Below, one piece after another: positions 1 to 64,000 of a DNA stretch of 64,000 nucleotides. The stretch is from Muriicola soli. GTDB taxonomy: Bacteria > Bacteroidota > Bacteroidia > Flavobacteriales > Flavobacteriaceae. The translations under genes and the position numbers were made by a program. The notes under the pieces were generated by a model. It ran no database searches. It saw nothing but the letters and a program-made list of their open reading frames with translations, and was not told the origin of the DNA. Location: NCBI RefSeq assembly GCF_004139715.1, contig NZ_CP035544.1, positions 62,001 through 126,000 on the forward strand, given 5' to 3'. How positions within the stretch are numbered: the first letter of the stretch is position 1; each line of letters begins with the position of its first letter.

Positions 1-757
1 TTCTCCCAGGTCTCCCCCCGTCTTCTGAACGGTGCAGGCCGGAGTCCGGGCCTCCACCCATAAGGGCTGCTACGGTTCTATGTCTCTGCCAGGTGGCAGC
101 GTAGAGCCGGTCCGGATTACGTGGATCCATCATAATATCAGTCACGCCGGTCCATTCATTACCACCTAATACTTTTTTCCAGTTTTCTCCCCCGTCTGTG
201 GATTTAAAAAGGCCTCTTTCACCTCCCTTGCTCCAAAGCGGGCCTTGTGAGGCCACCCAGATCACATCCGGATTTTCGGGATGTACAATGATCTCAGAAA
301 TATGTTCTGAAGCCTTCAGGCCCATATTTTTCCAGCTGCTACCCCCGTCTTCACTTTTGTAGACACCATCCCCGTAGGCTACGTGTCTACCTCCAACATT
401 CTCCCCGGTTCCTACCCATATGGTGGAAGGGTTATTGGGATCAATGGTAAGGCAGCCAATGGAATAGGATACCTCTTTATCGAATAACGGAGTCCATGTG
501 GTACCTGAATTTTCAGTTTTCCATACCCCTCCTGAGCCCACGGCGACATACCAGATACTGGGATCATCGGGATGGAGCGCAATATCTGCGATCCGACCTG
601 AAAGAAATGCCGGTCCGACATTCCTGAGCTTGAGTCCGGCCAGGGAAAGTTTGTCTTCCTTGGAATCTGTATCAGCAGCTTTCCCACGGTTTCGTTGCGA
701 AAATGCGAGCTGGGAGATAAACAGAAATAGAAGTGTAATGAGTAGTCCTTTTTTCAT
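1..757 (-). CDS. Secreted BNR/VPS10 (sortilin-like) beta-propeller protein, 3' end outside window
   Basis: The first ~252 residues of a protein that runs off the left edge. The ATG at 757 begins MKKGLLIT followed by a hydrophobic stretch ending LAFSQ, a typical signal peptide, so the protein is exported. The body holds repeated Asp-box (BNR) motifs, S-x-D-G-G-x-x-W (SEDGGSSW, STDGGENW, SEDGGETW), and WVGTGE/VWKTENSGTTW segments typical of VPS10/sortilin-like propellers. It is clearly paralogous to the full-length protein at 34952-38101, which has the same order of motifs (RNxGP near the start, then GGVWKT). Such proteins are common in Bacteroidota and are often labelled glycosyl hydrolases, but no catalytic residues can be assigned here. 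The substrate is unknown. Confidence 0.85.
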   Translation of the reverse strand, partial: MKKGLLITLLFLFISQLAFSQRNRGKAADTDSKEDKLSLAGLKLRNVGPAFLSGRIADIALHPDDPSIWYVAVGSGGVWKTENSGTTWTPLFDKEVSYSIGCLTIDPNNPSTIWVGTGENVGGRHVAYGDGVYKSEDGGSSWKNMGLKASEHISEIIVHPENPDVIWVASQGPLWSKGGERGLFKSTDGGENWKKVLGGNEWTGVTDIMMDPRNPDRLYAATWQRHRTVAALMGGGPDSGLHRSEDGGRPGR

Positions 758-944
758 GGTAATAGTGTTTGAGTTTGCAATTGTCAGAATTTACAAAATA
801 CAACAATTTTATATTTCTAAGGAGGGAATCACTGCAAGAATAAACCCATTGCTTAATGAAACTTATTTAGAAGACAATACATCGATAATGTGGTATGTTT
901 TAGACTTAAATCGATACATTTAAGATCTGCAAAAAGGACACGAG

Positions 945-1520
945 ATGAAAATTGCAAAAGTATATTGGACGGGGATTTTCCTGCTGCTATTGGCAGGAAA
1001 TCAGTCACTTCACAGTCAGACAGAATTAAAATTCAATGCAGCCTCGGCCCTACTTCTGATTCCTAATGTAGGGATTGAAGTACCCATTTCCGAGCGCTTT
1101 AGTTTTCAGATGGATTTATCGGGATCATTTTGGGATTCCTTTGACGGCAAACCGTTGCAATTTACCCAGGCATTCGGGGAAGTTCGTTACTACGGCAAGA
1201 ACGATACCAGCGGATTCTTTTTTGGTGCAAATGTCGGTTTCGGGATGTTTAATCTCACTAAATACGGATACGATGAGGATGTTTACCAGTCGGGCCGAAA
1301 TTATTATATCGGGGCATCCGTAGGGTATAAAAAACGATTGTCAGATCGATGGGCTTTGGAGCTCTTTTTGGGTGGAGGCACTTCCCAGGCTACCTACAGG
1401 GCCTATAGCCAGGAGACCCGGATGCGGATAGACATCCCTTTAGACGAGGACCGCAACTTTAATAAAAGTGGCGAGTGGATCCCTTACCGTGGCGGACTCA
1501 TGTTGGTTTATGCGCTATAG
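945..1520 (+). CDS. Outer-membrane beta-barrel protein, DUF3575-like
   Basis: 191 residues. A signal peptide is visible (MKIAKVYWTGIFLLLLAG ... HSQ). The mature part is a series of alternating hydrophobic/polar strands with Gly and aromatic residues (FSFQMDLSGSFWDSF, GFFFGANVGFG, YYIGASVGYKKRLSDRWALELFLGGG), as expected of a small ~8-stranded outer-membrane barrel of the DUF3575 type. In this family the phrase VGYKKxLSxRWxLE is typical. It is transcribed away from the BNR gene with 187 bp between the two start codons, so that gap must hold both promoters. No function beyond an outer-membrane location can be inferred. Confidence 0.75.
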   Translation: MKIAKVYWTGIFLLLLAGNQSLHSQTELKFNAASALLLIPNVGIEVPISERFSFQMDLSGSFWDSFDGKPLQFTQAFGEVRYYGKNDTSGFFFGANVGFGMFNLTKYGYDEDVYQSGRNYYIGASVGYKKRLSDRWALELFLGGGTSQATYRAYSQETRMRIDIPLDEDRNFNKSGEWIPYRGGLMLVYAL

Positions 1521-1592
1521 TTTTACTATTCCTCACTTCAAATGAGAACCCTTTTTAATTCTTCTAAGTAGTAAGTCTCATAAAATAAAGGG

Positions 1593-1617
1593 AGAAGTCA
1601 AAATAACTTCTTTTTTT
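1593..1617 (+). terminator. Possible rho-independent terminator
   Basis: Six-bp stem agaagt/acttct with a 7-nt loop followed directly by seven T. It lies about 70 bp after the beta-barrel gene. The stem is AT-rich and short, so the call is tentative. Confidence 0.4.
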
Positions 1618-1731
1618 AAGTGCCTATTAAACTTATGTAACGCGCTAAAAATCAATCAAATAAACACTTTATATTAGTGTGTTCTATTACTATTATTCGT
1701 ACATTACAGAGATAACCAAAAACCAACCAAC

Positions 1732-2493
1732 ATGAAAAAAGTAGTAGTTTTAACAATTGCTCTCTGTTTGAGTGCCTCAATGTTCAGTCAGCGTAATGAC
1801 AATAACGAGTATTGGAATACCTGGCAGTACAAAGCAAAAGATGGTATGCAGCAAAAATTTGAAGAAGCTGCGGCCAAGAAGACCAACATGTTCAACACCT
1901 CCCCGGAAACGGCAATTGTTACCTATCGCTTTATTGATGGCCCAAATGCCGGAAGTTACATGCGAATCGAAGCCCGGAAATCTCCTTCAGACTACGATAA
2001 AGACCGTTCTGCGGAAGGCAATTACTGGAGGGATAACGTCAGTAAATATATAGCCAATAATGGCGGACAGGTAAGATGGCAACTCCTTAACGGAGGTACC
2101 ATAAATTATGACCCTGAAAATCCGGCACCTCCTGCCAAATATGTCAAGATGATCACTTTTAATGTGAAAGCTGACGGAGTGAGGGCGTTCAGGAGGTGGA
2201 TGTACAGAGCTTCCAAAGTCATCGAAAAGAGAGGCAACAAAAACCCGAGGATGCTGTTCAGACTTGAGAGTGGAGGGAATCGCAACCAGTTTGTGCTGGC
2301 TTTGCCTTATGAAAGCCATAAAAGGACGGATCCTCCCAGGGAGAATGAAAATACTTGGCGTGAAGATTATGATGAACTCTTTGGCTGGGGAACCTTTGAG
2401 GAAGATGGAAAAAATATCGACGCCTCTCTGGAATTCTGGGGTGAGCAAGTAGAAACCCTGCAAATGGTGCCGGAAATGTCTACCAAAATATAA
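1732..2493 (+). CDS. Secreted protein of unknown function
   Basis: 253 residues. Starts MKKVVVLTIALCLSASMFSQ, a clear signal peptide cut after FSQ. The mature protein appears to have two related halves: residues ~28-120 begin WNTWQYKAKDGMQQKFEEA, and residues ~138-250 begin YVKMITFNVKADGVRAFRRW. Each has a strand, then a basic amphipathic helix, then a strand (VTYRFIDGPNAGSYMRIEA; NQFVLALPYESHK), which resembles a duplicated ferredoxin-like (dimeric alpha-beta barrel) arrangement. I do not recognise the family. It is monocistronic: ~210 bp of AT-rich DNA upstream and a terminator 24 bp downstream. No Shine-Dalgarno site is visible before the ATG, as is usual in Bacteroidota. Confidence 0.7.
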   Translation: MKKVVVLTIALCLSASMFSQRNDNNEYWNTWQYKAKDGMQQKFEEAAAKKTNMFNTSPETAIVTYRFIDGPNAGSYMRIEARKSPSDYDKDRSAEGNYWRDNVSKYIANNGGQVRWQLLNGGTINYDPENPAPPAKYVKMITFNVKADGVRAFRRWMYRASKVIEKRGNKNPRMLFRLESGGNRNQFVLALPYESHKRTDPPRENENTWREDYDELFGWGTFEEDGKNIDASLEFWGEQVETLQMVPEMSTKI

Positions 2494-2516
2494 CAACTAA
2501 TAAATACGAATAAAAT

Positions 2517-2548
2517 AAACCTCGCTTTATGCGGGGTTTATAGTTTTA
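2517..2548 (+). terminator. Rho-independent terminator of the 1732-2493 gene
   Basis: Stem aaacctcgc/gcggggttt (one G-T pair), loop tttat, followed by atagttttata. It begins 24 bp after the stop codon. Confidence 0.6.
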
Positions 2549-2639
2549 TAACGGTAGAACTGGGGGCATCATTAATTTAGTTACATCTTTTAAAATCATT
2601 TCCAAGATGGAATATTTGCCCTCCATTTTGCCCTTATAG

Positions 2640-2659
2640 CCTGCCTGCCGGCAGGCAGG
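2640..2659. repeat. Perfect 20-bp GC palindrome
   Basis: cctgcctgcc followed by its exact reverse complement. It sits inside tRNA copy A between the D-arm residues TAG and TTCAACGG. REP-like: a short, perfect, GC-rich inverted repeat in AT-rich surroundings. Confidence 0.8.
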
Positions 2660-2671
2660 TTCAACGGATAG

Positions 2672-2689
2672 CCCCGATAGCTATCGGGG
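2672..2689. repeat. Perfect 18-bp palindrome, first copy
   Basis: ccccgatag followed by ctatcgggg. Placed directly after ggatag of tRNA copy A, where the intact tRNA has aata. The same palindrome recurs at the homologous place in copy B. Confidence 0.85.
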
Positions 2690-2721
2690 GAAGTTTCCTC
2701 AGTGGACAAGAAATCAATTCG

Positions 2722-2800
2722 AAAAGTATTCATAAATTTGCCTCCCATTTTGGCCTCATAGTTCAACGGATAGCCCCGATAGCTATCGGGGGAAGTTTCC
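2722..2800 (+). pseudogene. 5' half of tRNA-Arg(CCT), copy B, with promoter box and palindrome
   Basis: Positions 2722-2773 are identical to 3090-3141 (52 nt). The copy therefore includes the last codons plus stop of the GIY-YIG gene, the TAAATTTG promoter box (2733-2740), and tRNA nucleotides 1-22 (2752-2773). The palindrome ccccgatagctatcgggg then replaces aata, and the copy ends with gaagtttcc (2792-2800) inside the anticodon loop. There is no 3' half, so it is a non-functional tRNA fragment, though the promoter copy is intact. Confidence 0.85.
2774..2791. repeat. Perfect 18-bp palindrome, second copy
   Basis: Identical to 2672-2689 and in the same register of the tRNA fragment, so it was probably duplicated together with the fragment and not inserted twice. 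Confidence 0.85.
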
Positions 2801-2818
2801 AGATCAGATCATTTAAGG

Positions 2819-3103
2819 ATGTATTATGTATATGTTATCCAGTCAGGACTCGATGATAGCTTTTATATTGGAAAGACATCGAATTTGGAAGAAAGATTAC
2901 TTTTTCACAATACACCAGAGCTAAACAAAGGGATTACAAAAAGAAAAATCCCATGGAAATATTTTTTCATACTGGAAATTGGGGATTTAAGATTAGCTGG
3001 TAAAATTGAAAATCATATCAAGAGAATGAAAAGCAGGAAGTACATACAGGATCTAAAGAAATATCCTGAAATTACACAAAAGCTTATCAAAAAGTATTCA
3101 TAA
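2819..3103 (+). CDS. Small GIY-YIG endonuclease-domain protein
   Basis: 94 residues, a single GIY-YIG domain of the UvrC N-terminal/YhbQ type. Visible motifs are YYVYVIQS (the GIY strand), SFYIGKTSNLEERLLFH (YIG strand, then the helix with conserved Arg), and a late Glu in LAGKIENHIKRMKSRKYI (metal-binding Glu). It is predicted to be a Mg-dependent nuclease with no added DNA-binding domain. The gene lies between a truncated copy and the intact copy of tRNA-Arg(CCT). Its last codons and stop are part of a 52-bp direct repeat that runs on into the tRNA. A copy of the tRNA promoter box lies ~80 bp upstream and may drive it. AT-richness is slightly above neighbours. Family membership is firm; the biological role is not known. 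Confidence 0.9.
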   Translation: MYYVYVIQSGLDDSFYIGKTSNLEERLLFHNTPELNKGITKRKIPWKYFFILEIGDLRLAGKIENHIKRMKSRKYIQDLKKYPEITQKLIKKYS

Positions 3104-3108
3104 ATTTG
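3101..3108 (+). promoter_or_regulatory. Bacteroidota -7 box for tRNA-Arg
   Basis: TAAATTTG matches the Bacteroidota -7 consensus TAnnTTTG and lies 12 bp before the tRNA 5' end, overlapping the stop codon of the GIY-YIG gene. No clear -33 TTG is seen. Confidence 0.55.
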
Positions 3109-3119
3109 CCTCCCATTTT

Positions 3120-3191
3120 GGCCTCATAGTTCAACGGATAGAATAGAAGTTTCCTAAACTTTAGATCCAGGTTCGATTCCTGGTGAGGCTA
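3120..3191 (+). tRNA. tRNA-Arg (anticodon CCT)
   Basis: Full cloverleaf by eye: acceptor GGCCTCA/TGAGGCT (G-T at the first pair), D stem GTTC/GAAT with loop AACGGATA, anticodon stem GAAGT/ACTTT with loop TTCCTAA (anticodon CCT at 3153-3155), T stem CCAGG/CCTGG with loop TTCGATT, discriminator A at 3191. No CCA is encoded. It reads AGG codons. A strong terminator follows at 3204. Confidence 0.95.
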
Positions 3192-3203
3192 CAAATAAGC
3201 ACA

Positions 3204-3236
3204 AAAGCCTTTGCGAAAAGCAAAGGCTTTATTTTT
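3204..3236 (+). terminator. Rho-independent terminator of tRNA-Arg
   Basis: Eleven-bp perfect stem aaagcctttgc/gcaaaggcttt, loop gaaaa, followed by attttt. It starts 13 bp after the tRNA. Confidence 0.85.
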
Positions 3237-3265
3237 GCGACCCGCCGAAAGAAACTTGTTTCGTT

Positions 3266-3600
3266 GAGTGCGGGGCCAAAAATAAAACCAACTGCGCATG
3301 CAGTTGAGCTTTTGTATTTTCACGATGAGGCTCTGTCAGGAACAGCGTCCGCAGAAGCATAGCGAAGCACGCTTCGGGGGCCAGCTAATCCTGGTAAGGA
3401 TGAGTGCGGGGCCAAAAATAAAACCAACTGCGCATGCAGTTGTGCTTTTGTATTTTCACGATGAGGCTCTGTCAGGAACAGCGTCCGCAGAAGCAGAGCG
3501 AAGCACGCTTCGGGGGCTGGCTAATCCTGGATTTCTCCTGAGGCCCGTACCAAAAATAAAACCAACTGCGCAGCAGTTGAGCTTTTGTATTTTCACCACA
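3266..3600. repeat. Three tandem ~137-bp repeats in the 587-bp gene-free stretch after the tRNA
   Basis: Units start with ccaaaaataaaacc at 3276, 3412 and 3550 (spacing 136 and 138). Each holds the hairpin caactgc-gcat-gcagttg (the third has lost at), then gcttttgtattttcac. Units 1 and 2 also share gatgaggctctgtcagg, the inverted repeat cgaagc-ac-gcttcg, and gctaatcctgg. The third unit diverges after tattttcacca. The open frames across it (for example 3298-3687) are repeat artefacts. The rest of 3192-3778 shows nothing beyond the tRNA terminator and the leader of the giant kinase. Confidence 0.8.
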
Positions 3601-3778
3601 AATATCTGTCGGGAGCACTGCACCTGTCCCCCTAAAAACCCCATCGGATTTATTCAGGGATTTATTCTAAAATCTTACTTATCTTAGACCATGAGCTCTG
3701 AGCACCAGAGTTGAAGACCATTACTTAATAGCTAATGGTGTTTGCTATGCTGCCAAACGTCCTCTATAACCACCACCA

Positions 3779-6700
3779 ATGAATCCATCTTCCCACGGCA
3801 GAAATATAACTGAGATCCACGCTGTTTACGAAAAAATGATCGAGGTACTTTTGTACTTCGGGCCTATTGAAAAGCTCGATGAGATCGTTCATCCGGATTT
3901 TCATGGATATGGTACCGCTGCACATGAATTTCTAAGTGACAAGGCAGCTTTAAAGAGAATGGCTAAAATGCAGGCCGAACAATTAAAGGGTACAGAATAT
4001 ACATTGACACGCAAAATCATTTTTGAAAAATTCCTCTCTGATGGTAAAAACTACTTGATCCTTGAGGATTTTGAACTCCATTTGCAGGACAATGATCACA
4101 ACCTGCCGCTCAGGCTTTCTACCATTCTAGAAAAAGTATCCGGCAAATGGTTAATTACCCACTTTCACGGCTCTACACCCGACAGTGATATAGCTGAGGA
4201 AGAGGCTTTGCCCATGGAAGGCCTGCGCAAGAAAAATGAGGAGTTGGAAGCAAAGATCAGGGAAAGGACACGGGAATTAGAGATTGAAGCCGCATTGGAA
4301 CGGGTACGTTCGGCATCAATGGCCATTCACAAAAGTGAGGAACTGCATAAGGTGGTATTAACTGTAGCACAGGAAATTAATAGCCTTGGGTTAAATATTG
4401 ATGCGGCACACCTATTTCGATTTGAGGAGGGAAATGATAAAGGATTTAATATGTGGATCGCAGGGGATGGTGGAGTTTACCCCAATGAAGTATACTTTCC
4501 ATATATCAAGCATGAAATATTTGATGGCATTTATAATGCCAGACAAAAAAACAAAAGCTTTTTTTCCATAGCTGGGATGAGTAAAAAAGTTAAAAATCGT
4601 GTGTACCGCCATCTTCTTAAAAGCGCAAACATTAATATTTCTGAGAGCAGGCAAAAATATGCACTAGGTACAAAATCGGGCGCTTATTCAATTGCGCTTT
4701 CAAAGAATTCAGGAATAGCCATTATTAAATTTTCAGAAGAAGGTGCAGGATTTGGCGAAGAGGAACATGAGATTTTAAGGCGATTTTCCAACGTTTTTGA
4801 ACAAGCTTATATCCGCTTTTTAGGTTTGGCTAATGCCGAAAAACAGGCCCGGGAAGCACAAATACAACTCGCACTTGAACGGGTTCGGGCCAGGTCTTTG
4901 GCCATGCAATCCAGTGATGAATTGCATGAGGTCTTGGGGGTATTATTCAGACAGTTTGATGATCTGGGCATACAGCCGGTGAATGTGTTCCTAAGTCTTT
5001 TTGATCGTGAGCAAAGAACCCTTACCTACAGGGCATCGGGTAAATCGGGGAAACGAATGCCGGGGAAGCAGGTGGTGGAAGTAGATAGCATGGAGGCACT
5101 CCGGGCCCTGTACGACAAATGGCTTACGGACAATTCCGATACCGTTGAAGTGATCTTTTTCCCCAAAGAAGTATTGTCCCAACTTTTTGGCATTTTTTCC
5201 GAAACTTTTTCCTCCATGCCTAAAGAAGATCGCATGGGACCCGAAGACTTTCCCGAAGGAGGTTATTCCATGGCGGGGTACACCCCTTTTGGTTACCTGG
5301 GCTATGACCATCAAAGGCCGGCCACGGATGAAGAAAAGGAAATCCTAATCAGATTTTGCGTTGAATTCACAAGGGTATACCAACGATTTTTAGACATACA
5401 AAAAGCGGAAGCCCAGACCCGGGAGGCACAGATTGAAATGGCTCTTGAAAGAGTCCGTTCAGCCTCCATGGCCATGCACAAAAGCAAAGATCTTCATGAT
5501 GTTTTGGTGATGTTGTACAATCAATTGGCTTCGCTGGGATTGAAGATGCACTCGGCCCAAATAATCGAATCTATTGATGACCCAAAAGAAATGCATATTT
5601 GGATAGTCACCAATGGTGTGGTTTATTCGGAACAGGTTCATGCACCATTCTCTAAAAATATATTTTTCAAACGTTTCAGGGAAGCAGTAACCAATGGGGA
5701 ATCATTTTATACACTAAAATTTTCGAAACGCCAGAAGGATAATTTATTTCATCACTTTTTTGATAATACCATACTTAGAAATGCGCCTCAGGCAAGAAAA
5801 GACCTCATCTTTTCCAGCCCTGGCCTGGGAACATCTAATGCAATGGGGAAATATACCTCCTTGTCAGTAATGCGCTATGATGGGATTCTGTACAGTGAGG
5901 AGGAAAATGAAATCATTAAACGTTTTGCTAAGGTGTTAGAGCAGAGCTATACACGTTTCCTCGATATCAAAAAAGCGGAAGCCCATGCCCGGGAAGCACA
6001 AATTGAAGCGGCCCTGGAGCGGATTCGATCAAAAGCAATGGCAATGCACAGTTCTGATGACCTTGCCGATACCGTGGAAATACTCTATAAAGAACTAGAT
6101 ACCCTCCAGGTGCATGCTTTAAGATTTGGACATGCAAAATTAAACGCGGATACCAAAATAGTTGAATTACATACGGCTACGGATTTAGGGAAAGTGGTAG
6201 GTCAAATAAAACTTGAAGGCCATCCGTTACTGGAAAAGATATATAAAAATTTTCTGGCAAAAGAAGATTTGTACTATGCCCTTCAGGGAGAGGAAATGAA
6301 AAGCTATTACTCAATCTTAGGCCGCGCCATTGACGTACCGATACCACCTATGGATACTGTACAACACGGCTACTTTTTCTTTTTAAAGGACACCGCCAAT
6401 TATGCCTGGTCTGACAAGGCATTAGATGAAGAGGAACTCAAAATTTATAGAAGATTAATTACGGTGTTGAACTTAACGTATAAACGCTACGAAGAGCTAA
6501 AGAATGCAGAAACCCAAGCCAGGGAAGCACAAATTGAAGCTGCTCTGGAAAAAGTACGGTCACAGTCTTTGGCTATGCATAACACCAGTGAAATGCAGCT
6601 GGTAGCCAATGCGGTTTTTGAGCAGCTTCAGGCCTTGGGCATGGAAATGGATGTCGTAGGCATGAGCGGGATCATTGAGGCTAAACAGGACTACGATGTC

Positions 6701-9700
6701 TGGATAGGGGGTGCCCCTTTGGGATCGGCTTTGCGAATTCCCTATAACGAGGATACTCAGGTACAGCGCGATTACAATAAGATGCTTAAAGACCGGCCGG
6801 AACTCTTCGTCAGAACCTATTCTGGCCAGGTCAAAAAGGAATACATCGACCGCCTGCTAACCCACGGGGAATTTCCGGAAGCACTTAAAAAAAAGATGAA
6901 AACTTCTGATGCTTTCACCACCATGATCGCCCCGAAAAAGAATTCCGGCATTCAGGTAGTGCATTATTCGGATCAACCTTATACTGATCAAGATGCGGAG
7001 ACACTGAAACGTTTCGCCGGAGTTTTTGAGCAAGCCTATATCCGATTTATGGATCTGGAAAAAGCAGAAGCACAAGCCAGGGAAGCAGAAATAGACCTGG
7101 CCATAGAACGTATTCGTTCTCAGGCGATGGCAATGAAGGAATCCTCTGAATTACTTGATATAGTGGTGACCATGCGCAGTGAATTTATTCGTCTCGGCCA
7201 CGAAGCACATTATTTCTGGCATATGATGTGGCTACCGGATAAATACGAAAAAGCAATGACCTCCGGGGATGGAAAACGGATTGGCATGGTCATGGAATTA
7301 CCCCGTCATCTCCATGGCGACATCAAATTATTGGCAAACTGGGAAAAGAGTAAGAAGCCTTTAGTAGTTTATCCTATGGATGCTGAGGCGGCTATTGACT
7401 ATGTGGACAAGATGATCAATCTTGGCGATTTTAAACAGGTAGATCCCAACGCCCCGAGTCATGATGATATCAGGCATATTGGAGGCCTTACCTTTATCAT
7501 GGCAAGAACAACCCACGGAGAGATCGGTTACAGTTTACCGGGTGTGGTAGAACAGCCCCCTGAAGAAGATTTATTTATCCTTCAACGATTTGCAGGGGCT
7601 TTCGATCTTGCCCACCGCCGTTTCCTCGACCTGAAAAAATCAGAAGCCCAGGCACGTGAGGTTGAAATAGAACTGGCATTGGAAAGAGTCAGGGCCAGAA
7701 CTATGGCCATGCAACACAGTGATGAGTTGCAGGAAGCTTCCTTTTTATTAGATGAACAGGTACGGAAACTGGGTATACAAACCTGGGGTTGCGCCTTTAA
7801 TATTTACAGGGAAAAAGACTCCATTGAATGGTTTGGAAATGAAAAAGGTATTCTACCAACTTATACTGTTCCAAGAAAAGGAATTTTTAAAAAGTACTAT
7901 GATCTGGGACAAAAGGGTTCCCAACTGCACATTCAGGAATTCAAAGGAGCCAAGTGTATAGCACATTATGAATACATGAGTACCCTGCCTGTAATAGGGG
8001 ATGTTCTCAAGCAACTAAAAAAAACAAATGGCGCTTATCCCGAATATCAAATAGATCATGTGGTGTACTTTAAGTATGGGTATCTATTATTTATAACCAC
8101 TGAACAAGTGCCGGACTCGCATGATATTTTTAAACGCTTTGCCCAGGTATTTGAACAGACCTATACCCGTTTCCTCGATCTTCAAAAAGCAGAGGCCCAG
8201 GCAAGGGAGGCAAAAATTGAGACCGCACTGGAAAAAGTGCGTTCCTGCTCATTGGCCATGCATTCCACAACGGAAATGCAGGAGGTAGCCAACGAGGTTT
8301 ACGAACAACTCCAGAATCTAGGGCTGGAGTTGGATGCCGTGGGGATGAGCGGGGTCATTGAAGCAAAAAACGATTATGATGTGTGGATAGGAGGCTCCAC
8401 TTTTGGACAAGCCCTGCGGATTCCATTTAATGAAGACACGGAGGTACAGCGTGATTACAACAAAGCCATTGCGGAGCGAGTAAAGTTGTTTGCCAGGACC
8501 TATTCGGGAAAGGAGAAGGAGGAATATACTAAGCACTTACTCAAGCATGGAGAGTTCCCCGGCCCACTTAAAAAAAAGATGAAAACTGCGCCGGCTTTTT
8601 CAACCTCGATATCGTTTTCAAAATACTCCAGTATTCAGATTGCTCGTTATACAGACGAGCCTTATTCAAAAGAAGAGAATGAGATCCTACAGCGCTTTTC
8701 AAGAGTTTTTGAGCAGGCTTACATCCGTTTTATGGATCTCGAAAAAGCAGAAGCACAAGCCAGGGAAGCCCAAATTGAAGCTGCTCTCGAAAAAGTGCGA
8801 TCCAGGACCATGGCGATGCAGCGAAGTGAAGAATTGCCGGAAGCCGCCAATACCCTTTTTCTGCAAATACAGTCTTTAGGAATTCCGGCTTGGAGTGCGG
8901 GGTATTGTATTTGGGAGTCCGAGGATAAAAAATTCGCTTCCTGTAATATGAGTAGCGAAGGGGAACTCCAAAAATCATTTAGTCTGCCAACTATAGGAGA
9001 AGGCTATAATTTTTATGACCCTATAAAAAAGGGCGACACGTTTTATGTGGAGGAGTTAGGAGGTGAAAAACTGGTAAAGCATTATGAGTTTATGCGCACG
9101 CTCCCTACCGTTGGAGAAATATTGGATGAATTGCTAAATGCAGGTTTATCACTACCGACATTTCAAATATTTCATATCCTCTATTTCCCACAGGGTTACC
9201 TGATGTTCATCACCTATGAACCTGTACCTAAAGCACATCCTATTTTTAAACGATTTGCCAAGGTTTTTGAGCAAACGTATACCCGTTTTCTCGATCTGCA
9301 AAAAGCAGAAGCACAAGCAAGGGAAGCACAAATTGAAGCGGCTCTGGAAAGAATCCGTGCCAAATCTATGGCTATGCATTCATCAGATGAATTGAGTGAT
9401 GTACTGGAAGTGCTTTTTGAGCAGTTTGTGATTTTGGAAATAAACCCGGTATTCGCTGTTTTAAATCTGTATGATTTAGAAAACGACACATTTACCATGC
9501 GGGTAACCGGTAAAAACGGCGCAAAAGTCATCGGAACACAAACGGTAAAGTTTAGTGAAAATGAAATCTGGAAGGATTACGGAGAAAAATTCAGACAGGG
9601 TACTCCTGATATGATTAGCGATCAATTCTATCCTGCTGAAATTTTACCAGATGTTTGGGAAATTTTAAAAGATCTTGTACATGCAGTTCCTGAAAAGGTA

Positions 9701-12700
9701 AGGCCTTTACCATCAGATTTTCCAGATGGCCTGTACAATATTGAAGGGTATTGCACTTACGGAACCATAGGTTGTAATCTCAACCGTCCGCCAACAGAAG
9801 AAGAGAAAAATATTGTAATAAAATTTGCTACCGAATTCGGGAGGCTCTACCAGCGCTTTTTGGATATTCAAAAAGCAGAAGCACAGGCCAGGGAATCTCA
9901 GATAGAGGCAGCATTGGAAAGAGTACGCAGTAGAAGTATGGCCATGCATAAAAGTAGCGAAATGCTAGATTTAATTAAAGTTGTCTCTGACCAATTGAGA
10001 GGACTTAATTTAAATTTTGACTCAGTTAGTTTTGCAAAAAATGATGTGGAGGGGGCTTTTACTTTTTGGCTAAGCTCAAAGGGGCAACCCCAACCTATAT
10101 TGATGGAAGTGCCACCTATTGACAGTCGGGTAATGAATAGCGTTTACAGCGCTAAGAAAAATGGACTTAGATTTATTACAGATGTATTTTCAGCCGCAGA
10201 AAACAAAGAATGGAGTAAACATCTCATTAGATATACCCAACTAAAGCAATATCCGGAAACCATAAAAGAATTTATTTTGACGGCATCGGGTTTTGCCCGT
10301 TCTAGCTTTTTCTTGAAGAATATTGACCTGTATGTTGTTAACTACAAGGCGATCCCTTTTACTGAGGCAGAAAATTCGATTTTCGGAAGGTTTGCACAGG
10401 TGTTTGAACAGGCCTACACCCGCTTCTTAGACCTGCAAAAAGCAGAATTTCAGGCGAGGGAAGCTCAGATTGAAGCGGCACTGGAACGGGTTCGTTCCAA
10501 AACCATGGCCATGCATAACAGTCAGGACGTAGGAGCAACCGTTGTCACCTTATTTGATGAGGTCAAGAATTTAAATCTGGAAGATTCCATACGTTGTGGA
10601 ATAGGCATCCTGGAAGGAAATGAAAAAATGGAAACCTGGTCTGCCAATGCTACGCCTGGAGGAAAGGTAGAGTTAAAATTGGGGATGCTCGATATGACGA
10701 TACACCCTATGCTGGTGGGAGTAAAAAATTCGTGGAAAAGGGGTAAGAAAGGATATACATATGAATTAAAGGATGGGGATGTCAGGAATTATTACAGCAA
10801 GCTCAATGCGGAACCTGAATATTCCTTCACCGTGGATCTGGATACCTTACCTGATAAGATTTACCACAAGAGTTTTGTTTTTTCTGCCGGAATTCTTTTT
10901 GCCTTTACAGAGAATGCAATATCCGAGGAGGGATCAAAGGTGTTGGAACGGTTTGCCGGGGTTTTTGGACAAACCTACAGACGCTACCTGGATCTGCTGA
11001 ACGCTGAAAAACAAGCTCGTGAAGCACAGATAGAAGCTTCTTTGGAACGTATTCGTGCCAGAGCTATGGCCATGCACCATACCGACGAATTGACCGATGT
11101 ACTCGGAGTGCTTTTTGACCAATTTGATTCCCTGGGGATCAATCCTGTACTCACTCACCTGACGCTCTTCGACGAAGAAAACGAAACCTTTACGCTGCGT
11201 ATTACGACAGGGGGGAAGAAACGGGTCATTGCCGAACAGTTGATCGACGTAAATGCAGTGGAAAGCTGGAAAACTTCCTTTGCCAACTGGAAGAAAAGTG
11301 AGATGCATGCCATAGACTTTATCGAATACCCCCCGGAAGTACTTCCCGCAGTATGGGAATTACTCGATGAGGTTATGTCTGCCCTACCCGAGGAGAATAA
11401 AATTTACCCGGAGGATTTTCCCGATGGCTTGTATACCACCCAGGGACATTGTAAGTACGGATATATTGGTTTTAACCACAACAGAAGGGCAACCGAGGAG
11501 GAAAAAGATATTGTGATCCGCTTTGCCAAGGAATTCGGCCGACTCTACCAGCGTTTTCTCGATATCCAAAAAGCTGAATTACAAGCCAGAGACGCGCTAA
11601 AGCAAGCTACGCTAGACAGGGTACGCGGACAGATTGCCAGTATGCGTTCTGCTTCAGACCTGGAACGTATCACCCCCCTGATTTGGAATGAACTCACCTT
11701 CCTGGAGATTCCATTTATTCGATGCGGGGTTTTTATCATAAATGAATCGAACAAAACAGTGCAGGCATTTTTATCGGCACCGGATGGACATTCCCTCGGC
11801 GCTATGCAGATTCCATTTAAAGCCGATAAGGTTACAGCTGCAATTGTAGCGCACTGGAAAAAGGGTGAGGTATTCAGAACACACTGGGATAAGAAACAGT
11901 TTCTTGAATTTATGCAGTTGATGGTAGACCTGGGACAGGTGAGTAATAAGAACGAGTATCAGGGAGCCGAACAACCCCCGGAGTCGCTCCACCTTCATTT
12001 TGTACCCTTCACCCAGGGCATGTTGTATGTAGGAAATACAGAATCTTTAGAGGAGGAACAGATCGAATTGGTAAAAACCCTTGCTGATGCCTTTGCCATT
12101 GCCTATGCGCGGTATGAGGATTTTGTCAAATTGGAGAAAGCTAAAGAACGGGTAGAGAACACACTGGAAGAGCTCAAGGCCACGCAGAATCAGCTGGTCC
12201 AATCGGAAAAAATGGCCTCATTGGGTGAGCTTACGGCCGGGATTGCCCATGAGATCCAGAATCCGCTCAATTTCGTCAACAACTTTTCGGAAGTGAGTGT
12301 TGAACTCTTAGAGGAAATGCAGGAGGAGATGGATAAAGGTGACCTGGAGGAGGTGAAAGCCCTGCTGGATGATATCAAACAAAATCTGGACAAGATTGCA
12401 CATCACGGCAAAAGGGCAGACGGCATTGTTAAAGGGATGTTGCAACACAGCAGAGCCAGCAGCGGGGAAAAAGAACTTACAGACATAAATATCCTGGCCG
12501 ACGAATATCTGCGCCTGGCCTATCATGGCCTGAGGGCCAAAGACAAGAGTTTTAATGCTACTTTGGAAACCGACTTTGACGAGTCCATAGGGAAGGTAAA
12601 CGTACTTGCCCAGGATCTGGGCCGGGTTATTTTAAACCTTATTACCAATGCGTTTTATGTGGTAAAAGAAAAGTCATCCCACGCTAAAGCTTCGGAGGAT

Positions 12701-12910
12701 TCTAACTATATGCCTACAGTAACCGTAAGTACAAAGAAATCTAAGGCAGGAGTAGAAATAAGGGTAAAGGATAATGGCAATGGAATTCCCGATGAGATCA
12801 AAGAAAAGATCTTTGAACCTTTCTTCACTACCAAACCTACCGGGCAGGGTACAGGACTGGGATTAAGCATGAGCTACGATATCGTTACAAAAGGGCATGG
12901 GGGGAATTAA
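3779..12910 (+). CDS. Giant soluble sensor histidine kinase with SnoaL-like domain and 14 repeated sensor modules
   Basis: 3043 residues, no signal peptide or membrane segment, so cytoplasmic. Order: SnoaL-like (NTF2 fold) domain ~5-135; coiled coil; then 14 modules of ~185-195 residues. Each module opens with a helical linker of the type [20 protein letters not shown], starting near residues 168, 365, 555, 745, 921, 1107, 1299, 1483, 1669, 1855, 2044, 2234, 2420 and 2609, and closes with RFxxVFEQxYxRFLDLxKAE. The folds between look GAF-like, but I cannot name the family. Then come a coiled coil, a HisKA domain with phospho-acceptor His2824 ([12 protein letters not shown]), and HATPase boxes [10 protein letters not shown] and GTGLGLSMS. 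The frame stops right after the last box at a G6 run (12899-12904). One more G would restore [20 protein letters not shown] and a stop at 12979-12981, 3 bp before the next gene. Receivers for it are probably encoded downstream. Confidence 0.85.
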
Positions 12911-12981
12911 AAGTAGACACCAAAAAAGGTCAGGGAACCACTTTTTTAATCTTCATCCCCTTTGAAGCCAAAAACCACTAA
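12911..12981 (+). other. Out-of-frame remainder of the giant kinase HATPase domain
   Basis: Reading from about 12905 in the +1-base-restored frame gives [14 protein letters not shown]... to a TAA at 12979-12981. This matches the C-terminus of the neighbouring kinase ([19 protein letters not shown]). It is the missing last ~25 residues, including the final beta strand of the ATPase fold. Confidence 0.85.
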
Positions 12982-12984
12982 ACC

Positions 12985-15456
12985 ATGACTGCAATAAAAG
13001 ACATAAGGGCGGCAATAGCAATATTCCTGACTTTTATTGGGTCTTATTCCATCACAAAAATACAGGCACAATCAACAAATTTGAATTTTGAGCAGATTGC
13101 CAAAGTGGAGGATATTTCCCTGGGGAAGATAAATGCGATAACACAAGACAGCTACGGCTTTATGTGGTTTTCGGACCAGACCAACCGATGTATTTTAAGA
13201 TACGACGGAAGTCAGATAAAGCGTTATGCCTTCAATCCGGAAAAAGAAAACGCCCTGGGAGGATTTTATCCCGAATGTTTTGCAGCCGATTCCGACGGGG
13301 CATTATGGATAGGATTTAGCGACAAGGGAGTGGACTATTTCGATCCTGATACGGAAAGTTTTACCAATTATGCACATGATCCTAATGACCCGGAGAGCCT
13401 TAGCGATGGTGGGGTAAGTGCCGTTCTTGTTGCTCATGATGGAATGGTTTGGATTGGGACCGAAAATGGTCTGGACAAATTAGATCCTTCTACAGGGAAG
13501 TTTACTCATTTTCGTTATGATAAAAACGATGTCTCCAGTCTTAGTCATGATGTCGTGCGGGTGATATATGAAGATTCGGATGATACCTTATGGGTAGGAA
13601 CCGGTTTCCCCTGGAATACTGGGGCAGGAGGACTTAACCGTTATAACCCAGACACCAATTCCTTTACCCGTTATATGAACAACCCCGACGATCCTAAAAG
13701 CCTGAAGGCAAATCAGGTGCGGGCCATCTGTGAAGACAGTCGAGGTAATTTCTGGATTGGGACAAACAAAAATGGGCTTCACAAAATGGACCGCGAGACA
13801 GGGGCAATTACACGCTATGAGTTCGATCCTGAATACCCGGCCTTCAGCCTTCCCGAAGCAACCCCTGGAATGCAACATATCACTTTTATTCACGAAGATC
13901 TGTATGGATTTCTTTGGATTGGCACCTATGCAGATGGGATCTATCGGTGGGATCCCATCTCAAATACCATGGCACTTTTTGGAACTAAAGGGATACAATC
14001 AGGAAATTATAAGGAAAATTCATCCTGGTGGTGCGATGTTTCCAATGATGGGCTCATCTGGATTTCCACCCAGGAAAATAAACTCTTCCGGATAGATCCC
14101 CATATTCCTCAAATTTCAGAAATACAACAAAGGGAACAGATTAGCAGTCTGGTAGTAAAGGACACTTCAGAATTATGGATGGGAACCTATGAGCACGGAC
14201 TTTTACGCAAGAATAGAAAAACAGAAAGGGTTGAACAATTTACAAGCAATAAAAAGAATGCCAGAAGCCTGAGTAATAATAATATCACAAACCTATACGT
14301 AGACCGAAAAGACAATCTTTGGATCGGCACTTACAATGGGCTTAATCTTTTTAATGAGAGATCTAACTCTTTTACCAGGTTTATACATGATGATACCAAT
14401 GATTCAGAAGGTATAAGTAATTCTTTTATTTCCGATATCTATGAAGACAGTCATTCCAATCTATGGATCGGTACCGTTAACGGAGCACATAAATTGGACA
14501 GGGAGAAAGGAACTATAAAAAGATATACAAATCAACAAATGAATCAGTCAGACACTGCAGGGTGGGGCGTGAAAATCGTAGAGGATTTGTCAGGGCAAGT
14601 ATGGGTTGGTTCTGTTGCAGGTGGAGTTTACAAATTGAATGAACTTACAGATCAGTTAGAGCTTGTTTTTACCGGTCCCGCCATCAGGGATCTTTATGTG
14701 GACAAAAAAGGCATCCTTTGGGCAGGAGCGAATACCGGCCTGTGGAATACAGATAAGTACTGGACAAAGATGTCTCCGTATAAAATTAATGAAACCGGAA
14801 CGTTTTTAGGAGAATGGACCTATTCTGTAATTGGCGATGATGCTGATAATTTGTGGATCGGTACAGACGTGGCCCTTGTAAAACTAGGAACAGACCGAAA
14901 AAACAAGGAAATTTTCGGTATAAAAAATGGTGTTAGGGTAAATGGATTTCCTGATCTTGGTTATGCCTACAAGGATAAGGATGGCCGGGTGTATTTTGCC
15001 AGTAGTCCTAATGGGTACTATACATTTCAACCGGAAGAATTTAAAATAGCCTCCGGCAAGTTGGCACTCTATGCCATGGACTTGAAAGTAAACAACCAGG
15101 CTGTTAACCCAGAAGAAAATGGAATTCTTGAAACCTCCCTTTATAAGGCAAATGAAATTCGGCTTAATTACAATGAAAATAACTTCAGTTTAAGCTTTGC
15201 CGCTGTTGATCTACGGGCGGAATTAAAGAAACGCATTTTGTACATGCTCGAGGGGTATGATACAGAATGGCAGGAAAGCCTTTCAGGTCAGAAAGTAACT
15301 TACAACAAGGTACCCCCGGGGACTATACGCTTACCTATAGATCGGCCATCAGGAATAGCAGTGATTGGGAGAAAAAAAGCCTTGGTATCTCTATATCACC
15401 CCCATGGTGGCAAACGAGCTGGGCATATGGTACATATGCAGTATTACTTGTGTTAG
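12985..15456 (+). CDS. Two-component propeller sensor kinase, N-terminal part (frame interrupted)
   Basis: The first frame encodes 823 residues. Signal sequence residues 1-29 (TAIKDIRAAIAIFLTF ... IQAQ) target the periplasm. Many Reg_prop repeats follow (LWIGTxxxGLxxxD/NxxTxxFTxYxxDPxxPxSLS), typically forming two seven-bladed propellers that sense a periplasmic ligand. Then the Y_Y_Y domain starts ([20 protein letters not shown]). The frame breaks at C5G4 (15313-15321): after KVPPG the track reads TIRLPID and runs to a chance stop at 15456, whereas the next frame continues DYTLTYRSA as expected for Y_Y_Y. Together with 15267-16382 this is one ~1132-residue kinase. Unlike classical hybrid systems it has no fused receiver or AraC domain; separate receivers follow. 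Confidence 0.85.
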   Translation: MTAIKDIRAAIAIFLTFIGSYSITKIQAQSTNLNFEQIAKVEDISLGKINAITQDSYGFMWFSDQTNRCILRYDGSQIKRYAFNPEKENALGGFYPECFAADSDGALWIGFSDKGVDYFDPDTESFTNYAHDPNDPESLSDGGVSAVLVAHDGMVWIGTENGLDKLDPSTGKFTHFRYDKNDVSSLSHDVVRVIYEDSDDTLWVGTGFPWNTGAGGLNRYNPDTNSFTRYMNNPDDPKSLKANQVRAICEDSRGNFWIGTNKNGLHKMDRETGAITRYEFDPEYPAFSLPEATPGMQHITFIHEDLYGFLWIGTYADGIYRWDPISNTMALFGTKGIQSGNYKENSSWWCDVSNDGLIWISTQENKLFRIDPHIPQISEIQQREQISSLVVKDTSELWMGTYEHGLLRKNRKTERVEQFTSNKKNARSLSNNNITNLYVDRKDNLWIGTYNGLNLFNERSNSFTRFIHDDTNDSEGISNSFISDIYEDSHSNLWIGTVNGAHKLDREKGTIKRYTNQQMNQSDTAGWGVKIVEDLSGQVWVGSVAGGVYKLNELTDQLELVFTGPAIRDLYVDKKGILWAGANTGLWNTDKYWTKMSPYKINETGTFLGEWTYSVIGDDADNLWIGTDVALVKLGTDRKNKEIFGIKNGVRVNGFPDLGYAYKDKDGRVYFASSPNGYYTFQPEEFKIASGKLALYAMDLKVNNQAVNPEENGILETSLYKANEIRLNYNENNFSLSFAAVDLRAELKKRILYMLEGYDTEWQESLSGQKVTYNKVPPGTIRLPIDRPSGIAVIGRKKALVSLYHPHGGKRAGHMVHMQYYLC

Positions 15457-16382
15457 GTATCTTTTACTTTGATAAATATCAAAAGCGCAGGATCCTGGCC
15501 AAAGAAAAGGCGCTTGCCAAAGAAAAGGAACTGGCCCATGCCAGGGAAATTGAAAAAGCATACGTCAAATTACAGGAAACTCAGACCCAACTTATCCAAT
15601 CTGAAAAAATGGCAAGCCTCGGGGAACTCACTGCCGGTATCGCTCATGAGATACAGAACCCGCTCAACTTTGTCAATAACTTCTCGGAAGTGAGCAACGA
15701 ACTCCTCGATGAGATGAATGAGGAAATAGAAAAAGGAGATTTAGAAGAAGCAAAGGCAATCGCGAAAGACATCAAGCAAAATCTTGAGAAAATTAATCAT
15801 CATGGCAAAAGGGCAGACGGCATTGTAAAAGGAATGCTGCAACACAGCCGCAGTAGCAGCGGGGTAAAAGAACCTACTGATATTAATGCACTGACAGATG
15901 AATACCTGCGTCTGGCTTACCATGGTTTGCGCGCAAAGGACAAGTCTTTCAATGCCACGATGGAAACGGAGTTTGACGAGACTATCGGTAAAATTGAAGT
16001 GGTGCCCCAGGATATAGGCCGTGTGGTATTGAACCTGATCACTAATGCCTTCCACGCCGTGCAGGAGCGGAAGAAAAAAAGCGAGAAAGACTATGAGCCT
16101 ACTGTTACAGTCACAACTAAAAAAGTCGGTAACACAGTAGAGATTTCGGTAAAAGACAATGGCCTTGGGGTCCCTAAAAAGATCAGACAAAAAATCTTTG
16201 AGCCTTTCTTTACCACCAAACCTTCAGGGAGAGGCACGGGACTGGGATTAAGTATGAGTTATGAAATTGTGACTAAAGGCCATAAGGGAGAATTAAAGGT
16301 AGCTTCCACAGAAGGGGAAGGCACCACCTTTACCATAGTTTTACCCACAGCGAAAGAAACACATAAACAGAAAACTAAATAA
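15267..16382 (+). CDS. Two-component propeller sensor kinase, C-terminal part: Y_Y_Y end, membrane helix, HisKA, HATPase
   Basis: The authentic part of this frame begins near 15322 ([18 protein letters not shown]), continuing the Y_Y_Y domain of the upstream frame. A single membrane helix follows ([18 protein letters not shown]), then basic residues, a coiled coil of [12 protein letters not shown] repeats, the HisKA motif [19 protein letters not shown], and HATPase boxes [16 protein letters not shown] and GTGLGLSMS. The tail [19 protein letters not shown] is complete. The kinase core is nearly the same as that of the giant kinase, at DNA level too (for example cggcaaaagggcagacgg versus tggcaaaagggcagacgg). 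The stop is 13 bp before the next receiver gene, so they are co-transcribed. Confidence 0.85.
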
Positions 16383-16392
16383 CCTAAACCAC

Positions 16393-16767
16393 ATGAAAAT
16401 ATTAGTAGTAGACGACGAAAGAGACGTACAGGTTCTATTTCAACAACGTTTTCGAAAAGAGATCCGGAAGAAGGAACTGGATTTTGCCTTTGCTTTTTCA
16501 GGTGAAGAAGCACTTAGCTATTTAGGGGAACACAACCACGAGGCGGTACTGATCCTCTCAGACATCAATATGCCAGGGATGAGTGGCCTGGAGCTGTTAG
16601 AACATATAAAGAAGAATTTTCTTAAACCCCCACCGGTGGTCATGATGATCACGGCCTATGGAGACAAGGAAAATTACGAAACTGCCATGAAACTGGGGGC
16701 AGATGACTTCCTTACTAAACCAGTTGAATTTGGTATCTTAAAGGAAAAATTAAAAGCAATACTGTAA
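16393..16767 (+). CDS. Stand-alone CheY-like response regulator
   Basis: 124 residues, one receiver domain and nothing else. Acid pocket VVDDE at the N-terminus, phospho-acceptor Asp57 in [10 protein letters not shown], Thr/Ser switch in MMITAYGD, conserved Lys in FLTKPVEF. It lies 10 bp after the propeller kinase, and its stop overlaps the start of the receiver-cyclase gene (TAATGG), so translation is probably coupled. The likely phosphodonors are the two kinases upstream. With no output domain it would work by protein contact or as a phosphate sink. Confidence 0.95.
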
Positions 16768-17807
16768 TGGCAAAAATTTTGGTGGTAGATGATGAGACGG
16801 ATCTGGAGGTCCTGATCAAACAAAAATTTCGCAAACAGATTCGGCAAAACGAATACGAGTTTGTCTTTGCCATCAATGGAATAGACGCCCTGGAGAAATT
16901 AAGCACTCATCCCAATATGGATTTGGTGCTGAGCGACATCAACATGCCGGAAATGGACGGCCTTACCTTACTGACCAAGATTCACGAATTAAATCCCCTG
17001 TTAAAATCTGTCATTGTATCTGCCTACGGTGATATGGAGAATATTAGAACTGCTATGAATCGTGGGGCTTTCGATTTTATTACCAAACCCATCAATTTTG
17101 AGGACCTTACCATTACCATGGAAAAGACCCTGAAACACGTACGCGAACTTCAGGAAACCCTGAAAGCCGTAAGAGAGAACAACATACTTAAAATGTATGT
17201 GGATGAAAACGTGCTCAATTTTATGGGGAGCAAGGAATACGAGTCTACCGTTATGGCCAATGAGAATGTGAATGCCACCGTAATGTTTATAGACGTCTGC
17301 GGATTTACTTCACTAAGCGAAACTACAAGTCCAGATGTTGTGGTTAGCATGCTTAACTCTTATTTTGATACAATGGTAAAGGAGATCATCGCGCAGGAAG
17401 GTTATGTCGACAAATTTATGGGAGATGCAGTGATGGCGGTATTCAGGGGAGACTACCACTTAGACCGGGCACTAGACGCCGCCCTGGCGGTAAGGCAGCA
17501 AATTGCCAAACTACCTGAACTCAAGGAAATGGGAGGTTACCGACCCAGTGTATCCATTGGAATAAACAGTGGGGAAATGGTTTCGGGCAACATAGGATCA
17601 TCCAGTTTAAAACGCCTCGATTTTACCGTAATAGGAGATACCGTAAATACGGCAGCGCGACTGGAGTTTGCCGCCGAAGAGAACCAGATCCTGATCTCTG
17701 AAGATTGCTACCAAACGGTTAAAGAGGCTTTCCAGTGTAAAAAGGTAGGGGATATACAACTCAAGAATAAAAAAGAGAAGATTACCGTCTACGAAGTATT
17801 AGAATAA
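16767..17807 (+). CDS. Response regulator with class III adenylate cyclase output
   Basis: 346 residues. Residues 1-120 form a receiver (VVDDE, Asp57 in [24 protein letters not shown]). A helical linker follows at ~120-160, and a class III cyclase domain at ~165-345. The cyclase has both metal Asp residues ([10 protein letters not shown] and [10 protein letters not shown]), the purine-specifying Lys in DKFMGD and Asp in LDFTVIGD, and the transition-state Asn/Arg in [11 protein letters not shown]. The Lys/Asp pair points to ATP, so the product should be cAMP. Its start overlaps the stop of the preceding receiver. Phosphorylation of the receiver by the neighbouring kinases would be the expected control. 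The pairing itself is inferred from position. Confidence 0.92.
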
Positions 17808-18000
17808 CCATATTTCCTATTCCTGCCACTAATTTTTATATACTTTCCTTCCATTCCATCCTCATTACGAGAATTTTAGACTAAAATAATAGTCCGCTAG
17901 CTACGTTTAGTACTAAGGTCAATCCCGGTCTTATTTTAAGATAAAAAGAGATTCAAATCAAACCTTTTTACAAAAACGCAGTCTGATTTAAAACTACCAC

Positions 18001-18900
18001 ATGAAATTCCATACCCTACTTTCCCTAAGCTTCGCCTTTATTCTTTTAAGTTGTAGTTCTTCTGAGGAGGACGAAGTCATCGAAGATACAAGCATTAAAT
18101 TTGGAAGTCCACAGCGCGTAACCGTTCAGGGCTATGACGACCAGATCATGGAGCCTTTTTTAAGCAGGGATGGCAGTATCCTCTTCTTTAATAATTGGAA
18201 CAACCCCTCTGTTGACACCAACCTGCATTGGAGTACACGAATCAACAATACCCTTTTTGAATATCAGGGGGAATTACAGGGAGTGGCCACAGAAGACCTG
18301 GAAGGTGTACCTACCATGGATCAGAACAACACTTTGTATTATGTGTATACAGGAGACTATTTTCAAACGCTCCAATCTATCTATAAAGGTACTTATGAAG
18401 ATGGAGTACTTTCAAATATTTCAGTGGTGGAAAACCTATCACTTAATGAACCCGGCTGGTTGAATTTTGATGTGGAAGTTGCCAACGACGGACAAACCCT
18501 GTACTTTGTAGACGGACTTTACGATGAGAATGGAGGCCCCAGAGAGGCAAATTTTTCAATTGCAAGAAAGAGCGGAACTGAATTCCAAAGAGACCCTAAC
18601 AGTGCCACTATCCTGGCGAACATTAACACAGAAGACCTGGAGTATGCTGCGGCAATCTCCAAAAACGAACTGGAACTCAGTTTTACCAGGATCATAGGCG
18701 ATATTTCTCCCGATTCTGAAGCGAGGATCTACATCGCAACCCGAACATCTACTGATCTTCCTTTTTCAGTACCGCAACTCATCACCGAGATCACCGGATT
18801 TGTGGAAGGGCCTACCTTTTCAGCAGATGATAACGGACTTTATTATCACAAAAAAGAAAACGAGGATTTCGTGTTGTACTACATCGAGAAGCAACCTTGA
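18001..18900 (+). CDS. Lipoprotein with WD40-like (PD40/TolB-type) beta-propeller repeats
   Basis: 299 residues. Lipoprotein signal MKFHTLLSLSFAFILLSC, with Cys in the lipobox LLSC followed by an acidic stretch (SSSEEDEVIED). The mature part has repeats of the PD40 kind: EPFLSRDGSILFFNNW, VPTMDQNNTLYYVY, DVEVANDGQTLYFVDG, AAAISKNELELSFTR, GPTFSADDNGLYYHK, i.e. about five or six blades like the TolB propeller. Surface-exposed or periplasmic scaffold; no enzyme residues are recognised. It stands alone, with 193 bp of gene-free DNA upstream. Confidence 0.8.
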   Translation: MKFHTLLSLSFAFILLSCSSSEEDEVIEDTSIKFGSPQRVTVQGYDDQIMEPFLSRDGSILFFNNWNNPSVDTNLHWSTRINNTLFEYQGELQGVATEDLEGVPTMDQNNTLYYVYTGDYFQTLQSIYKGTYEDGVLSNISVVENLSLNEPGWLNFDVEVANDGQTLYFVDGLYDENGGPREANFSIARKSGTEFQRDPNSATILANINTEDLEYAAAISKNELELSFTRIIGDISPDSEARIYIATRTSTDLPFSVPQLITEITGFVEGPTFSADDNGLYYHKKENEDFVLYYIEKQP

Positions 18901-19019
18901 TAAGGCATCTCCCTTTCACGATTACGTTTTAGTGCAATAAGATCGGGAAACCGACATGCATGCTTGAGGTAAATGAAATTACCAAAAACTCGTTACCTTC
19001 GTAGGAAAGCCTTTTCGTT

Positions 19020-19463
19020 TTGGAAGCAAACAAAGTAAAAAATGTCTTTATTAAGGGTGCCATCACTCCTGAATTCATAGCGAATTCTATCGCCAAGCAC
19101 CAGTCGAAAACCGGGATAGGGGCACATGATATCTTTCTGGGACAGGTACGTGCCGATGTGATCGAGGGAAAGGAAGTTAAAGCGATTGACTATTCGGCAT
19201 ACGAATCCATGGCCAACCAGAAATTCCACGAGATACGGGAAGCCACCTTTGCAAAATATGAGCTGAGCTGTATGCATATCTACCACAGCATTGGGAGGGT
19301 GGAAACAGGGGAAATATGCCTCTTTGTCTTTGTTTCCGCACCACATCGCAAGATAGTCTTTGATGCTTTGCATTTTGTTGTTGAAGAGATAAAGGCTGAG
19401 GTACCGGTCTTTGGTAAAGAAGTTTTTGATGATGAGTCTTATCAATGGAAGGTGAATACATAA
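19020..19463 (+). CDS. moaE: Molybdopterin synthase catalytic (large) subunit MoaE
   Basis: 147 residues, the usual length for MoaE. The start is a TTG at 19020 preceded by aggaaag. Family motifs: GAHDIFLGQVRAD (the substrate-pocket loop), YSAYESMANQKFHEI, MHIYHSIGRVETGEICLFVFVSAPHRK, and a Lys-containing tail VPVFGKEVF. It transfers sulfur to precursor Z (cPMP) to make molybdopterin, together with MoaD. moaC follows after 3 bp, so this is a small molybdenum-cofactor operon. MoaD and MoaA are not in the window and must be encoded elsewhere. Confidence 0.92.
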   Translation: MEANKVKNVFIKGAITPEFIANSIAKHQSKTGIGAHDIFLGQVRADVIEGKEVKAIDYSAYESMANQKFHEIREATFAKYELSCMHIYHSIGRVETGEICLFVFVSAPHRKIVFDALHFVVEEIKAEVPVFGKEVFDDESYQWKVNT

Positions 19464-19466
19464 GTC

Positions 19467-19895
19467 ATGGTAGACATAACACATAAGAAAAGTACCCTTC
19501 GTACGGCTGTAGCTGAAGCAGTAGTTGAAGTGAGCTCCCGGGAAACCATCCAGGCCATCAGGGAGAAAAGAGTACCCAAGGGCGATGTCTTTGCGATGAG
19601 TAAGGCAGCCGGCCTATTGGGCGTTAAAAAAACAGCCGATCTATTGCCTGATTGTCATCCCCTGCCCATAGAATTCACAGACATCAGATACGAAATTGAA
19701 GACCTCCGGATCAGGATCAGGATTACCGTTAAAACCCATTATAAAACAGGGGTAGAGGTGGAGGCCATGCATGGGGCAAGCATTGTGGCCCTTAATCTTT
19801 ACGACATGCTCAAGCCCATAGACAAGGGTGTGGAAATTGGAAGAATCCGCCTGATAAAAAAGTCAGGAGGAAAATCAGATATTGACAAAAGTTAG
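19467..19895 (+). CDS. moaC: Cyclic pyranopterin monophosphate synthase MoaC
   Basis: 142 residues. Opens MVDITHKKSTLRTAVAEA, as in MoaC, then VPKGDVFAMSKAAGLLGVKKTADLLPDCHPLP (a hallmark, given here as one stretch of motifs around KGDV, AKxTADLLPxCHPL) and the catalytic region KTGVEVEAMHGAS ... YDMLKPIDKG. MoaC converts the MoaA product to cPMP. In most MoaC the catalytic stretch reads KTGVEMEALTAV and YDMCK; here Met/Leu substitutions are present, but the His and Lys positions are kept. It directly follows moaE, and the two are co-transcribed. Confidence 0.92.
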   Translation: MVDITHKKSTLRTAVAEAVVEVSSRETIQAIREKRVPKGDVFAMSKAAGLLGVKKTADLLPDCHPLPIEFTDIRYEIEDLRIRIRITVKTHYKTGVEVEAMHGASIVALNLYDMLKPIDKGVEIGRIRLIKKSGGKSDIDKS

Positions 19896-19903
19896 AATTT
19901 CAA

Positions 19904-20614
19904 TTACCTGATGGCCCAGATCTCGTACATGGGCTCTCCGCGACTATTGTTCCCGGTATGATGCCAGTCGTCCCCCTTGCGTTCGTAATTAAAATTCAGA
20001 GAAGCACCTACCCTGCTATTATCACGGGAGAAATAGGCGATGTTTTCAGTATAGATCCCATCTTCAGAAGTAAATGAGCCACCCCCGGTACCTGAAAAAC
20101 GCATAGTCTCGGTATGGTAAGCGATCCACTGGAAATGCCCGTCCATAAGGAATTTTAAGGTCTTCCTCGCATTGGATTCCCCTCTTCTTTCCTGCCCGGT
20201 ATCAGGCCCCCTTGTGGCAAATAGCCAGGCGCCATCCAGGTCTTGATCTTTACGATCCACCGGGAGCAGACTTACGGGTTTACCTTCATTCAGGATGAGC
20301 ATATCGCCCTTCATGGTATACGAAAATGCGATCTCCTTTATGCCATCCTCTTCAAAAGCTGAATTAAATTCGAGTTGCACCTTTAAGGAATCTCCGTCAA
20401 CAGTATAAAATCCCCCACGGCTGCGGATGAAATCCGGAGCAGTAGAATATTCCGTATAGATGAAATAGTTGTCATTCATTTTGACCTCGTGGATCAGGTC
20501 CGGGTTTTCTGCGTCACTTCCTTTGTAAACCCCAGAGCTTGGTTGCGCCAGGAGAACAGTAGAAAATAAGGCGAGAATGATGAGAAATACATATGAATTT
20601 ACTGGATACCTCAT
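19904..20614 (-). CDS. Secreted protein of unknown function
   Basis: 236 residues with a signal peptide (FLIILALFSTVLLAQ). The mature part opens SSGVYKGSDAENPDLIHEVKMNDNYF and is rich in beta strands resembling a repeated lipocalin/META-like pattern: a first half ending LPVDRKDQDLDGAWLFAT, and a second with GHFQWIAYHTETMRFSGTGGG, then YEIWAIR at the end. Similar proteins are common in marine flavobacteria, without known function. It is convergent with moaC, with only 8 bp between the stops, and ~250 bp of AT-rich intergenic DNA separates its start from the polyamine operon. Confidence 0.65.
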   Translation of the reverse strand: MRYPVNSYVFLIILALFSTVLLAQPSSGVYKGSDAENPDLIHEVKMNDNYFIYTEYSTAPDFIRSRGGFYTVDGDSLKVQLEFNSAFEEDGIKEIAFSYTMKGDMLILNEGKPVSLLPVDRKDQDLDGAWLFATRGPDTGQERRGESNARKTLKFLMDGHFQWIAYHTETMRFSGTGGGSFTSEDGIYTENIAYFSRDNSRVGASLNFNYERKGDDWHHTGNNSRGEPMYEIWAIR

Positions 20615-20862
20615 GACGTTTCAATTTACTTCCTAAGATACAAAGTGATGAGAAATTATTCTTTTTTATTTTCCTATTTAGGGGTATTTTTCAACTGTGA
20701 AATTTAATTCTATGTTAGCCTTTAGAAATTTGTCTTAAAAAGACCGAGTTTTATTTATTTTTGATTTCATTTACACCGATAATTAAGCAACAGAGCAGAA
20801 GCGAATCAATATCAACAAAGAAGTATCTGAACACTAAATTCTGATAATCCCACATATACTTA

Positions 20863-22260
20863 ATGAACATTAAATATATTGATCTCATCGATCAAAGCTA
20901 TTATTTTCCTCAGGAGGAGTTTACCCTTGACGAGGATAACTTACTTTTTCATGGGATCCCCCTGAAATCTCTTGTAGAAGAATACGGCAGTCCGTTAAAA
21001 TTTACTTATCTCCCTAAAATATCCCGGAACATCAACAGGGCAAAGGAGTGGTTTGCAAAAGCTATAGAAAGACATAATTACAAGGGGAAATACATCTATT
21101 GCTATTGCACTAAAAGCTCCCATTTTGAATATGTGCTGGATGAAGCTCTTAAAAATGACATTCATATTGAAACTTCTTCTGCCTTTGATATTAACATTGT
21201 AGAACAGCTTAAAAAAGAGGGTAAGATCAAGGACACGACTTACGTGCTCTGCAATGGTTTTAAAAGGGACAGGTACATACAGAATATAGCCGACCTTATC
21301 AATGAGGGACATCAGAACTGTATTCCAATCATCGATAATTATGAAGAGATCGATCTGCTCACTGAGGCAATAAACGATCCCTTCAGTTTGGGGATCAGGA
21401 TCGCTTCTGAGGAAGAACCTAAATTTGAATTCTATACCTCAAGGTTGGGAATAGGGTATAGGAATATAGTTCCGTTTTATGAAAACCAGATTCGGGATAA
21501 TGAGAAAGTGGAACTCAAAATGCTTCATTTTTTCATTAATACCGGGATCAGGGACAATGCCTATTACTGGAATGAATTGACCAAGTGTTTAAAGGTATAT
21601 GTACGATTAAAGAAAATATGCCCTTCTCTGGACAGCCTCAATATTGGAGGAGGTTTCCCAACGAAGAATTCCCTGGCGTTTGAATACGACTACGAGTATA
21701 TGGTTGATGAAATCATCAACCAGATAAACATTGCTTGTAAGGAAGCAGACGTGCCTGTGCCCAATGTCTTTACCGAGTTTGGCAGTTTTACGGTTGGGGA
21801 AAGCGGGGGAGCGATCTACGAAGTCCTTTATCAAAAACAACAGAACGACCGGGAGAAATGGAACATGATTGATTCCAGCTTTATCACCACCTTACCGGAT
21901 TCCTGGGCCATAAACAAGCGCTTTATTATGTTGCCGGTAAACCGCTGGCACGATCAATACGAACGGGTTTTACTAGGCGGACTCACCTGTGACAGTGATG
22001 ATTACTACAACAGTATTCAGGATATGAATGCCATTTACCTCCCCAAGTACAAAAAGACCAGCCACTTTATATCGGATTTTTTAATACCGGAGCCTATCAG
22101 GAATCCATAGGAGGTTTTGGAGGGCTGCAACATTGCCTGATTCCCACCCCGAAGCATGTGCTTATCGACAGGGATAAAGATGGGAAGCTGGTGACAAAAC
22201 TATTTAGCAAACAACAAAAAGCATCGGAAATGCTTAAAATTTTAGGATATGAGAACATCT
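20863..22260 (+). CDS. speA: Arginine decarboxylase (fold III, PLP), frame interrupted near the 3' end
   Basis: Converts arginine to agmatine. It is the first gene of a polyamine operon. PLP Lys in YCYCTKSSHF (~residue 86); phosphate-binding loop LNIGGGFPTK; EFGSFTVGESG, which aligns with the usual EPGR region; active-site Cys in GLTCDSDDYY. The uninterrupted frame ends at 22110 after SHFIS. Shifting by one base near 22072-22075 restores GFFNTGAYQESIGGFGGLQHC, the conserved C-terminus containing the PLP-contacting Tyr, to a stop at 22258-22260. That gives ~465 residues, as expected. The restored stop overlaps the agmatinase ATG at 22249, a typical operon overlap. The flavobacterial form is biosynthetic and cytoplasmic. 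Confidence 0.88.
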
Positions 22261-23193
22261 AAAAATTACGCGGGTATTAACGACGAATACGCACAGTTAG
22301 AAAAATCGAAAGTTGTATTGATCCCCGTGCCATATGATGGAACCAGTACCTGGGGAAAAGGTGCAGATAAAGGTCCGGAGGCTTTTCTCGAAGCCTCTGA
22401 GAATATGGAATTATACGATATCGAAACAGATACAGAGGTCTACAAGCAGGGCATTCACCTCACAGATCCTCTAACGGAATTCTCCAGCCCAGAGGCTATG
22501 GTAAAGAAGGTACACAAAACGACCAAGGAGTATATCAAAAGGAATAAATTCGTTACCCTGGTTGGGGGAGAGCATTCCATCTCCATCGGATCTATCCGGG
22601 CCTTCAATGAATGCTTTGACGACCTTACCGTGCTCCATATAGATGCTCATGCAGATTTACGGGAATCATACGAGGGTACGCCATACAATCACGCCTGCGC
22701 AGTATATGAAGCCAGTCAGAATACCAACCTGGTACAGGTAGGGATCAGAAGTATGGATAGCATTGAAACAACTATCATGGACGTAGAAAAGACATTTTTT
22801 GCACATGAAATGGTCGATGACGATTACTGGATAGACAAGGTCGTAGAATTGTTAGGTGAAAATGTATTTATCACATTTGATCTCGATGCATTGGATCCCT
22901 CTATAATGCCTTCAACAGGAACCCCTGAGCCGGGCGGACTGCTATGGTATGAAACTCTCGATCTTCTGAAACAGGTATTTGAGGAAAAGAACGTAGTGGG
23001 CTTTGACATAGTGGAATTGTGTCCTAACAGTCAGGACAAATCCTCAGACTTCCTGGCGGCAAAGCTGTACTATAAAATGCTCAGCTTTAAATTTAAGGAC
23101 GAAGCCGTGGACGATGAATATGACAATACATACGATGTAAACACAGGAAGTGGAAATTCTTCACTTCCAAAATTCAATGATGAAGATGAGTAA
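22249..23193 (+). CDS. speB: Agmatinase (ureohydrolase family)
   Basis: 314 residues. Has all three Mn-binding signatures of the arginase/agmatinase family: GGEHSIS, HIDAHADLRESYEG and FDLDALDPSIMPSTGTPEPGG. It hydrolyses agmatine to putrescine plus urea. The position directly after arginine decarboxylase, with overlapping ends, supports agmatinase over arginase or formimidoglutamase. The C-terminus is extended by a Asp/Asn-rich tail (VDDEYDNTYDVNTGSGNSS). It overlaps the next gene by a few codons. Confidence 0.93.
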   Translation: MRTSKNYAGINDEYAQLEKSKVVLIPVPYDGTSTWGKGADKGPEAFLEASENMELYDIETDTEVYKQGIHLTDPLTEFSSPEAMVKKVHKTTKEYIKRNKFVTLVGGEHSISIGSIRAFNECFDDLTVLHIDAHADLRESYEGTPYNHACAVYEASQNTNLVQVGIRSMDSIETTIMDVEKTFFAHEMVDDDYWIDKVVELLGENVFITFDLDALDPSIMPSTGTPEPGGLLWYETLDLLKQVFEEKNVVGFDIVELCPNSQDKSSDFLAAKLYYKMLSFKFKDEAVDDEYDNTYDVNTGSGNSSLPKFNDEDE

Positions 23194-24157
23194 AGGACCG
23201 ATTTCAGATTTTATTTCAAAATACTACCTGCACTTTAATGCCGCAGCAGTTGTTGATGCTGCAAAAGCATATGAGGAGCAGTTAGATGGCGGAGCAAAAA
23301 TGCTGGTTTCCCTTGCCGGAGCCATGAGTACGGCAGAATTGGGAAAGATCTTTGCCGAGATGATACGGAATAACAAGGTACATATCATCTCCTGCACAGG
23401 GGCAAACCTGGAAGAGGACATCATGAATCTTGTGGCTCATTCTCATTACAAAAGAGTTCCCAATTACAGGGATTTAACTCCTCAGCAGGAATGGGATCTT
23501 TTGGAGAAAGGCCTTAACAGGGTAACCGATACTTGTATTCCTGAGGAAGAAGCCTTTCGCAGGTTACAAGAACACATCCATAAATTGTGGAAAGAGGCCG
23601 AAAAAGAAGGAAAGCGGTATTTGCCACACGAATACATGTATCAGATGCTCCTTTCTGGCGTACTTGAAGAGTATTATGAAATCGACTTAAAAGACTCCTG
23701 GATGTATGCGGCGGCAGAGAAAAACCTGCCTATCGTTTGTCCCGGATGGGAAGACAGTACCATGGGAAATATCTTTGCTTCTTATGTGCTCAAAGGAGAA
23801 CTGAAAGCTTCAACGGTAAAGTCGGGTATTGAATATATGACCTTTCTGGCCGACTGGTATACCGAGAATTCTGCCAAAGGAATCGGATTTTTTCAGATCG
23901 GTGGAGGTATAGCTGGGGACTTTCCGATCTGTGTGGTTCCCATGTTGTATCAGGATATGGAGCGTACAGATACTCCCTTTTGGAGCTACTTCTGTCAGAT
24001 CAGTGACAGCACTACAAGCTACGGAAGTTATTCCGGGGCTGTTCCCAATGAAAAAATCACCTGGGGGAAACTGGGCATAGATACGCCCAAATTTATAATT
24101 GAGAGTGACGCAACTATTGTTGCACCGCTTATTTTTGCTTATCTTTTAGACATGTAA
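23186..24157 (+). CDS. Deoxyhypusine-synthase-like enzyme, probable homospermidine synthase or related
   Basis: About 323 residues from the ATG at 23186 (MSKGPISDF). Two in-frame ATGs lie just upstream at 23177 and 23180, and a longer start at 23150 is unlikely because it adds non-conserved residues. NAD-binding motifs VSLAGAMSTAELG and SCTGANLEEDI, plus GIGFFQIGGGIAGDFPI, are those of deoxyhypusine synthase. The catalytic Lys is kept in ITWGKLG (cf. the WGK motif of eukaryotic DHS). Bacteria lack eIF5A, so the usual substrate is absent. With speA and speB upstream, use of putrescine as acceptor to give homospermidine, or another aminobutyl transfer, is the best guess. The stop is 2 bp before the next gene. 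Confidence 0.88.
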   Translation: MSKGPISDFISKYYLHFNAAAVVDAAKAYEEQLDGGAKMLVSLAGAMSTAELGKIFAEMIRNNKVHIISCTGANLEEDIMNLVAHSHYKRVPNYRDLTPQQEWDLLEKGLNRVTDTCIPEEEAFRRLQEHIHKLWKEAEKEGKRYLPHEYMYQMLLSGVLEEYYEIDLKDSWMYAAAEKNLPIVCPGWEDSTMGNIFASYVLKGELKASTVKSGIEYMTFLADWYTENSAKGIGFFQIGGGIAGDFPICVVPMLYQDMERTDTPFWSYFCQISDSTTSYGSYSGAVPNEKITWGKLGIDTPKFIIESDATIVAPLIFAYLLDM

Positions 24158-24159
24158 TT

Positions 24160-24468
24160 ATGGATAATTTAAAAAGAGTCATAGTAGATTTCAAAAAGCT
24201 TACTCCGGAGGTTCTAAAGCTATTGGTGGAGAGATACCCGGATGGTTATGACGATGCACATATCATCTCGTTTAGGAATGCCAGCGGTGAGCGGATAGAA
24301 GCTGTTGAGGTAACTACTGAAGACACTAAATACCTGGTAAAGATCAGCGCAAAACTGGAGGTCACCATGGCGAATTACGATGAGGATGATTACGAGGATT
24401 TTGACGATGATGATCCGGAAGCAATACCAGATATTAAACTAGAGGATGATGACGATCCGGAAGAATAA
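24160..24468 (+). CDS. Small acidic protein of the polyamine operon
   Basis: 102 residues. An N-terminal globular half (VIVDFKKLTPEVLKLLVERYPDGY ... given here in parts: VIVDFKKL, LLVERYPDGYDD, EAVEVTTEDTKYLVKIS) is followed by a strongly acidic tail with runs of D and E (YDEDDYEDFDDDD). No known catalytic motif. It starts 2 bp after the deoxyhypusine-synthase-like gene, so it is translated from the same transcript. The acidic tail could bind polyamines or a basic partner, but that is speculation. I do not recognise a named family. Confidence 0.75.
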   Translation: MDNLKRVIVDFKKLTPEVLKLLVERYPDGYDDAHIISFRNASGERIEAVEVTTEDTKYLVKISAKLEVTMANYDEDDYEDFDDDDPEAIPDIKLEDDDDPEE

Positions 24469-24495
24469 TAGTCTTTAGCTAAATAGGACAGATAT

Positions 24496-24912
24496 ATGAA
24501 ACACAGCGCTTTTCACCTCGCCTTGCCTTGTTACAGCGTTACCAAAACTAAAAAATTCTATACCGAAGTACTCGGTGCCGATTTAGGTCGCCATTCCACG
24601 CAATGGGCAGACATTAACCTCTATGGCAACCAGATCACATTTACAAAGTCCGGGGAATTTACATTCAACTACAAGTCCTATAAATTTGGAGACAATATCC
24701 TTCCGTCATTTCATTTCGGTGTTATCCTCAATGAGAAAAGCTGGAATGAAGTTTATGGTAAACTTTCGGAGATTGGGGATAAAAACATTGAGCCCGTTAC
24801 TTTCCTGGTGAGCAAAAAGGGAGAGCATACCTCTTTCTTTGTCGAAGACCCTAATGGTTATGTAGTGGAGTTTAAGTGTTTTAAGGAATCCACTGAAGTT
24901 TTCGCTTCTTGA
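24496..24912 (+). CDS. VOC-superfamily (glyoxalase/dioxygenase-like) protein
   Basis: 138 residues with the beta-alpha-beta-beta-beta pattern twice. The first half starts AFHLALPCYSVTKTKKFYTEVLG with a metal-ligand His; the second has PSFHFGVIL and FFVEDPNGYVVEFKCF with the terminal Glu ligand. The metal site (His, His, Glu) looks intact. Substrate unknown. Close homologues are small VOC proteins near primary metabolism genes. It lies 27 bp after the acidic protein gene and may be co-transcribed with the polyamine operon. Confidence 0.85.
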   Translation: MKHSAFHLALPCYSVTKTKKFYTEVLGADLGRHSTQWADINLYGNQITFTKSGEFTFNYKSYKFGDNILPSFHFGVILNEKSWNEVYGKLSEIGDKNIEPVTFLVSKKGEHTSFFVEDPNGYVVEFKCFKESTEVFAS

Positions 24913-24979
24913 GGCGAGCGAATTTCGTAGATGCCCTTCAGGTTTAAATCAGATTAATCAGAAATAGAAATCAATACCC

Positions 24980-26344
24980 ATGTTAAAAATCATAGGCAGT
25001 GAAGAATGGTGTGCCTTCAAAGAACTTGGAATTCCTGCCATTAAAGCCCGAGTAGATTCAGGCGCAAAAACCTCTTCTATTCAAGCTACACACATTTCAG
25101 TTTTCCAGAAGAAAAAGGAAGACTGGGTCAAGTTTGAGGTCAACCCCATACAGGACAACAGAAGCATAACCTTGGAGTGTGAAGGAAGACTTGTAGATCG
25201 CCGCGTCATTAAAAGTTCCAGTGGAATTTCTGAAGAAAGATATGTGATCAGTACTCCTGTGACATTGGGGGATGACACCTTCGATATTGAACTTACCCTG
25301 GCTAACAGGGATACCATGGAATTCAGGATGTTATTGGGCAGGGAAGCTTTAAATGGTCGATTTATGGTAAATCCGGCCAAATCTTATATCCTGAAAACCC
25401 TGACGGAAGACAATCTGTCTGCTTCTTATGCGCCTTACCTGAAGGAGAAAACAGGCCTAAAAATAGCATTGCTGGCTAGTAATCCCGACTTGTACAGTAA
25501 TAAACGCCTGGTGGAAGCGGCGGAAGCCCGTGGACATGAAATTGTTTTTCTCAATGTGGAACTCGCTTATATGAAACTCGATGCCCGTTCGCCTGAGATC
25601 CGATACAGGGGAGGAAACATCCTGAAGGAATTCGATGCGGTGATCCCGAGGATCAAACCTTCGGTAACCTTCTACGGTTGTGCTCTTATCAGGCAATTCG
25701 ACTATTTGGGTGTCTACTGTCAAAACTCTGCCGAAGCGATAAGTCAATCAAGGGATAAATTATTCGCCTCTCAATTATTTGCTAAAAACGACCTTCATAT
25801 TCCTATTACGGGTTTTGCCAAATCACCCATGGATACCAAAGACCTGATCAAGATGGTAAACGGGGCACCATTGATCATTAAGCTCCTGGAAAGCACACAG
25901 GGAAAAGGTGTGGTTCTGGCCGAGACCAGCAAAGCTGCAGAAAGTGTAATCAACGCATTTAAAAGTGTTCAAACCAATATTCTGGTTCAGGAATTTATAA
26001 AAGAAGCCAACGGACAGGACATCAGGTGTTTTGTCGTCAATGGAAAAGTGGTCGCTTCTATGCAACGGCAGGCGGAAAAGGGAGAATTCAGAGCCAACAT
26101 TCACCAGGGTGGCAGGGCATCGAGGATCAAAATCACTGCAGAGGAGCGCAAATTAGCCGTAAAGGCCTCGAAGATCCTGAATCTTTCCGTCGCAGGGGTT
26201 GATATTATCAGGTCTAATAAAGGACCGCTTTTGCTCGAAGTAAATTCATCCCCTGGTCTTGAAGGTATTGAGAATGCCACCGGAAAGGACATAGCCAACG
26301 CTATGATCGTGGGCATTGAAAAGAAACTCAAATTCCAGAATTAA
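24980..26344 (+). CDS. Fusion of RimK-associated protease-like domain and RimK-type ATP-grasp ligase
   Basis: 454 residues. Residues 1-~145 are the retropepsin-like RimK-associated domain (Zn_protease/RLAN type) with the active-site-like motif [13 protein letters not shown] and the late GREAL loop. Residues ~155-454 are an ATP-grasp ligase of the RimK family, with a pre-ATP-grasp Rossmann part ([21 protein letters not shown]), the Gly-rich loop TQGKGVVLA, and metal/substrate motifs VAGVDIIRS and [14 protein letters not shown]. RimK proteins add glutamate to ribosomal protein S6 or make glutamyl peptides. The two domains are separate neighbouring genes in many bacteria and fused here. It ends on the same bases as the convergent epimerase gene. 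Confidence 0.9.
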
Positions 26345-27320
26345 TTATTCAGTGTTTTAAGTTGACGAAGCATTTCGTCGGTGGTGCGTTCCAGGTCGAA
26401 CTCGGCCTGCCAACCCCAATCGTTGCCTGCCTGAGAATCGTCTATGCTGCTGGGCCATGAATCAGCGATAGCCTGTCTGAAATCAGGTTCATAGGAGATG
26501 CTGAATTTGGGTAGCTTTTTTTAATGCTCCTGGCAACTTCTGCAGGGGTAAAACTCATCGCGCCTAGATTGTAAGAGGAACGGATGCTGAGCTGATCTCC
26601 TTCGCTCTCCATAAGCTCAATCGCGGCCCTGATGGCATCATCCATAAACATCATGGGCAATGCTGTATCTTCTTTTAAAAAACAATTATACGATCCTTCC
26701 TCTAAAGCCTTCAAGTAGATCTCCACGGCATAATCCGTGGTGCCTCCTCCGGGTTGTGTCTTCCAGCTGATTAGCCCGGGATAGCGCACACTGCGAACGT
26801 CTACATCGTATTTTGCATTGTAGTAGGAACACCAGCGTTCTCCGGTCTGTTTGCTGATACCATAGACCGTACTGGGTTCCATCAGGGTGTGCTGAGGGGT
26901 ATTGTTTTTAGGAGTGTTCTTTCCAAAGACCGCAATACTGGAAGGCCAGAAAATCTTATCGATCTTTTTTTCTTTGGCGAGGTTAAGGACATTGAAAAGC
27001 GAATTCATATTGAGGTTCCACGCACGTTCCGGGAATTTTTCTGCCGTGGCACTCAGCATAGCAGCCATTAGGTAAACTTCTTCAACTTCATAATGCATTA
27101 CAATTTCTTCAACGGCATCATAACTGGTGGCGTCCAGAATTTCGAATGGTCCTGTATTCATAAGATTATCCGAGCCTTCCCGGATATCACTCGCAATGAC
27201 ATTTTCATTTCCATATTTCTTGCGCAAAGCGAAGGTAAGTTCTGTTCCGATCTGGCCACAGGCCCCTAAAATGAGTATAGATTTTTGCAAGGAATTATGA
27301 ATTAATGGAGTTCCTTTCAA
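26341..27320 (-). CDS. NAD-dependent epimerase / L-threonine 3-dehydrogenase-like SDR, frame interrupted
   Basis: N-terminal Rossmann motif [21 protein letters not shown], then catalytic YxxxK in [13 protein letters not shown] and WPSSIAVFG, which is the extended SDR type that oxidises L-threonine to 2-amino-3-ketobutyrate in Bacteroidota. The intact frame ends at 26442 after [12 protein letters not shown]. Lengthening the T7 run (A7 on the coding strand) at 26516-26522 by one base restores [19 protein letters not shown], then [12 protein letters not shown], to a stop at 26341-26343, giving ~326 residues as expected. The restored stop overlaps the stop of the convergent RimK fusion. The start at 27320 ([10 protein letters not shown]) could be slightly long. 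Confidence 0.85.
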
Positions 27321-27354
27321 AGATAGCTTTTATTAAAATTTGTACATTCGTTCT

Positions 27355-27849
27355 ATGAGAAAAATAATGTCGATCCTTTCTTTGTTCTTGGTTATTCAGG
27401 CCTGTCAGGAGTCCGGGAAAGCGGAAGAATCTGCGAAGGAAGAAATTCAATTTTTTTCACTGGATTCCATGCCCAAAAGGACAGCTCTAAACTCAAAGGC
27501 TGCAATAATCGTTAGAGATTGGATTGAGTTTAAAGAGCTTGAAACCGGATTTGACGCTTTGTCCACGGTTGATAATGAGGAGGATCTTATCCTTGTACTC
27601 GAAGACCTGGTAGAGAAGCAAAAGCGACTGGAAGAAGGCCTTTATCCTCCGGAATTCGATGTCCCTCAGGTAAAAAGCAGGCAGAAGGTTTTGAAAACCT
27701 TTATTTTTAAAACCCGGGCCGCAGCTCAATACCGTATTGATGCTACCGCTCCCGCCATTGAAATGCACAATGCGTACAACGCGCTGAGGGCTCAACTCAA
27801 TGTAATTGTCAACAATACCTTAGACACTGAACTGATCATAGATGAATAA
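27355..27849 (+). CDS. Putative lipoprotein of unknown function
   Basis: About 164 residues from the ATG at 27355 (MRKIMSILSLFLVIQAC). The in-frame ATG 15 bp upstream is less likely because the lipoprotein signal reads better from here. Lipobox VIQAC. The mature part is mostly helical (VDNEEDLILVLEDLVEKQKRLEEGLYPP; KSRQKVLKTFIFKTRAAAQYR) with a late helix AIEMHNAYNALRAQLN. Unknown family. Its stop overlaps the start of the next gene by 8 bp, so they form an operon with the SnoaL-like protein and trehalase. Confidence 0.7.
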   Translation: MRKIMSILSLFLVIQACQESGKAEESAKEEIQFFSLDSMPKRTALNSKAAIIVRDWIEFKELETGFDALSTVDNEEDLILVLEDLVEKQKRLEEGLYPPEFDVPQVKSRQKVLKTFIFKTRAAAQYRIDATAPAIEMHNAYNALRAQLNVIVNNTLDTELIIDE

Positions 27850-28339
27850 ATACTTATTTCTGCTCCTCAGCCTTTTTATAATCGATTCCTCACTAGGCCA
27901 GACAACGGACACGCAAAAGATAAATACAATCCTGGATAATTGGCATAAAGCCGCGGCGGAAGCTGATTTTGACAGTTATTTTGAATTGATGTCCAAAGAG
28001 GCGGTATTCATTGGCACAGATGCAGCAGAGGTGTGGAATAAATCTGAATTTATGTCCTTTTCCAAGCCTTATTTTGACCAGGGTAAGGCCTGGGATTTTA
28101 GTTCTGTAAACCGAAATATCTACATTGGTCCCAAAGGAGACATCGCGTGGTTTGATGAGTTGCTCGACACCTGGATGCAACTTTGCAGAGGCTCCGGTGT
28201 TCTTAAAAAAGAGAACGGGCAATGGAAAATAGCTCATTACGTCCTTTCCCTGACCATTCCGAATGATGAGATTGAAGCTGTTATCGATGTGAAAAGAGAA
28301 ATTGACAGTACATATATTAAAAGCCTGGTCAGACAATAA
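27842..28339 (+). CDS. Secreted SnoaL-like (NTF2-fold, DUF4440) protein
   Basis: 165 residues with a signal peptide (YLFLLLSLFIIDSSLG). The mature part follows the NTF2/DUF4440 pattern: helix INTILDNWHKAAAEADFDSYFELMSKEAVFIGTD, then strands IYIGPKGDIAWFDELLDTW and LKKENGQWKIAHYVLSLTIPND. Members of this fold bind small molecules or act as isomerases; no catalytic pair is assigned. Typical flavobacterial secreted form. It is translationally coupled to the lipoprotein gene before it, and 18 bp separate it from trehalase. Confidence 0.82.
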   Translation: MNKYLFLLLSLFIIDSSLGQTTDTQKINTILDNWHKAAAEADFDSYFELMSKEAVFIGTDAAEVWNKSEFMSFSKPYFDQGKAWDFSSVNRNIYIGPKGDIAWFDELLDTWMQLCRGSGVLKKENGQWKIAHYVLSLTIPNDEIEAVIDVKREIDSTYIKSLVRQ

Positions 28340-28357
28340 TTCTGAAATTCAACAAAC

Positions 28358-29947
28358 ATGAAGCGTTCTTTCCTTATTTTACTATTTTCTTTCCTCTTCC
28401 TGACGGGATGCAGAGAAACGCCTGAATCTATATCGGGAACTGATTTTTATAAAACCGAATTATTCAGGGATGTGCAATTACAGGCCATTTATAAGGACTC
28501 TAAAACCTTTGTCGATCTAGTGCCGGACCGTTCCTATGGAGAATTGATAAAGTTGTACAAGGATGAGAAGGATGAGCCCAATTTTGATCTGAAGATCTTT
28601 GTTGACGCCCATTTTAGTGATCCCTTTGTCTCAGGGCAGGAAATTGTGACCGATACCACCAAAACTATGTATCAGCATATCAGCAGTATGTGGGGAAAAC
28701 TAACCCGGGGTCCGGACAAGTCGATTGATTACTATTCAAGAATAGCGTTGCCAAACCAGTATGTGGTTCCTGGCGGCCGATTCAGGGAGATTTACTACTG
28801 GGACAGCTACTTCACCATAGAAGGCCTCATGGTAGATGGACAGGAAGTATTGGCCAAAAGTATGGTTGACAACTTTACTTTCTTAATCGATTCCCTTGGC
28901 TTTATCCCCAATGGCACCAGAAACTATTACCTAACCCGCTCACAACCTCCTTTTTACGCCCTGATGGTTGATGCCGTAACCCGGGATACCAAGGGTTTTT
29001 TCTCTGAATATTACCCTTTTATCCTGAAAGAGTACAACTTCTGGATGGAAGGAAGAGAAGAAATACAGGACACGTTCTCGGCTGAGAAATATGTGGTCCA
29101 ATTAGAAGAAGGAATGTATCTGAACAGGTATTGGGATAGCGGTATTACCCCAAGGCCAGAGGCGTATAAGGAAGATTTTCACCTTGCGAGCGATCTAAAT
29201 TCGACTTCTGAGAAAGAAAATCTCTATACACAACTGAGATCCGGTGCGGCATCGGGCTGGGATTTTAGCAGTAGATGGTATACCAGGGAAGGAGATTTCG
29301 GCTCTACAGAAACGGCCAATTTACTGGCTATAGATCTCAATTGCCTTATGTATTTCATGGAGATGAGTATAGCCAAAGGGTATGCCGGCGATGATGATGG
29401 CGAGAATGAATCTCTATTTCTATCAAAGGCAAACGATCGTAAAGCAGCAATACAAGAATTGTTTTGGAACGCTGAAGAAAATTATTTTTACGATTATACA
29501 TTCACTGAGAAGAGTTTTAGCAGAACCGCAACCCTGGCCGGTGCTTTTCCATTGTTTTTTGAACTGGCCACACCCGAACAGGCCAGGGGTGTCCGGGATA
29601 AATTGATGTCTGAATTTCTGAGAGACGGCGGATTGGTGACCACTCTGGAAAATTCAGGACAGCAATGGGATGCTCCCAACGGCTGGGCCCCCTTACAGTA
29701 CATCTCAGTGCAAGGCCTGCTTAATTACGGCTATGTAGATGAGGCAAAAATGATCATGGAAAGGTGGCTGGCCTTAAATGAGCGCGTTTACAATGACACA
29801 GGCAAGATGATGGAAAAATATAATGTTGAGGACATTAGCCTGCCATCGGGGGGAGGCGAGTATGAAACACAGGATGGATTTGGATGGACCAATGGGGTGG
29901 CCCTTAGCTTTAAGGCATTACTTGAAGAGATGGAGCCAGGAAAATAA
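28358..29947 (+). CDS. treA: Alpha,alpha-trehalase (GH37), lipoprotein
   Basis: 529 residues. Lipoprotein signal LILLFSFLFLTGC. Both GH37 signatures are present: PGGRFREIYYWDSYFT (signature 1) and QQWDAPNGWAPLQ (signature 2), plus the acid residue region GAASGWDFSSRW and the late GGGEYETQDGFGWTNG with the catalytic base Glu. It hydrolyses trehalose to two glucose, probably in the periplasm or at the cell surface. It is the last gene of a three-gene operon and is followed by a strong terminator 11 bp after the stop. Length and motifs are complete. Confidence 0.95.
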   Translation: MKRSFLILLFSFLFLTGCRETPESISGTDFYKTELFRDVQLQAIYKDSKTFVDLVPDRSYGELIKLYKDEKDEPNFDLKIFVDAHFSDPFVSGQEIVTDTTKTMYQHISSMWGKLTRGPDKSIDYYSRIALPNQYVVPGGRFREIYYWDSYFTIEGLMVDGQEVLAKSMVDNFTFLIDSLGFIPNGTRNYYLTRSQPPFYALMVDAVTRDTKGFFSEYYPFILKEYNFWMEGREEIQDTFSAEKYVVQLEEGMYLNRYWDSGITPRPEAYKEDFHLASDLNSTSEKENLYTQLRSGAASGWDFSSRWYTREGDFGSTETANLLAIDLNCLMYFMEMSIAKGYAGDDDGENESLFLSKANDRKAAIQELFWNAEENYFYDYTFTEKSFSRTATLAGAFPLFFELATPEQARGVRDKLMSEFLRDGGLVTTLENSGQQWDAPNGWAPLQYISVQGLLNYGYVDEAKMIMERWLALNERVYNDTGKMMEKYNVEDISLPSGGGEYETQDGFGWTNGVALSFKALLEEMEPGK

Positions 29948-29958
29948 ATTTGAAGCAT

Positions 29959-29988
29959 AAAAAAGGAGGTTTAAAACCTCCTTTTTTT
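29959..29988. terminator. Bidirectional terminator between trehalase and TPR gene
   Basis: Stem aaaaaaggaggttt/aaacctcctttttt with a 2-nt gap. A and T runs on both sides make it work in both directions for the convergent genes. The last codons of the minus-strand gene abut it. Confidence 0.85.
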
Positions 29989-30686
29989 TATTTCTTTTCT
30001 TCCTCCTCAGTGCCAATCCTGGACTCGAGGGCCTGTTTGCTCAGGCTAGCTAAATTAAAGTTCGGATCAAGGGCGAGGGCCTCATCAATAGTAGCGATGG
30101 CCAATTCGATATTTTTTGGATCCATTCTGTATTGTACTAAACCTTTAAGGTGAAGTAAAGCCGCATTTAAGGAAACTTCATAAGGCTGCTGTCTTTCGTA
30201 GAAGGCATAGGTCATACCTTCCTGCAGATTGGATAAAGCATATTCGATGTTCGCCATTGCGCCTTCATTATCTCCGGTTTGAATCTTCAGATCAGCCAGT
30301 TCATAAGCGAGGTATGCATTAGGTGATCTTTGATTTAAAACCTCAAATTGCTCCAGGGCCCTTTTTGGTTGATTGATGGCTTTAAGACTGATGGCCTTTA
30401 CCTGTACAGCCAGGTCAGAATCAGCTTCGTTTTTTTCAATCCCAATAGTGTTTAGAGCTTGTATATGCTGATTGTTATTTGCATAAACATAAGCCAGAGT
30501 ATCTCTTCGTTGTACTGTGGGAGATATTACATGGAGATGTGTCAATGCGTGAATGACGCCATTAACATCTCCCTGAGCTTTCATTTGCTTGTAAAATGCC
30601 TCGTAGTGGCTTTTTAAATCGGTGGTATTCTGCCCAAAGGAATAAGAGACCGAAATCAACAAAAGGATAAGTATACGTGTTCTCAT
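29988..30686 (-). CDS. Exported TPR-repeat protein
   Basis: 232 residues with a signal peptide (RILILLLISVSYSFG). TPR-like helical pairs: MKAQGDVNGVIHALTHLHVISP, LAYVYANNNQHIQALNTIGI, SLKAINQPKRALEQFEVLNQ, YELADLKIQTGDNEGAMANIEYAL, LLHLKGLVQYRMDPKNIELAIATIDEALALDP. About five repeats. Periplasmic protein-protein interaction scaffold. It ends with an acidic/Lys tail EEEEKK. Partner unknown. Transcribed convergently with trehalase. Confidence 0.8.
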   Translation of the reverse strand: MRTRILILLLISVSYSFGQNTTDLKSHYEAFYKQMKAQGDVNGVIHALTHLHVISPTVQRRDTLAYVYANNNQHIQALNTIGIEKNEADSDLAVQVKAISLKAINQPKRALEQFEVLNQRSPNAYLAYELADLKIQTGDNEGAMANIEYALSNLQEGMTYAFYERQQPYEVSLNAALLHLKGLVQYRMDPKNIELAIATIDEALALDPNFNLASLSKQALESRIGTEEEEKK

Positions 30687-30793
30687 GATCTTTATTTTAG
30701 TGCGGCAAAATTAATATTTATTTTCGGCTTCCCCTATGAAATCAGGGGAAATGATAGTCTTAGTGAGAGCTGAAGAATCTGTGGGGAAGTGAT

Positions 30794-31615
30794 CTAGTTC
30801 TGAAGATCTGAGCCATCTATTGGTTTTTTAAATTGAAAACCTAATGATTCCAGCGTTTTGGCTTTAACCACTTTCCCCGATTTACCTGCATATCCTTTGG
30901 TATAAGAGGGCAGGGCGAGTCCACGTTTTCTGGCTTCCTGTACGTAATAGTCGCTTTTTACGGGATGAAGAGGGTAAACCCCGTTGATAAGTTTGCCCCA
31001 CCAGTCCTCCATAATAATTGAGAGTATTATGTCAAGACAGTCTTCGAGATGGATCAGGTTGATGGTTTCATCGCCATTGGACAGATTTTGTTGACCGGAG
31101 AGATAGGTCACAGGATGCCGATCGGGCCCTATCAATCCTCCAAAGCGGACAATGGTGCTGCTGATGGAAGCGTCTTCCGCAAAGAGTTTTTCTGCCTTAA
31201 AGACAGCCTTAGCAGATGTTGTAACCGGTTTGGGTTTCGATTTTTCCGTGACTTCCCCCTGCAAATCTCCGTAAACGGATGTACTACTTACAAAAATGAC
31301 CTTTTCTACGTGCATGATCTTACAGGCCTCGTGTAATTGTTCTATTTTATTAAAGTAATCAGAGGTGTCCGACTTCCTTTTCGGGGGGATGTTGACGATG
31401 AGGATATCGACCTCTTTAAGAAAATCGATAAGATCACCTCTGGCCCCGTCCTTAAATAGTTCAACGTAGAAAGGCACGATCCCTTCTTGTTTTAAAATTT
31501 CCAGATTAGCTCTGGTGGTGGTTGAACCCAAAACGGTATATTCCTGCGAGATCAATTTTTTTGCGAGGGCAAAACCCAGCCAACCACATCCCAGTATGCC
31601 GATTTTAGAACTCAA
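30794..31615 (-). CDS. NAD(P)-dependent SDR/epimerase, YeeZ-like
   Basis: 273 residues. Starts with TTG at 31615 overlapping the TGA of the M28 peptidase gene (TTGA), so the two are translationally coupled. Rossmann motif IGILGCGWLGFALAKKL, then VIFVSSTSVYGDLQG and the atypical SDR region VRFGGLIGPDRHPVTYLSG, as in the YeeZ-like extended SDR group. The classical YxxxK is not obvious, so the catalytic role is uncertain; it may bind nucleotide sugars or act as a dehydrogenase. Coupling to a membrane peptidase gives no clear pathway. Confidence 0.8.
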   Translation of the reverse strand: MSSKIGILGCGWLGFALAKKLISQEYTVLGSTTTRANLEILKQEGIVPFYVELFKDGARGDLIDFLKEVDILIVNIPPKRKSDTSDYFNKIEQLHEACKIMHVEKVIFVSSTSVYGDLQGEVTEKSKPKPVTTSAKAVFKAEKLFAEDASISSTIVRFGGLIGPDRHPVTYLSGQQNLSNGDETINLIHLEDCLDIILSIIMEDWWGKLINGVYPLHPVKSDYYVQEARKRGLALPSYTKGYAGKSGKVVKAKTLESLGFQFKKPIDGSDLQN

Positions 31616-33891
31616 TGACGAATTGTTTTTTTGATAATTACGGCATCATTCAAAACAAAAGGCATGGGAATATTATCCTCAGGCCTTGGGGGTATTCCCA
31701 TTAAAGGATGTTCTATGAGATCATTGGAAGCTTCATACAGGGTCAGATTTAACTCGGCCTTCGCAGGGATGCTCAACTTTAGCATTGTTGAGTCATTATC
31801 ACTGATATAATGCGTCAGTAAACGTCCGCTTTTTCGCTGCTTTAAATAGAATTCGGAGAGCTCAATTCCATTGACACTGGCTTCATTTACAGGTGTAGCG
31901 TCTGTGTATATGTCCAATCTGTTTACTGAACGTTGAGGAAAAATTCCTATTTCAAGAATACGCATCTTTTTTAAGGTAGTGTCACTTTCAATGGTGACGA
32001 CCGGGCCTTCGATAGATTTCAGTGGAGCCGGAGAAGAATACGTAATTCGAGATCCGTATTTGCTGCTGATGATGTTCTCCATTTTGTCCGGGGTCATTTT
32101 TTCAGTTCCCAGCGTGGCTGAAGTCCAGTCTGAAAGTACGTGTTCATAGGTCGCCCACCGGGCTTTTTTTTCGTCGGTATCGAGAATATAAACCAAACTG
32201 CTTGGCTTGGCCTTGTCAGGAGTAAAATTCGATTGGAAATGAGAAATCACTAAGGCGATGAGGCAACTTAATAAGCAAAGTGTTCCTAACATCTTTTTCT
32301 TAGTGTAACGAGCCGTAAGCGGCAATAACAACCAGAACAGGAGCGTGGTAAACACTGTTGCTGTTACCAGCATTTTCAAGCCTAATGCCACGGGGAACAT
32401 CGAAATAAACGGAGCGTATATAAAGATGGCCGGAAGGGCCAAAAACCACATTAGTAAAGGATCCGGTTCTTTTTGATAGAGCATTACCATTAAAGAGGCG
32501 AGAAGGGCATAGAGAGGAATGACAAAATAACCTGCCCCGGGTAGATATTGAGCTACTCCCCAACATATTGCAAGCCATAACAGGGCAGGGGCAATCAGTA
32601 AATCGGGAAGATTTACCGTTTTCATGCTGCGATATAACCAGAAACAAATAGCCAAAGAGAGGAATACCATTACAAGGATGTAGGTGTGCCCGTTATAGGG
32701 AAAGCCGTGCAATATGTCATTGTATTCAGGATAGATAGTGGTGATCGCTTTCCACGCGTAGTATCCTATTCCCCCGTTGATCAAAAGTGTAGCCAGAACC
32801 GGAATAAATCCTTTGGCTATCCCTTTAAAGCTGAGGGCTCTATTTTTAAGGCCGAATAGCAATAAAACAATGAACATCACAACAGCCACCCACCACATCG
32901 GCCAGATCCAATCAAATGGGTAAGTAACCAGGTTGAATACCGGAATATTAAAATAGACCTGATCATTGAGGCTTTTTAACTGTCCAAGATCAGATTCACT
33001 AAAGTGAAGAAGAAGGGGCATGAGATAGCTGCCCTGATGAGTTAGTGAGTTCTTGTCCAGACGTTCAAAGGAATCACGTACCGTGTGGTAATCAAAATGG
33101 TCGTCAATAAAGGCAAAATTAAAGCCTTCAATATCCCGGTCTTCCCGGAATACGGTAAGGTCAGTATCGTTGGGCAACAATTTATAAATACTGTAGGCCA
33201 GAGAATTGGTCACGGGAAATGCTGGATTTGCTTTTACAAATTCCTTTAGCAACTTTTCGTTACCCCGGTTGGTTTCCATAAACATATAACCAGGTCCGCC
33301 ACTCCCCCTGGCTTCAAAATTCAGGACCAGCCCTACATCAGAAGTCCAAGGATGCTTATTGGCAAATAAGTCTGCCCCATTCAGTCCCAGCTCTTCGGCA
33401 TCAGTGATCACAATAATTACATCGTTAGTCGGTGTTTTTTGCTGTTCGAGAAAGGCGCGTATTCCCTCTAATATAGTGGCAACTCCGCTTCCGGCGTCGC
33501 TAGCCCCAAGAGAGGAGTGAGGATTGCTGTCATAGTGAGTTAGAAGCAGAAGGGCTTTGCCATCACCACTACCTTCAATTCGGGTTACAATATTGACTGC
33601 TTTACTGTAGTTGGCCCAATCCCCGGCCGTATATCCTTCTTGTAAGCTTACTTCAAGGCCCATACTTTCCAATTGGCTTACAATGTAATCCCTTACCTCC
33701 TTATGGGCAGGGAAACCCACAGCATGGGGTTTTCTCGAAATCTCTTTAACATGCTCCAGGGCACGGGAGGTGGAAAAGCCGTATAAATCCTCTACACTTG
33801 TATTGGAATCGGAGGGCATCAGCGTTCTGAAACTCCAAAATACAGCCAGGATGAGCAAGGGAAGGGTAATCCAAAGCCTGAATTTATTCAT
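31612..33891 (-). CDS. Membrane-anchored M28-family aminopeptidase (Fxna/Pff1-like)
   Basis: 759 residues. One N-terminal membrane helix (LWITLPLLILAVFW), then an M28 zinc aminopeptidase domain: His119 in LLTHYDSN, Asp in LGASDAGSGV, Glu-Glu in ITDAEELGLNG, Glu in LNFEARGSGG and His in DDHFDYHTVRDSFERL. Residues ~345-560 hold about eight membrane helices (VAVVMFIVLLLFGL, FIPVLATLLINGGIGYYAW, and others). A periplasmic beta-rich C-terminal domain follows. This layout resembles eukaryotic ER/vacuolar M28 membrane proteases. It probably trims peptides at the periplasmic side of the inner membrane. Coupled to the downstream SDR gene by a TTGA overlap. Confidence 0.9.
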   Translation of the reverse strand: MNKFRLWITLPLLILAVFWSFRTLMPSDSNTSVEDLYGFSTSRALEHVKEISRKPHAVGFPAHKEVRDYIVSQLESMGLEVSLQEGYTAGDWANYSKAVNIVTRIEGSGDGKALLLLTHYDSNPHSSLGASDAGSGVATILEGIRAFLEQQKTPTNDVIIVITDAEELGLNGADLFANKHPWTSDVGLVLNFEARGSGGPGYMFMETNRGNEKLLKEFVKANPAFPVTNSLAYSIYKLLPNDTDLTVFREDRDIEGFNFAFIDDHFDYHTVRDSFERLDKNSLTHQGSYLMPLLLHFSESDLGQLKSLNDQVYFNIPVFNLVTYPFDWIWPMWWVAVVMFIVLLLFGLKNRALSFKGIAKGFIPVLATLLINGGIGYYAWKAITTIYPEYNDILHGFPYNGHTYILVMVFLSLAICFWLYRSMKTVNLPDLLIAPALLWLAICWGVAQYLPGAGYFVIPLYALLASLMVMLYQKEPDPLLMWFLALPAIFIYAPFISMFPVALGLKMLVTATVFTTLLFWLLLPLTARYTKKKMLGTLCLLSCLIALVISHFQSNFTPDKAKPSSLVYILDTDEKKARWATYEHVLSDWTSATLGTEKMTPDKMENIISSKYGSRITYSSPAPLKSIEGPVVTIESDTTLKKMRILEIGIFPQRSVNRLDIYTDATPVNEASVNGIELSEFYLKQRKSGRLLTHYISDNDSTMLKLSIPAKAELNLTLYEASNDLIEHPLMGIPPRPEDNIPMPFVLNDAVIIKKTIRH

Positions 33892-34012
33892 GGGATAATA
33901 TTCTTCTTTAAAAATAAAGAATTATCAGTGGTCTCTGTCGTTTGTCGACTAATTTTAGAAAATAAGCACAAATTTCCTATATTTAAGGCTAACCAATTTA
34001 AAACGATCTGGT

Positions 34013-34483
34013 ATGGGTATTAAAAGTTTTATGGGCCGCAGAGCCAAAGATGTGTCCAAAAAAGAGTACAATGCCCCTATTTTGGTGGAAGACTACATGA
34101 CCAGGAAGCTGATCACTTTTAGCCCCGATCAGTCCATTCTGGAAGTTATGGAATCATTTGCCAAGAATAGAATTTCCGGAGGTCCTGTTCTTGATGACAA
34201 TGGATTTTTGGTGGGGATCATTTCAGAGGCAGACTGTATGAAAGAGATATCAGAAAGCCGGTATTTTAACCAACCTATTCTCGATAAGAGCCTCGAACGC
34301 TTTATGACCAAAAAGGTACAAACCATTCCTCATGATATGAGCATATTTGATGCGGCAGGGGAATTTCATAAAAATAACCGAAGAAGGTTACCGGTCATGA
34401 AAGACGGAATCATAGTAGGTCAGATTAGTCGGAAAGATATCGTGATTGCGGCATTGAAGCTTACCAGCCACAATTATCAATAG
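34013..34483 (+). CDS. CBS-domain pair protein
   Basis: 156 residues, essentially two CBS motifs: VEDYMTRKLITFSPDQSILEVM ... given in parts as VEDYMTRKLITF and SGGPVLDDNGFLVGIIS for the first, and LERFMTKKVQTIPHD and RRLPVMKDGIIVGQISRKD for the second. CBS pairs bind adenosine nucleotides and regulate partners. No catalytic domain is attached, so it would act in trans. It is followed by a strong bidirectional terminator, thus a single-gene transcript. Confidence 0.92.
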   Translation: MGIKSFMGRRAKDVSKKEYNAPILVEDYMTRKLITFSPDQSILEVMESFAKNRISGGPVLDDNGFLVGIISEADCMKEISESRYFNQPILDKSLERFMTKKVQTIPHDMSIFDAAGEFHKNNRRRLPVMKDGIIVGQISRKDIVIAALKLTSHNYQ

Positions 34484-34503
34484 AATAAAAATTTAGATTT
34501 ATA

Positions 34504-34540
34504 AATAGCCTTATGACCATGGTCATAAGGCTATTCTCTT
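34504..34540. terminator. Bidirectional terminator, 15-bp perfect stem
   Basis: Stem aatagccttatgacc/ggtcataaggctatt around the centre at, followed by ctcttttt on the plus strand, with A-rich sequence upstream that gives a T-rich tail on the minus strand. The stop codon of the minus-strand gene at 34531 lies inside the stem. Confidence 0.85.
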
Positions 34541-34881
34541 TTTACGATCATATAGTAATCGTTCTCCAGGGGAAGATATCCCAGATCATATACAAAATAG
34601 TAGGTTGTACCTTTCTTTGTGGTATAGAGATTCGTGATATATTCAAAGTCGAACCCCTTATCTAATAGTCGGGTTTTTGTTGTCCTTGTCTTCCCATCTT
34701 TTAATGGAAAGCTCTCCAGGACGCGATAATTTTTGCGCAGTCTGTTGTTGATATTGCGAACAAGGTTCTTACTATCCTTATTGAGTTTGTTGTTGTAGGC
34801 ATTTCGGCAATAATCGGAACAGAATTTCTTATCTACCCTCCCTCTGATGGGTTCACCGCATTCCAAACATTGCCTCTCCAT
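34531..34881 (-). CDS. Small zinc-ribbon protein
   Basis: 116 residues. The N-terminus has the metal site C-L-E-C-G-E-P and KKFCSDYCRNAYNN (CxxC ... CxxxC), the DUF2116-type zinc ribbon seen in small Bacteroidota proteins. The rest is basic (NKDSKNLVRNINNRLRKNYRVLE) and ends with beta strands (TTYYFVYDLGYLPLENDYYMIVKRE, here cited for its Tyr-rich nature only). Nucleic-acid binding is plausible from charge; function unknown. Confidence 0.75.
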   Translation of the reverse strand: MERQCLECGEPIRGRVDKKFCSDYCRNAYNNKLNKDSKNLVRNINNRLRKNYRVLESFPLKDGKTRTTKTRLLDKGFDFEYITNLYTTKKGTTYYFVYDLGYLPLENDYYMIVKRE

Positions 34882-34951
34882 AAATTGCTAATCTGAGGTT
34901 AATTTCCTTAAAGATCGCATATTTCACGGTAGTTGGCAAGCAGGGAAGTCC

Positions 34952-37900
34952 TTATTCCCTTTCCGTGATCAGTGCAGGTAATTCCAGACTCTCATAGATA
35001 GTATTAAAAAGCAACATTTCAGTCCTGACTATAAGATCCCATTCCATTTCAAAGCGTACCCACTGTTTTTGAAGGTCCTGAAATCGCTCTTTGGCACCCT
35101 CAGTTACCTTCGGTTCTGCAGCATCCACATAGTCTTTGAGATTCATTAATTCGGCATTCAATTTATTGTTGTAATTAATGACGTCCTGAAACGTTTTCTG
35201 CCTGGGCTGTATTAGGTTTTTCTCCCATTTGTCTATTCTGGCAATCAGGCTGTCACCTGTAGCGAGCAGATCCTTCGCTTTGCCTTTGCCCGAAAGTCTC
35301 TTTTTATAGGCCTTGACCTGATCCCTCACAGATCGCATCTCATTTACCGCTCGATGAATGCTGGTGATCATGGACTCGATATTGGTGAGCATTTGTTGTT
35401 GTTCTTGGTAATCTGCAGCGCTGAAGTCCACATTTGGATTGGGCATGACCGTAACACTGGTTTCAGACACTTCGTCACCGAGTGAAAACCTTAATTGGTA
35501 AACTCCCGGACCTACCCTTGAGCCGGCGTAATTGCCATAGACAAAAACTTTGTCCACTGCCGGGAGGGGATCTTTTCTGAAATCCCAGGTAAATCGGTTA
35601 TAGCCTTTTTTGGCAGGAAGAACCTCCGGTTTAGAAGGACCACCGGGCCAGCTTTTAAAATCTTTGTCCTCCTTACTCGAATACAAGCGGATAGTTTCTC
35701 TATTTTTCATCACTTCGAGGGTCAAAGGGACGCTATCGGCCTTATTATTGAGGAAATAATCAATGGTTACTCCTTGTTTTGGATTTTGGCCCAGCCCGGG
35801 AATAGGCCTATCTGTACTTCCCCCAAAAAGTAAATAGGTGTCCTTAGGTTTTATTACCTGCAGTGAGGCGGCACTCACGGGGGCAACCTGAATGCTGCCC
35901 ACATCGTCTAGGATCCAGAATGAACGCCCTGCGGTGGCCACCACAAGGTCATTGTCCTGAATGACCATATCATTGATGGGCACTACCGGTAAGTTGAGCT
36001 GAAAAGCCTGCCAATTTAAACCTCCATTAAAGGAAATGTACATCCCAGTTTCAGTGCCTGCATATAATAATCCAGGTCTTTTTGTATCCTCGCGAACCAC
36101 CCTGACAAATGTATGTGGGTCAGAAATCCCTTCTACAATCTTTGTCCAGGTTTCACCGTAATCTGTAGTTTTAAAAATATACGGTTTCAGGTCCATCGTT
36201 TTGTATTTCATCACAACGGCAAAGGCTGTTGCAGGATCGTGAGGAGAGACCTCAATACTGTTTACTATGCCATCATTCAACTCTTTGGGTGTTGCATTCC
36301 GCCAGGTATTTCCGCCATCACGCGTTAGGTGAATAAGGCCGTCATCTGATCCGGCCCAAAGCACGCCTTCCTCATGTGGTGATTCCACCAGGGTCATAAG
36401 CGTATTGTAATTTTCACCTCCTGCTGCTTCATTCGTATACGGGCCGCCTCCGGGGCCTTGTTTGCTTTTCTCATTTTTTGTGAGGTCCGGACTTACCACG
36501 GTCCAGCTCTGTCCTTCATCAGTTGATTTAAATACGACATTCCCGGCATGGTAGATGGTATTCCTGTCATGAGGCGAACTGATGATAGGGGCATTCCAAT
36601 TGTATCGATATTTAAAGTCGGCCGGAACATTTCCCAGGGCCAGTTCCGGATATTCTTTGATCGCCTTCCCTTCACGTGAAGCCTTTACCCATTTTTCAAT
36701 AATCCCCTGATAGCAACCGCCGTAGATCACATCGGGCTGATCAGGATCAAAGGCGAGAAATGCGCTTTCACATCCAGCCACAGAATACCAGTCTTTCCAG
36801 TCGATTCCCCCGTCTCCTGTTCTGCTGGCAATAGAAATTGCTGAATTGTCTTGTTGTCCACCATATACGCGATATGGGACCTGATTATCTGTAATTACCC
36901 TATAGAACTGTGCCGTAGGCTGTATGGCCTGCGAGCTCCAGCTTTTCCCACCGTTGTTGGATATATTGGCACCGCCATCGTTAGAATTGATCATTTTGCG
37001 ATTGTCCTGAGGATGAATCCACAAATGGTGATTATCACCGTGAGGGGTGGGAAGATTGGCAAAGGTTTTACCCCCATCTATCGATTTCATGACCGGAGCA
37101 TTCATTACGTAGACTACATTTTCATTCTGAGGGTCCGCAAGGATCTCCATATAATACCAGGATCTGGCAATATTTACCCTGTCGCTGTTAATTTGCCTCC
37201 ATTTCTTCCCGGCATCATCGGAACGATAAACACCCCCTTTGTCCCCTTCGGCTTCAATAACCGCAAAGACCCTTTCCGGATTTGCCCTGGAGACTGAAAT
37301 GCCTGCTTTTCCAAACTCTTTTGGCAGTCCGGTTTTCATCTTATTCCATGTAAGACCTCCGTCAGTGGATTTAAATAGTCCTGACATGGCTCCACCGGAT
37401 TCCATCGTCCATGGATAGCGTCGATGTTGCCACATGGCCGCATAAAGAATCAGGGGATTATTCATATCCATTGAGAGGGAGGAGGCTCCTGTAGTAGCAT
37501 CGAGATAGAGTACTTTTTCCCAGCTTGTTCCCCCGTCTGAAGATTTGTAGATCCCTCGATCTTCTGAGGGGCCGTACTGAGCTCCCTGTGCCGCAACAAA
37601 GATGATGTCAGGGTTGGTGGGATGGATAACAACGTCCGAAATATGCCGCGTAAAGTCGAGCCCTTTGTGCTTCCAGGTTTTTCCTGCATCTGTGGAAAAG
37701 TAAATACCGTTACCCATAGATGTCATCACTCCTCTGGCGGCATGTTCCCCCATTCCTGCTATTACCAGATTGGGATTGCTTTCAGATACAGCAATCGCTC
37801 CCACGGTACCTGTTTTAAAGAAGCCATCTGAGACGTTAGACCAGCTAATTCCGTCATCTGTCGTTTTCCATACCCCACCTCCTGTGCTTCCCATATAATA

Positions 37901-38101
37901 GGTCATAGGTTGGCCAACAACCCCGGAAGAGGCAACACTACGTCCTCCCCGGAAGGGTCCGATATTTCGCCATTTTAATCCGTGAAAAAGGGAATCTTCT
38001 ACGGATGGTGGTGGCGGTGTATTGCGCGATTTTCTCCTTTGTGCTTCAAGGGAGATAGGAAGGATCAACAAGGCCAGGAGTAAGATATTTGTGAATTTCA
38101 T
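34952..38101 (-). CDS. Secreted BNR/VPS10 (sortilin-like) beta-propeller protein
   Basis: 1049 residues with a signal peptide ([19 protein letters not shown]). Two beta-propellers made of Asp-box repeats: [57 protein letters not shown] beta-sandwich follows (~750-870), then a C-terminal helical coiled part (~880-1040, [22 protein letters not shown]). No lipobox and no type IX sorting tail. Such proteins are often called glycosyl hydrolases, but no acid pair can be pointed to. It is a paralogue of the partial gene at the left window edge. The next gene upstream on the same strand is an M28 peptidase, so the pair may act together on extracellular peptides. Confidence 0.85.
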
Positions 38102-38267
38102 AATGATGGGTTGAATGGGTTAGCTGATTTGATCAGGAATCAGATGTAATTATTTCTCGTGTTTTTATCGCTGGAGTTCAAAAATTTACTCAGGTTTAAA
38201 ATCTATAATAAGATGCGTACAGAACTTAACAAATTGGAGCAGAGAGCGAACCATATAAATGATTTTG

Positions 38268-39814
38268 TTAGTTGGTACCACCTTCCCTGTTCGGGGACCT
38301 GGGGGTAGGCCAATCCCTTCTTTCCCCTGTTCTGGGATTGATGGAAAGTACCGCCTTTTCTCTCGAGGTTTTTTCAGGATCTTCACTGGCCATATAGGTG
38401 AGGATAGCCGTGAGGATTACGTTGTTTCGAACATCGTCAAAAACGATCTTGTCATAAGTATCAAGATTGGTGTGCCAGGTATAGTTCCAGTAGCTCCAGC
38501 TAAGAGAGCTCAGGGAGAATGCCGGGGCGCCCTGTGCAACGAATGAGGCGTAGTCCGATCCACCTCTTCCCGGATCACCCGGAAAGCTGGTTTCGATGTG
38601 TTTGGTGATACTTGCAGGGACAGCCTCCAACCACTTTCCCAGGTAGGCATAGGAATGCAGGAATCCCTGGCCCGAAAGGTTTACCACCCTCCCAGTACCG
38701 TTGTCCTGATTAAAGAGTGCCTGCAGGCCTTCAACAACTTCAGGACGGTCTTCAACAAAAGCTCTTGAGCCGTTGAGACCTTGTTCTTCACTGCCCCACA
38801 AACCAACAATGATGGTGCGCTTGGGATTGGGATATAGCTTTTTAAGTATTCTGGCGGTTTCCATCATGGTAATGGTTCCGGTACCGTTGTCAGTAGCTCC
38901 TGTACCCCCGTCCCAGGAATCGAAGTGGGCAGAAAGCACGATGTATTCATCCGGAAACTCTGTGCCTGGTATCGTCGCTATCGTATTAAAGGTAGGTACC
39001 CTTCCCAGCTCTTTGGATTCGGCCACGATCCTGATCAAAGGTTCACTTCCGTGCTCTACCATTCGATACAGCATTCCGTAGTCCTCCAGGGAAAGATCTA
39101 CCACCGGTATTTCTTTGGTATCGGCACTAAAGATCTTATTTGCCCCAAAACCTGAGGACCAGCGTGATTGAATAATGCCAGCTGCCCCGGCTTCTTCCAG
39201 TGCCTTGTTTATAGTTCTGCTATTATACCCGGTATTTCTGATTTTTTGACGCCAGGCATCCTCGAGTTCGTTTCGATCTGCCTTCATCTTTTCGAAGGAT
39301 TCAGGCGTTGCGAATTCTTCCCAGTTGTAATCAGGTCTTCCCGTTGGTTGTGGCATCGATACCAAAACAAACTTGCCTTTTACGGCAGACACCCATTTTG
39401 TAAAAGCAAGGGAATCAGGAAGCGTTGGGATGGTAATTAGAGTAGCTTCAATTCCCTTTGGACCGGTGCCAGGACTCCAGGCTAATTGCCTGCCGCTTAA
39501 TGAGACTACCCTGGGTGAAAGCATGTCGATATGAGTAATACCGCGTTCCCATCCTCTCCAGGTACCCCAGGCTTCATTTTCAGCAGAGATTCCCCATTTT
39601 GAAAAGGTATTTACAGCCCAATCATGAGCATTCTTCATCTGGGGGTTCCTACCAGGCGCGGACCCACAACATCCATTAATTCGTGAGCCAGAACAGTTAA
39701 TTGGGAATTCTCATTCGCTTCTTTTTCGATAGCTGTGGCCATTTCCTGGGCGCTTTGTGCCTGTAGAATTACCGTACTGATCAAGAGGGCAAATAAGGTG
39801 CTAAGTTTTTGCAT
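38268..39814 (-). CDS. Secreted M28-family aminopeptidase with PA domain, frame interrupted
   Basis: The signal peptide and first ~58 codons are in one frame from the ATG at 39814 (MQKLSTLFALLISTVILQAQ, then LTVLAHELMDVVGPRLVGTP). The remaining 456 codons are in another frame, starting MKNAHDWAV at 39638. Adding one C (coding strand) to the C5 run at 39641-39645 joins them as VGTPQMKNAHDWAV, giving ~515 residues. A PA-like insert lies at ~110-230. Zinc ligands: VLSAHFDSWDGGTGATDNGTG ... in parts AHFDSWDGG and TDNGTG; Glu in GSEEQGLNGSRAF; FNQDNGTGR; and the late His in WHTNLDTYDKI. Extracellular or periplasmic peptide breakdown. Confidence 0.88.
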
Positions 39815-39985
39815 AGTGAGAGTCTATTTTTAAAGAAGCCCTAATATAAAAAGAAAAGCTGTGCTGCAGTACAATAGGGGTCGTAATCTCTTCACTGCAA
39901 AAATCAGAAAATAGAATGCAAACGACTACAAACGATAACAAACGAAAATAAATAAGTAACAACCTACTAATGGTAATTACTGATT

Positions 39986-39993
39986 TATGTTTG
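39986..39993 (+). promoter_or_regulatory. -7 box of the ssb promoter
   Basis: TATGTTTG fits TAnnTTTG and lies 57 bp before the ssb ATG at 40050. It overlaps an upstream in-frame ATG at 39987, which argues against that longer start. Confidence 0.5.
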
Positions 39994-40049
39994 CCCAGTT
40001 GGTTGTAGTAACCGATAGTATTAACTGTTTAACCTTAAAATTAGTAATC

Positions 40050-40385
40050 ATGAATGCACTTAAAAACAAAGTACAGTTGATTGGAAACCTGGGACAAGAC
40101 CCGGAAATTGTAAATCTTGATGGGGGAAGTAAATTAGCCAAATTCTCAATTGCTACAAATGAGACCTACAAAAGTTCAAATGGCGAAAAGGTCACGGATA
40201 CCCAATGGCACAACATTGTAGTGTGGGGGAAACTGGCCGAGGTGGTAGAGAAATTTTTATCCAAAGGCAGCGAAGTGGCCGTGGAAGGAAAGTTGATCCA
40301 CAGGTCTTATGAGACCAAAGAAGGCGAGAAACGTTACGTCTCTGAGATCAAATGTAATGAACTCTTGATGCTGGGCCGACAATAA
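40050..40385 (+). CDS. ssb: Single-stranded DNA-binding protein
   Basis: 111 residues from the ATG at 40050 (MNALKNKVQLIGNLGQDPE). One OB fold with family motifs LIGNLGQDPE, KFSIATNETYKS, TQWHNIVVWGKLAEVVEKFL and GSEVAVEGKLIHRSYET. The Gly/Pro-rich linker and acidic DDxxF tail of classical SSB are missing. This short form is common in flavobacteria as a second SSB and may serve repair or competence in place of the replication fork. It is followed by a good terminator. Confidence 0.93.
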   Translation: MNALKNKVQLIGNLGQDPEIVNLDGGSKLAKFSIATNETYKSSNGEKVTDTQWHNIVVWGKLAEVVEKFLSKGSEVAVEGKLIHRSYETKEGEKRYVSEIKCNELLMLGRQ

Positions 40386-40402
40386 AAAGACAACTGGTCG
40401 AT

Positions 40403-40430
40403 AAAGGGGGCATTTCGCCCCTTTTTCTTT
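40403..40430 (+). terminator. Rho-independent terminator of ssb
   Basis: Stem aaagggg/ccccttt around gcatttcg, then tttcttttt. It begins 18 bp after the stop codon. Confidence 0.8.
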
Positions 40431-40509
40431 TTCAAAAACAGGATTCTGGTTAACTTATAGTTCCCTGAAAGTATGTATTTTATCTGCTTGAGAGGAAGAA
40501 TTATAGCCC

Positions 40510-40935
40510 ATGAAAAGAATTCTAACAGCAATGATCACAGTACTTACCCTTATGTCTTATACGGGGCATACGCAGGGTAAAGAGACTGATGTTGCTTTTT
40601 TCGAATTCTATGAGAGTATTGCCATAAGGGATGCCCAGCTTGAAGCAATCCTTGAATTCACTTCGGAAGAGGATGAATCCGACTATTGGAAGGATCAGTT
40701 AAATTTTGAAAAACGCCTAAAGAAAGAAAAGTATCGGGCCTACAAGACTTATATTTTTTTCAAGAGAAAGGCGTATCAGGAACATCAAAAAGAATGTGAT
40801 ATTGTAGCCTATCACGGTAATGGATACAACAAAAAGGCTTTATTCTATGAAGTCCACGGTATGAGTGCTTCCCTGGAGCAGGTTGAAATAAGCAGGAATA
40901 CCGACGTTCTTCCTTCTATGGCTTCAAAGTATTAG
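40510..40935 (+). CDS. Small secreted protein of unknown function
   Basis: 141 residues with a signal peptide (ILTAMITVLTLMSYTGHTQG). The mature part is helical and charged (FFEFYESIAIRDAQLEAILEF; FEKRLKKEKYRAYKTYIFFKRKAYQEHQKECD) and ends with a strand region (ALFYEVHGMSASLEQVEIS). Unknown family. It stands between ssb and the convergent Lys/Cys-rich gene, with its own short upstream region. Confidence 0.6.
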   Translation: MKRILTAMITVLTLMSYTGHTQGKETDVAFFEFYESIAIRDAQLEAILEFTSEEDESDYWKDQLNFEKRLKKEKYRAYKTYIFFKRKAYQEHQKECDIVAYHGNGYNKKALFYEVHGMSASLEQVEISRNTDVLPSMASKY

Positions 40936-40950
40936 CCGTATTAAATCTTT

Positions 40951-41133
40951 TTAAGCAACTTTTTTAAGAAGATCAAAACAGGGGCAACGTTTGCAACGTT
41001 TCTTTTCAGACTTTTTATATTTTTTGCAACACTTGGATTTGCAATTGCCAGAAGACAAGGCATGAACTCCGGTCTTTTTTAACTTTTTAAGGCGTTTTTT
41101 TTCTTTTTTACCTTCTTTCTTATTTTTCCCCAT
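40951..41133 (-). CDS. Very basic Lys/Cys-rich miniprotein
   Basis: 60 residues from the ATG at 41133 (MGKNKKEGKKEKK); an in-frame start 7 codons upstream is possible. About a third of the residues are Lys. Seven Cys are grouped in the second half: NCKSKCCKKYKK, then KRCKRCPCFD. The pattern suggests a metal- or nucleic-acid-binding mini-protein. It lies next to, and in the same direction as, ferritin, with 64 bp between them, which may hint at a metal link. No known family is recognised. Convergent with the 40510 gene (15 bp apart). Confidence 0.65.
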   Translation of the reverse strand: MGKNKKEGKKEKKRLKKLKKTGVHALSSGNCKSKCCKKYKKSEKKRCKRCPCFDLLKKVA

Positions 41134-41197
41134 TTGGACTCGCTGAGAATCCAAAAATAATTATTTTTATTTAGAATTAATAAAAATAATAATAAAA

Positions 41198-41716
41198 TTA
41201 TTCATTGGTATCAGCTGCCGCACTATCTACCGTAATTTGTTGTACGTCCCGGTCGAACAAGTATAAGCCCCCCTTATCATTTCCTATCAAACTGATCTTG
41301 TCCAGGATATTTCTCGCAAGGGCTTCTTCCTCTATTTGCTCTGCTACATACCACTGGAGAAAATTATGGGTAGCGTAGTCCTTTTCTTCCAGGGCTACAT
41401 GGACCAGTTCATTGATACTTTGTGAAACAAAGATTTCGTGCTCGTATAATTCCTGAAACATTTTCTGAAAGCTGCCGAAATTTTTCTTGGGAGCTTTTAA
41501 ATCGGTTATGTGAGCATGTCCGCCGCGCTCATTTACGTATTTAATCAGTTTGAGCATATGCATCCTCTCTTCATCGGAATGACGATACATAAACAAAGAA
41601 ATTCCCTCAAGTCCTTTTACTTCTGCCCATGAGGCCATAGCCAGGTATACTTGCGATGATTCGGCCTCTACACGTATCTGTTCGTTCAGGGCCTTTTCCA
41701 TTTTGTCAGTCAACAT
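41198..41716 (-). CDS. ftnA: Ferritin (bacterial, non-heme)
   Basis: 172 residues from the ATG at 41716 (MLTDKMEKALNEQIRVEAESSQVYLAMASWAE). Ferroxidase-site Glu/His residues lie in NEQIRVEAESSQVYLAM, FMYRHSDEERMHMLKLI and VHVALEEKDYATHNFLQWYVAEQIEEEA (cited as motifs: RVEAESSQVY, HSDEERMHM, WYVAEQIEEE). A four-helix bundle with a fifth helix, forming a 24-mer iron store in the cytoplasm. The C-terminus carries a non-conserved tail VQQITVDSAAADTNE. The longer upstream start adds 11 non-conserved residues and is not chosen. Confidence 0.95.
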   Translation of the reverse strand: MLTDKMEKALNEQIRVEAESSQVYLAMASWAEVKGLEGISLFMYRHSDEERMHMLKLIKYVNERGGHAHITDLKAPKKNFGSFQKMFQELYEHEIFVSQSINELVHVALEEKDYATHNFLQWYVAEQIEEEALARNILDKISLIGNDKGGLYLFDRDVQQITVDSAAADTNE

Positions 41717-41821
41717 ATTTTGTATTTTCAGTAAAAATAAGCAATACAATCAATTTGATCAATGATATCTGTCAGCTAAAACCTTTACTTTAATTTGACT
41801 TTTTTATCGCTATTCTACCTC

Positions 41822-42724
41822 TTAAAAGTATAATTCCTGAACCAGTCGAAAAGTATTGGCATGTGCTTCTACTATTACCTTTATATCACGTGAATATCCT
41901 CCGCCCATACTGCATTGAACAGGAATGCCCAGATCTCTGCATTTTTGCAGAACAAAGGCATCCCGCTCTTTACACCCCGCGGTACTTAGACCAAGAGTTC
42001 CCAGTTTATCAGTTGCCAGGACATCTACCCCACAGAGGTAAAAAACAAAATCGGGGCGTTCTTTCTCGAGGAGTTTGGGAAATACATTTTTGAGGATAGC
42101 GAGGTATTCCATATCTGTAGTTCCTTTTTTCAAGGGAATATCCAGATCTGATGTTTCTTTTTTAAAAGGGTAGTTTCCACTGCCGTGCATAGAAAAGGTG
42201 AAAACCGTTGGATCTTGCTGAAAGATCTGGGCTGTTCCATTGCCCTGGTGCACATCCAGATCTACAATCAAAATTTTCTTAGCTTTCCCCGCCTGTTGCA
42301 GGTATCGCGCGCCAATTGCCTGGTCGTTCAGCAGGCAAAAAGCCTCTCCCCGATCGGTATATGCGTGATGAGTGCCCCCGGCGATATTCATTGAGATCCC
42401 ATATTCAAGGGCGTAATCACATCCTTTTATAGTCCCGTCTGCAATGATCCTTTCCCGTTCTACCAATACCTCACTCAAAGGAAAACCGATCTTTCTCGCG
42501 GCTTTTTGCGAGATTTTCATGTTCAGGAGATCGTAGAAATAATCGGCCTCATGTACTGCCAGAATAAATTTGTCATTGGGGATTTCCGGTTCAAAGAAAT
42601 TCTCAGCGGTACAAGTCCCTTCATATAACAATTGCTGTGGCAGCAAATCGTATTTGATCATGGGAAATCTGTGACCTTCCGGAAGTGGATGTCTGTATAT
42701 AGGATGAAATGCAATTTTTAACAC
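41822..42724 (-). CDS. Histone-deacetylase-family (AcuC-like) zinc amidohydrolase
   Basis: 300 residues, the usual length for bacterial HDAC-like deacetylases. Motifs: HRFPMIKYDLL at the N-terminus, the active-site GGTHHAYTDRGEAFC with the paired His, zinc-ligand stretch VDLDVHQGNGTAQ, second-shell FSMHGSGNYPF, and YLCGVDVLATDKLG plus MGGGYS near the end. It deacetylates small acetylated amines or proteins. Its start is 3 bp from the stop of the MG2/plug gene on the same strand, so the two are probably co-transcribed. The exact substrate is not known. Confidence 0.92.
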   Translation of the reverse strand: MLKIAFHPIYRHPLPEGHRFPMIKYDLLPQQLLYEGTCTAENFFEPEIPNDKFILAVHEADYFYDLLNMKISQKAARKIGFPLSEVLVERERIIADGTIKGCDYALEYGISMNIAGGTHHAYTDRGEAFCLLNDQAIGARYLQQAGKAKKILIVDLDVHQGNGTAQIFQQDPTVFTFSMHGSGNYPFKKETSDLDIPLKKGTTDMEYLAILKNVFPKLLEKERPDFVFYLCGVDVLATDKLGTLGLSTAGCKERDAFVLQKCRDLGIPVQCSMGGGYSRDIKVIVEAHANTFRLVQELYF

Positions 42725-42727
42725 CAG

Positions 42728-45081
42728 CTATTGAACCTTTAGTTCAACGATGTCTGATACAAATTCATTATCATTCACAATCCCTTCAAAATAAAGTTTT
42801 ACGGTTCCTAAGCCGTAATTCAGAAAGCTAAATTTCCCCACGCCTTTTGTATCTATTACAACATCGGGATGCCAGTCAACTGCACCAAAACTGTTGAAGA
42901 ATGTACCTGAGTAGCTGTTGTACATTGGGTTGTAAAACCGTTTATTTGCCGTGAAGGTAATCGGAATTTCATAGTCAATCAAAGTATTGCCAAATTGTGC
43001 CTTCCTCGCCTTGGAAGGATCTGTAACAATCTTGATCACACCGCCACCTCCCCGAATTCCAGCGCCAATTCCCGAAGGATTTATTTCTATATAATCCACC
43101 TGATCCATGAAGAATCGATACAAAACTGTAAAATTCGTCAATAGTACCCCATCGAGAAAAATAGCAGGCGTGGCATTGTTCAAGGTATTTGGATTTCTCG
43201 CCCTAATGGTAAATACACCGGAACTTTCATCTATAGCATATCCACGTGAACTCAGATATGTACTCAACAGCATATTACGCCTCCAATCATCTTCTTCAAA
43301 GACATCGACTCTTCCTACAGTATTATTTTTTATTTTTTCAATTCTTTGAGCCTTACTTTCCTCCAATAACAAAACCTCATCTAGCATCTGTACCTTATAA
43401 AAGCCTTCAAAGGAAGTAGCTTCCTGAACTTCTTTTAAAATTTGAGCCTGCTTATTTCCCAGGATAGATACCTCATTTAAACCAAGAGGAGGAGTGTAGG
43501 AGGGTTTGAATTGAACGAAAACTTTAGGTTGAAACCAACTGCCTTTATTATCAATAGCAGCGAGTCCCAATTTCTCATCATTGATAGGGAAGAAATTGTC
43601 CTTGGAAAAAAACTTCTGTTCTTCTGCTACGGTTATAAATTCAGATTCATTGTAAGTAGTCGGAGAGATAAAATAATCGTTTGTCCTTTTTTCATTAAAC
43701 GTAACTTTATATGAGATACCCTTTTCAAAATCGAAAAGATACTTCGGAGGCTTATTTTTATGGTATTCCACTGGTAACTACTCCATCCCTGTGTAAGGAG
43801 AAGGTTGTCTAATTCATATGCTTTTCTGGGCGTCTGATCAGTGAAGTAATAAGCTGCATTTTCTACCGGGCCTCTCAAATAAGGTGTAAGCAGGGTATAG
43901 GAAGGCAAATTGTGATGTCCTTTATAAGCCTCTGTTTTTTCGGGTAATACAGAAACACTAAGACTATTCCAGTATTTTGGATCTATTCCTTTTACGGAAA
44001 ATGATACTTGTATAGAATCATTGTCAAAGGAGTGTTCAGGTCTTGTAATTTCATGAGTTACAATCCCTTCATGATTAAAATAAAGTCGCTCAAAGACAGG
44101 TGTTCCAGCCTGATTAAATAGGGTAAATACGTTGATTCCCGGATAGAGATCCTTCTTTGGAAACACCTTGATCACCTGCTGCTGTTCAGCGAAGGAAATA
44201 TCAACTGCTTTAATACTATCCCCATTGTGAATGCTGAGCAGAAAGCGCTGATTCTTCTGCCTTTCCTCATTCAACCGAGCATTAATGATCAGTCCTAATT
44301 TATCCCTAAGGTCCTGAACTGTGCAGCTAACACCCTGTTTTTCAATATAATCAACAGGGATTTTAAAGTCCTGGTTATTGATGCGAAAGGTGGCAAAGTA
44401 ATTAGTTCCCTGTTTTGGGATAAGGGCAAATCTTCCTATTCCAAAGGAATTTAATTTAAAGATCGCCACTACCTTTCCTGCCGTGTCCTCCACTTTTCCT
44501 TCCAAAAAAGGAAAGCCAAAGCCTTTTTCATCTTTGATTACCACTCCGTAAATAGCATTTACGCCTACAAGAGCATGTCCGCTTTCGGGGAGAAATTGCG
44601 CATCTATTTGTAATTCTTTTTCCTCCGCTACGATCTCTTCTGTTTTATCAGGATCAATAATGGTCAGATTTTGCTCAAAGTAATTGGGTTCGGAAAAATT
44701 CCGCATCCAGTTGGTATAAGCTTTGAAGCGATAACTGCCTGTGGTAAATGTACTATCAAGTCTGATCAGGCCGCTGCCAACCCCATTTTCTATCCTGATT
44801 AGCTGTTTCTTCACGTCTCGCCCAAGACTATCCTGAATAACACAGTAGAGGTTCTTGGTTTCTAGAGATCTTTTTTTGCTTCCTTTTTCCAATACATAAG
44901 CTTTAAAGCCTATACCTTCTCCTTTGATATAAACAGATTTATTGAGATGTACGAAAACCACTTCCCGGGGAAGTTCGGAATACATTTCAAAGGCGGGCAA
45001 CAAATTATCGAGCTCAGAAGGGGGTTGGGCCTTCAGATAAGAAAAAGTGAAAAAGAAAAAAGAGAGAAGCAGGTATTTCAT
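42728..45081 (-). CDS. Exported MG2-domain protein with TonB plug-like C-terminal domain, frame interrupted
   Basis: Signal peptide YLLLSFFFFTFSYLKAQ. First frame (45081 to ~43770): an alpha-2-macroglobulin-like MG2 start, VFVHLNKSVYIKGEGIGFKAY, and further beta-sandwich domains. Second frame (to 42728): YHKNKPPKYLFDFEKGISYKV, then a plug-like domain with TPAIFLDGVLL ... VDYIEINPSGIGAGIRGGGG, the signature of TonB-receptor plugs, but no 22-stranded barrel. The two join in family members. One extra base in the cc of ttcca near 43767-43770 (TGGAAT to TGGGAAT on the coding strand) makes SSYQWEYHKNKPPKYL, ~784 residues. Proteins of this layout occur across Bacteroidota and are thought to be envelope-associated; role unknown. 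Confidence 0.8.
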
Positions 45082-45181
45082 TTATAGTATGTCAATAAGT
45101 AGATATCAAAGAAAGGGGAATCCTACAAAATATAAAAGTGTTTAGAGCTACTTTTTTATTAATCTTCGATAGAAGTATATA

Positions 45182-47260
45182 CTAGGAAATCGTCGCTCCG
45201 TTTATCACTCCGGAATCATCGGGATTTAAGAAAATTAAATCGCCATTTTCATTTTCTGTCATCAGAATCATTCCCTCGCTATCCACACCGCGCAAGGGTC
45301 TGGGCGCCAGGTTTACCAAAACGGTTACCTTTTTCCCGACTACCTCTTTGGCCGTAAAATGTTCGGCAATTCCAGACACAATGGTCCTTGTATCTAGACC
45401 GGTGTCTACTTTGAGCACCATAAGCTTTTTTGTTTTGGGCATTTTCTCAGCCTCCAGTACAGTGCCTACCCTCATGTCCATTTTGGAAAAGTCTTCGTAG
45501 GTAATCGTATCTTTTTGTGGCATAACGTCCTTGTTTTCTGTAGTGTTTGCTTTTTTAGTGGCTTCTAATTTATCGAGCTGTGCTTTGATCTCATCATCCT
45601 CAATTTTTCGGAATAATAACTCAGGTTTTCCTAACTGATGGGCCTCCGGCAAGAGCTTATCTGCTGTTGAAATAGTATTCCATTCCAAATGCGAAGAAAG
45701 GTTCTCAAGGTGAAGCATGACCTTTAATTTTCCTGAAGTAAAGGGCAGAAAGGGTTCGCTCAACACAGCCAGCCCCGTTGCAATCTGTAGGGCAGTGTTC
45801 ATAATTGTTGCAACTCGTTCTTCGTCTTCTTTAATCACCTTCCAGGGTTCCTGATCAGCAAGATATTTGTTGCCCAGACGGGCGAGGTTCATCAGTTCCT
45901 GGCCTGCCTCTCTAAAGCGATACCGCTCAATAGAATCGGCAATCTTATCCGGAAATTCACGTAGAGCTTTGAGTGCCTCAAGGTCTTCCGGGTTTAAGGT
46001 TCCTGCCGCAGGGACTGTACCCTTGTAGTATTTCTGCGTAAGGACAACAACCCTGTTTACGAAATTGCCGAAGATGGCTACAAGCTCATTGTTGTTCCGT
46101 GCCTGAAAATCGGCCCAGGTGAAATCGTTGTCTTTGGTCTCAGGGGCATTTGCCGTAAGCGTGTAACGAAGCACGTCCTGCGCATCTGGAAAATCAAGCA
46201 GATATTCATGTAGCCATACGGCCCAATTTTTTGACGTGGATAATTTCTGGCCTTCCAGATTTAAAAATTCGTTGGCTGGTACATTTTCAGGAAGAATATA
46301 GTCACCATGGGCCTTTAGCATGCTGGGGAAGATGATACAGTGAAAAACGATATTATCTTTCCCGATGAAATGAACCAATTTTGTGTCTTTTGCTTGCCAG
46401 TAAGGTTTCCAGTCTTTTCCCTCTCGCCCGGCCCATTCTTTGGTAGAGGAAATATAGCCTATGGGAGCATCGAACCATACGTATAGAACCTTCCCTTCTC
46501 CTCCTTTTACCGGAACAGGAATACCCCAGTCCAGATCGCGTGTTACCGCCCTGGGTTTGAGACCGTCATCGATCCATGATTTGCATTGGCCATATACATT
46601 GGGTTTCCAATCGTTTTTATGGTCGTCCAGGATCCAGCTCTTCAGAAATTCTTCATAACGTTCTAAAGGGAGAAACCAGTGTTTGGTTTCCCTGAGGGTC
46701 GGAACTGCTCCTGAAAGGGTAGATTTAGGATTGATGAGGTCCGTTGCGTTAAGGGAGGAGCCACAGTTTTCACATTGGTCTCCGTAAGCCTCTTCATAGC
46801 TGCATTTTGGGCATGTCCCGGTTACAAAACGGTCTGCTAAAAACTGCTTCGCCTGTTCATCGTAGAGTTGTGCTGTGGTTTCTTCAATAAAATCGCCTTG
46901 TTCATACAGCCTCAGAAAAAATTCACTGGCTGTCTGATGATGAATCTCAGCTGAGGTCCTGGAATAGTTGTCGAAGGTGATTCCAAAATCCTGAAAGGAT
47001 TTCTCTATAATCCCGTGATATTTGTCGATGATGTCTTTTGGCGACACCCCTTCTTTCTTTGCTTTCATGGGAATGGCAAAGCCGTGCTCATCGCTGCCGC
47101 AAACAAAGGCTACATCTCTGCCTGTCAGGCGTAAAAATCGCGCATAAATATCTGCGGGAACATAAACCCCGGCCAAATGCCCGATGTGAATGGGGCCATT
47201 TGTGTAAGGTAATGCTGCGGTAATGGTGTGCCGGGAGAATTTCTTAGGTGCCAATGCCAT
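45182..47260 (-). CDS. metG: Methionyl-tRNA synthetase with C-terminal tRNA-binding domain
   Basis: 692 residues. HIGH motif in [13 protein letters not shown]; four-Cys zinc knuckle [23 protein letters not shown]-equivalent [11 protein letters not shown]; anticodon-binding helical domain ~400-540; linker with [16 protein letters not shown]; and a C-terminal EMAP/Trbp111-type domain from ~585 ([17 protein letters not shown]). Length and all motifs are complete. It charges tRNA-Met in the cytoplasm. It is followed by the MG2/plug gene with ~100 bp between them, and preceded by ~150 bp containing the terminator of the DUF1501 operon. Confidence 0.97.
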
Positions 47261-47320
47261 TAAACTCGTGGATTAAGGCACAAAAATAACCATTTTTTAA
47301 TGCCTTCTCTCCGGCAGAGG

Positions 47321-47384
47321 GAAAAAAGAAAACCTTCGTATGTCCATGACTCCAGATGATTTTCTGAAGCCGGAAATACGAAGG
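47321..47384 (-). terminator. Possible terminator of the DUF1800-DUF1501 operon
   Basis: On the minus strand, ccttcgtat pairs with atacgaagg across a ~34-nt partly structured loop and is followed by ttttcttttttc. It begins ~25 bp after the DUF1501 stop. Confidence 0.45.
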
Positions 47385-47408
47385 CTGCTATAGCGTCGTA
47401 GGAGTAGC

Positions 47409-49103
47409 TTACGCTACCATAACGGATTTAGACATTTTCTTGTCTTGTACCTGAATACGGTAAATATACTTTCCGGTAGAGAGGTACTCAGGCATTCTTT
47501 CCCTGATATTGATTTCCACCGATCCTTCAAACATCATTTCATTGTAAACCGTACCCACATTTTGTCCAAGGATATTATAGAGCTGTATGTCCACATGAGC
47601 ACTAAATGGCATCTCGAGATAGATATGCGGCGCCTCCTGAGTGGGGTAAAAGGGTTTGTGTACAATGGCATTTAAAAGTTCTTCACTCGGGTCTTCCGAA
47701 TTCGGATCCATTGGTGTAGGGGGTGTAAATGGTTCATCGCTATAGGCAATGTCCGGAAACTGAACCCCGCTGCAATTAAATCCTAAATTCACCGGAGCGT
47801 AGGGATGATCCAACAGGTGTTGTTCCACTAAAGGAATAGGCACGCACATCCATTCGGCAAGAACCGTGGCATAGAGGTCCCTGAAGTCCATCGTATATTC
47901 TAAGTTTCCTCTCCCATTGGGATTTTCAAGGGAAGGGTGATCTCCCACAAAAGCACTTCCATTTAATCCTGATCCAAAGAAGAGGGTAGGGGCTGCCTTA
48001 CCGTGGTCGGTTCCGTTAGAACCGTTTTCGAAGATCCTTCTTCCAAATTCAGAGAAGGTCATGCTCAATACTTTGTCGTCCTGTTGCGTAAAGGCGATAT
48101 CCTCGTAGAAATTGTTGATCGCGATAGAAAGGTTAGACATCAGGCGCTCGTGGGCCAGGGGCTGATTTCCGTGGGTGTCGAAACCACCCATAGAGATCAT
48201 ATAGACCTTGGTGCCTAAATTACCTTTTATCAAGCGGGCCAATAGCGCCAATTGTCGCGCAAAGCCATTATCCTGATATTGTACCTGATTTTGTCCACGC
48301 TCATACGCTTCATGGATCAGTCCAGAATATTCATAGGTCGTATTGGCTACTCCCCTGAGGAATTTAAGCTGATCACCGTACATACAATCATTAAAAAGAG
48401 TAGGATCAAGGCTGTATTGAACTCCTGATTCTGCGATTTCCTCTAATTGATTTATGTTAGATGTAACAAAGGCGTAATTTGTTTCTTCTCCCTGGAAAAC
48501 CAAGCTACCAAAGTTTCCGATCTGTATAGCTGCCGGGGAGGCGGGCGGATTTACAAGGTAGTCGGGGTAAATATTTTCAAAATACCTGCCCATCCATCCT
48601 GTATCCAGTCCTGAAAAACCTGTAGTGGTAAGATCTGTATTGGCGTAGATATCCGATCCGGTAAAATGAGAAAGACTCTGGTTCTCATACCCTACTCCGT
48701 GGACGGCCTTGAATTGTCCTTCACCCCACATAGATTCAAGGGCGTTCATATAAGAAGGGACTCCAAATTCATCCGTAAGTTTTAGCACCTTACTTTCAGG
48801 AATGTAGATATTAGGTCGGGCATTGGCATAAAGGTCATATTGCTCAATAGGAATAACGGTACTCAAACCGTCGTTTCCTCCTGATAGCCTGATCAGAATA
48901 AGGATATTATCTGAATCTGCATTCGCAATAGCCGCAGTAAGGGGCGATGGTGCTGAAGCGGAAAGCATATTGCTGCCCAGCATCATGGAACCTGATCCGG
49001 CGATACCAATTGCCTGCAGGAAGGAACGCCTGCTCCAGAACTTGTGTTCCTCGTCGTGCCCGTTGTCTTTATTGATATTAAGGGGGATATGATTATTGCA
49101 CAT
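47409..49103 (-). CDS. DUF1501 protein with twin-arginine signal and type IX sorting domain
   Basis: 564 residues. A Tat-like signal (RRSFLQAIGIAGSGS) near residue 24 precedes the DUF1501 domain, with motifs LIRLSGGNDGLSTVIPIEQY, VHGVGYENQSLSHF and the alkaline-phosphatase-like SMTFSEFGRR ... NGTDHGKAAPTLFFG. The last ~75 residues are a type IX secretion C-terminal domain (DIQLYNILGQNVGTVYNE ... GKYIYRIQVQDKKMSKSVMVA, cited as ends only), so the protein should be cell-surface attached or secreted. It pairs with the DUF1800 gene directly upstream, as in most Bacteroidota. Function unknown; polymer breakdown has been proposed for the pair in general. Confidence 0.9.
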   Translation of the reverse strand: MCNNHIPLNINKDNGHDEEHKFWSRRSFLQAIGIAGSGSMMLGSNMLSASAPSPLTAAIANADSDNILILIRLSGGNDGLSTVIPIEQYDLYANARPNIYIPESKVLKLTDEFGVPSYMNALESMWGEGQFKAVHGVGYENQSLSHFTGSDIYANTDLTTTGFSGLDTGWMGRYFENIYPDYLVNPPASPAAIQIGNFGSLVFQGEETNYAFVTSNINQLEEIAESGVQYSLDPTLFNDCMYGDQLKFLRGVANTTYEYSGLIHEAYERGQNQVQYQDNGFARQLALLARLIKGNLGTKVYMISMGGFDTHGNQPLAHERLMSNLSIAINNFYEDIAFTQQDDKVLSMTFSEFGRRIFENGSNGTDHGKAAPTLFFGSGLNGSAFVGDHPSLENPNGRGNLEYTMDFRDLYATVLAEWMCVPIPLVEQHLLDHPYAPVNLGFNCSGVQFPDIAYSDEPFTPPTPMDPNSEDPSEELLNAIVHKPFYPTQEAPHIYLEMPFSAHVDIQLYNILGQNVGTVYNEMMFEGSVEINIRERMPEYLSTGKYIYRIQVQDKKMSKSVMVA

Positions 49104-49113
49104 AATTGTAGGT

Positions 49114-50622
49114 TTATTTAAGTTGAAACTCGGGTTGTCTTGATAAATGCATCAGGAGTAAAAAGACCTGTTGAGGGACTTCAGGACTAACGGATAACAT
49201 CCATAGGCCCAGTCCTCCGGGTACGTAGTCTGAGCCGTAGTATTCTTCCGGCACATCTTCTATCTTAAATACATCCATGGCATTCTCAAAATCCTGGTCT
49301 GTAAGCAACCCAAGGGGGGTAAACTTGTTCACCAGGGCTCTAACCACCGTTTCAGGATTGCTGGTATTGCTATCAGCAGGTCCAACAGCATCCATAGCCA
49401 GGGTTCTGAACTGTTCCTGGTTCGACTGGTAGAAAATCTCTAGGAAGACCTCCACAGTTAACCATCTTCCAATAATAAAATTGGTATTTATCCAGCTACG
49501 GTCTCGTTGCCATCCGGCAACATCAACAGGATCAAATAATTCCTGTCCCAGCATTCTGGTTGTATCTATAACATTGAGTACAGTATTGTCATTATATGCG
49601 AAGTTACTTTCCTTGATCAGATTTAAATAGATATCGAACGGACTCTTGATAATTACGCCAATGGCCTCATCGTCAAAAAAGTGCTCACTTTTAAAGAGCT
49701 GAGATAAAACCGGGGCAATTTCGAAATTGTTAGAGACCATTGTAGCAGCTAACCCATTGATGATGCTCTGTGCATTTCCTGCATCGTCATCAGAATCAGG
49801 GTGAACAAAATACTCGTATAGTTTTTGGCAGATAAAATTGGCAATTTCATTGGGACGCTCCTGAAAAAGGATATCAATTACGTCGTCATAGTTCCAATTT
49901 CCGGTTTGTCCCAAAATAGTTTTTGGTCCGGCATCGAATCTGGTAGGATCAAAGGTTACCTGTGTACATCCTATTTCGCCACGCTCCACATATCCGGTAA
50001 GCGCTTTGGCGGTTTCTATAATGTCTTGCTCTGTATATCCGTTCCCTTCACCCAGGGTAAAAAGCTCATAAAGTTCACGGGCGTAGTTCTCATTGGGGTT
50101 ATTCCCATTGTTATAGGCTCCATCTAAATAATAGAGCATAGCACTGGTTAAACCTATCTCACTCACAAAAGTTTTGAAGTTACCAATAGCGTTACGCTGC
50201 AAACAGTCAGTGTAATAGTACAAAAAGCTATTACAGTCGTAAACATCCAGCTCGGTTACAAAGTGGTTGCTCCAGAAGAAACTCAGACGGTCACGGAGAT
50301 TGTTGTTCAACATTCCATTGGTGTAGGCTACTGCCCACTCCTCTGTCTGCGCCCTTCTAACCTGCCTTGCGAGATCGTCGTCCGCAGGATAGTTGCTATT
50401 ATTCCAATCAGACCATGCTGGTGCTGCAAGGGGTGGCATGGTAACTGCCTCATTAATTAATGTATCAACAAGGGTTCCTGCATTTTGTCCTACAGCTTGG
50501 TCTATGGTCTGGACTGAGGCACTAAACCCTAGTCTCCTGTACAAATGCGCAGCCCTGACTTTATCCAGGGGTGTTGTGTAAGGCGCTAATGTAGAGGTGT
50601 TACAATTAACGAAGTATTCCAT
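49114..50622 (-). CDS. DUF1800 protein
   Basis: 502 residues. Typical motifs: AAHLYRRLGFSASVQTIDQAV near the start, RDRLSFFWSNHFVT, NPNENYARELYELFTLGEG (family hallmark), YTEQDIIETAKALTGY, and KSPFDIYLNLIKE. No signal peptide is obvious at the annotated start, so export may be unusual or the start may be wrong. It is 10 bp upstream of DUF1501 on the same strand, and the pair forms an operon. Confidence 0.9.
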   Translation of the reverse strand: MEYFVNCNTSTLAPYTTPLDKVRAAHLYRRLGFSASVQTIDQAVGQNAGTLVDTLINEAVTMPPLAAPAWSDWNNSNYPADDDLARQVRRAQTEEWAVAYTNGMLNNNLRDRLSFFWSNHFVTELDVYDCNSFLYYYTDCLQRNAIGNFKTFVSEIGLTSAMLYYLDGAYNNGNNPNENYARELYELFTLGEGNGYTEQDIIETAKALTGYVERGEIGCTQVTFDPTRFDAGPKTILGQTGNWNYDDVIDILFQERPNEIANFICQKLYEYFVHPDSDDDAGNAQSIINGLAATMVSNNFEIAPVLSQLFKSEHFFDDEAIGVIIKSPFDIYLNLIKESNFAYNDNTVLNVIDTTRMLGQELFDPVDVAGWQRDRSWINTNFIIGRWLTVEVFLEIFYQSNQEQFRTLAMDAVGPADSNTSNPETVVRALVNKFTPLGLLTDQDFENAMDVFKIEDVPEEYYGSDYVPGGLGLWMLSVSPEVPQQVFLLLMHLSRQPEFQLK

Positions 50623-50814
50623 AGTTGTTTTTTAGGCTTTAAGAATGTTCATGTGTGTAGGGGCAAATTCTTAACGCTTAATCCATTTACTTAGTATGGA
50701 AAACCCGAGATATTCGATATCCGGAAGTCTAATGTACAATCTCGAGGCCAAAATATGGGTTAAATGAACTCATTTTTCGATGAAATGCGCTATTTTGTTA
50801 ATTTTCAGGAGGCT

Positions 50815-51180
50815 ATGAAGGTGCAGCAGGAATTGGGCAAGATAGGAGAGGATATGGCGGTGGAGTGGCTGAGAAATAAGGGATATAGTATAATGGAAAG
50901 AAATTTTCGGTTTGGCAAGGCCGAAATTGACATCCTCGCAGAGAAAGAGGGGATTTTGGCTGTAGTGGAAGTTAAGATGAGGCGAAGGGGATACCTTGGA
51001 GTACTGGCCGATGCCGTCAGTCTCAAGCAAAGAAATAGAATTATAAGAGCAGCAGATCACTATGTATTGGCAAATGACCTTGATGTTGAAGTACGGTTTG
51101 ATGTAATTCTGCTTCTTCACGAGAATCAGAAATTCAATCTGGAACACCTCAAAGCAGCCTTTTCCCATTACCATCAATAG
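50815..51180 (+). CDS. YraN/UPF0102 nuclease-fold protein
   Basis: About 121 residues from the ATG at 50815 (MKVQQELGKIGEDMAVEWL). An ATG 17 codons upstream adds non-conserved residues and is not chosen. PD-(D/E)xK-like core: GEDMAVEWLRNKGY, RFGKAEIDILAEKEG, VVEVKMRRRGY, VSLKQRNRI, VRFDVILL. The conserved E-x-D...ExK pattern is present. UPF0102 proteins resemble Holliday-junction resolvases but have no settled role. Next to mfd, which fits a DNA-repair neighbourhood. Confidence 0.9.
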   Translation: MKVQQELGKIGEDMAVEWLRNKGYSIMERNFRFGKAEIDILAEKEGILAVVEVKMRRRGYLGVLADAVSLKQRNRIIRAADHYVLANDLDVEVRFDVILLLHENQKFNLEHLKAAFSHYHQ

Positions 51181-51219
51181 TTTTATTTATAACATTTTGT
51201 TATTTTTGAAAAAAACGAC

Positions 51220-51879
51220 ATGAAGACTATTTCTTCAGTGGTAGAACATTACATCAGGAAAAAGCCCTTTTTACAAAGTGCTTTGGCCCAGGGAATTATT
51301 AATCTCACTTCCCTTTCGCGCCTAATTAAACCGGAAATTGAAGAAGAACTCGGAAAAGATGTTCGCAATGGTGCGATCGTAATGGCCTTAAAACGCCTCT
51401 CTGATGATCTCGAATTCAGGGCCACTCACAGGATCATCAAAGTTTTAAAGAATATCGGAGAAATCACTGTAAGGTCTTCCCTTACCGATTTTACCTTTCT
51501 GGTTTCAGACAGCATACTTAACAACCAGACACAATTGCTTCAGGAGGTCAGTAAGAATAAAGAGGTATTTTACACATCTTCCCGTGGCGTAAATGAGTTG
51601 AATATCGTAGTGAGCAATAGTCTGGATTCCCTAGTGGAATCACTTTTCAAGGCTGAAAAGTGTACCCAGAAAGCCTCCAATTTATCATCGATAACCGTAA
51701 AGTTGCCCGCGGAAAACGTCTCCGTTCCGGGGATCTATTACTTTATCTTTCAGCGCCTCGCCTGGGAGGGGATCGTCTTGTTTGAGGTGATCTCCACAAC
51801 AAATGAGTTCACAGTAATAGTCAATGATGAGCAGGTAGATATGGCCTTCAAGACGATAAAGGACTTGAAAAACTTATAA
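51220..51879 (+). CDS. ACT-domain-like protein, uncharacterised
   Basis: 219 residues. N-terminal helical part (SSVVEHYIRKKPFLQSAL; NLTSLSRLIKPEIEEEL), then two ACT-like beta-alpha units: SSLTDFTFLVSDSILNNQTQLLQEV, and VKLPAENVSVPGIYYFIFQRLAWEGIVLFEVISTTNEFTVIVND (cited as LPAENVSVPGIYY and EFTVIVNDEQVD). The second half resembles the regulatory tail of aspartate kinases, with no kinase domain. A candidate TATTTTTG box lies just before the start (51201-51208). It could be a free-standing amino-acid sensor. It lies convergent to mfd with 19 bp between the stops. Confidence 0.65.
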   Translation: MKTISSVVEHYIRKKPFLQSALAQGIINLTSLSRLIKPEIEEELGKDVRNGAIVMALKRLSDDLEFRATHRIIKVLKNIGEITVRSSLTDFTFLVSDSILNNQTQLLQEVSKNKEVFYTSSRGVNELNIVVSNSLDSLVESLFKAEKCTQKASNLSSITVKLPAENVSVPGIYYFIFQRLAWEGIVLFEVISTTNEFTVIVNDEQVDMAFKTIKDLKNL

Positions 51880-51898
51880 TAAGGTTTATAATAAATGA

Positions 51899-54800
51899 TC
51901 AGGAAGCGGGCTGTGAAATTTCTTCGGTCTCTCCCACTATTGGTCGTAAAACATCCAGTGCTTTATCGGTTGAACCTACATTTTCAAAAATCAGTAGTAA
52001 TCTAAGTCCGTTCCGGGTTTGCTTTTCTTTGATCCTGCAAATTCCAGCATGCGATTGCACGTATTGCAGCACCTTTGTAAATGTATTACTTTGATAGAAA
52101 GCCGACTGTTGGTCGCTGACAAAATAGCCCAGTAATTTACCTTTTTTCATCACAACCTTCTCAATACCAATTTTACTGGCGAACCATTTAATCCGAACAG
52201 AATTTAACAAGTCTTCGACCGATTCCGGCAAGGGGCCAAACCTGTCGCGCAGATGAAGCTGGTATTCCTGCAGCTCTTCTTCGTCTGAAATGGAATTCAG
52301 TTCGGTGTAAAGATTAAGCCTTTCAGTAATATTATTCACGTAATCGTCAGGGAACAGGAGTTCAAAGTCGGAATCAATCTGCGTCTCTTTCACATAACTC
52401 TTCTCTTTGCCATCATCTTCGTAGAGATCTTTGAATTCATTTTCCTTTAATTCGTCTATGGCTTCAGCCAGAATCTTTTGATAGGTCTCAAAACCGATCT
52501 CATTTATAAATCCGCTTTGTTCTCCCCCAAGCAGGTCACCGGCACCCCGTATTTCCAAATCCTTCATAGCGATATTAAATCCGCTTCCCAATTCGGTGAA
52601 TTGTTCCAGGGCCTCAATTCGCTTTCTCGCTTCGGTGGTCATAACGTGGTAGGGAGGCGTGATAAAATAACAAAAGGCCTTTTTATTACTTCTACCAACT
52701 CTTCCCCTCATTTGGTGAAGGTCACTCAGACCAAAATTATTTGCATTGTTTATAAAGATGGTATTGGCATTAGTAACGTCGAGGCCGCTTTCCACGATGG
52801 TTGTGGAGACCAACACATCAAATTCTCCGTTCATAAATGCCAGCATCAGGGTCTCTAGTTTTTTCCCTTCCATTTGTCCGTGGCCTACTCTGATTTTGGC
52901 ATCAGGTACCAGGCGTTGCAACATTCCGGCCACTTCTTTAATGTTCTGTATCCGGTTGTGGATAAAAAATACTTGCCCGCCTCTTTGCAATTCATAAGAG
53001 ATGGCATCCCTGATACTTGATTCGGAGAGTCTGATCACATGGCTTTCAATAGGGTAGCGGTTTGGGGGAGGAGTAGTAATCACTGAAAGGTCACGTGCTG
53101 CCATAAGGCTAAATTGGAGGGTCCTCGGGATAGGTGTGGCGGTAAGGGTAAGCACATCTACATTCTCCTTGATGGCTTTGAGTTTGTCCTTTACGGCAAC
53201 TCCAAATTTTTGTTCTTCATCAACGATGAGAAGTCCCAGGTCCTTAAACACCACATTCTTATTTACCAACTGATGTGTTCCGATGATTATTTCAACCTTG
53301 CCTTCAGCCAGCTCTGCCAGGGTTTCCCGTTTTTCCTTTGCGGTTCTGAATCGATTTAAATAATCCACTTTTACAGGCATATCAGCAAGACGTTCTGTAA
53401 ATGTCCTGTAATGCTGGAATGCTAGAATAGTGGTAGGTACCAGGACGGCAACCTGTTTGCCATTGTCAACGGCTTTAAATGCTGCGCGGATGGCTACTTC
53501 GGTTTTACCAAATCCAACATCTCCACAGATTAGACGGTCCATAGGCCTTTCCCGCTCCATATCATTTTTGATATCCTGAGTAGCTGTAACCTGATCTGGA
53601 GTATCTTCATATATAAAGGAAGCCTCCAACTCGTGTTGTAGATAACTGTCCGGAGCGTAGGCAAAACCTTTGTCGAGTCTCCTCTTGGCATAAACGCTGA
53701 TAAGGTCAAAGGCAATTTTCTTGACCCTTGATTTGGTCTTTTGTTTAAGTTTCTTCCACGCCGCGGACCCCAGCTTGTAAATTTTAGGGACGGCCCCGTC
53801 TTTCCCATTGTATTTGGAAATCTTGTGCAGGGAATGGATGCTTACGTATAGGATATCGCGTTCACCATACATCAGTTTAATAGCCTCCTGCTGTCTGCCT
53901 TCAACCTCTATTTTTTTAAGTCCGCCAAATTTACCTATCCCGTGATCAATATGGGTAACGTAATCCCCAACCGTGAGTTTATTGAGTTCCTTAAGGGTAA
54001 TCGCCTGTTTTTTAGCGTAGCCATTTTTAATCTGGAACTTGTGGTAGCGCTCAAAGATCTGATGATCGGTATAACAGGCCAATTTTGCATCTTCATCAAT
54101 AAATCCTTCGTGAAGTGGAGCAACAAGCGTTTGATAGTGAACAGATTTTCCTATCTGATCAAAGATATCATGAAATCTCCGGGCCTGCTGCTCAGAGGAA
54201 CAGAAAATGTAATTGCTGAATCCTTTGTCTTCATTTTCATTCAGGTTGGCTAGAAGGAGATCGAACTTTTTGTTAAATACCGGTTGCGGTTTGGTGTGAA
54301 ATACGATATCGCCCGGCCCTTCGGATTGCTGATCTGATTCGAAAGTGATCAGGGGAAATTGCTGAAGTTCGGTCTTGATGGTTTCCGGACTAGTAAAAAG
54401 TTCTTCCGGATGAGAATGCTGGATTTCTTCGGAGAGTTCGGCAAAAGCTAATTTAGCCTTTTTAAAAAATTCGGAAATTCGCTCTTGTAGCACCTCCTGA
54501 TCGCTGACAAAAATGGCGGTATTTGCATCGATATATTTTAGAAAACTCTCACGGGATTCTTTTAAAAACTTGTTTTCGACATTCGGGATGATGGTGATCT
54601 TTTTTACTTTTTCCGTGGAAAGTTGAGTTTCAACATCAAAGGTTCTGATACTGTCTATTTCATCTCCGAAAAACTCAATCCGATAGGGCTGGTCATGAGA
54701 GAATGAAAAAACATCGACAATACCACCACGAACGGCAAATTCACCGGGTTCTGTAACAAAATCAACCCTGTGGAAGCGATACTCAAACAAGACTTCATTT

Positions 54801-55273
54801 AAAAAGTCCAGCGAAAGAGTATCTCCCACCTTAATTTTCTGGGTATTCCTGGCCAGTTCCTTCCTGGTGACTACTTTTTCAAATAAGGCATCGGGATAGG
54901 TGACAATGATAGCCGGCTTTTTTCTGGAATTGATACGATTGAGCACTTCTGCCCTGAGCAAGACATTCGCATTATCTGTTTCTTCGATCTGATAAGGCCT
55001 GCGGTAACTACCGGGATAAAAGAATACTTTTTGATCTCCGAAAAACTGTTCCAGATCATTGAGACAATACGCGGCCTCTTCTTTGTCCCTTAATATCCAC
55101 AGAAAGGGTTGCTCAGACAATCTGAAAGCCTCGGCTACTACCAAGGATCTCGCAGAGCCTACAAGCCCTTTGAGTATCGTTTTATTTTGAGATTGAACAA
55201 TAGCTTCCCTGAGTTTCCTGAGTTTCGGAGACTCTTCGTATAGTAAAGGAATGGTGCTTTTCGTCACCTGCAA
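51899..55273 (-). CDS. mfd: Transcription-repair coupling factor
   Basis: 1124 residues. Domain order as in Mfd: UvrB-like N-terminal module (~1-330; VSDQEVLQERISEF), RNA-polymerase-interaction domain (GDYVTHIDHGIGKFGGLKK at ~430-450), RecG-like helicase with Walker A CGDVGFGKTEVAIRAAF, DEEQKFG box, TATPIPRTLQFSL, VSTTIVESGLDV and QMRGRVGRSNKKAF, and the C-terminal autoinhibitory domain. It removes stalled RNA polymerase and recruits UvrA. The annotated start is TTG (MQVTKSTIP); a GTG two codons downstream is also possible. Slightly shorter than the E. coli protein, as usual in this phylum. Confidence 0.97.
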   Translation of the reverse strand: MQVTKSTIPLLYEESPKLRKLREAIVQSQNKTILKGLVGSARSLVVAEAFRLSEQPFLWILRDKEEAAYCLNDLEQFFGDQKVFFYPGSYRRPYQIEETDNANVLLRAEVLNRINSRKKPAIIVTYPDALFEKVVTRKELARNTQKIKVGDTLSLDFLNEVLFEYRFHRVDFVTEPGEFAVRGGIVDVFSFSHDQPYRIEFFGDEIDSIRTFDVETQLSTEKVKKITIIPNVENKFLKESRESFLKYIDANTAIFVSDQEVLQERISEFFKKAKLAFAELSEEIQHSHPEELFTSPETIKTELQQFPLITFESDQQSEGPGDIVFHTKPQPVFNKKFDLLLANLNENEDKGFSNYIFCSSEQQARRFHDIFDQIGKSVHYQTLVAPLHEGFIDEDAKLACYTDHQIFERYHKFQIKNGYAKKQAITLKELNKLTVGDYVTHIDHGIGKFGGLKKIEVEGRQQEAIKLMYGERDILYVSIHSLHKISKYNGKDGAVPKIYKLGSAAWKKLKQKTKSRVKKIAFDLISVYAKRRLDKGFAYAPDSYLQHELEASFIYEDTPDQVTATQDIKNDMERERPMDRLICGDVGFGKTEVAIRAAFKAVDNGKQVAVLVPTTILAFQHYRTFTERLADMPVKVDYLNRFRTAKEKRETLAELAEGKVEIIIGTHQLVNKNVVFKDLGLLIVDEEQKFGVAVKDKLKAIKENVDVLTLTATPIPRTLQFSLMAARDLSVITTPPPNRYPIESHVIRLSESSIRDAISYELQRGGQVFFIHNRIQNIKEVAGMLQRLVPDAKIRVGHGQMEGKKLETLMLAFMNGEFDVLVSTTIVESGLDVTNANTIFINNANNFGLSDLHQMRGRVGRSNKKAFCYFITPPYHVMTTEARKRIEALEQFTELGSGFNIAMKDLEIRGAGDLLGGEQSGFINEIGFETYQKILAEAIDELKENEFKDLYEDDGKEKSYVKETQIDSDFELLFPDDYVNNITERLNLYTELNSISDEEELQEYQLHLRDRFGPLPESVEDLLNSVRIKWFASKIGIEKVVMKKGKLLGYFVSDQQSAFYQSNTFTKVLQYVQSHAGICRIKEKQTRNGLRLLLIFENVGSTDKALDVLRPIVGETEEISQPAS

Positions 55274-55319
55274 TTTTTGTGCAAAGATATGGCGGTACTA
55301 CTGCTTCTGCAACGAACCC

Positions 55320-55954
55320 TTAAATTTTTATCACGGCTGCTTCTGCGATGGCGTATACTTCATCTTCCTTGTTTTTTTCCATCACGTGGGATCCGGTGAA
55401 GGTACCGAAAGCCGGGAGAATCATCTGGTATTTATTTTTAAAAAAACAAGGCAGGCGTAAACTTTGTCTTCCGTGGCCTCTCAGCTTAATAGCCGGGTGG
55501 ATATGCCCCGATAGATTAAATAAGCCTTCCCGTTCCTCCGGGTAATGCGTGAGTAAAAAGGGCCCCAGATCAGTTCTTTTTTAATAGAAATACCCAGGGC
55601 CTCGTATTTTAAAGGTGAAATAATATCGTGGTTTCCAGCGACAAGGATAATCGGCACAGCAGCTTTTTTTACCCAATCCTCAAACATCTGCCATTCTATG
55701 TTGAGGCTGGAATGAAACAAGTCTCCCAAGAAACAAATAAATTTTGGTTGAAAGTGGAGCAGGGCTTGCTGCATCATCTCAAAGTTTTTATCAATCGCTT
55801 GCTGAGGAACAGCTGCCCCGTATTTTCTAAAATGCGATACTTTTCCCAGGTGTACATCACTGAGAAGCAGAACATCCTCATTATGCCAATAAACAACCCC
55901 TGAAGGATGGAGTTCTAGTTGTTGTTGGGAAATGGTCAGGATCTGCGTTGTCAT
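55320..55954 (-). CDS. pdeM: Ligase-associated DNA damage-response metallophosphoesterase PdeM, frame interrupted
   Basis: Calcineurin-like phosphoesterase: LLLSDVHLGKVSHFRKYG, FLGDLFHSSLN, and VAGNHDIISPL. The uninterrupted frame ends at 55481 with a nonsense tail after KKELIWGP. One more base at the GGGGCCC/TTTTT runs (55555-55566) restores PFLLTHYPEEREGLFNLSGHIHPAIKLRGHGRQ, including the metal GHIHP motif, up to a stop at 55320-55322. Start: ATG at 55954 (MTTQILTISQQ). A GTG at 55996 that overlaps the helicase stop is also possible. About 211 residues. Last gene of the four-gene DNA-repair cluster. Confidence 0.88.
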
Positions 55955-55992
55955 GAGGTCAAAGATAAGAAGAAAGCAATGTTGAACAGAGA

Positions 55993-58455
55993 TCACTTCA
56001 TCAATAACTTCGTCATTTTTTTGATTCGGTCTGCCAGTTTTTCGCTGGACATTTTCTCTCTTAATCGGTCCGTAATAATAGGAAAGGAGAAGGGCGTTGG
56101 TTTTTTACACTTTTTCCATACGATATCCTGTCTTTCAATTCGCTCAAGGGCTATTCGCAATCGGCCCTCCTCCAGTTGGTGTTCAAAGGTTTCCCTGTAG
56201 GCCTGGAGGAATAAGAGATTATCCGCTTCATAATCTTTAAAGACCTCAAAGAGAAGTTGGGAGCTGCTTTGCAAGTGTTTCATTTTTACGCCCTTGTCCG
56301 GATAGCCCGTAAAAACCAAACCACTGATTACGGCTATGTCTCTGAACTTTCTCCTGGCCATCTCAGTAGAATTAAGGCTCTTTTCAAGATCGTCCAAAAG
56401 ATACTCAGGGCTAAAAAGATCGTTGTCTATAATGGACTGTATATCTATTTCCTGGTCTGAAAGCAACTCAAAACCATAGTCGTTAAACGCAAGGGAAAAG
56501 GTGATGGGCGATAGCAAACTAATTCGGTATCCCAATAAACTACCCATTGCTTCATGTACAAATCTGCCTTCAAAGGGATAAAAAATATGGTGGTATCCAT
56601 CCCTTGTTTTAAAGGATTCAATCAGGAATTCTTCCGGACCGGGAACAATGCTCTCCACCTCCTGACGCTTAAAAATAGGGGCCAGACATTGGATGGCTTC
56701 AGATTGCTGATCATAAGGCAGTTTGGCGGAGTAGAGCTCTTCCCTCAGAAGTTGAGACATCTGGGCAGAGAGGGTGAGTCGGCCACCCATCCAACTCGGA
56801 ACTTTATTGGTCTTTTTTCTGGAGTTTCTAACATGGGCCTGCATCTCTTTTATCCTGATAAATTCGAGATTTCTGCCGGCAAAGGTGAAAACGTCACCGG
56901 GAGATAATTTAGAAATAAAGTACTCTTCTATTGAACCGATATATCCTCCTTTCTGATAACGAACTGTAAGATGAGCATCGCCAACAATCGTCCCGATCTG
57001 AAACCTGTGCCTCATGGCTATGCCCCTGTTATTTACCTGTAATTTACCGTCTTCCGAAACCTCTACTTTTTTATATTCATCGTAAGACTGCAGACTCTGG
57101 CTACCCATGACCAGAAAGTTAATAATCCAGCGCCACTCGTCTTCTGTTATGGCCTGATAGCAGAAAGTGCTTTTAACCTCTCTGTAGATTTCTGCCGGGT
57201 AAAATCCGTCTGAAACTGCCAGGGTGATCAGATATTGGACGAGAACGTCAAAACTATTGAGGTATGGAAGCCGATCTTCTACGGCCCGTTTTATCACTGC
57301 TTGCTGCAGGGCTGATGCTTCAACTAATTCTATGGCATGTGTGGGGAGAAAATAAATGACACTTTCTTTCCCAGGTTGGTGCCCGCTTCTGCCGGCTCTT
57401 TGCATAAATCGTGCTACTCCCTTCGGACCTCCAATTTGAATCACGGTTTCAACAGGGGCAAAATCTACTCCTAGGTCGAGGCTTGAAGTACATACCACGG
57501 CTTTTAATTCTTCTTTGCGGATGGCCTCCTCTACCCAGATTCGGGTGTCTTTATTGATGCTTCCATGATGCATGGCCATTTCACCGGCGAGCTCCGGATA
57601 TTTTTCCAGAATCTTCTGATACCAGATCTCGCACTGACTCCGGGTATTGGTAAATAGTAAGGTAGTTTTGCTTTTGTTGATAATGGGAATAACGCTGTCT
57701 AGTAAGCGCAATCCCAGATGTCCTCTCCAGGGAAAAGTTTCGATTTCGTCAGGAATAATACTGACCACATTAATTTTTTTATTGAGGTTGGCCCGTATCA
57801 TAATGGAATTGTCAAAAGCGTCACTCTCTGGCCCTAACAATACCTGCCTGGCCTGTTCCAGATTTCCTATGGTGGCGGAGATTCCCCAGATCCTCAGTTT
57901 TGGAGCCAGGCTTTTTATCCTGCAAAGGGCTAACTCCATTTGCACCCCTCGTTTTGTTCCCAGCAATTCGTGCCATTCATCAACTACAATCGCTTTGCAT
58001 CCCCCGAAAATTTTATCATAGCCCTTGGTAGCCAACAGTAACTGCAGGCTTTCCGGAGTGGTGATTAGGAGATCAGGCATGGATCTACGCTGTTTACTCC
58101 TCTCTTTGGTGGAGGTGTCTCCGGTTCTGATCCCTACAGTCAGGGGAAGTTCTAAATCTGTAATAATGCGTTCGGCTGATTGCCTGATCTCTTGTGAAAG
58201 GGCGCGCAATGGCGTAATCCAAACAGCCTTGAGTCCTTTATTATGCTTGCTTCCAGAAAGTTCGTAATCCTTGAGATACTCAAGAACGATAGGAAACCAA
58301 AGCGCATAGGTTTTGCCACTTCCCGTTGGGGCATTGAGGAGTCCGTTTTTGCCATCTAAATACGCTTTCCATGTTTTGCGCTGGAATGGGAAAGGGGACC
58401 ATCCCTGTTCCTGAAACCAATTTTCCGCTATGGATACGTCCGGATTTTTCTTCAT
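55993..58455 (-). CDS. Ligase-associated DNA helicase (Lhr-Core type)
   Basis: 820 residues. Superfamily 2 helicase: Walker A NAPTGSGKTYALWFP, motif II VVDEWHEL, motif III SATIGN, motif IV region LLFTNTRSQCEIWYQ, motif VI MQRAGRSGHQPGKES, then a winged-helix and the Lhr-specific C-terminal domain (~400-820). It is an ATP-dependent 3'-5' DNA helicase working with the ligase and nuclease beside it. Starts 10 bp after the ligase stop; its stop abuts PdeM. Length fits the Lhr-Core form, not the long Lhr. Confidence 0.93.
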   Translation of the reverse strand: MKKNPDVSIAENWFQEQGWSPFPFQRKTWKAYLDGKNGLLNAPTGSGKTYALWFPIVLEYLKDYELSGSKHNKGLKAVWITPLRALSQEIRQSAERIITDLELPLTVGIRTGDTSTKERSKQRRSMPDLLITTPESLQLLLATKGYDKIFGGCKAIVVDEWHELLGTKRGVQMELALCRIKSLAPKLRIWGISATIGNLEQARQVLLGPESDAFDNSIMIRANLNKKINVVSIIPDEIETFPWRGHLGLRLLDSVIPIINKSKTTLLFTNTRSQCEIWYQKILEKYPELAGEMAMHHGSINKDTRIWVEEAIRKEELKAVVCTSSLDLGVDFAPVETVIQIGGPKGVARFMQRAGRSGHQPGKESVIYFLPTHAIELVEASALQQAVIKRAVEDRLPYLNSFDVLVQYLITLAVSDGFYPAEIYREVKSTFCYQAITEDEWRWIINFLVMGSQSLQSYDEYKKVEVSEDGKLQVNNRGIAMRHRFQIGTIVGDAHLTVRYQKGGYIGSIEEYFISKLSPGDVFTFAGRNLEFIRIKEMQAHVRNSRKKTNKVPSWMGGRLTLSAQMSQLLREELYSAKLPYDQQSEAIQCLAPIFKRQEVESIVPGPEEFLIESFKTRDGYHHIFYPFEGRFVHEAMGSLLGYRISLLSPITFSLAFNDYGFELLSDQEIDIQSIIDNDLFSPEYLLDDLEKSLNSTEMARRKFRDIAVISGLVFTGYPDKGVKMKHLQSSSQLLFEVFKDYEADNLLFLQAYRETFEHQLEEGRLRIALERIERQDIVWKKCKKPTPFSFPIITDRLREKMSSEKLADRIKKMTKLLMK

Positions 58456-58465
58456 ACTGGCTTTA

Positions 58466-60070
58466 TCAGGGGATCAGTTTTTTGAGGTCTTCGAGGGAAT
58501 TGGCTTCTTCAATACTCTTGTCGGTTCGCCATCGAAGTATTCGTGGAAAGCGAGTGGCGACCCCACTTTTATGCCTGCCGGAGAGCGCTATCCCTTCAAA
58601 TGCAATTTCAAAGACATGATGGGGGGTCACACTTCTCACAGGTCCAAATCGCTCCAGTGTATTCTTCTTTATCCATGCGTCAACTTTTCGAAATTCTGCA
58701 TCGGTTAGCCCGGAATAGGCCTTGGCAAAGGTCACCAATTCCTTTTCTCCATCTTCATTGATATTCCAAAGTCCGAAAGTGTAATCGGTAAATAAGTTAC
58801 TTCGCCGGCCATGACCTCTCATGGCATAGGTAAGAACTGCATCAATGGTAAGAGGATCAACCTTCCATTTCCACCAATCGCCTTTTTTGCGACCAACCAG
58901 GTATGGGGAGTCTTTGCGTTTTAGCATCAGGCCTTCACTTTTTTTCTCTCTGGAAAGATTGCGCTCTGTAGCGAATTCTGCCCATGTTTCAAAAGTCATG
59001 GTCTCCGAGAGATCTATTGGTAACGATCGATCAGTACTCAAAGGATTTATTAGAGCTTCCAGTAGTTCCCGCCTTTTTTTAAACGGCAATACCCTTATAT
59101 CCTTCCCATCCCATTCGAGGAGATCGTAAGCCCTTACAATCACAGGATGGGATTTCAGGAGATTTTTACTGACTGTTTTTCGACCAATTCGTTTTTGCAG
59201 GTCATTAAAAGTGCCCACTGTTTCATTGGGATATGGAAGGATTTCTCCGTCCAGGACCGTACCGTCAGGAATTTGGCCTAACAGCATGGAAAACTCAGGA
59301 TACTTATCCGTGACTAGTTCCTCCCCTCTGCTCCAGACAAATATTTCTCCGTTTCTAAAGATCATCTGTGAACGAATTCCATCCCATTTGTGTTCCGCAA
59401 ACCAAAGCGATGTATCGCCCAGATTTTCAATATCCCCTTCAAGAGCATAAGCCAGATAGAAGGGATAGGGTTTAGAAAATGCATCAGATTGTTTTTCTTC
59501 AAGTACCAATTCCTGAAAAGAAATAGTGTCAGGGTCCCAGTTACCCATCAGTTTGTAGGCCAGAATATCTTCATCTATGCCGGTCGACATAGAGAGTGAC
59601 CTGGTCATGAGTTTTTGGCTGATCCCTATTCGGAACCCACCCGTGATAAACTTTGTAAACACAAAACGTTCATAGTATGTCATGCTTTGCCAGTGCTCCG
59701 TGAGAAAAGTCTTTTTCTCTTCTTCAGTTTTGCTTTTCAGAGCAAGGAGGTCTTTGAGGATTCTTGTGAGGGACTTGTCTATATTATTTTGTGCAGATGG
59801 GATCACCAGGGCGATGGTTTCCGCCAGGTCCCCAACAATATGGTAACTCTCTTCAAAAAGCCATAAAGGAATTCCGGCTAACTCTGAAGCCCATTCTCTC
59901 AACAAGGTTGTATTTACCGGTCTTGATGGTCTTCGGTGGGAAAGAATAGCAATCGTCCAGACTTTGTCAGGATCGTTCGCATTCTTGAAATATGAGGCCA
60001 AAGCTTCTACCTTTACCTTGGTCTTATTGGTGCTGTCTAATTTTCTTATAAGTTGAGCAAAATCCTTCAT
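58466..60070 (-). CDS. ATP-dependent DNA ligase of the ligase-associated repair cluster
   Basis: 534 residues. Nucleotidyltransferase motif I with Lys228 in AEHKWDGIRSQM, motif III DGTVLDGEILPY, motif IIIa region VRAYDLLEWDG, motif IV SEGLMLKRKDSPYL, and motif V KGDWWKWKVDPLTID. An N-terminal ~200-residue DNA-binding domain (LVIPSAQNNIDKS region) is followed by a C-terminal OB domain (FGPVRSVTPHHVFEIAFEGI, in parts). It seals nicks using ATP and is separate from the NAD ligase LigA that replicates the chromosome. Between the MBL exonuclease and helicase genes on one transcript. Confidence 0.95.
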   Translation of the reverse strand: MKDFAQLIRKLDSTNKTKVKVEALASYFKNANDPDKVWTIAILSHRRPSRPVNTTLLREWASELAGIPLWLFEESYHIVGDLAETIALVIPSAQNNIDKSLTRILKDLLALKSKTEEEKKTFLTEHWQSMTYYERFVFTKFITGGFRIGISQKLMTRSLSMSTGIDEDILAYKLMGNWDPDTISFQELVLEEKQSDAFSKPYPFYLAYALEGDIENLGDTSLWFAEHKWDGIRSQMIFRNGEIFVWSRGEELVTDKYPEFSMLLGQIPDGTVLDGEILPYPNETVGTFNDLQKRIGRKTVSKNLLKSHPVIVRAYDLLEWDGKDIRVLPFKKRRELLEALINPLSTDRSLPIDLSETMTFETWAEFATERNLSREKKSEGLMLKRKDSPYLVGRKKGDWWKWKVDPLTIDAVLTYAMRGHGRRSNLFTDYTFGLWNINEDGEKELVTFAKAYSGLTDAEFRKVDAWIKKNTLERFGPVRSVTPHHVFEIAFEGIALSGRHKSGVATRFPRILRWRTDKSIEEANSLEDLKKLIP

Positions 60071-60082
60071 TGCAACACGCTC

Positions 60083-61099
60083 TTATTCAGATTCTGATGT
60101 TGAATTCATTTCAGACAATTCCCCCTCGTATTGTGTCTCCTCCGTACGGGCATCATATCCTTTTTCCCTAAGGAAACGGGAAAAAACATCAGAATATCCA
60201 TGGGTACAGATCACGCGTGATGCCCCTGTTGCTTCTATACTACTGAGGAGTCCGGCCCAATCACAATGATCACTCAACACAAATCCTTTGTCAACGGCTC
60301 TTCTTCTTCGCGCTCCTCTAAAGGCCATCCATCCGCTTGCGGTGGCGGTTTCATAAGGTACCATTTTTCTGAGCCAAGAACTTCCGTGAGCACTTGGTGG
60401 AGCAAGAACCAAATTGCCTTTGAGCTCATCCTTTTTGGTCTCTTTTGTAATTCGAATCGTATCAGGCAGCTTCAGATATGTGCGAAGCACCTCATTCATA
60501 TTTTCAATGGCAGCGTGGGTATAGATCTGCCCGATAGACGTATCGAGATGTTTTAAAAGTCGCTGTGCCTTCCCTAGACTATAACCGAATAAAACAGAGG
60601 TTTTTCCTTCAGCCCGATTTTCCGTCCACCACTGATTAATTTCCCTGAATACCTCCTTTTGCGGAGACCATTTAAAGGCAGGGAGGCCAAAAGTGCATTC
60701 GGTGATAAAGGAGTGGCAGGAGATAGGTTCATATGGAGTTGACAGGCCATCATCCTCAGTTTTATAATCCCCTGAAAACACCCACACTTCTCCCTTGTGT
60801 TCCACCCTGATCTGGGAAGAACCGGGAATATGTCCGGCGGGGTGAAGACTAAATTTTACACCGTTGACCACAAAAGGTTCGTTCCATTCCACACCGGATG
60901 CATTGATTTCTCCTAAACGATGCTTTATGACAGGAATATTGCGATTATGAGTAATATATTGTTTGTTGCCCCACCGACTGTGATCGGCGTGGCCATGAGA
61001 AATTATGGCCTTATTTACAGGTTTCCAGGGATCGAGGTAGACCTTTGCTTTTTCACAATAGATCCCTTTGTCCGTGAAGGCTAAAAGTGGATTTTTCAT
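60083..61099 (-). CDS. Ligase-associated DNA exonuclease (metallo-beta-lactamase fold)
   Basis: 338 residues from the ATG at 61099 (MKNPLLAFTDKG); the upstream start adds MYLAAA and is not conserved. MBL signature ISHGHADHSRWG, then HPAGHIPGSSQIRVE, VFSGDYKTEDDG, and the beta-CASP-like part VLSDHCDWAGL with CTHGYSD near the end. Known as the Exo of the bacterial Exo-Lig-Helicase-MPE gene set, a Mn-dependent nuclease. First gene of the minus-strand repair operon (12 bp before ligase). Confidence 0.92.
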   Translation of the reverse strand: MKNPLLAFTDKGIYCEKAKVYLDPWKPVNKAIISHGHADHSRWGNKQYITHNRNIPVIKHRLGEINASGVEWNEPFVVNGVKFSLHPAGHIPGSSQIRVEHKGEVWVFSGDYKTEDDGLSTPYEPISCHSFITECTFGLPAFKWSPQKEVFREINQWWTENRAEGKTSVLFGYSLGKAQRLLKHLDTSIGQIYTHAAIENMNEVLRTYLKLPDTIRITKETKKDELKGNLVLAPPSAHGSSWLRKMVPYETATASGWMAFRGARRRRAVDKGFVLSDHCDWAGLLSSIEATGASRVICTHGYSDVFSRFLREKGYDARTEETQYEGELSEMNSTSESE

Positions 61100-61271
61100 A
61101 GCAGCAGCAAGGTACAAAAACTCAGGCTTTTAACTGATGAATAAATTCAACTAATGCCGATTCTACAAGGGAAAATGGGATGGGATAAAAAGTTAAAATC
61201 CACGGACAGTTATAAGGCCTTTTTAAAAAAAAATATGGAGTAATTAGTAAAGTTTTCCCTTACAAATAAAG

Positions 61272-61279
61272 TATCTTTG
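61272..61279 (+). promoter_or_regulatory. -7 box of the TerB-like gene
   Basis: TATCTTTG fits TAnnTTTG, 22 bp before the ATG at 61301. No good -33 TTG is seen. Confidence 0.45.
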
Positions 61280-61300
61280 TACTCTACAAGATGTTATATT

Positions 61301-61732
61301 ATGCCTATCAAAGATTTATACAGCCACAGTGAAAAGCGAAACAATCTAGCCCATTTTGCTGCAATTGCTTCACTAGCTGCAGTGGACGGCGAAATCAATG
61401 CCAGTGAGCAAAAAGTGCTTGATAAGTTTGCTGTAAAATTAGATATTACAGGAGAGGAAATCAGGGAGGTGATGAAGAAGGAAAATAAATATCCTATTGA
61501 AGCACCTTACAAATCGGAACAGAGATTGGAACGCCTGTATGATTTATTCAGGATTATTTTTGCAGATCGCAGAATCGACGAAGATGAAGTTCGATTGATA
61601 AAAAAGTACGCCCTGGCTCTGGGCTATTCGCCCGAGAAAGCAGAAAGCGTCATTCGAAGATCTATTATTCTATTTATGGGAAAATTCGATTTCGAAGATT
61701 ACCTGTATATGATGAGACGAAAAACGGAATAG
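61301..61732 (+). CDS. TerB-like (DjlA N-terminal) helical protein
   Basis: 143 residues from the ATG at 61301 (MPIKDLYSHSEKRNNLAHF). TerB fold with two acid-rich helix-hairpins: LAAVDGEINASEQKVLDKFAVKL and IIFADRRIDEDEVRLIKKYALALGY. The repeated DG/DR-I-xxxE pattern is typical of tellurite-resistance TerB and the DjlA N-terminus, which may bind a divalent metal. No other ter genes are nearby, so tellurite resistance should not be assumed. Starts ~200 bp from the exonuclease gene, divergent from it. Confidence 0.85.
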   Translation: MPIKDLYSHSEKRNNLAHFAAIASLAAVDGEINASEQKVLDKFAVKLDITGEEIREVMKKENKYPIEAPYKSEQRLERLYDLFRIIFADRRIDEDEVRLIKKYALALGYSPEKAESVIRRSIILFMGKFDFEDYLYMMRRKTE

Positions 61733-61735
61733 TTT

Positions 61736-62755
61736 TTAACTATTGAAAGCTCGCTGCTCTGCCATAAATTCTTCTGCCTTTTCAACCATTTTACGACTTC
61801 CACAAAAGAAGGGGACGCGCTGGTGCAGTTCAGTCGGTTTTATTTCGAGGATTCTTCCGAAGCCATCACTTGCCATTCCATTGGCCTGCTCCGCAAGGAA
61901 AGCCATAGGATTGCATTCGTAAAGGAGTCTTAATTTACCTTCTGCGGCCACACTACTCTTAGGATAGATGTAGATTCCCCCTTTTATCATATTCCTGTGA
62001 AAATCGGAAACCAGTGAGCCAATGTAGCGGGAGGTATAGGGCCGGTCGTCCTCTTCTTTCTGACAGTATTTAATATAATTTTTCACTCCTTGTGGAAAAT
62101 GAATGTAATTCCCCTCGTTCACCGAATAGATTTTCCCCGTTTCCGGGAATTCCATATTTGGGTGAGAGAGATAAAAAGTGCCAATTGCAGGATTCAGGGT
62201 AAAACCGTTTACCCCATGTCCTGTTGTATACACAAGCATGGTTGATGTTCCGTAGACAATATAGCCGGCTGCTACCTGGTTGATCCCGGGTTGTAAAAAA
62301 TCTTCCAGTGTAACCGGTGTGCCTATCGGGGTAACCCTTCGATAGATCGAAAAGATGGTCCCGACAGAAACATTGACATCAATATTAGAAGAGCCGTCAA
62401 GGGGATCGATCAATACGATGTACTTGTTCTGATGTTTTTCATCGTTACTGTTGATACTGATAAAATGGTCTTCTTCCTCCGAGGCTATGCCACAGACAAT
62501 TTCCCGGTTCTTCAAAGTTTGAATAAATTTTTCATTGGCCAGGACGTCTAATTTTTGTTGATCTTCTCCCTGGACGTTGGTGTCTCCGGCCCCACCCAAT
62601 ATGTCTATCAATCCGGCCTTGTTCACCTCGTGGTTCACCACTTTCGCCGCTAGCCTGATCGCATTGATCAGTTTGGAAAGTTCACCTGAAGAATATTGAA
62701 AAGAAGATTGATTTTCTATAATGAACTCACCAAGAGTGGTGTTCTTTTTATCCAT
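61736..62755 (-). CDS. fbp: Fructose-1,6-bisphosphatase class I
   Basis: 339 residues from the ATG at 62755 ([16 protein letters not shown]); the longer start adds 36 unconserved residues. Family motifs: [41 protein letters not shown], metal-site [59 protein letters not shown] (cited in parts), and the catalytic late region [18 protein letters not shown]. It catalyses the gluconeogenic step from fructose-1,6-bisphosphate to fructose-6-phosphate. Divergent from the GNAT gene, and the 110 bp between them must hold both promoters. Confidence 0.97.
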
Positions 62756-62838
62756 AAGTGGTTGTGTTGTATACCTACAAATATCGCATATTTTGTGATA
62801 CATTGTGGATTTACAACTCCTTTCATTATTTAAAATTA

Positions 62839-62846
62839 TAACTTTG
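62839..62846 (+). promoter_or_regulatory. -7 box of the GNAT-aspartate kinase operon
   Basis: TAACTTTG matches TAnnTTTG, 20 bp before the GNAT start. Confidence 0.5.
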
Positions 62847-62865
62847 TGTTTTATTTGTAACAACT

Positions 62866-63345
62866 ATGAAGATCGAAATTAGACAGGCTAAACAAGAAGA
62901 TATGGAGCAGGTCCTCGATCTGATCAGGGAGCTGGCACAATTTGAGAAGGAGCCCGAGGCTGTTGAAATTTCTGCAGCCCAACTGATAGCCGATGGTTTT
63001 GGAGCTTCACCGCTCTTCCATTGCTTTGTTGGGGAGGCAGATGGAAAAATTAGTGGAATGGCCCTGGTCTATCCCAGATACTCCACCTGGAAAGGACAAG
63101 TACTCCACCTGGAAGACCTGATCGTGACCGAAGAAATGAGGGGAAGCGGACTAGGGACTGCCCTTTTAGAAAGGGTGGTAAAATACGGGTATGATATGGG
63201 AGTTAAGCGAATAAGTTGGGAAGTGCTCGACTGGAATGAACCGGCCATTGCGTTTTACAAGCAGCGAGGTGCAAAAGTGATGCGCGATTGGGATGTTGTT
63301 CAATTGGACGAAAATGGAATACAAAATTTTATAGATAACATATGA
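62866..63345 (+). CDS. GNAT-family N-acetyltransferase
   Basis: 159 residues. GCN5 fold: N-terminal IEIRQAKQEDMEQVLDLIRELA, acetyl-CoA loop VTEEMRGSGLGTALLERVVKYG, and the closing motif DWNEPAIAFYKQRGAKVM. It resembles diamine/spermidine N-acetyltransferases (PF00583 type), so a polyamine substrate is possible but not shown. Its stop overlaps the aspartate kinase start (ATGA), and the two form an operon. Confidence 0.93.
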   Translation: MKIEIRQAKQEDMEQVLDLIRELAQFEKEPEAVEISAAQLIADGFGASPLFHCFVGEADGKISGMALVYPRYSTWKGQVLHLEDLIVTEEMRGSGLGTALLERVVKYGYDMGVKRISWEVLDWNEPAIAFYKQRGAKVMRDWDVVQLDENGIQNFIDNI

Positions 63346-64000
63346 GGATTTTTAAGTTTGGTGGAGCGTCGGTAAAAGACGCCGAAGGAGTAAAGAATCT
63401 TGTAAAAGTTTTACAGGAGACCGGCCATAAGGATACGTTCCTGGTCATTTCAGCCATGGGCAAAACCACCAATGCCATGGAAGAAGTTGTCAATGCGTAT
63501 TTTAATGACAAGTCGGCTGTGGCAAATGCTTTGCATGAAGTTGTTGAATTTCATCAGGAAATTCTCGAAGGCCTTTTTCCTTCTTCCAGAAAAGCTGTGT
63601 TTAAGGAAGTACAGGAGTTGTTTGAAGAAGTTAGAGGTTTTCTCGCCTGGAACAAGTCGCCCAAATACAGTTTTGTCTACGATCAGGTAGTATGTTATGG
63701 TGAATTGATCTCTACTGCCATTGTGAGTGCCTATTTAAATGATTCCGGCATCAGCAATACCTGGCTAGATATCCGCAACTATATCAAGACCGATAATAAT
63801 TACAGGGATGCGGGGATTGATTGGGAAAAGACACAAGAAAGGGTTTCTAAAGGACTCGATCAAGGGAAATTATATGTCAGTCAGGGTTTTATCGGAAGTG
63901 ATGAAAATAATTTTACCACTACTCTGGGTCGAGAGGGATCTGATTATACTGCCGCAATCCTCGCCTATTGCCTGAACGCTCATTCTGTGACCATTTGGAA
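63342..64000 (+). CDS. Aspartate kinase, 3' end outside window
   Basis: First ~219 residues. ATG at 63342 overlaps the GNAT stop. Kinase start MRIFKFGGASVKDAEGVKNL with the Gly-rich FGGxSV, VISAMGKTTNAMEE, CYGELISTAIVSAYL, VSQGFIGSD and TLGREGSDYTAAILA (substrate/ATP site) are all typical of aspartokinase. It phosphorylates aspartate, the first step of the lysine, threonine and methionine route. The regulatory ACT part and any fused homoserine dehydrogenase lie beyond the window, so the isozyme type cannot be told. Confidence 0.95.
   Translation, partial: MRIFKFGGASVKDAEGVKNLVKVLQETGHKDTFLVISAMGKTTNAMEEVVNAYFNDKSAVANALHEVVEFHQEILEGLFPSSRKAVFKEVQELFEEVRGFLAWNKSPKYSFVYDQVVCYGELISTAIVSAYLNDSGISNTWLDIRNYIKTDNNYRDAGIDWEKTQERVSKGLDQGKLYVSQGFIGSDENNFTTTLGREGSDYTAAILAYCLNAHSVTIW

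Follow-up and report, generated by a model that had tools for sequence, protein, structure and literature searches.

The window, i.e. the whole stretch of 64,000 nt of Muriicola soli DNA analysed here, contains a single tRNA gene, tRNA-Arg(CCT), located by ARAGORN at 3120-3192 on the plus strand; the Rfam tRNA model agrees, with an E-value of 1.3e-13. Two truncated copies of this gene, fragments A and B, are situated upstream on the same strand, and both stop at the anticodon, as described in the earlier note. A GIY-YIG nuclease gene of 94 aa (2819-3103, plus strand; PF01541 E 4.5e-11) occupies the space between fragment B and the intact tRNA, likewise as described. The two 5' halves had been stated to flank this gene, but both are upstream of it, with the intact tRNA on its other side. 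The promoter region of the intact tRNA (3090-3119, plus strand) overlaps the nuclease 3' end and contains TAAATTTG at 3101-3108, a promoter element of the TAnnTTTG type of Bacteroidetes. Its first three bases double as the TAA stop codon of the nuclease (3101-3103).

Fragment B (2752-2800, plus strand) consists of tRNA positions 1-22, the palindrome CCCCGATAGCTATCGGGG (2774-2791) and tRNA positions 27-35, so that its homology ends within the anticodon (34-36). It is preceded by a promoter copy (2722-2751, plus strand) with TAAATTTG at 2733-2740, inside a direct repeat (2722-2773 = 3090-3141) that proves to be exact, as the earlier note had it, with 52/52 identical positions. This 52 bp repeat extends from tRNA position -29 to 22 and covers the end of the nuclease ORF, the promoter and tRNA positions 1-22. 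In front of fragment B, an in-frame remnant, KFPQWTRNQFEKYS (2691-2735, plus strand), matches the nuclease tail KYPEITQKLIKKYS and represents the last 14 codons and the stop of a deleted older nuclease copy, with 83% identity to 3058-3141 over 84 nt. The idea of a lost earlier nuclease is borne out by a genome of the same genus (G005), which has a full unit at this place.

Fragment A (about 2629-2699, plus strand) contains two palindromes. The first, CCTGCCTGCCGGCAGGCAGG (2640-2659), is a 20 bp insertion between CATAG and TTCAACGG, and its position is conserved in G005, G006 and G002. The second (2672-2689) is again CCCCGATAGCTATCGGGG, here in place of AATA of the D-arm; this 18-mer has only these two occurrences in the genome. 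The promoter region of fragment A, AATATTTG (2611-2628, plus strand), is decayed, with 22/26 identity to positions -15 to 10 of the intact tRNA. The view that both truncated copies bear promoters is to be corrected in this respect.

Directly 3' of the tRNA terminator, a 136 bp direct repeat (3265-3617) comprises two copies that are almost identical and an incomplete third one. A small inverted repeat, AACTGCGCATGCAGTT, lies in each of them, and G005 (L008) has a similar repeat after its tRNA. Further downstream, a single ORF of 3043 aa (3779-12910) consists of many similar tandem segments joined by linkers of 14 residues and ends in a histidine-kinase-like region.

The orthologous site of G005 comprises two complete units, each made up of a tRNA 5' piece, a hairpin and a GIY-YIG gene, followed by the intact tRNA. 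The first piece has both palindromes and the second just one, matching the window. Because G005 has both units with the same palindrome layout, fragments A and B of the window are read as a two-unit array minus its first, deleted nuclease. The two-hairpin layout of fragment A is found at the orthologous sites of G005 and G002, its first hairpin also in G006. A truly empty site was sought within the genus and none was found: the G006 site has one tRNA piece left, without nuclease, the G003 site only a nuclease tail ahead of the tRNA promoter, and the G002 site tRNA pieces on both sides of the tRNA. On this evidence, the site is of long standing in the genus, and several species show it in decay.

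Linkage of the nuclease to tRNA genes in Bacteroidota

At a cut-off of E 1e-12, a profile of nine tRNA-linked proteins matches genomes of the window's family (230 of 397) and of its phylum (195 of 395). Named hosts include Flavobacterium, Psychroflexus, Salinimicrobium, Algibacter, Xanthomarina, Winogradskyella, Gillisia, Leeuwenhoekiella, Marinoscillum and Roseivirga. From Bacteroidota genomes, 247 loci (231 non-redundant) were examined. The earlier note had suggested looking for GIY-YIG genes beside tRNA 5' fragments in relatives. A tRNA gene is located at most 500 bp from the nuclease in 200 of the 231 loci, a fraction that belongs to a sample weighted to the best-scoring relatives of tRNA-linked seeds and not to the whole subfamily. 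Nuclease and tRNA are on the same strand in 200/200 cases, and the linked tRNAs comprise 22 anticodons for 13 amino acids. Among the remaining 31 loci, 15 extend to the end of a contig, and the majority of all 31 retain tRNA fragments. An Rfam scan of the loci without an ARAGORN tRNA yielded one SAM-I/IV riboswitch, which is unrelated.

The units occur in two forms. The 5' form, the type of the window (42/200 loci), consists of the tRNA promoter, a hairpin-bearing tRNA 5' part and the GIY-YIG gene, followed by the intact tRNA, whose start is a median 12 bp past the nuclease domain. The 3' form is its mirror (154/200 loci): the intact tRNA, separated from the nuclease by a median of 57 bp, is followed by the GIY-YIG gene, a hairpin-bearing tRNA 3' part and the terminator. 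In four loci, the tRNA sits between nuclease copies. Both forms are also found at one tRNA in L080 (G120:C3), where four tandem copies of the promoter with tRNA-Arg(TCT) positions 1-27 precede the intact gene, and 3' fragments with two nucleases follow it. Units are about 0.3-0.4 kb long with the nuclease as their sole ORF. They form tandem arrays with a spacing of 315-391 bp and up to six or seven copies; five or more copies are present in G170 (391 bp), G204 (381 bp), G348 (355 bp) and G717 (315 bp). The earlier suggestion of a small duplicating unit of nuclease and tRNA start, tied to a tRNA, thus finds its counterpart in tandem repeats of exactly such units. The palindromes in the fragments, the mirror form with 3' fragments and the breadth of the family are additions to that note.

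Beyond the nuclease, as seen from the intact tRNA, part of that tRNA is repeated in 173 of 191 loci tested, versus 0 of 173 control regions 500-700 bp away. In 5' forms, the homology begins with the promoter and stops around the anticodon; in 3' forms, it begins around the D or anticodon arm and includes the tRNA end with its terminator. An exact 52 bp repeat in the window, together with a partial tRNA at the matching place in most homologous loci, is far beyond chance. Chance proximity of nuclease and tRNA is ruled out by the strand agreement (200/200) and the control regions (0/173).

Most units have a palindrome within the tRNA piece. The hairpin motif [TC]CCCG[AC]...CGGG is found in 118 of 200 fragment regions and is non-canonical in the other 82. 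Its density is 4.6 per kb in fragment regions versus 0.088 per kb in the flanks, a 53-fold enrichment. The stem is nearly constant (TCCCGA/TCGGGA in 89/151, CCCCGA/TCGGGG in 42/151), with a loop that varies by tRNA lineage. As exact 16-mers, the commonest palindrome has 10 copies in the M. soli genome (control pattern 0), two of them at the window locus and two in tRNA-Leu fragments; it is more numerous in a few genomes, with 34 copies in G045, some nested in each other. Since exact copies occur away from the units, the palindrome is also a dispersed REP-like repeat, and its candidacy as a mark unique to the unit is rejected.

Several further occurrences of the palindromes were encountered. 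In L145, L146 and L147 (G045), palindrome copies are inserted within palindrome copies, as expected of a mobile REP-like repeat. The loci L136 (G000:C1:225360) and L137 (G000:C1:348271) possess the palindrome CCCGATAGCTATCGGG inside tRNA-Leu 5' fragments beside an intact tRNA-Leu; being without nuclease, they are probably decayed units of the window's kind. L338 (Flavobacterium, G892) contains tandem near-complete tRNA-Asn copies, called as tRNA-Asn by ARAGORN, without nuclease, in which two TCCCGATAGCTATCGGGA hairpins stand in place of the variable region and of part of the T-loop. In a dense array of 11 tRNA genes (L117, G058:C1), the same palindrome is located at or beside the expected D-arm of tRNA-Pro(TGG).

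Dispersal of the palindrome in some genomes, and the fact that tRNA genes are known integration sites, speak for a hot spot at which the fragments are mere scars of tandem duplication or integrases, with REP-like palindromes landing in them. We regard this explanation as very improbable and largely refuted by units of about 0.3-0.4 kb that encode the nuclease alone, by strand agreement in 200/200 loci, by fragments in 173/191 loci against 0/173 controls, by nuclease lineages specific to tRNA isotypes and by a hairpin enriched 53-fold at one place.

The nuclease and the history of the units

The window protein possesses a PF01541 GIY-YIG domain with the catalytic residues Tyr, Tyr, Arg and Glu. 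Among 100 diverse homologues, S9, Y16, R26, W46, E64 and K68 are invariant, and Y5, G18 and H30 are conserved in more than 90%. The structure model of the 94 aa protein reaches a pLDDT of 96.6. By sequence and fold, its nearest relatives are UPF0213 proteins (1ywl, 1zg2) and SLX1, a structure-specific nuclease, with weaker similarity to I-TevI and UvrC domains. A separate DNA-binding domain is absent from the nuclease, which counts against a site-specific homing model. Values of dN/dS have a median of 0.115 over 290 comparable pairs, none of them at least 1, and indicate purifying selection; a stop codon lies within 24 of 312 nuclease domains. The nuclease is thus maintained, catalytically intact and presumably active.

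The earlier note had named a nuclease gene of this kind without link to tRNAs as a case that would speak against its reading. Such genes were met in other subfamilies only. The nearest solved relatives of the unit nuclease, UPF0213/YhbQ-like and SLX1 proteins, have its catalytic residues. Unlike the Bacteroidota units, the UPF0213-like homologues examined on alphaproteobacterial and cyanobacterial replicons, and the loci L014, L017 and L021, are not beside tRNAs. An origin from phages or plasmids was considered and rejected: the sequences used as queries, two family members by tblastn among them, gave no match to phages or viral contigs, and the plasmid matches belong to other subfamilies, the four examined being located away from tRNAs.

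When tRNA type is mapped on a tree built from 194 nucleases, 43 changes are needed, compared with 115 for shuffled labels; the form requires 12 (38 shuffled) and the host genus 124 (152 shuffled). According to these counts, nuclease lineage is tied more tightly to the tRNA than to the genus. Some switches occur, exemplified by Met and Ala members at 73% identity. The window nuclease belongs to a clade of six with 99% SH-aLRT, all of the tRNA-Arg(CCT) 5' form.

With one nuclease lineage per tRNA type, and with fragments that point in the direction of tRNA transcription, would form a stable hairpin as RNA and are in some instances nearly full-length pseudo-tRNAs, the units might be thought to encode a tRNA-cutting nuclease with an RNA decoy, the hairpin fragment being its inhibitor or sensor in a toxin-antitoxin or defence-like system. 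Among proteins of solved structure, however, the closest are DNA nucleases (SLX1) or UPF0213. Fragments vary in the half kept, many are unable to fold as tRNA, and tandem copies with graded decay fit DNA copying better; we consider an RNA decoy quite improbable.

The arrays have a polarity. Among 41 arrays, similarity to the intact tRNA is higher for the closest fragment in 28 and for the farthest in 5, and 8 are ties. This is consistent with new units arising at the intact tRNA, but retention of an older flank by the outer pieces would bias the result in the same direction. Presence and absence of the unit at one site are observed in Flavobacterium, where a tRNA-Asn site contains it in G520, G871 and G822 and lacks it in most other genomes; the flanks are strongly diverged, and filled and empty states are compared at the level of the site, not base-exact. 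The comparison with empty sites proposed in the earlier note is realised here, but not in the window's genus. Near-identical units in different genera were not seen, the best cross-genus DNA identity being 82%. Recent horizontal transfer is therefore not claimed, and much of the inheritance of units may be vertical.

Vertical inheritance is also central to a SegB-like local amplifier without homing, in which breaks expand and contract the tRNA-nuclease segment in place and thereby vary tRNA dose or repair tRNA genes. It would account for the tandem arrays, for the loyalty to a tRNA isotype and for the lack of recent transfer across genera, and SegB is a precedent for segmental amplification. 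Nevertheless, most repeated units hold only broken tRNA, so that tRNA dose does not rise. The mirror form, the 22 anticodons and the switches of tRNA type (43 changes; Met/Ala at 73%) need relocation, and units are present or absent at sites within one genus. Local amplification alone appears unlikely to us.

Comparison with known systems and proposed mechanism

The stand-alone GIY-YIG enzyme SegB of phages T4 and T6 resides, like that of the Bacteroidota units, beside tRNA genes of many types and is the closest precedent. In phage T6, cleavage by SegB and recombination between a tRNA 5' region and a segB 3' region give rise to tandem tRNA-segB segments, and segB genes are enriched beside tRNAs (PMC13096335). 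segB has been located between tRNA-Arg and tRNA-Ile, and several phage homing nucleases have upstream hairpins (PMC2988022). The Bacteroidota units differ from SegB in being chromosomal, in encoding a UPF0213/SLX1-like protein of 75-95 aa, in carrying a broken, hairpin-tagged tRNA copy, and in their strict strand rule and isotype loyalty.

As in islands that integrate into tRNAs, a tRNA gene serves as the site, part of a tRNA is carried, the intact gene is rebuilt and a fragment is left. The units differ from integrase islands in their 5' or 3' forms, their arrays, the hairpin in the fragment and their size of about 0.4 kb instead of kilobases; the units examined contain the nuclease ORF only, and no integrase. 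With REP/RAYT systems they have in common a conserved short palindrome that is tied to a single nuclease gene and dispersed as well. The palindrome of the units is within a tRNA copy, and their only gene is of the GIY-YIG type, not an HUH/Y1 transposase.

Group I introns insert at the anticodon loop of tRNA genes, and the position of their insertion in bacteria, near the anticodon, resembles that of the units. Such introns in bacterial tRNA genes, some of them with homing endonucleases, are described in one study (PMC3984707). The units differ in that they possess no intron or splicing, the tRNA being rebuilt at the DNA level; an Rfam scan of window positions 2400-3700 for group I intron RNA found none, the tRNA alone scoring above the gathering threshold. 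Like that of a free-standing homing endonuclease, the nuclease gene lies outside introns and inteins and adjacent to what would be its target. Judged from sequence, the unit may function like a free-standing homing endonuclease or a SegB-type amplifier, with putative cleavage and over-inheritance.

In our opinion, the units are probably homing-like selfish elements of about 0.4 kb that live in a tRNA gene and rebuild it, although we hold this with some reserve, as cleavage and spread are inferred. The simplest reading of the anatomy is an insertion of the nuclease and the missing tRNA part into a tRNA gene. The SLX1/UPF0213-like nuclease would make a break in its own tRNA gene where homology ends, close to the anticodon or the D-arm, and homologous repair would copy the nuclease and, along with it, a part of the tRNA gene. 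One end would thereby regain a working tRNA, and the other would be left as a hairpin-tagged fragment. Because the regenerated tRNA would be a target again, arrays would grow beside the intact tRNA. The nuclease is read on the strand of the tRNA, and the tRNA promoter or its copy is the probable source of its transcription. The nuclease probably recognises or processes the hairpin, whose stem TCCCGA/TCGGGA is found throughout the phylum, or else the hairpin stops the fragment from acting as tRNA or target; in 5' forms, it might alternatively control translation. A counterpoint to the selfish-unit model is that the intact neighbouring tRNA should stay a target, which the host would have to tolerate. 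Further points against it are the dispersal of the hairpin in some genomes, its non-canonical form in 82 of 200 loci and the weighting of the sample to high-scoring relatives.

Tentatively, and with more doubt than conviction, we propose a new class of mini-elements, in which an SLX1-like nuclease recognises the TCCCGA hairpin and breaks the tRNA gene, and in which repair rebuilds the tRNA, with one tRNA per lineage. No description of such units was found in the open-access literature, the scope of our search.

If this interpretation is right, about half of the Bacteroidota genomes would hold a minimal, apparently undescribed selfish unit on essential tRNA genes, and many genes annotated as 'GIY-YIG family' as well as odd tRNA pseudogenes of Bacteroidota would be explained. 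The conserved hairpin would open the recognition step to a direct test. The units would then be a chromosomal counterpart to the amplification by phage SegB, and a natural model of a drive-like element able to mend the very essential gene that it breaks.

What the first reader, a model, noticed from the sequence alone, without database searches (positions are those of the whole stretch)
2640..2791. Perfect palindromes set inside the D-arm of the tRNA fragments
A 20-bp GC palindrome and two copies of an 18-bp palindrome (ccccgatag-ctatcgggg) sit only in the truncated tRNA copies, at the D-arm; the intact tRNA is free of them. They may be REP-like mobile palindromes that inactivated the copies, or marks that shield the copies from a nuclease that targets the tRNA gene.
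Basis: partly seen in the sequence, partly recalled or inferred. Interest (0 to 1): 0.55.

Follow-up and report, generated by a model that had tools for sequence, protein, structure and literature searches.

The report
Nuclease cassette that splits tRNA genes
The palindromes are a recurring tag of a small nuclease gene that has settled in tRNA genes of many Bacteroidota, leaving one working tRNA and one discarded, hairpin-marked piece beside it.

Summary
Relatives of the nuclease (two branches) occur in 73 of 149 family genomes; 62 of 122 loci have a tRNA within 1.2 kb, in all 62 on the nuclease's strand. At 53 of these 62 the displaced tRNA piece carries a hairpin; at the other nine I recognised no displaced piece. 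In a second, phylum-wide set, 74 of 80 loci carry the CCGATAGCTATCGG palindrome within 200 bp of the nuclease. Nuclease lineages tend to keep to one tRNA, and the palindrome type follows the nuclease lineage rather than the tRNA. The stem is kept by compensatory changes while the central four bases drift, so it behaves as a hairpin. No REP transposase was found in this genome, and the live tRNA is unaltered, which weakens plain REP and simple shielding. Best reading: a homing-type, SegB-like nuclease cassette with its own hairpin in the discarded tRNA piece. Cleavage and the hairpin's role are inferred. I found no description in print.

The parts
2630..2699 (+). Displaced 5' half of tRNA-Arg(CCU), leftmost copy (positions 1-22 and 27-36), with two palindromes
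   Evidence: the same arrangement with both palindromes in G149/L182
2640..2659 (.). 20-bp perfect palindrome, type b, between acceptor strand and D-arm
   Evidence: one place in the genome within 2 mismatches
2672..2689 (.). 18-bp perfect palindrome, type a, replacing tRNA positions 23-26
2752..2800 (+). Displaced 5' half of tRNA-Arg(CCU), second copy (positions 1-22 and 27-35)
2774..2791 (.). 18-bp perfect palindrome, type a, replacing tRNA positions 23-26
2723..2751 (+). Duplicated tRNA leader, identical to 3091-3119; contains TAAATTTG, which fits the Bacteroidota -7 box as I recall it
2819..3103 (+). GIY-YIG nuclease gene, 94 aa; its stop codon TAA is the start of the TAAATTTG in the next tRNA leader
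   Evidence: Pfam PF01541 E 4.5e-11; Y5, Y16, G18, R26, E64 invariant and H30 nearly so in an alignment of 10
3091..3119 (+). Leader of the intact tRNA, second copy of the duplicated leader
3120..3192 (+). Intact tRNA-Arg(CCU)
   Evidence: ARAGORN; Rfam RF00005 65.3 bits

Best explanation
The palindromes belong to a nuclease cassette that parasitises tRNA genes. SHOWN: the unit is [displaced tRNA half with hairpin]-[GIY-YIG gene]-[intact tRNA], or the mirror order with a displaced 3' half downstream of the nuclease; it occurs alone or as tandem arrays; gene and tRNA lie on one strand; nuclease lineages tend to keep to one tRNA; the hairpin type goes with the nuclease lineage. INFERRED: the nuclease breaks the tRNA gene, and repair or recombination leaves the cassette between two copies of the broken part (the shared stretch runs from under 30 to at least about 90 bp), so that one complete tRNA is regenerated and the other piece is stranded. 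The hairpin, often replacing 3-5 bases of the stranded piece, sometimes none and sometimes a whole arm, is the cassette's own cognate structure: it ruins the stranded piece as a tRNA, as a cleavage target and as a recombination partner, and is probably recognised by the nuclease as a folded single strand. The nuclease's closest relatives of known structure are UPF0213 proteins and the structure-specific nuclease SLX1.
For: Same-strand tRNA at 62 of 62 tRNA-adjacent loci (of 122 GIY loci) and at 67 of 68 (of 80) in a second set. Core CCGATAGCTATCGG (up to 2 mismatches) within 200 bp of the nuclease at 74 of 80 loci; 3.0 sites per kb near against 0.16 beyond 400 bp; 30 shuffled-arm palindromes (29 distinct) hit 0 of 80. 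tRNA labels need 18 changes on the nuclease tree against 38-47 in 200 shuffles (57 labelled, 13 states). Palindrome type a:b is 60:2 loci in one nuclease clade and 1:14 in the other. Compensatory double changes 42 against 1 non-compensatory; 30 of 53 single changes fall in the central four bases. Tandem arrays with period 391, and 349 and 337 by the spacing of hits. Conserved catalytic positions; UPF0213 and SLX1 as nearest solved relatives. The same locus in the same genus shows two complete units (G149), copies without the gene (G150, G156) and, in G156, diverged but still paired hairpins.
Against: No cleavage or mobility was observed. The live tRNA keeps the bases of the presumed target, so a nuclease cutting tRNA genes should cut its own carrier. 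The hairpins are not confined to tRNA loops (13 of 46 against 10.3 expected, p 0.20). Solo palindromes elsewhere in the genome do not go only with the matching clade: type a goes as much with the other clade, type b leans to its own. At 9 of the 62 tRNA-adjacent loci no displaced piece was recognised. The type classes were set after seeing the data, some inserts fit neither class (3 MKS, 4 GR loci), and loci are not phylogenetically independent.
Confidence: 0.58

Rival explanations
1. Shield: the nuclease recognises the tRNA half itself, and the palindrome only destroys the target in the stranded copy; its sequence is incidental.
For: The hairpin sits in the stranded piece, 5' or 3' of the nuclease as the case may be. 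SegB of phage T6 cuts inside tRNA genes (PMC13096335, section 9 read). Free-standing GIY-YIG enzymes are said to cut the donor allele poorly (same paper, Discussion read).
Against: The live copy is unprotected. Any insertion would do, yet sequence and pairing are kept across the phylum.
Confidence: 0.2
2. RNA-level disarming: in a read-through transcript the stranded piece could pair with the live one; the hairpin prevents a false tRNA.
For: Stranded 5' halves keep leader and promoter-like sequence. Anticodon or T-arms are replaced by hairpins in several loci.
Against: Point changes would serve as well, yet one sequence is kept across the phylum. In the 3' type the stranded half lies behind what looks like the tRNA's own terminator and still carries the hairpin.
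Confidence: 0.12
3. Generic REP-like mobile palindromes that drifted into unselected tRNA debris.
For: The same core also lies in a cassette array with attC-like repeats, in hairpin loops that look like terminators and between genes. Palindromes can nest, as in L263.
Against: No REP transposase found; 19-fold higher density beside the nuclease than further out; type follows nuclease lineage; solo copies are commoner in genomes with the nuclease family, 34 of 73 against 8 of 76; a hairpin in every displaced piece recognised among the 62 loci.
Confidence: 0.1

Closest known systems
SegB and other free-standing GIY-YIG homing endonucleases of T-even phages
   Same: GIY-YIG nuclease beside tRNA genes; drives tandem amplification of a tRNA plus nuclease unit (PMC13096335: abstract, passages and sections 7, 9, 10 and Discussion read; PMC2988022: passages read)
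   Different: Here in bacterial genome assemblies; no relative confirmed among 600 pattern matches in the viral collection; lineages that tend to keep to one tRNA, whereas SegB showed no isotype preference; a lineage-specific hairpin in a stranded tRNA piece, while 'palindrom' has 0 occurrences in the SegB paper
REP/RAYT (TnpA-REP) systems
   Same: An enzyme with co-evolved cognate palindromes, one group of them perfect (PMC8266576, abstract and outline read)
   Different: Enzyme is GIY-YIG, not HUH/Y1; no Y1 gene found in this genome; few copies; palindromes tied to tRNA pieces
UPF0213 / SLX1 GIY-YIG proteins
   Same: Closest solved sequences: 1zg2 E 2.8e-7, SLX1 7cq2 E 2.4e-4
   Different: The solved entries are named hypothetical protein or structure-specific endonuclease subunit; a tie to tRNA genes for them was not looked for
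tRNA-integrating elements with tyrosine recombinases
   Same: Split a tRNA gene and regenerate it (recalled)
   Different: No integrase at the locus (four in the genome, none near 62-66 kb)

Membership tests
Free-standing GIY-YIG homing endonuclease | GIY-YIG catalytic domain with conserved Tyr, Gly, Arg and Glu | tested here: met
Free-standing GIY-YIG homing endonuclease | Intergenic gene beside its target, not inside an intron or intein | tested here: met
   at the locus Rfam finds only the tRNA above a gathering score
Free-standing GIY-YIG homing endonuclease | Separate DNA-binding module behind the catalytic domain | tested here: inconclusive
   Domain covers residues 1-74 of 94 and no second domain is found; a short conserved tail remains
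Free-standing GIY-YIG homing endonuclease | Cuts alleles lacking the gene and is copied into them | not testable with these tools
   needs enzyme assay or crosses
REP/RAYT | Y1/HUH transposase in the genome | tested here: not met
   PF01797: 0 matches in the own genome; the control rings in 5 of 14 genomes
REP/RAYT | Usually more than 100 palindromes per genome (PMC2817692, start of abstract in the listing) | tested here: not met
   10 exact and 18 within 2 mismatches
REP/RAYT | Palindrome sequence co-varies with its enzyme | tested here: met
   at nuclease loci; for solo copies only partly
tRNA-targeted integrative element | Tyrosine integrase at the element's end | tested here: not met
   ORFs of the locus

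The most novel reading that the evidence does not exclude
A new kind of genetic parasite: a minimal (about 400 bp per unit or less in the arrays measured) nuclease-plus-hairpin pair that splits an essential tRNA gene, rebuilds a working copy from a duplication, writes its own hairpin into the discarded piece, and has radiated over the Bacteroidota by specialising on different tRNAs. The same nucleases may also scatter solo hairpins into attC-like sites, terminators and other DNA hairpins: a REP-like system built on a GIY-YIG enzyme.
Probability: 0.4. Interest if true: 0.85.

Novelty: new variant of a known kind. Interest (0 to 1): 0.72.

Why it matters
It ties together short palindromes, orphan tRNA halves and tandem GIY-YIG genes in Bacteroidota, and makes a testable claim about how a selfish nuclease can live inside an essential gene without killing its host. 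It also offers natural nuclease-hairpin pairs for study, and it bears on annotation: tRNA fragments and small GIY-YIG proteins in these genomes are parts of one element.

Tried and rejected
Plain REP with a RAYT: no Y1 transposase found. Group I intron or other known RNA: at the locus Rfam shows only the tRNA above its gathering score. Integrase-borne element: none at the locus. Defence system: no PADLOC match. Viral carriers: none confirmed in viral contigs. Rule 'palindromes sit only in tRNA loops': not supported. Rule 'solo palindromes match only the resident nuclease clade': not supported. Supposed exceptions: I had counted L093, L115 and L146 as displaced pieces without a hairpin; reading the right side of the gene shows a hairpin in place of the T-arm in each. 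My first reading of the 15 bases 2721-2735 as a remnant of a nuclease gene was dropped: in G149 the same bases precede the leftmost copy, with no nuclease before it, so they are native leader; that the window's first unit lost its gene rests on comparison with G149 alone. NCBIfam gave nothing useful. Paper searches found no description of this arrangement; only open-licence papers are held.

Full report
WHAT IS THERE. The window holds an intact tRNA-Arg(CCU) at 3120-3192. Upstream lie two copies of its 5' half, at 2630-2699 and 2752-2800, ending in or just behind the anticodon (positions 1-22 and 27-36, and 1-22 and 27-35). The left copy carries a 20-bp palindrome (2640-2659) between acceptor strand and D-arm, and both copies carry an 18-bp palindrome (2672-2689, 2774-2791) in place of positions 23-26. 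All three are perfect, and they account for three of the four places where a perfect 18-bp palindrome starts in the window. Between the second half and the intact tRNA is a 94-residue GIY-YIG gene, 2819-3103 (Pfam E 4.5e-11), on the same strand. The 29 bases before the second half equal the 29 before the intact tRNA, and the nuclease's stop codon opens the TAAATTTG of that leader (the promoter reading is recalled, not tested).

THE SAME GENOME. CCCGATAGCTATCGGG has 10 exact copies and 18 places within two mismatches. Five of the 18 are in tRNA halves: two here, and one each at tRNA-Leu(UAG), tRNA-Leu(UAA) and tRNA-Gly(GCC) (L006, L007, L014); the only stand-alone GIY-YIG gene in the PF01541 search of this genome is the window's, the other three matches lying in frames of 383-601 codons. 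Nine lie between 1.152 and 1.190 Mb, in or beside a cassette array, and four at 2.806-2.814 Mb. The 20-mer occurs once. No Y1/RAYT transposase was found.

THE SAME LOCUS IN THE SAME GENUS. G149 has two complete nuclease units; its left half bears both palindromes (the first with one mismatch) and its second half only the 18-mer, the window's pattern. G150 and G156 have displaced halves without the gene; G154 shows a decayed end of the gene at a contig edge. In G156 both palindromes have changed sequence but still pair. G149's nuclease DNA equals that of Muriicola jejuensis (L202), so the window's genus is probably Muriicola.

THE FAMILY. Relatives of the nuclease occur in 73 of 149 family genomes. 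I fetched the listed loci except two partial hits, G018:C4:178629 and G138:C18:48671; one search's list itself was capped. That gave 126 loci, 125 with a nuclease frame, 122 after removing duplicates (L062 still overlaps L082). Of these, 62 have a tRNA within 1.2 kb, and in all 62 it is on the nuclease's strand. There are two arrangements: displaced 5' half, nuclease, intact tRNA (as here); or intact tRNA, nuclease, displaced 3' half. Tandem arrays occur, with five units of 391 bp at a tRNA-Met in G123. At the other nine (L108, L128, L133, L134, L140, L144, L150, L164, L165) I recognised no displaced piece beyond short matches. A cruder measure, the longest perfect hairpin arm of 88 fragments at 45 loci, averages 7.0 against 4.6 in the intact tRNAs and 4.7 in random segments; many single fragments do not stand out from random segments by it. 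Of 59 unlabelled rows in the tree, 49 fall in another branch. Six such loci that I read lie between direct copies of long repeats, most of them hairpin-like. Rfam on 40 of the 60 loci without a tRNA found one tRNA and one riboswitch.

A SECOND SET. 68 of 80 have a tRNA within about 600 bp, 67 on the same strand; 51 show an insert by script, 49 of them a stable hairpin. A plain count of the core CCGATAGCTATCGG (up to two mismatches) within 200 bp of the nuclease gives 74 of 80; density 3.0 per kb near against 0.16 per kb beyond 400 bp, and none of 30 shuffled-arm palindromes (29 distinct) hits any of the 80 loci. The six misses are L210, L247, L265, L266, L268 and L275. L225 and L245 repeat loci of the first set in their nuclease DNA, and L202 repeats L182.

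NUCLEASE, tRNA AND PALINDROME. On a tree of 116 nucleases the tRNA label needs 18 changes for 57 labelled rows and 13 states, against 38-47 in 200 shuffles; the tree has few columns and many weak forks. Palindromes fall into type a (CCGA..TCGG), type b (CCTGCC..GGCAGG and kin) and neither. In the clade with an MKS motif, type a is found at 60 loci over nine tRNA isoacceptors, type b at 2, neither at 3; in the GR clade type a at 1, type b at 14, neither at 4; in the rest 8, 3 and 5 (Fisher on 60:2 and 1:14, 2e-12). tRNA-Asn, Met and Arg(ACG) occur with both clades: type a with MKS at 28, 9 and 1 loci, type b with GR at 1 (L147, doubtful), 1 and 3. Caveats: classes were drawn after seeing the data, 20 inserts were read by eye, and loci share ancestry. 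Solo palindromes elsewhere are commoner in genomes with the nuclease family (type a 34 of 73 against 8 of 76; type b 20 of 73 against 5 of 76), but type a goes as much with the GR as with the MKS clade, while type b leans to GR (copies near a nuclease were subtracted only as far as the fetched loci show them).

HAIRPIN RATHER THAN DUPLEX SITE. Among 96 sites near nucleases in the second set (85 after one per locus and sequence), pairs show 42 compensatory double changes, 1 non-compensatory double change and 53 single changes, 30 of the latter in the two central pairs, which would be the loop of a folded strand. The stem is kept and the loop drifts. Sites were chosen by likeness to the core, and cells share ancestry. 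An attempt to show that inserts respect tRNA loops failed (13 of 46 against 10.3 expected).

MECHANISM. The nuclease's closest solved relatives are UPF0213 proteins and SLX1, a structure-specific nuclease; I-TevI and UvrC score lower. SegB, a GIY-YIG homing endonuclease of T-even phages, cuts in tRNA genes and drives tandem amplification of a tRNA-segB unit (PMC13096335). I infer a similar life here: break in the tRNA gene, repair leaving a duplication, one live tRNA and one stranded piece. The hairpin's tie to the nuclease lineage and its kept pairing make it most likely a cognate structure of the cassette. Its place in the stranded piece, on either side of the gene, suggests it also makes that piece useless as tRNA, target or partner. 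Against a pure shield stands the unaltered live tRNA: its first half reads the same in carriers and in ten loci of other genera, apart from L194 (L190 gave no reading there); nine of these ten have a single copy of the D-arm motif, L186 has two, and none has the core palindrome. None of these steps was observed directly.

VERDICT. A real, phylum-wide and, in the papers I could search, undescribed arrangement. I file it as a new variant of free-standing GIY-YIG homing endonuclease elements that works in part like REP/RAYT but is not a member of it.

Noticed in passing
G000:C1 about 1,149,789-1,190,000 (L303, L304): A tyrosine recombinase match in a frame of 400 codons is followed by attC-like repeats, roughly 900 bp apart, between small paralogous genes (L303 only): probably a chromosomal integron-type cassette array. 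Nine of the genome's 18 palindrome places lie in this region, some apparently within the attC-like repeats.
   Followed up: partly
L079, L076, L097, L114, L074 and, with another repeat, L111: A second branch of GIY-YIG genes lies between direct copies of long hairpin repeats (TTCTCGATAC ... GTATCGAGAA with CACTCGAACTGACG ... CGTCACTTCGAGTG or variants of them in the first five), which looks like a REP/MITE-type partnership.
   Followed up: partly
L127: Displaced tRNA-Ser(UGA) piece holds a head-to-tail run of hairpins of the form CGTGAGCTCCGCAACG instead of a single palindrome.
   Followed up: no
L048 about 1444-1516: In an array of 11 tRNA genes, the gene called tRNA-Pro by ARAGORN overlaps a CCCGATAGCTATCGGG palindrome in its 5' part.
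   Followed up: no
window 3265-3617: Two copies of a 130-nt repeat and a partial third directly behind the intact tRNA; similar repeats follow the tRNA in same-genus relatives.
   Followed up: no
window 3779-12910: Open frame of 3043 codons with many similar modules in a row; not analysed.
   Followed up: no
window 34511-34528: The only other perfect 18-bp palindrome in the window.
   Followed up: no
L263: A palindrome nested in a palindrome in a displaced tRNA-Asn piece: TCCCGACCCCGATAGCTATCGGGGTCGGGA.
   Followed up: no
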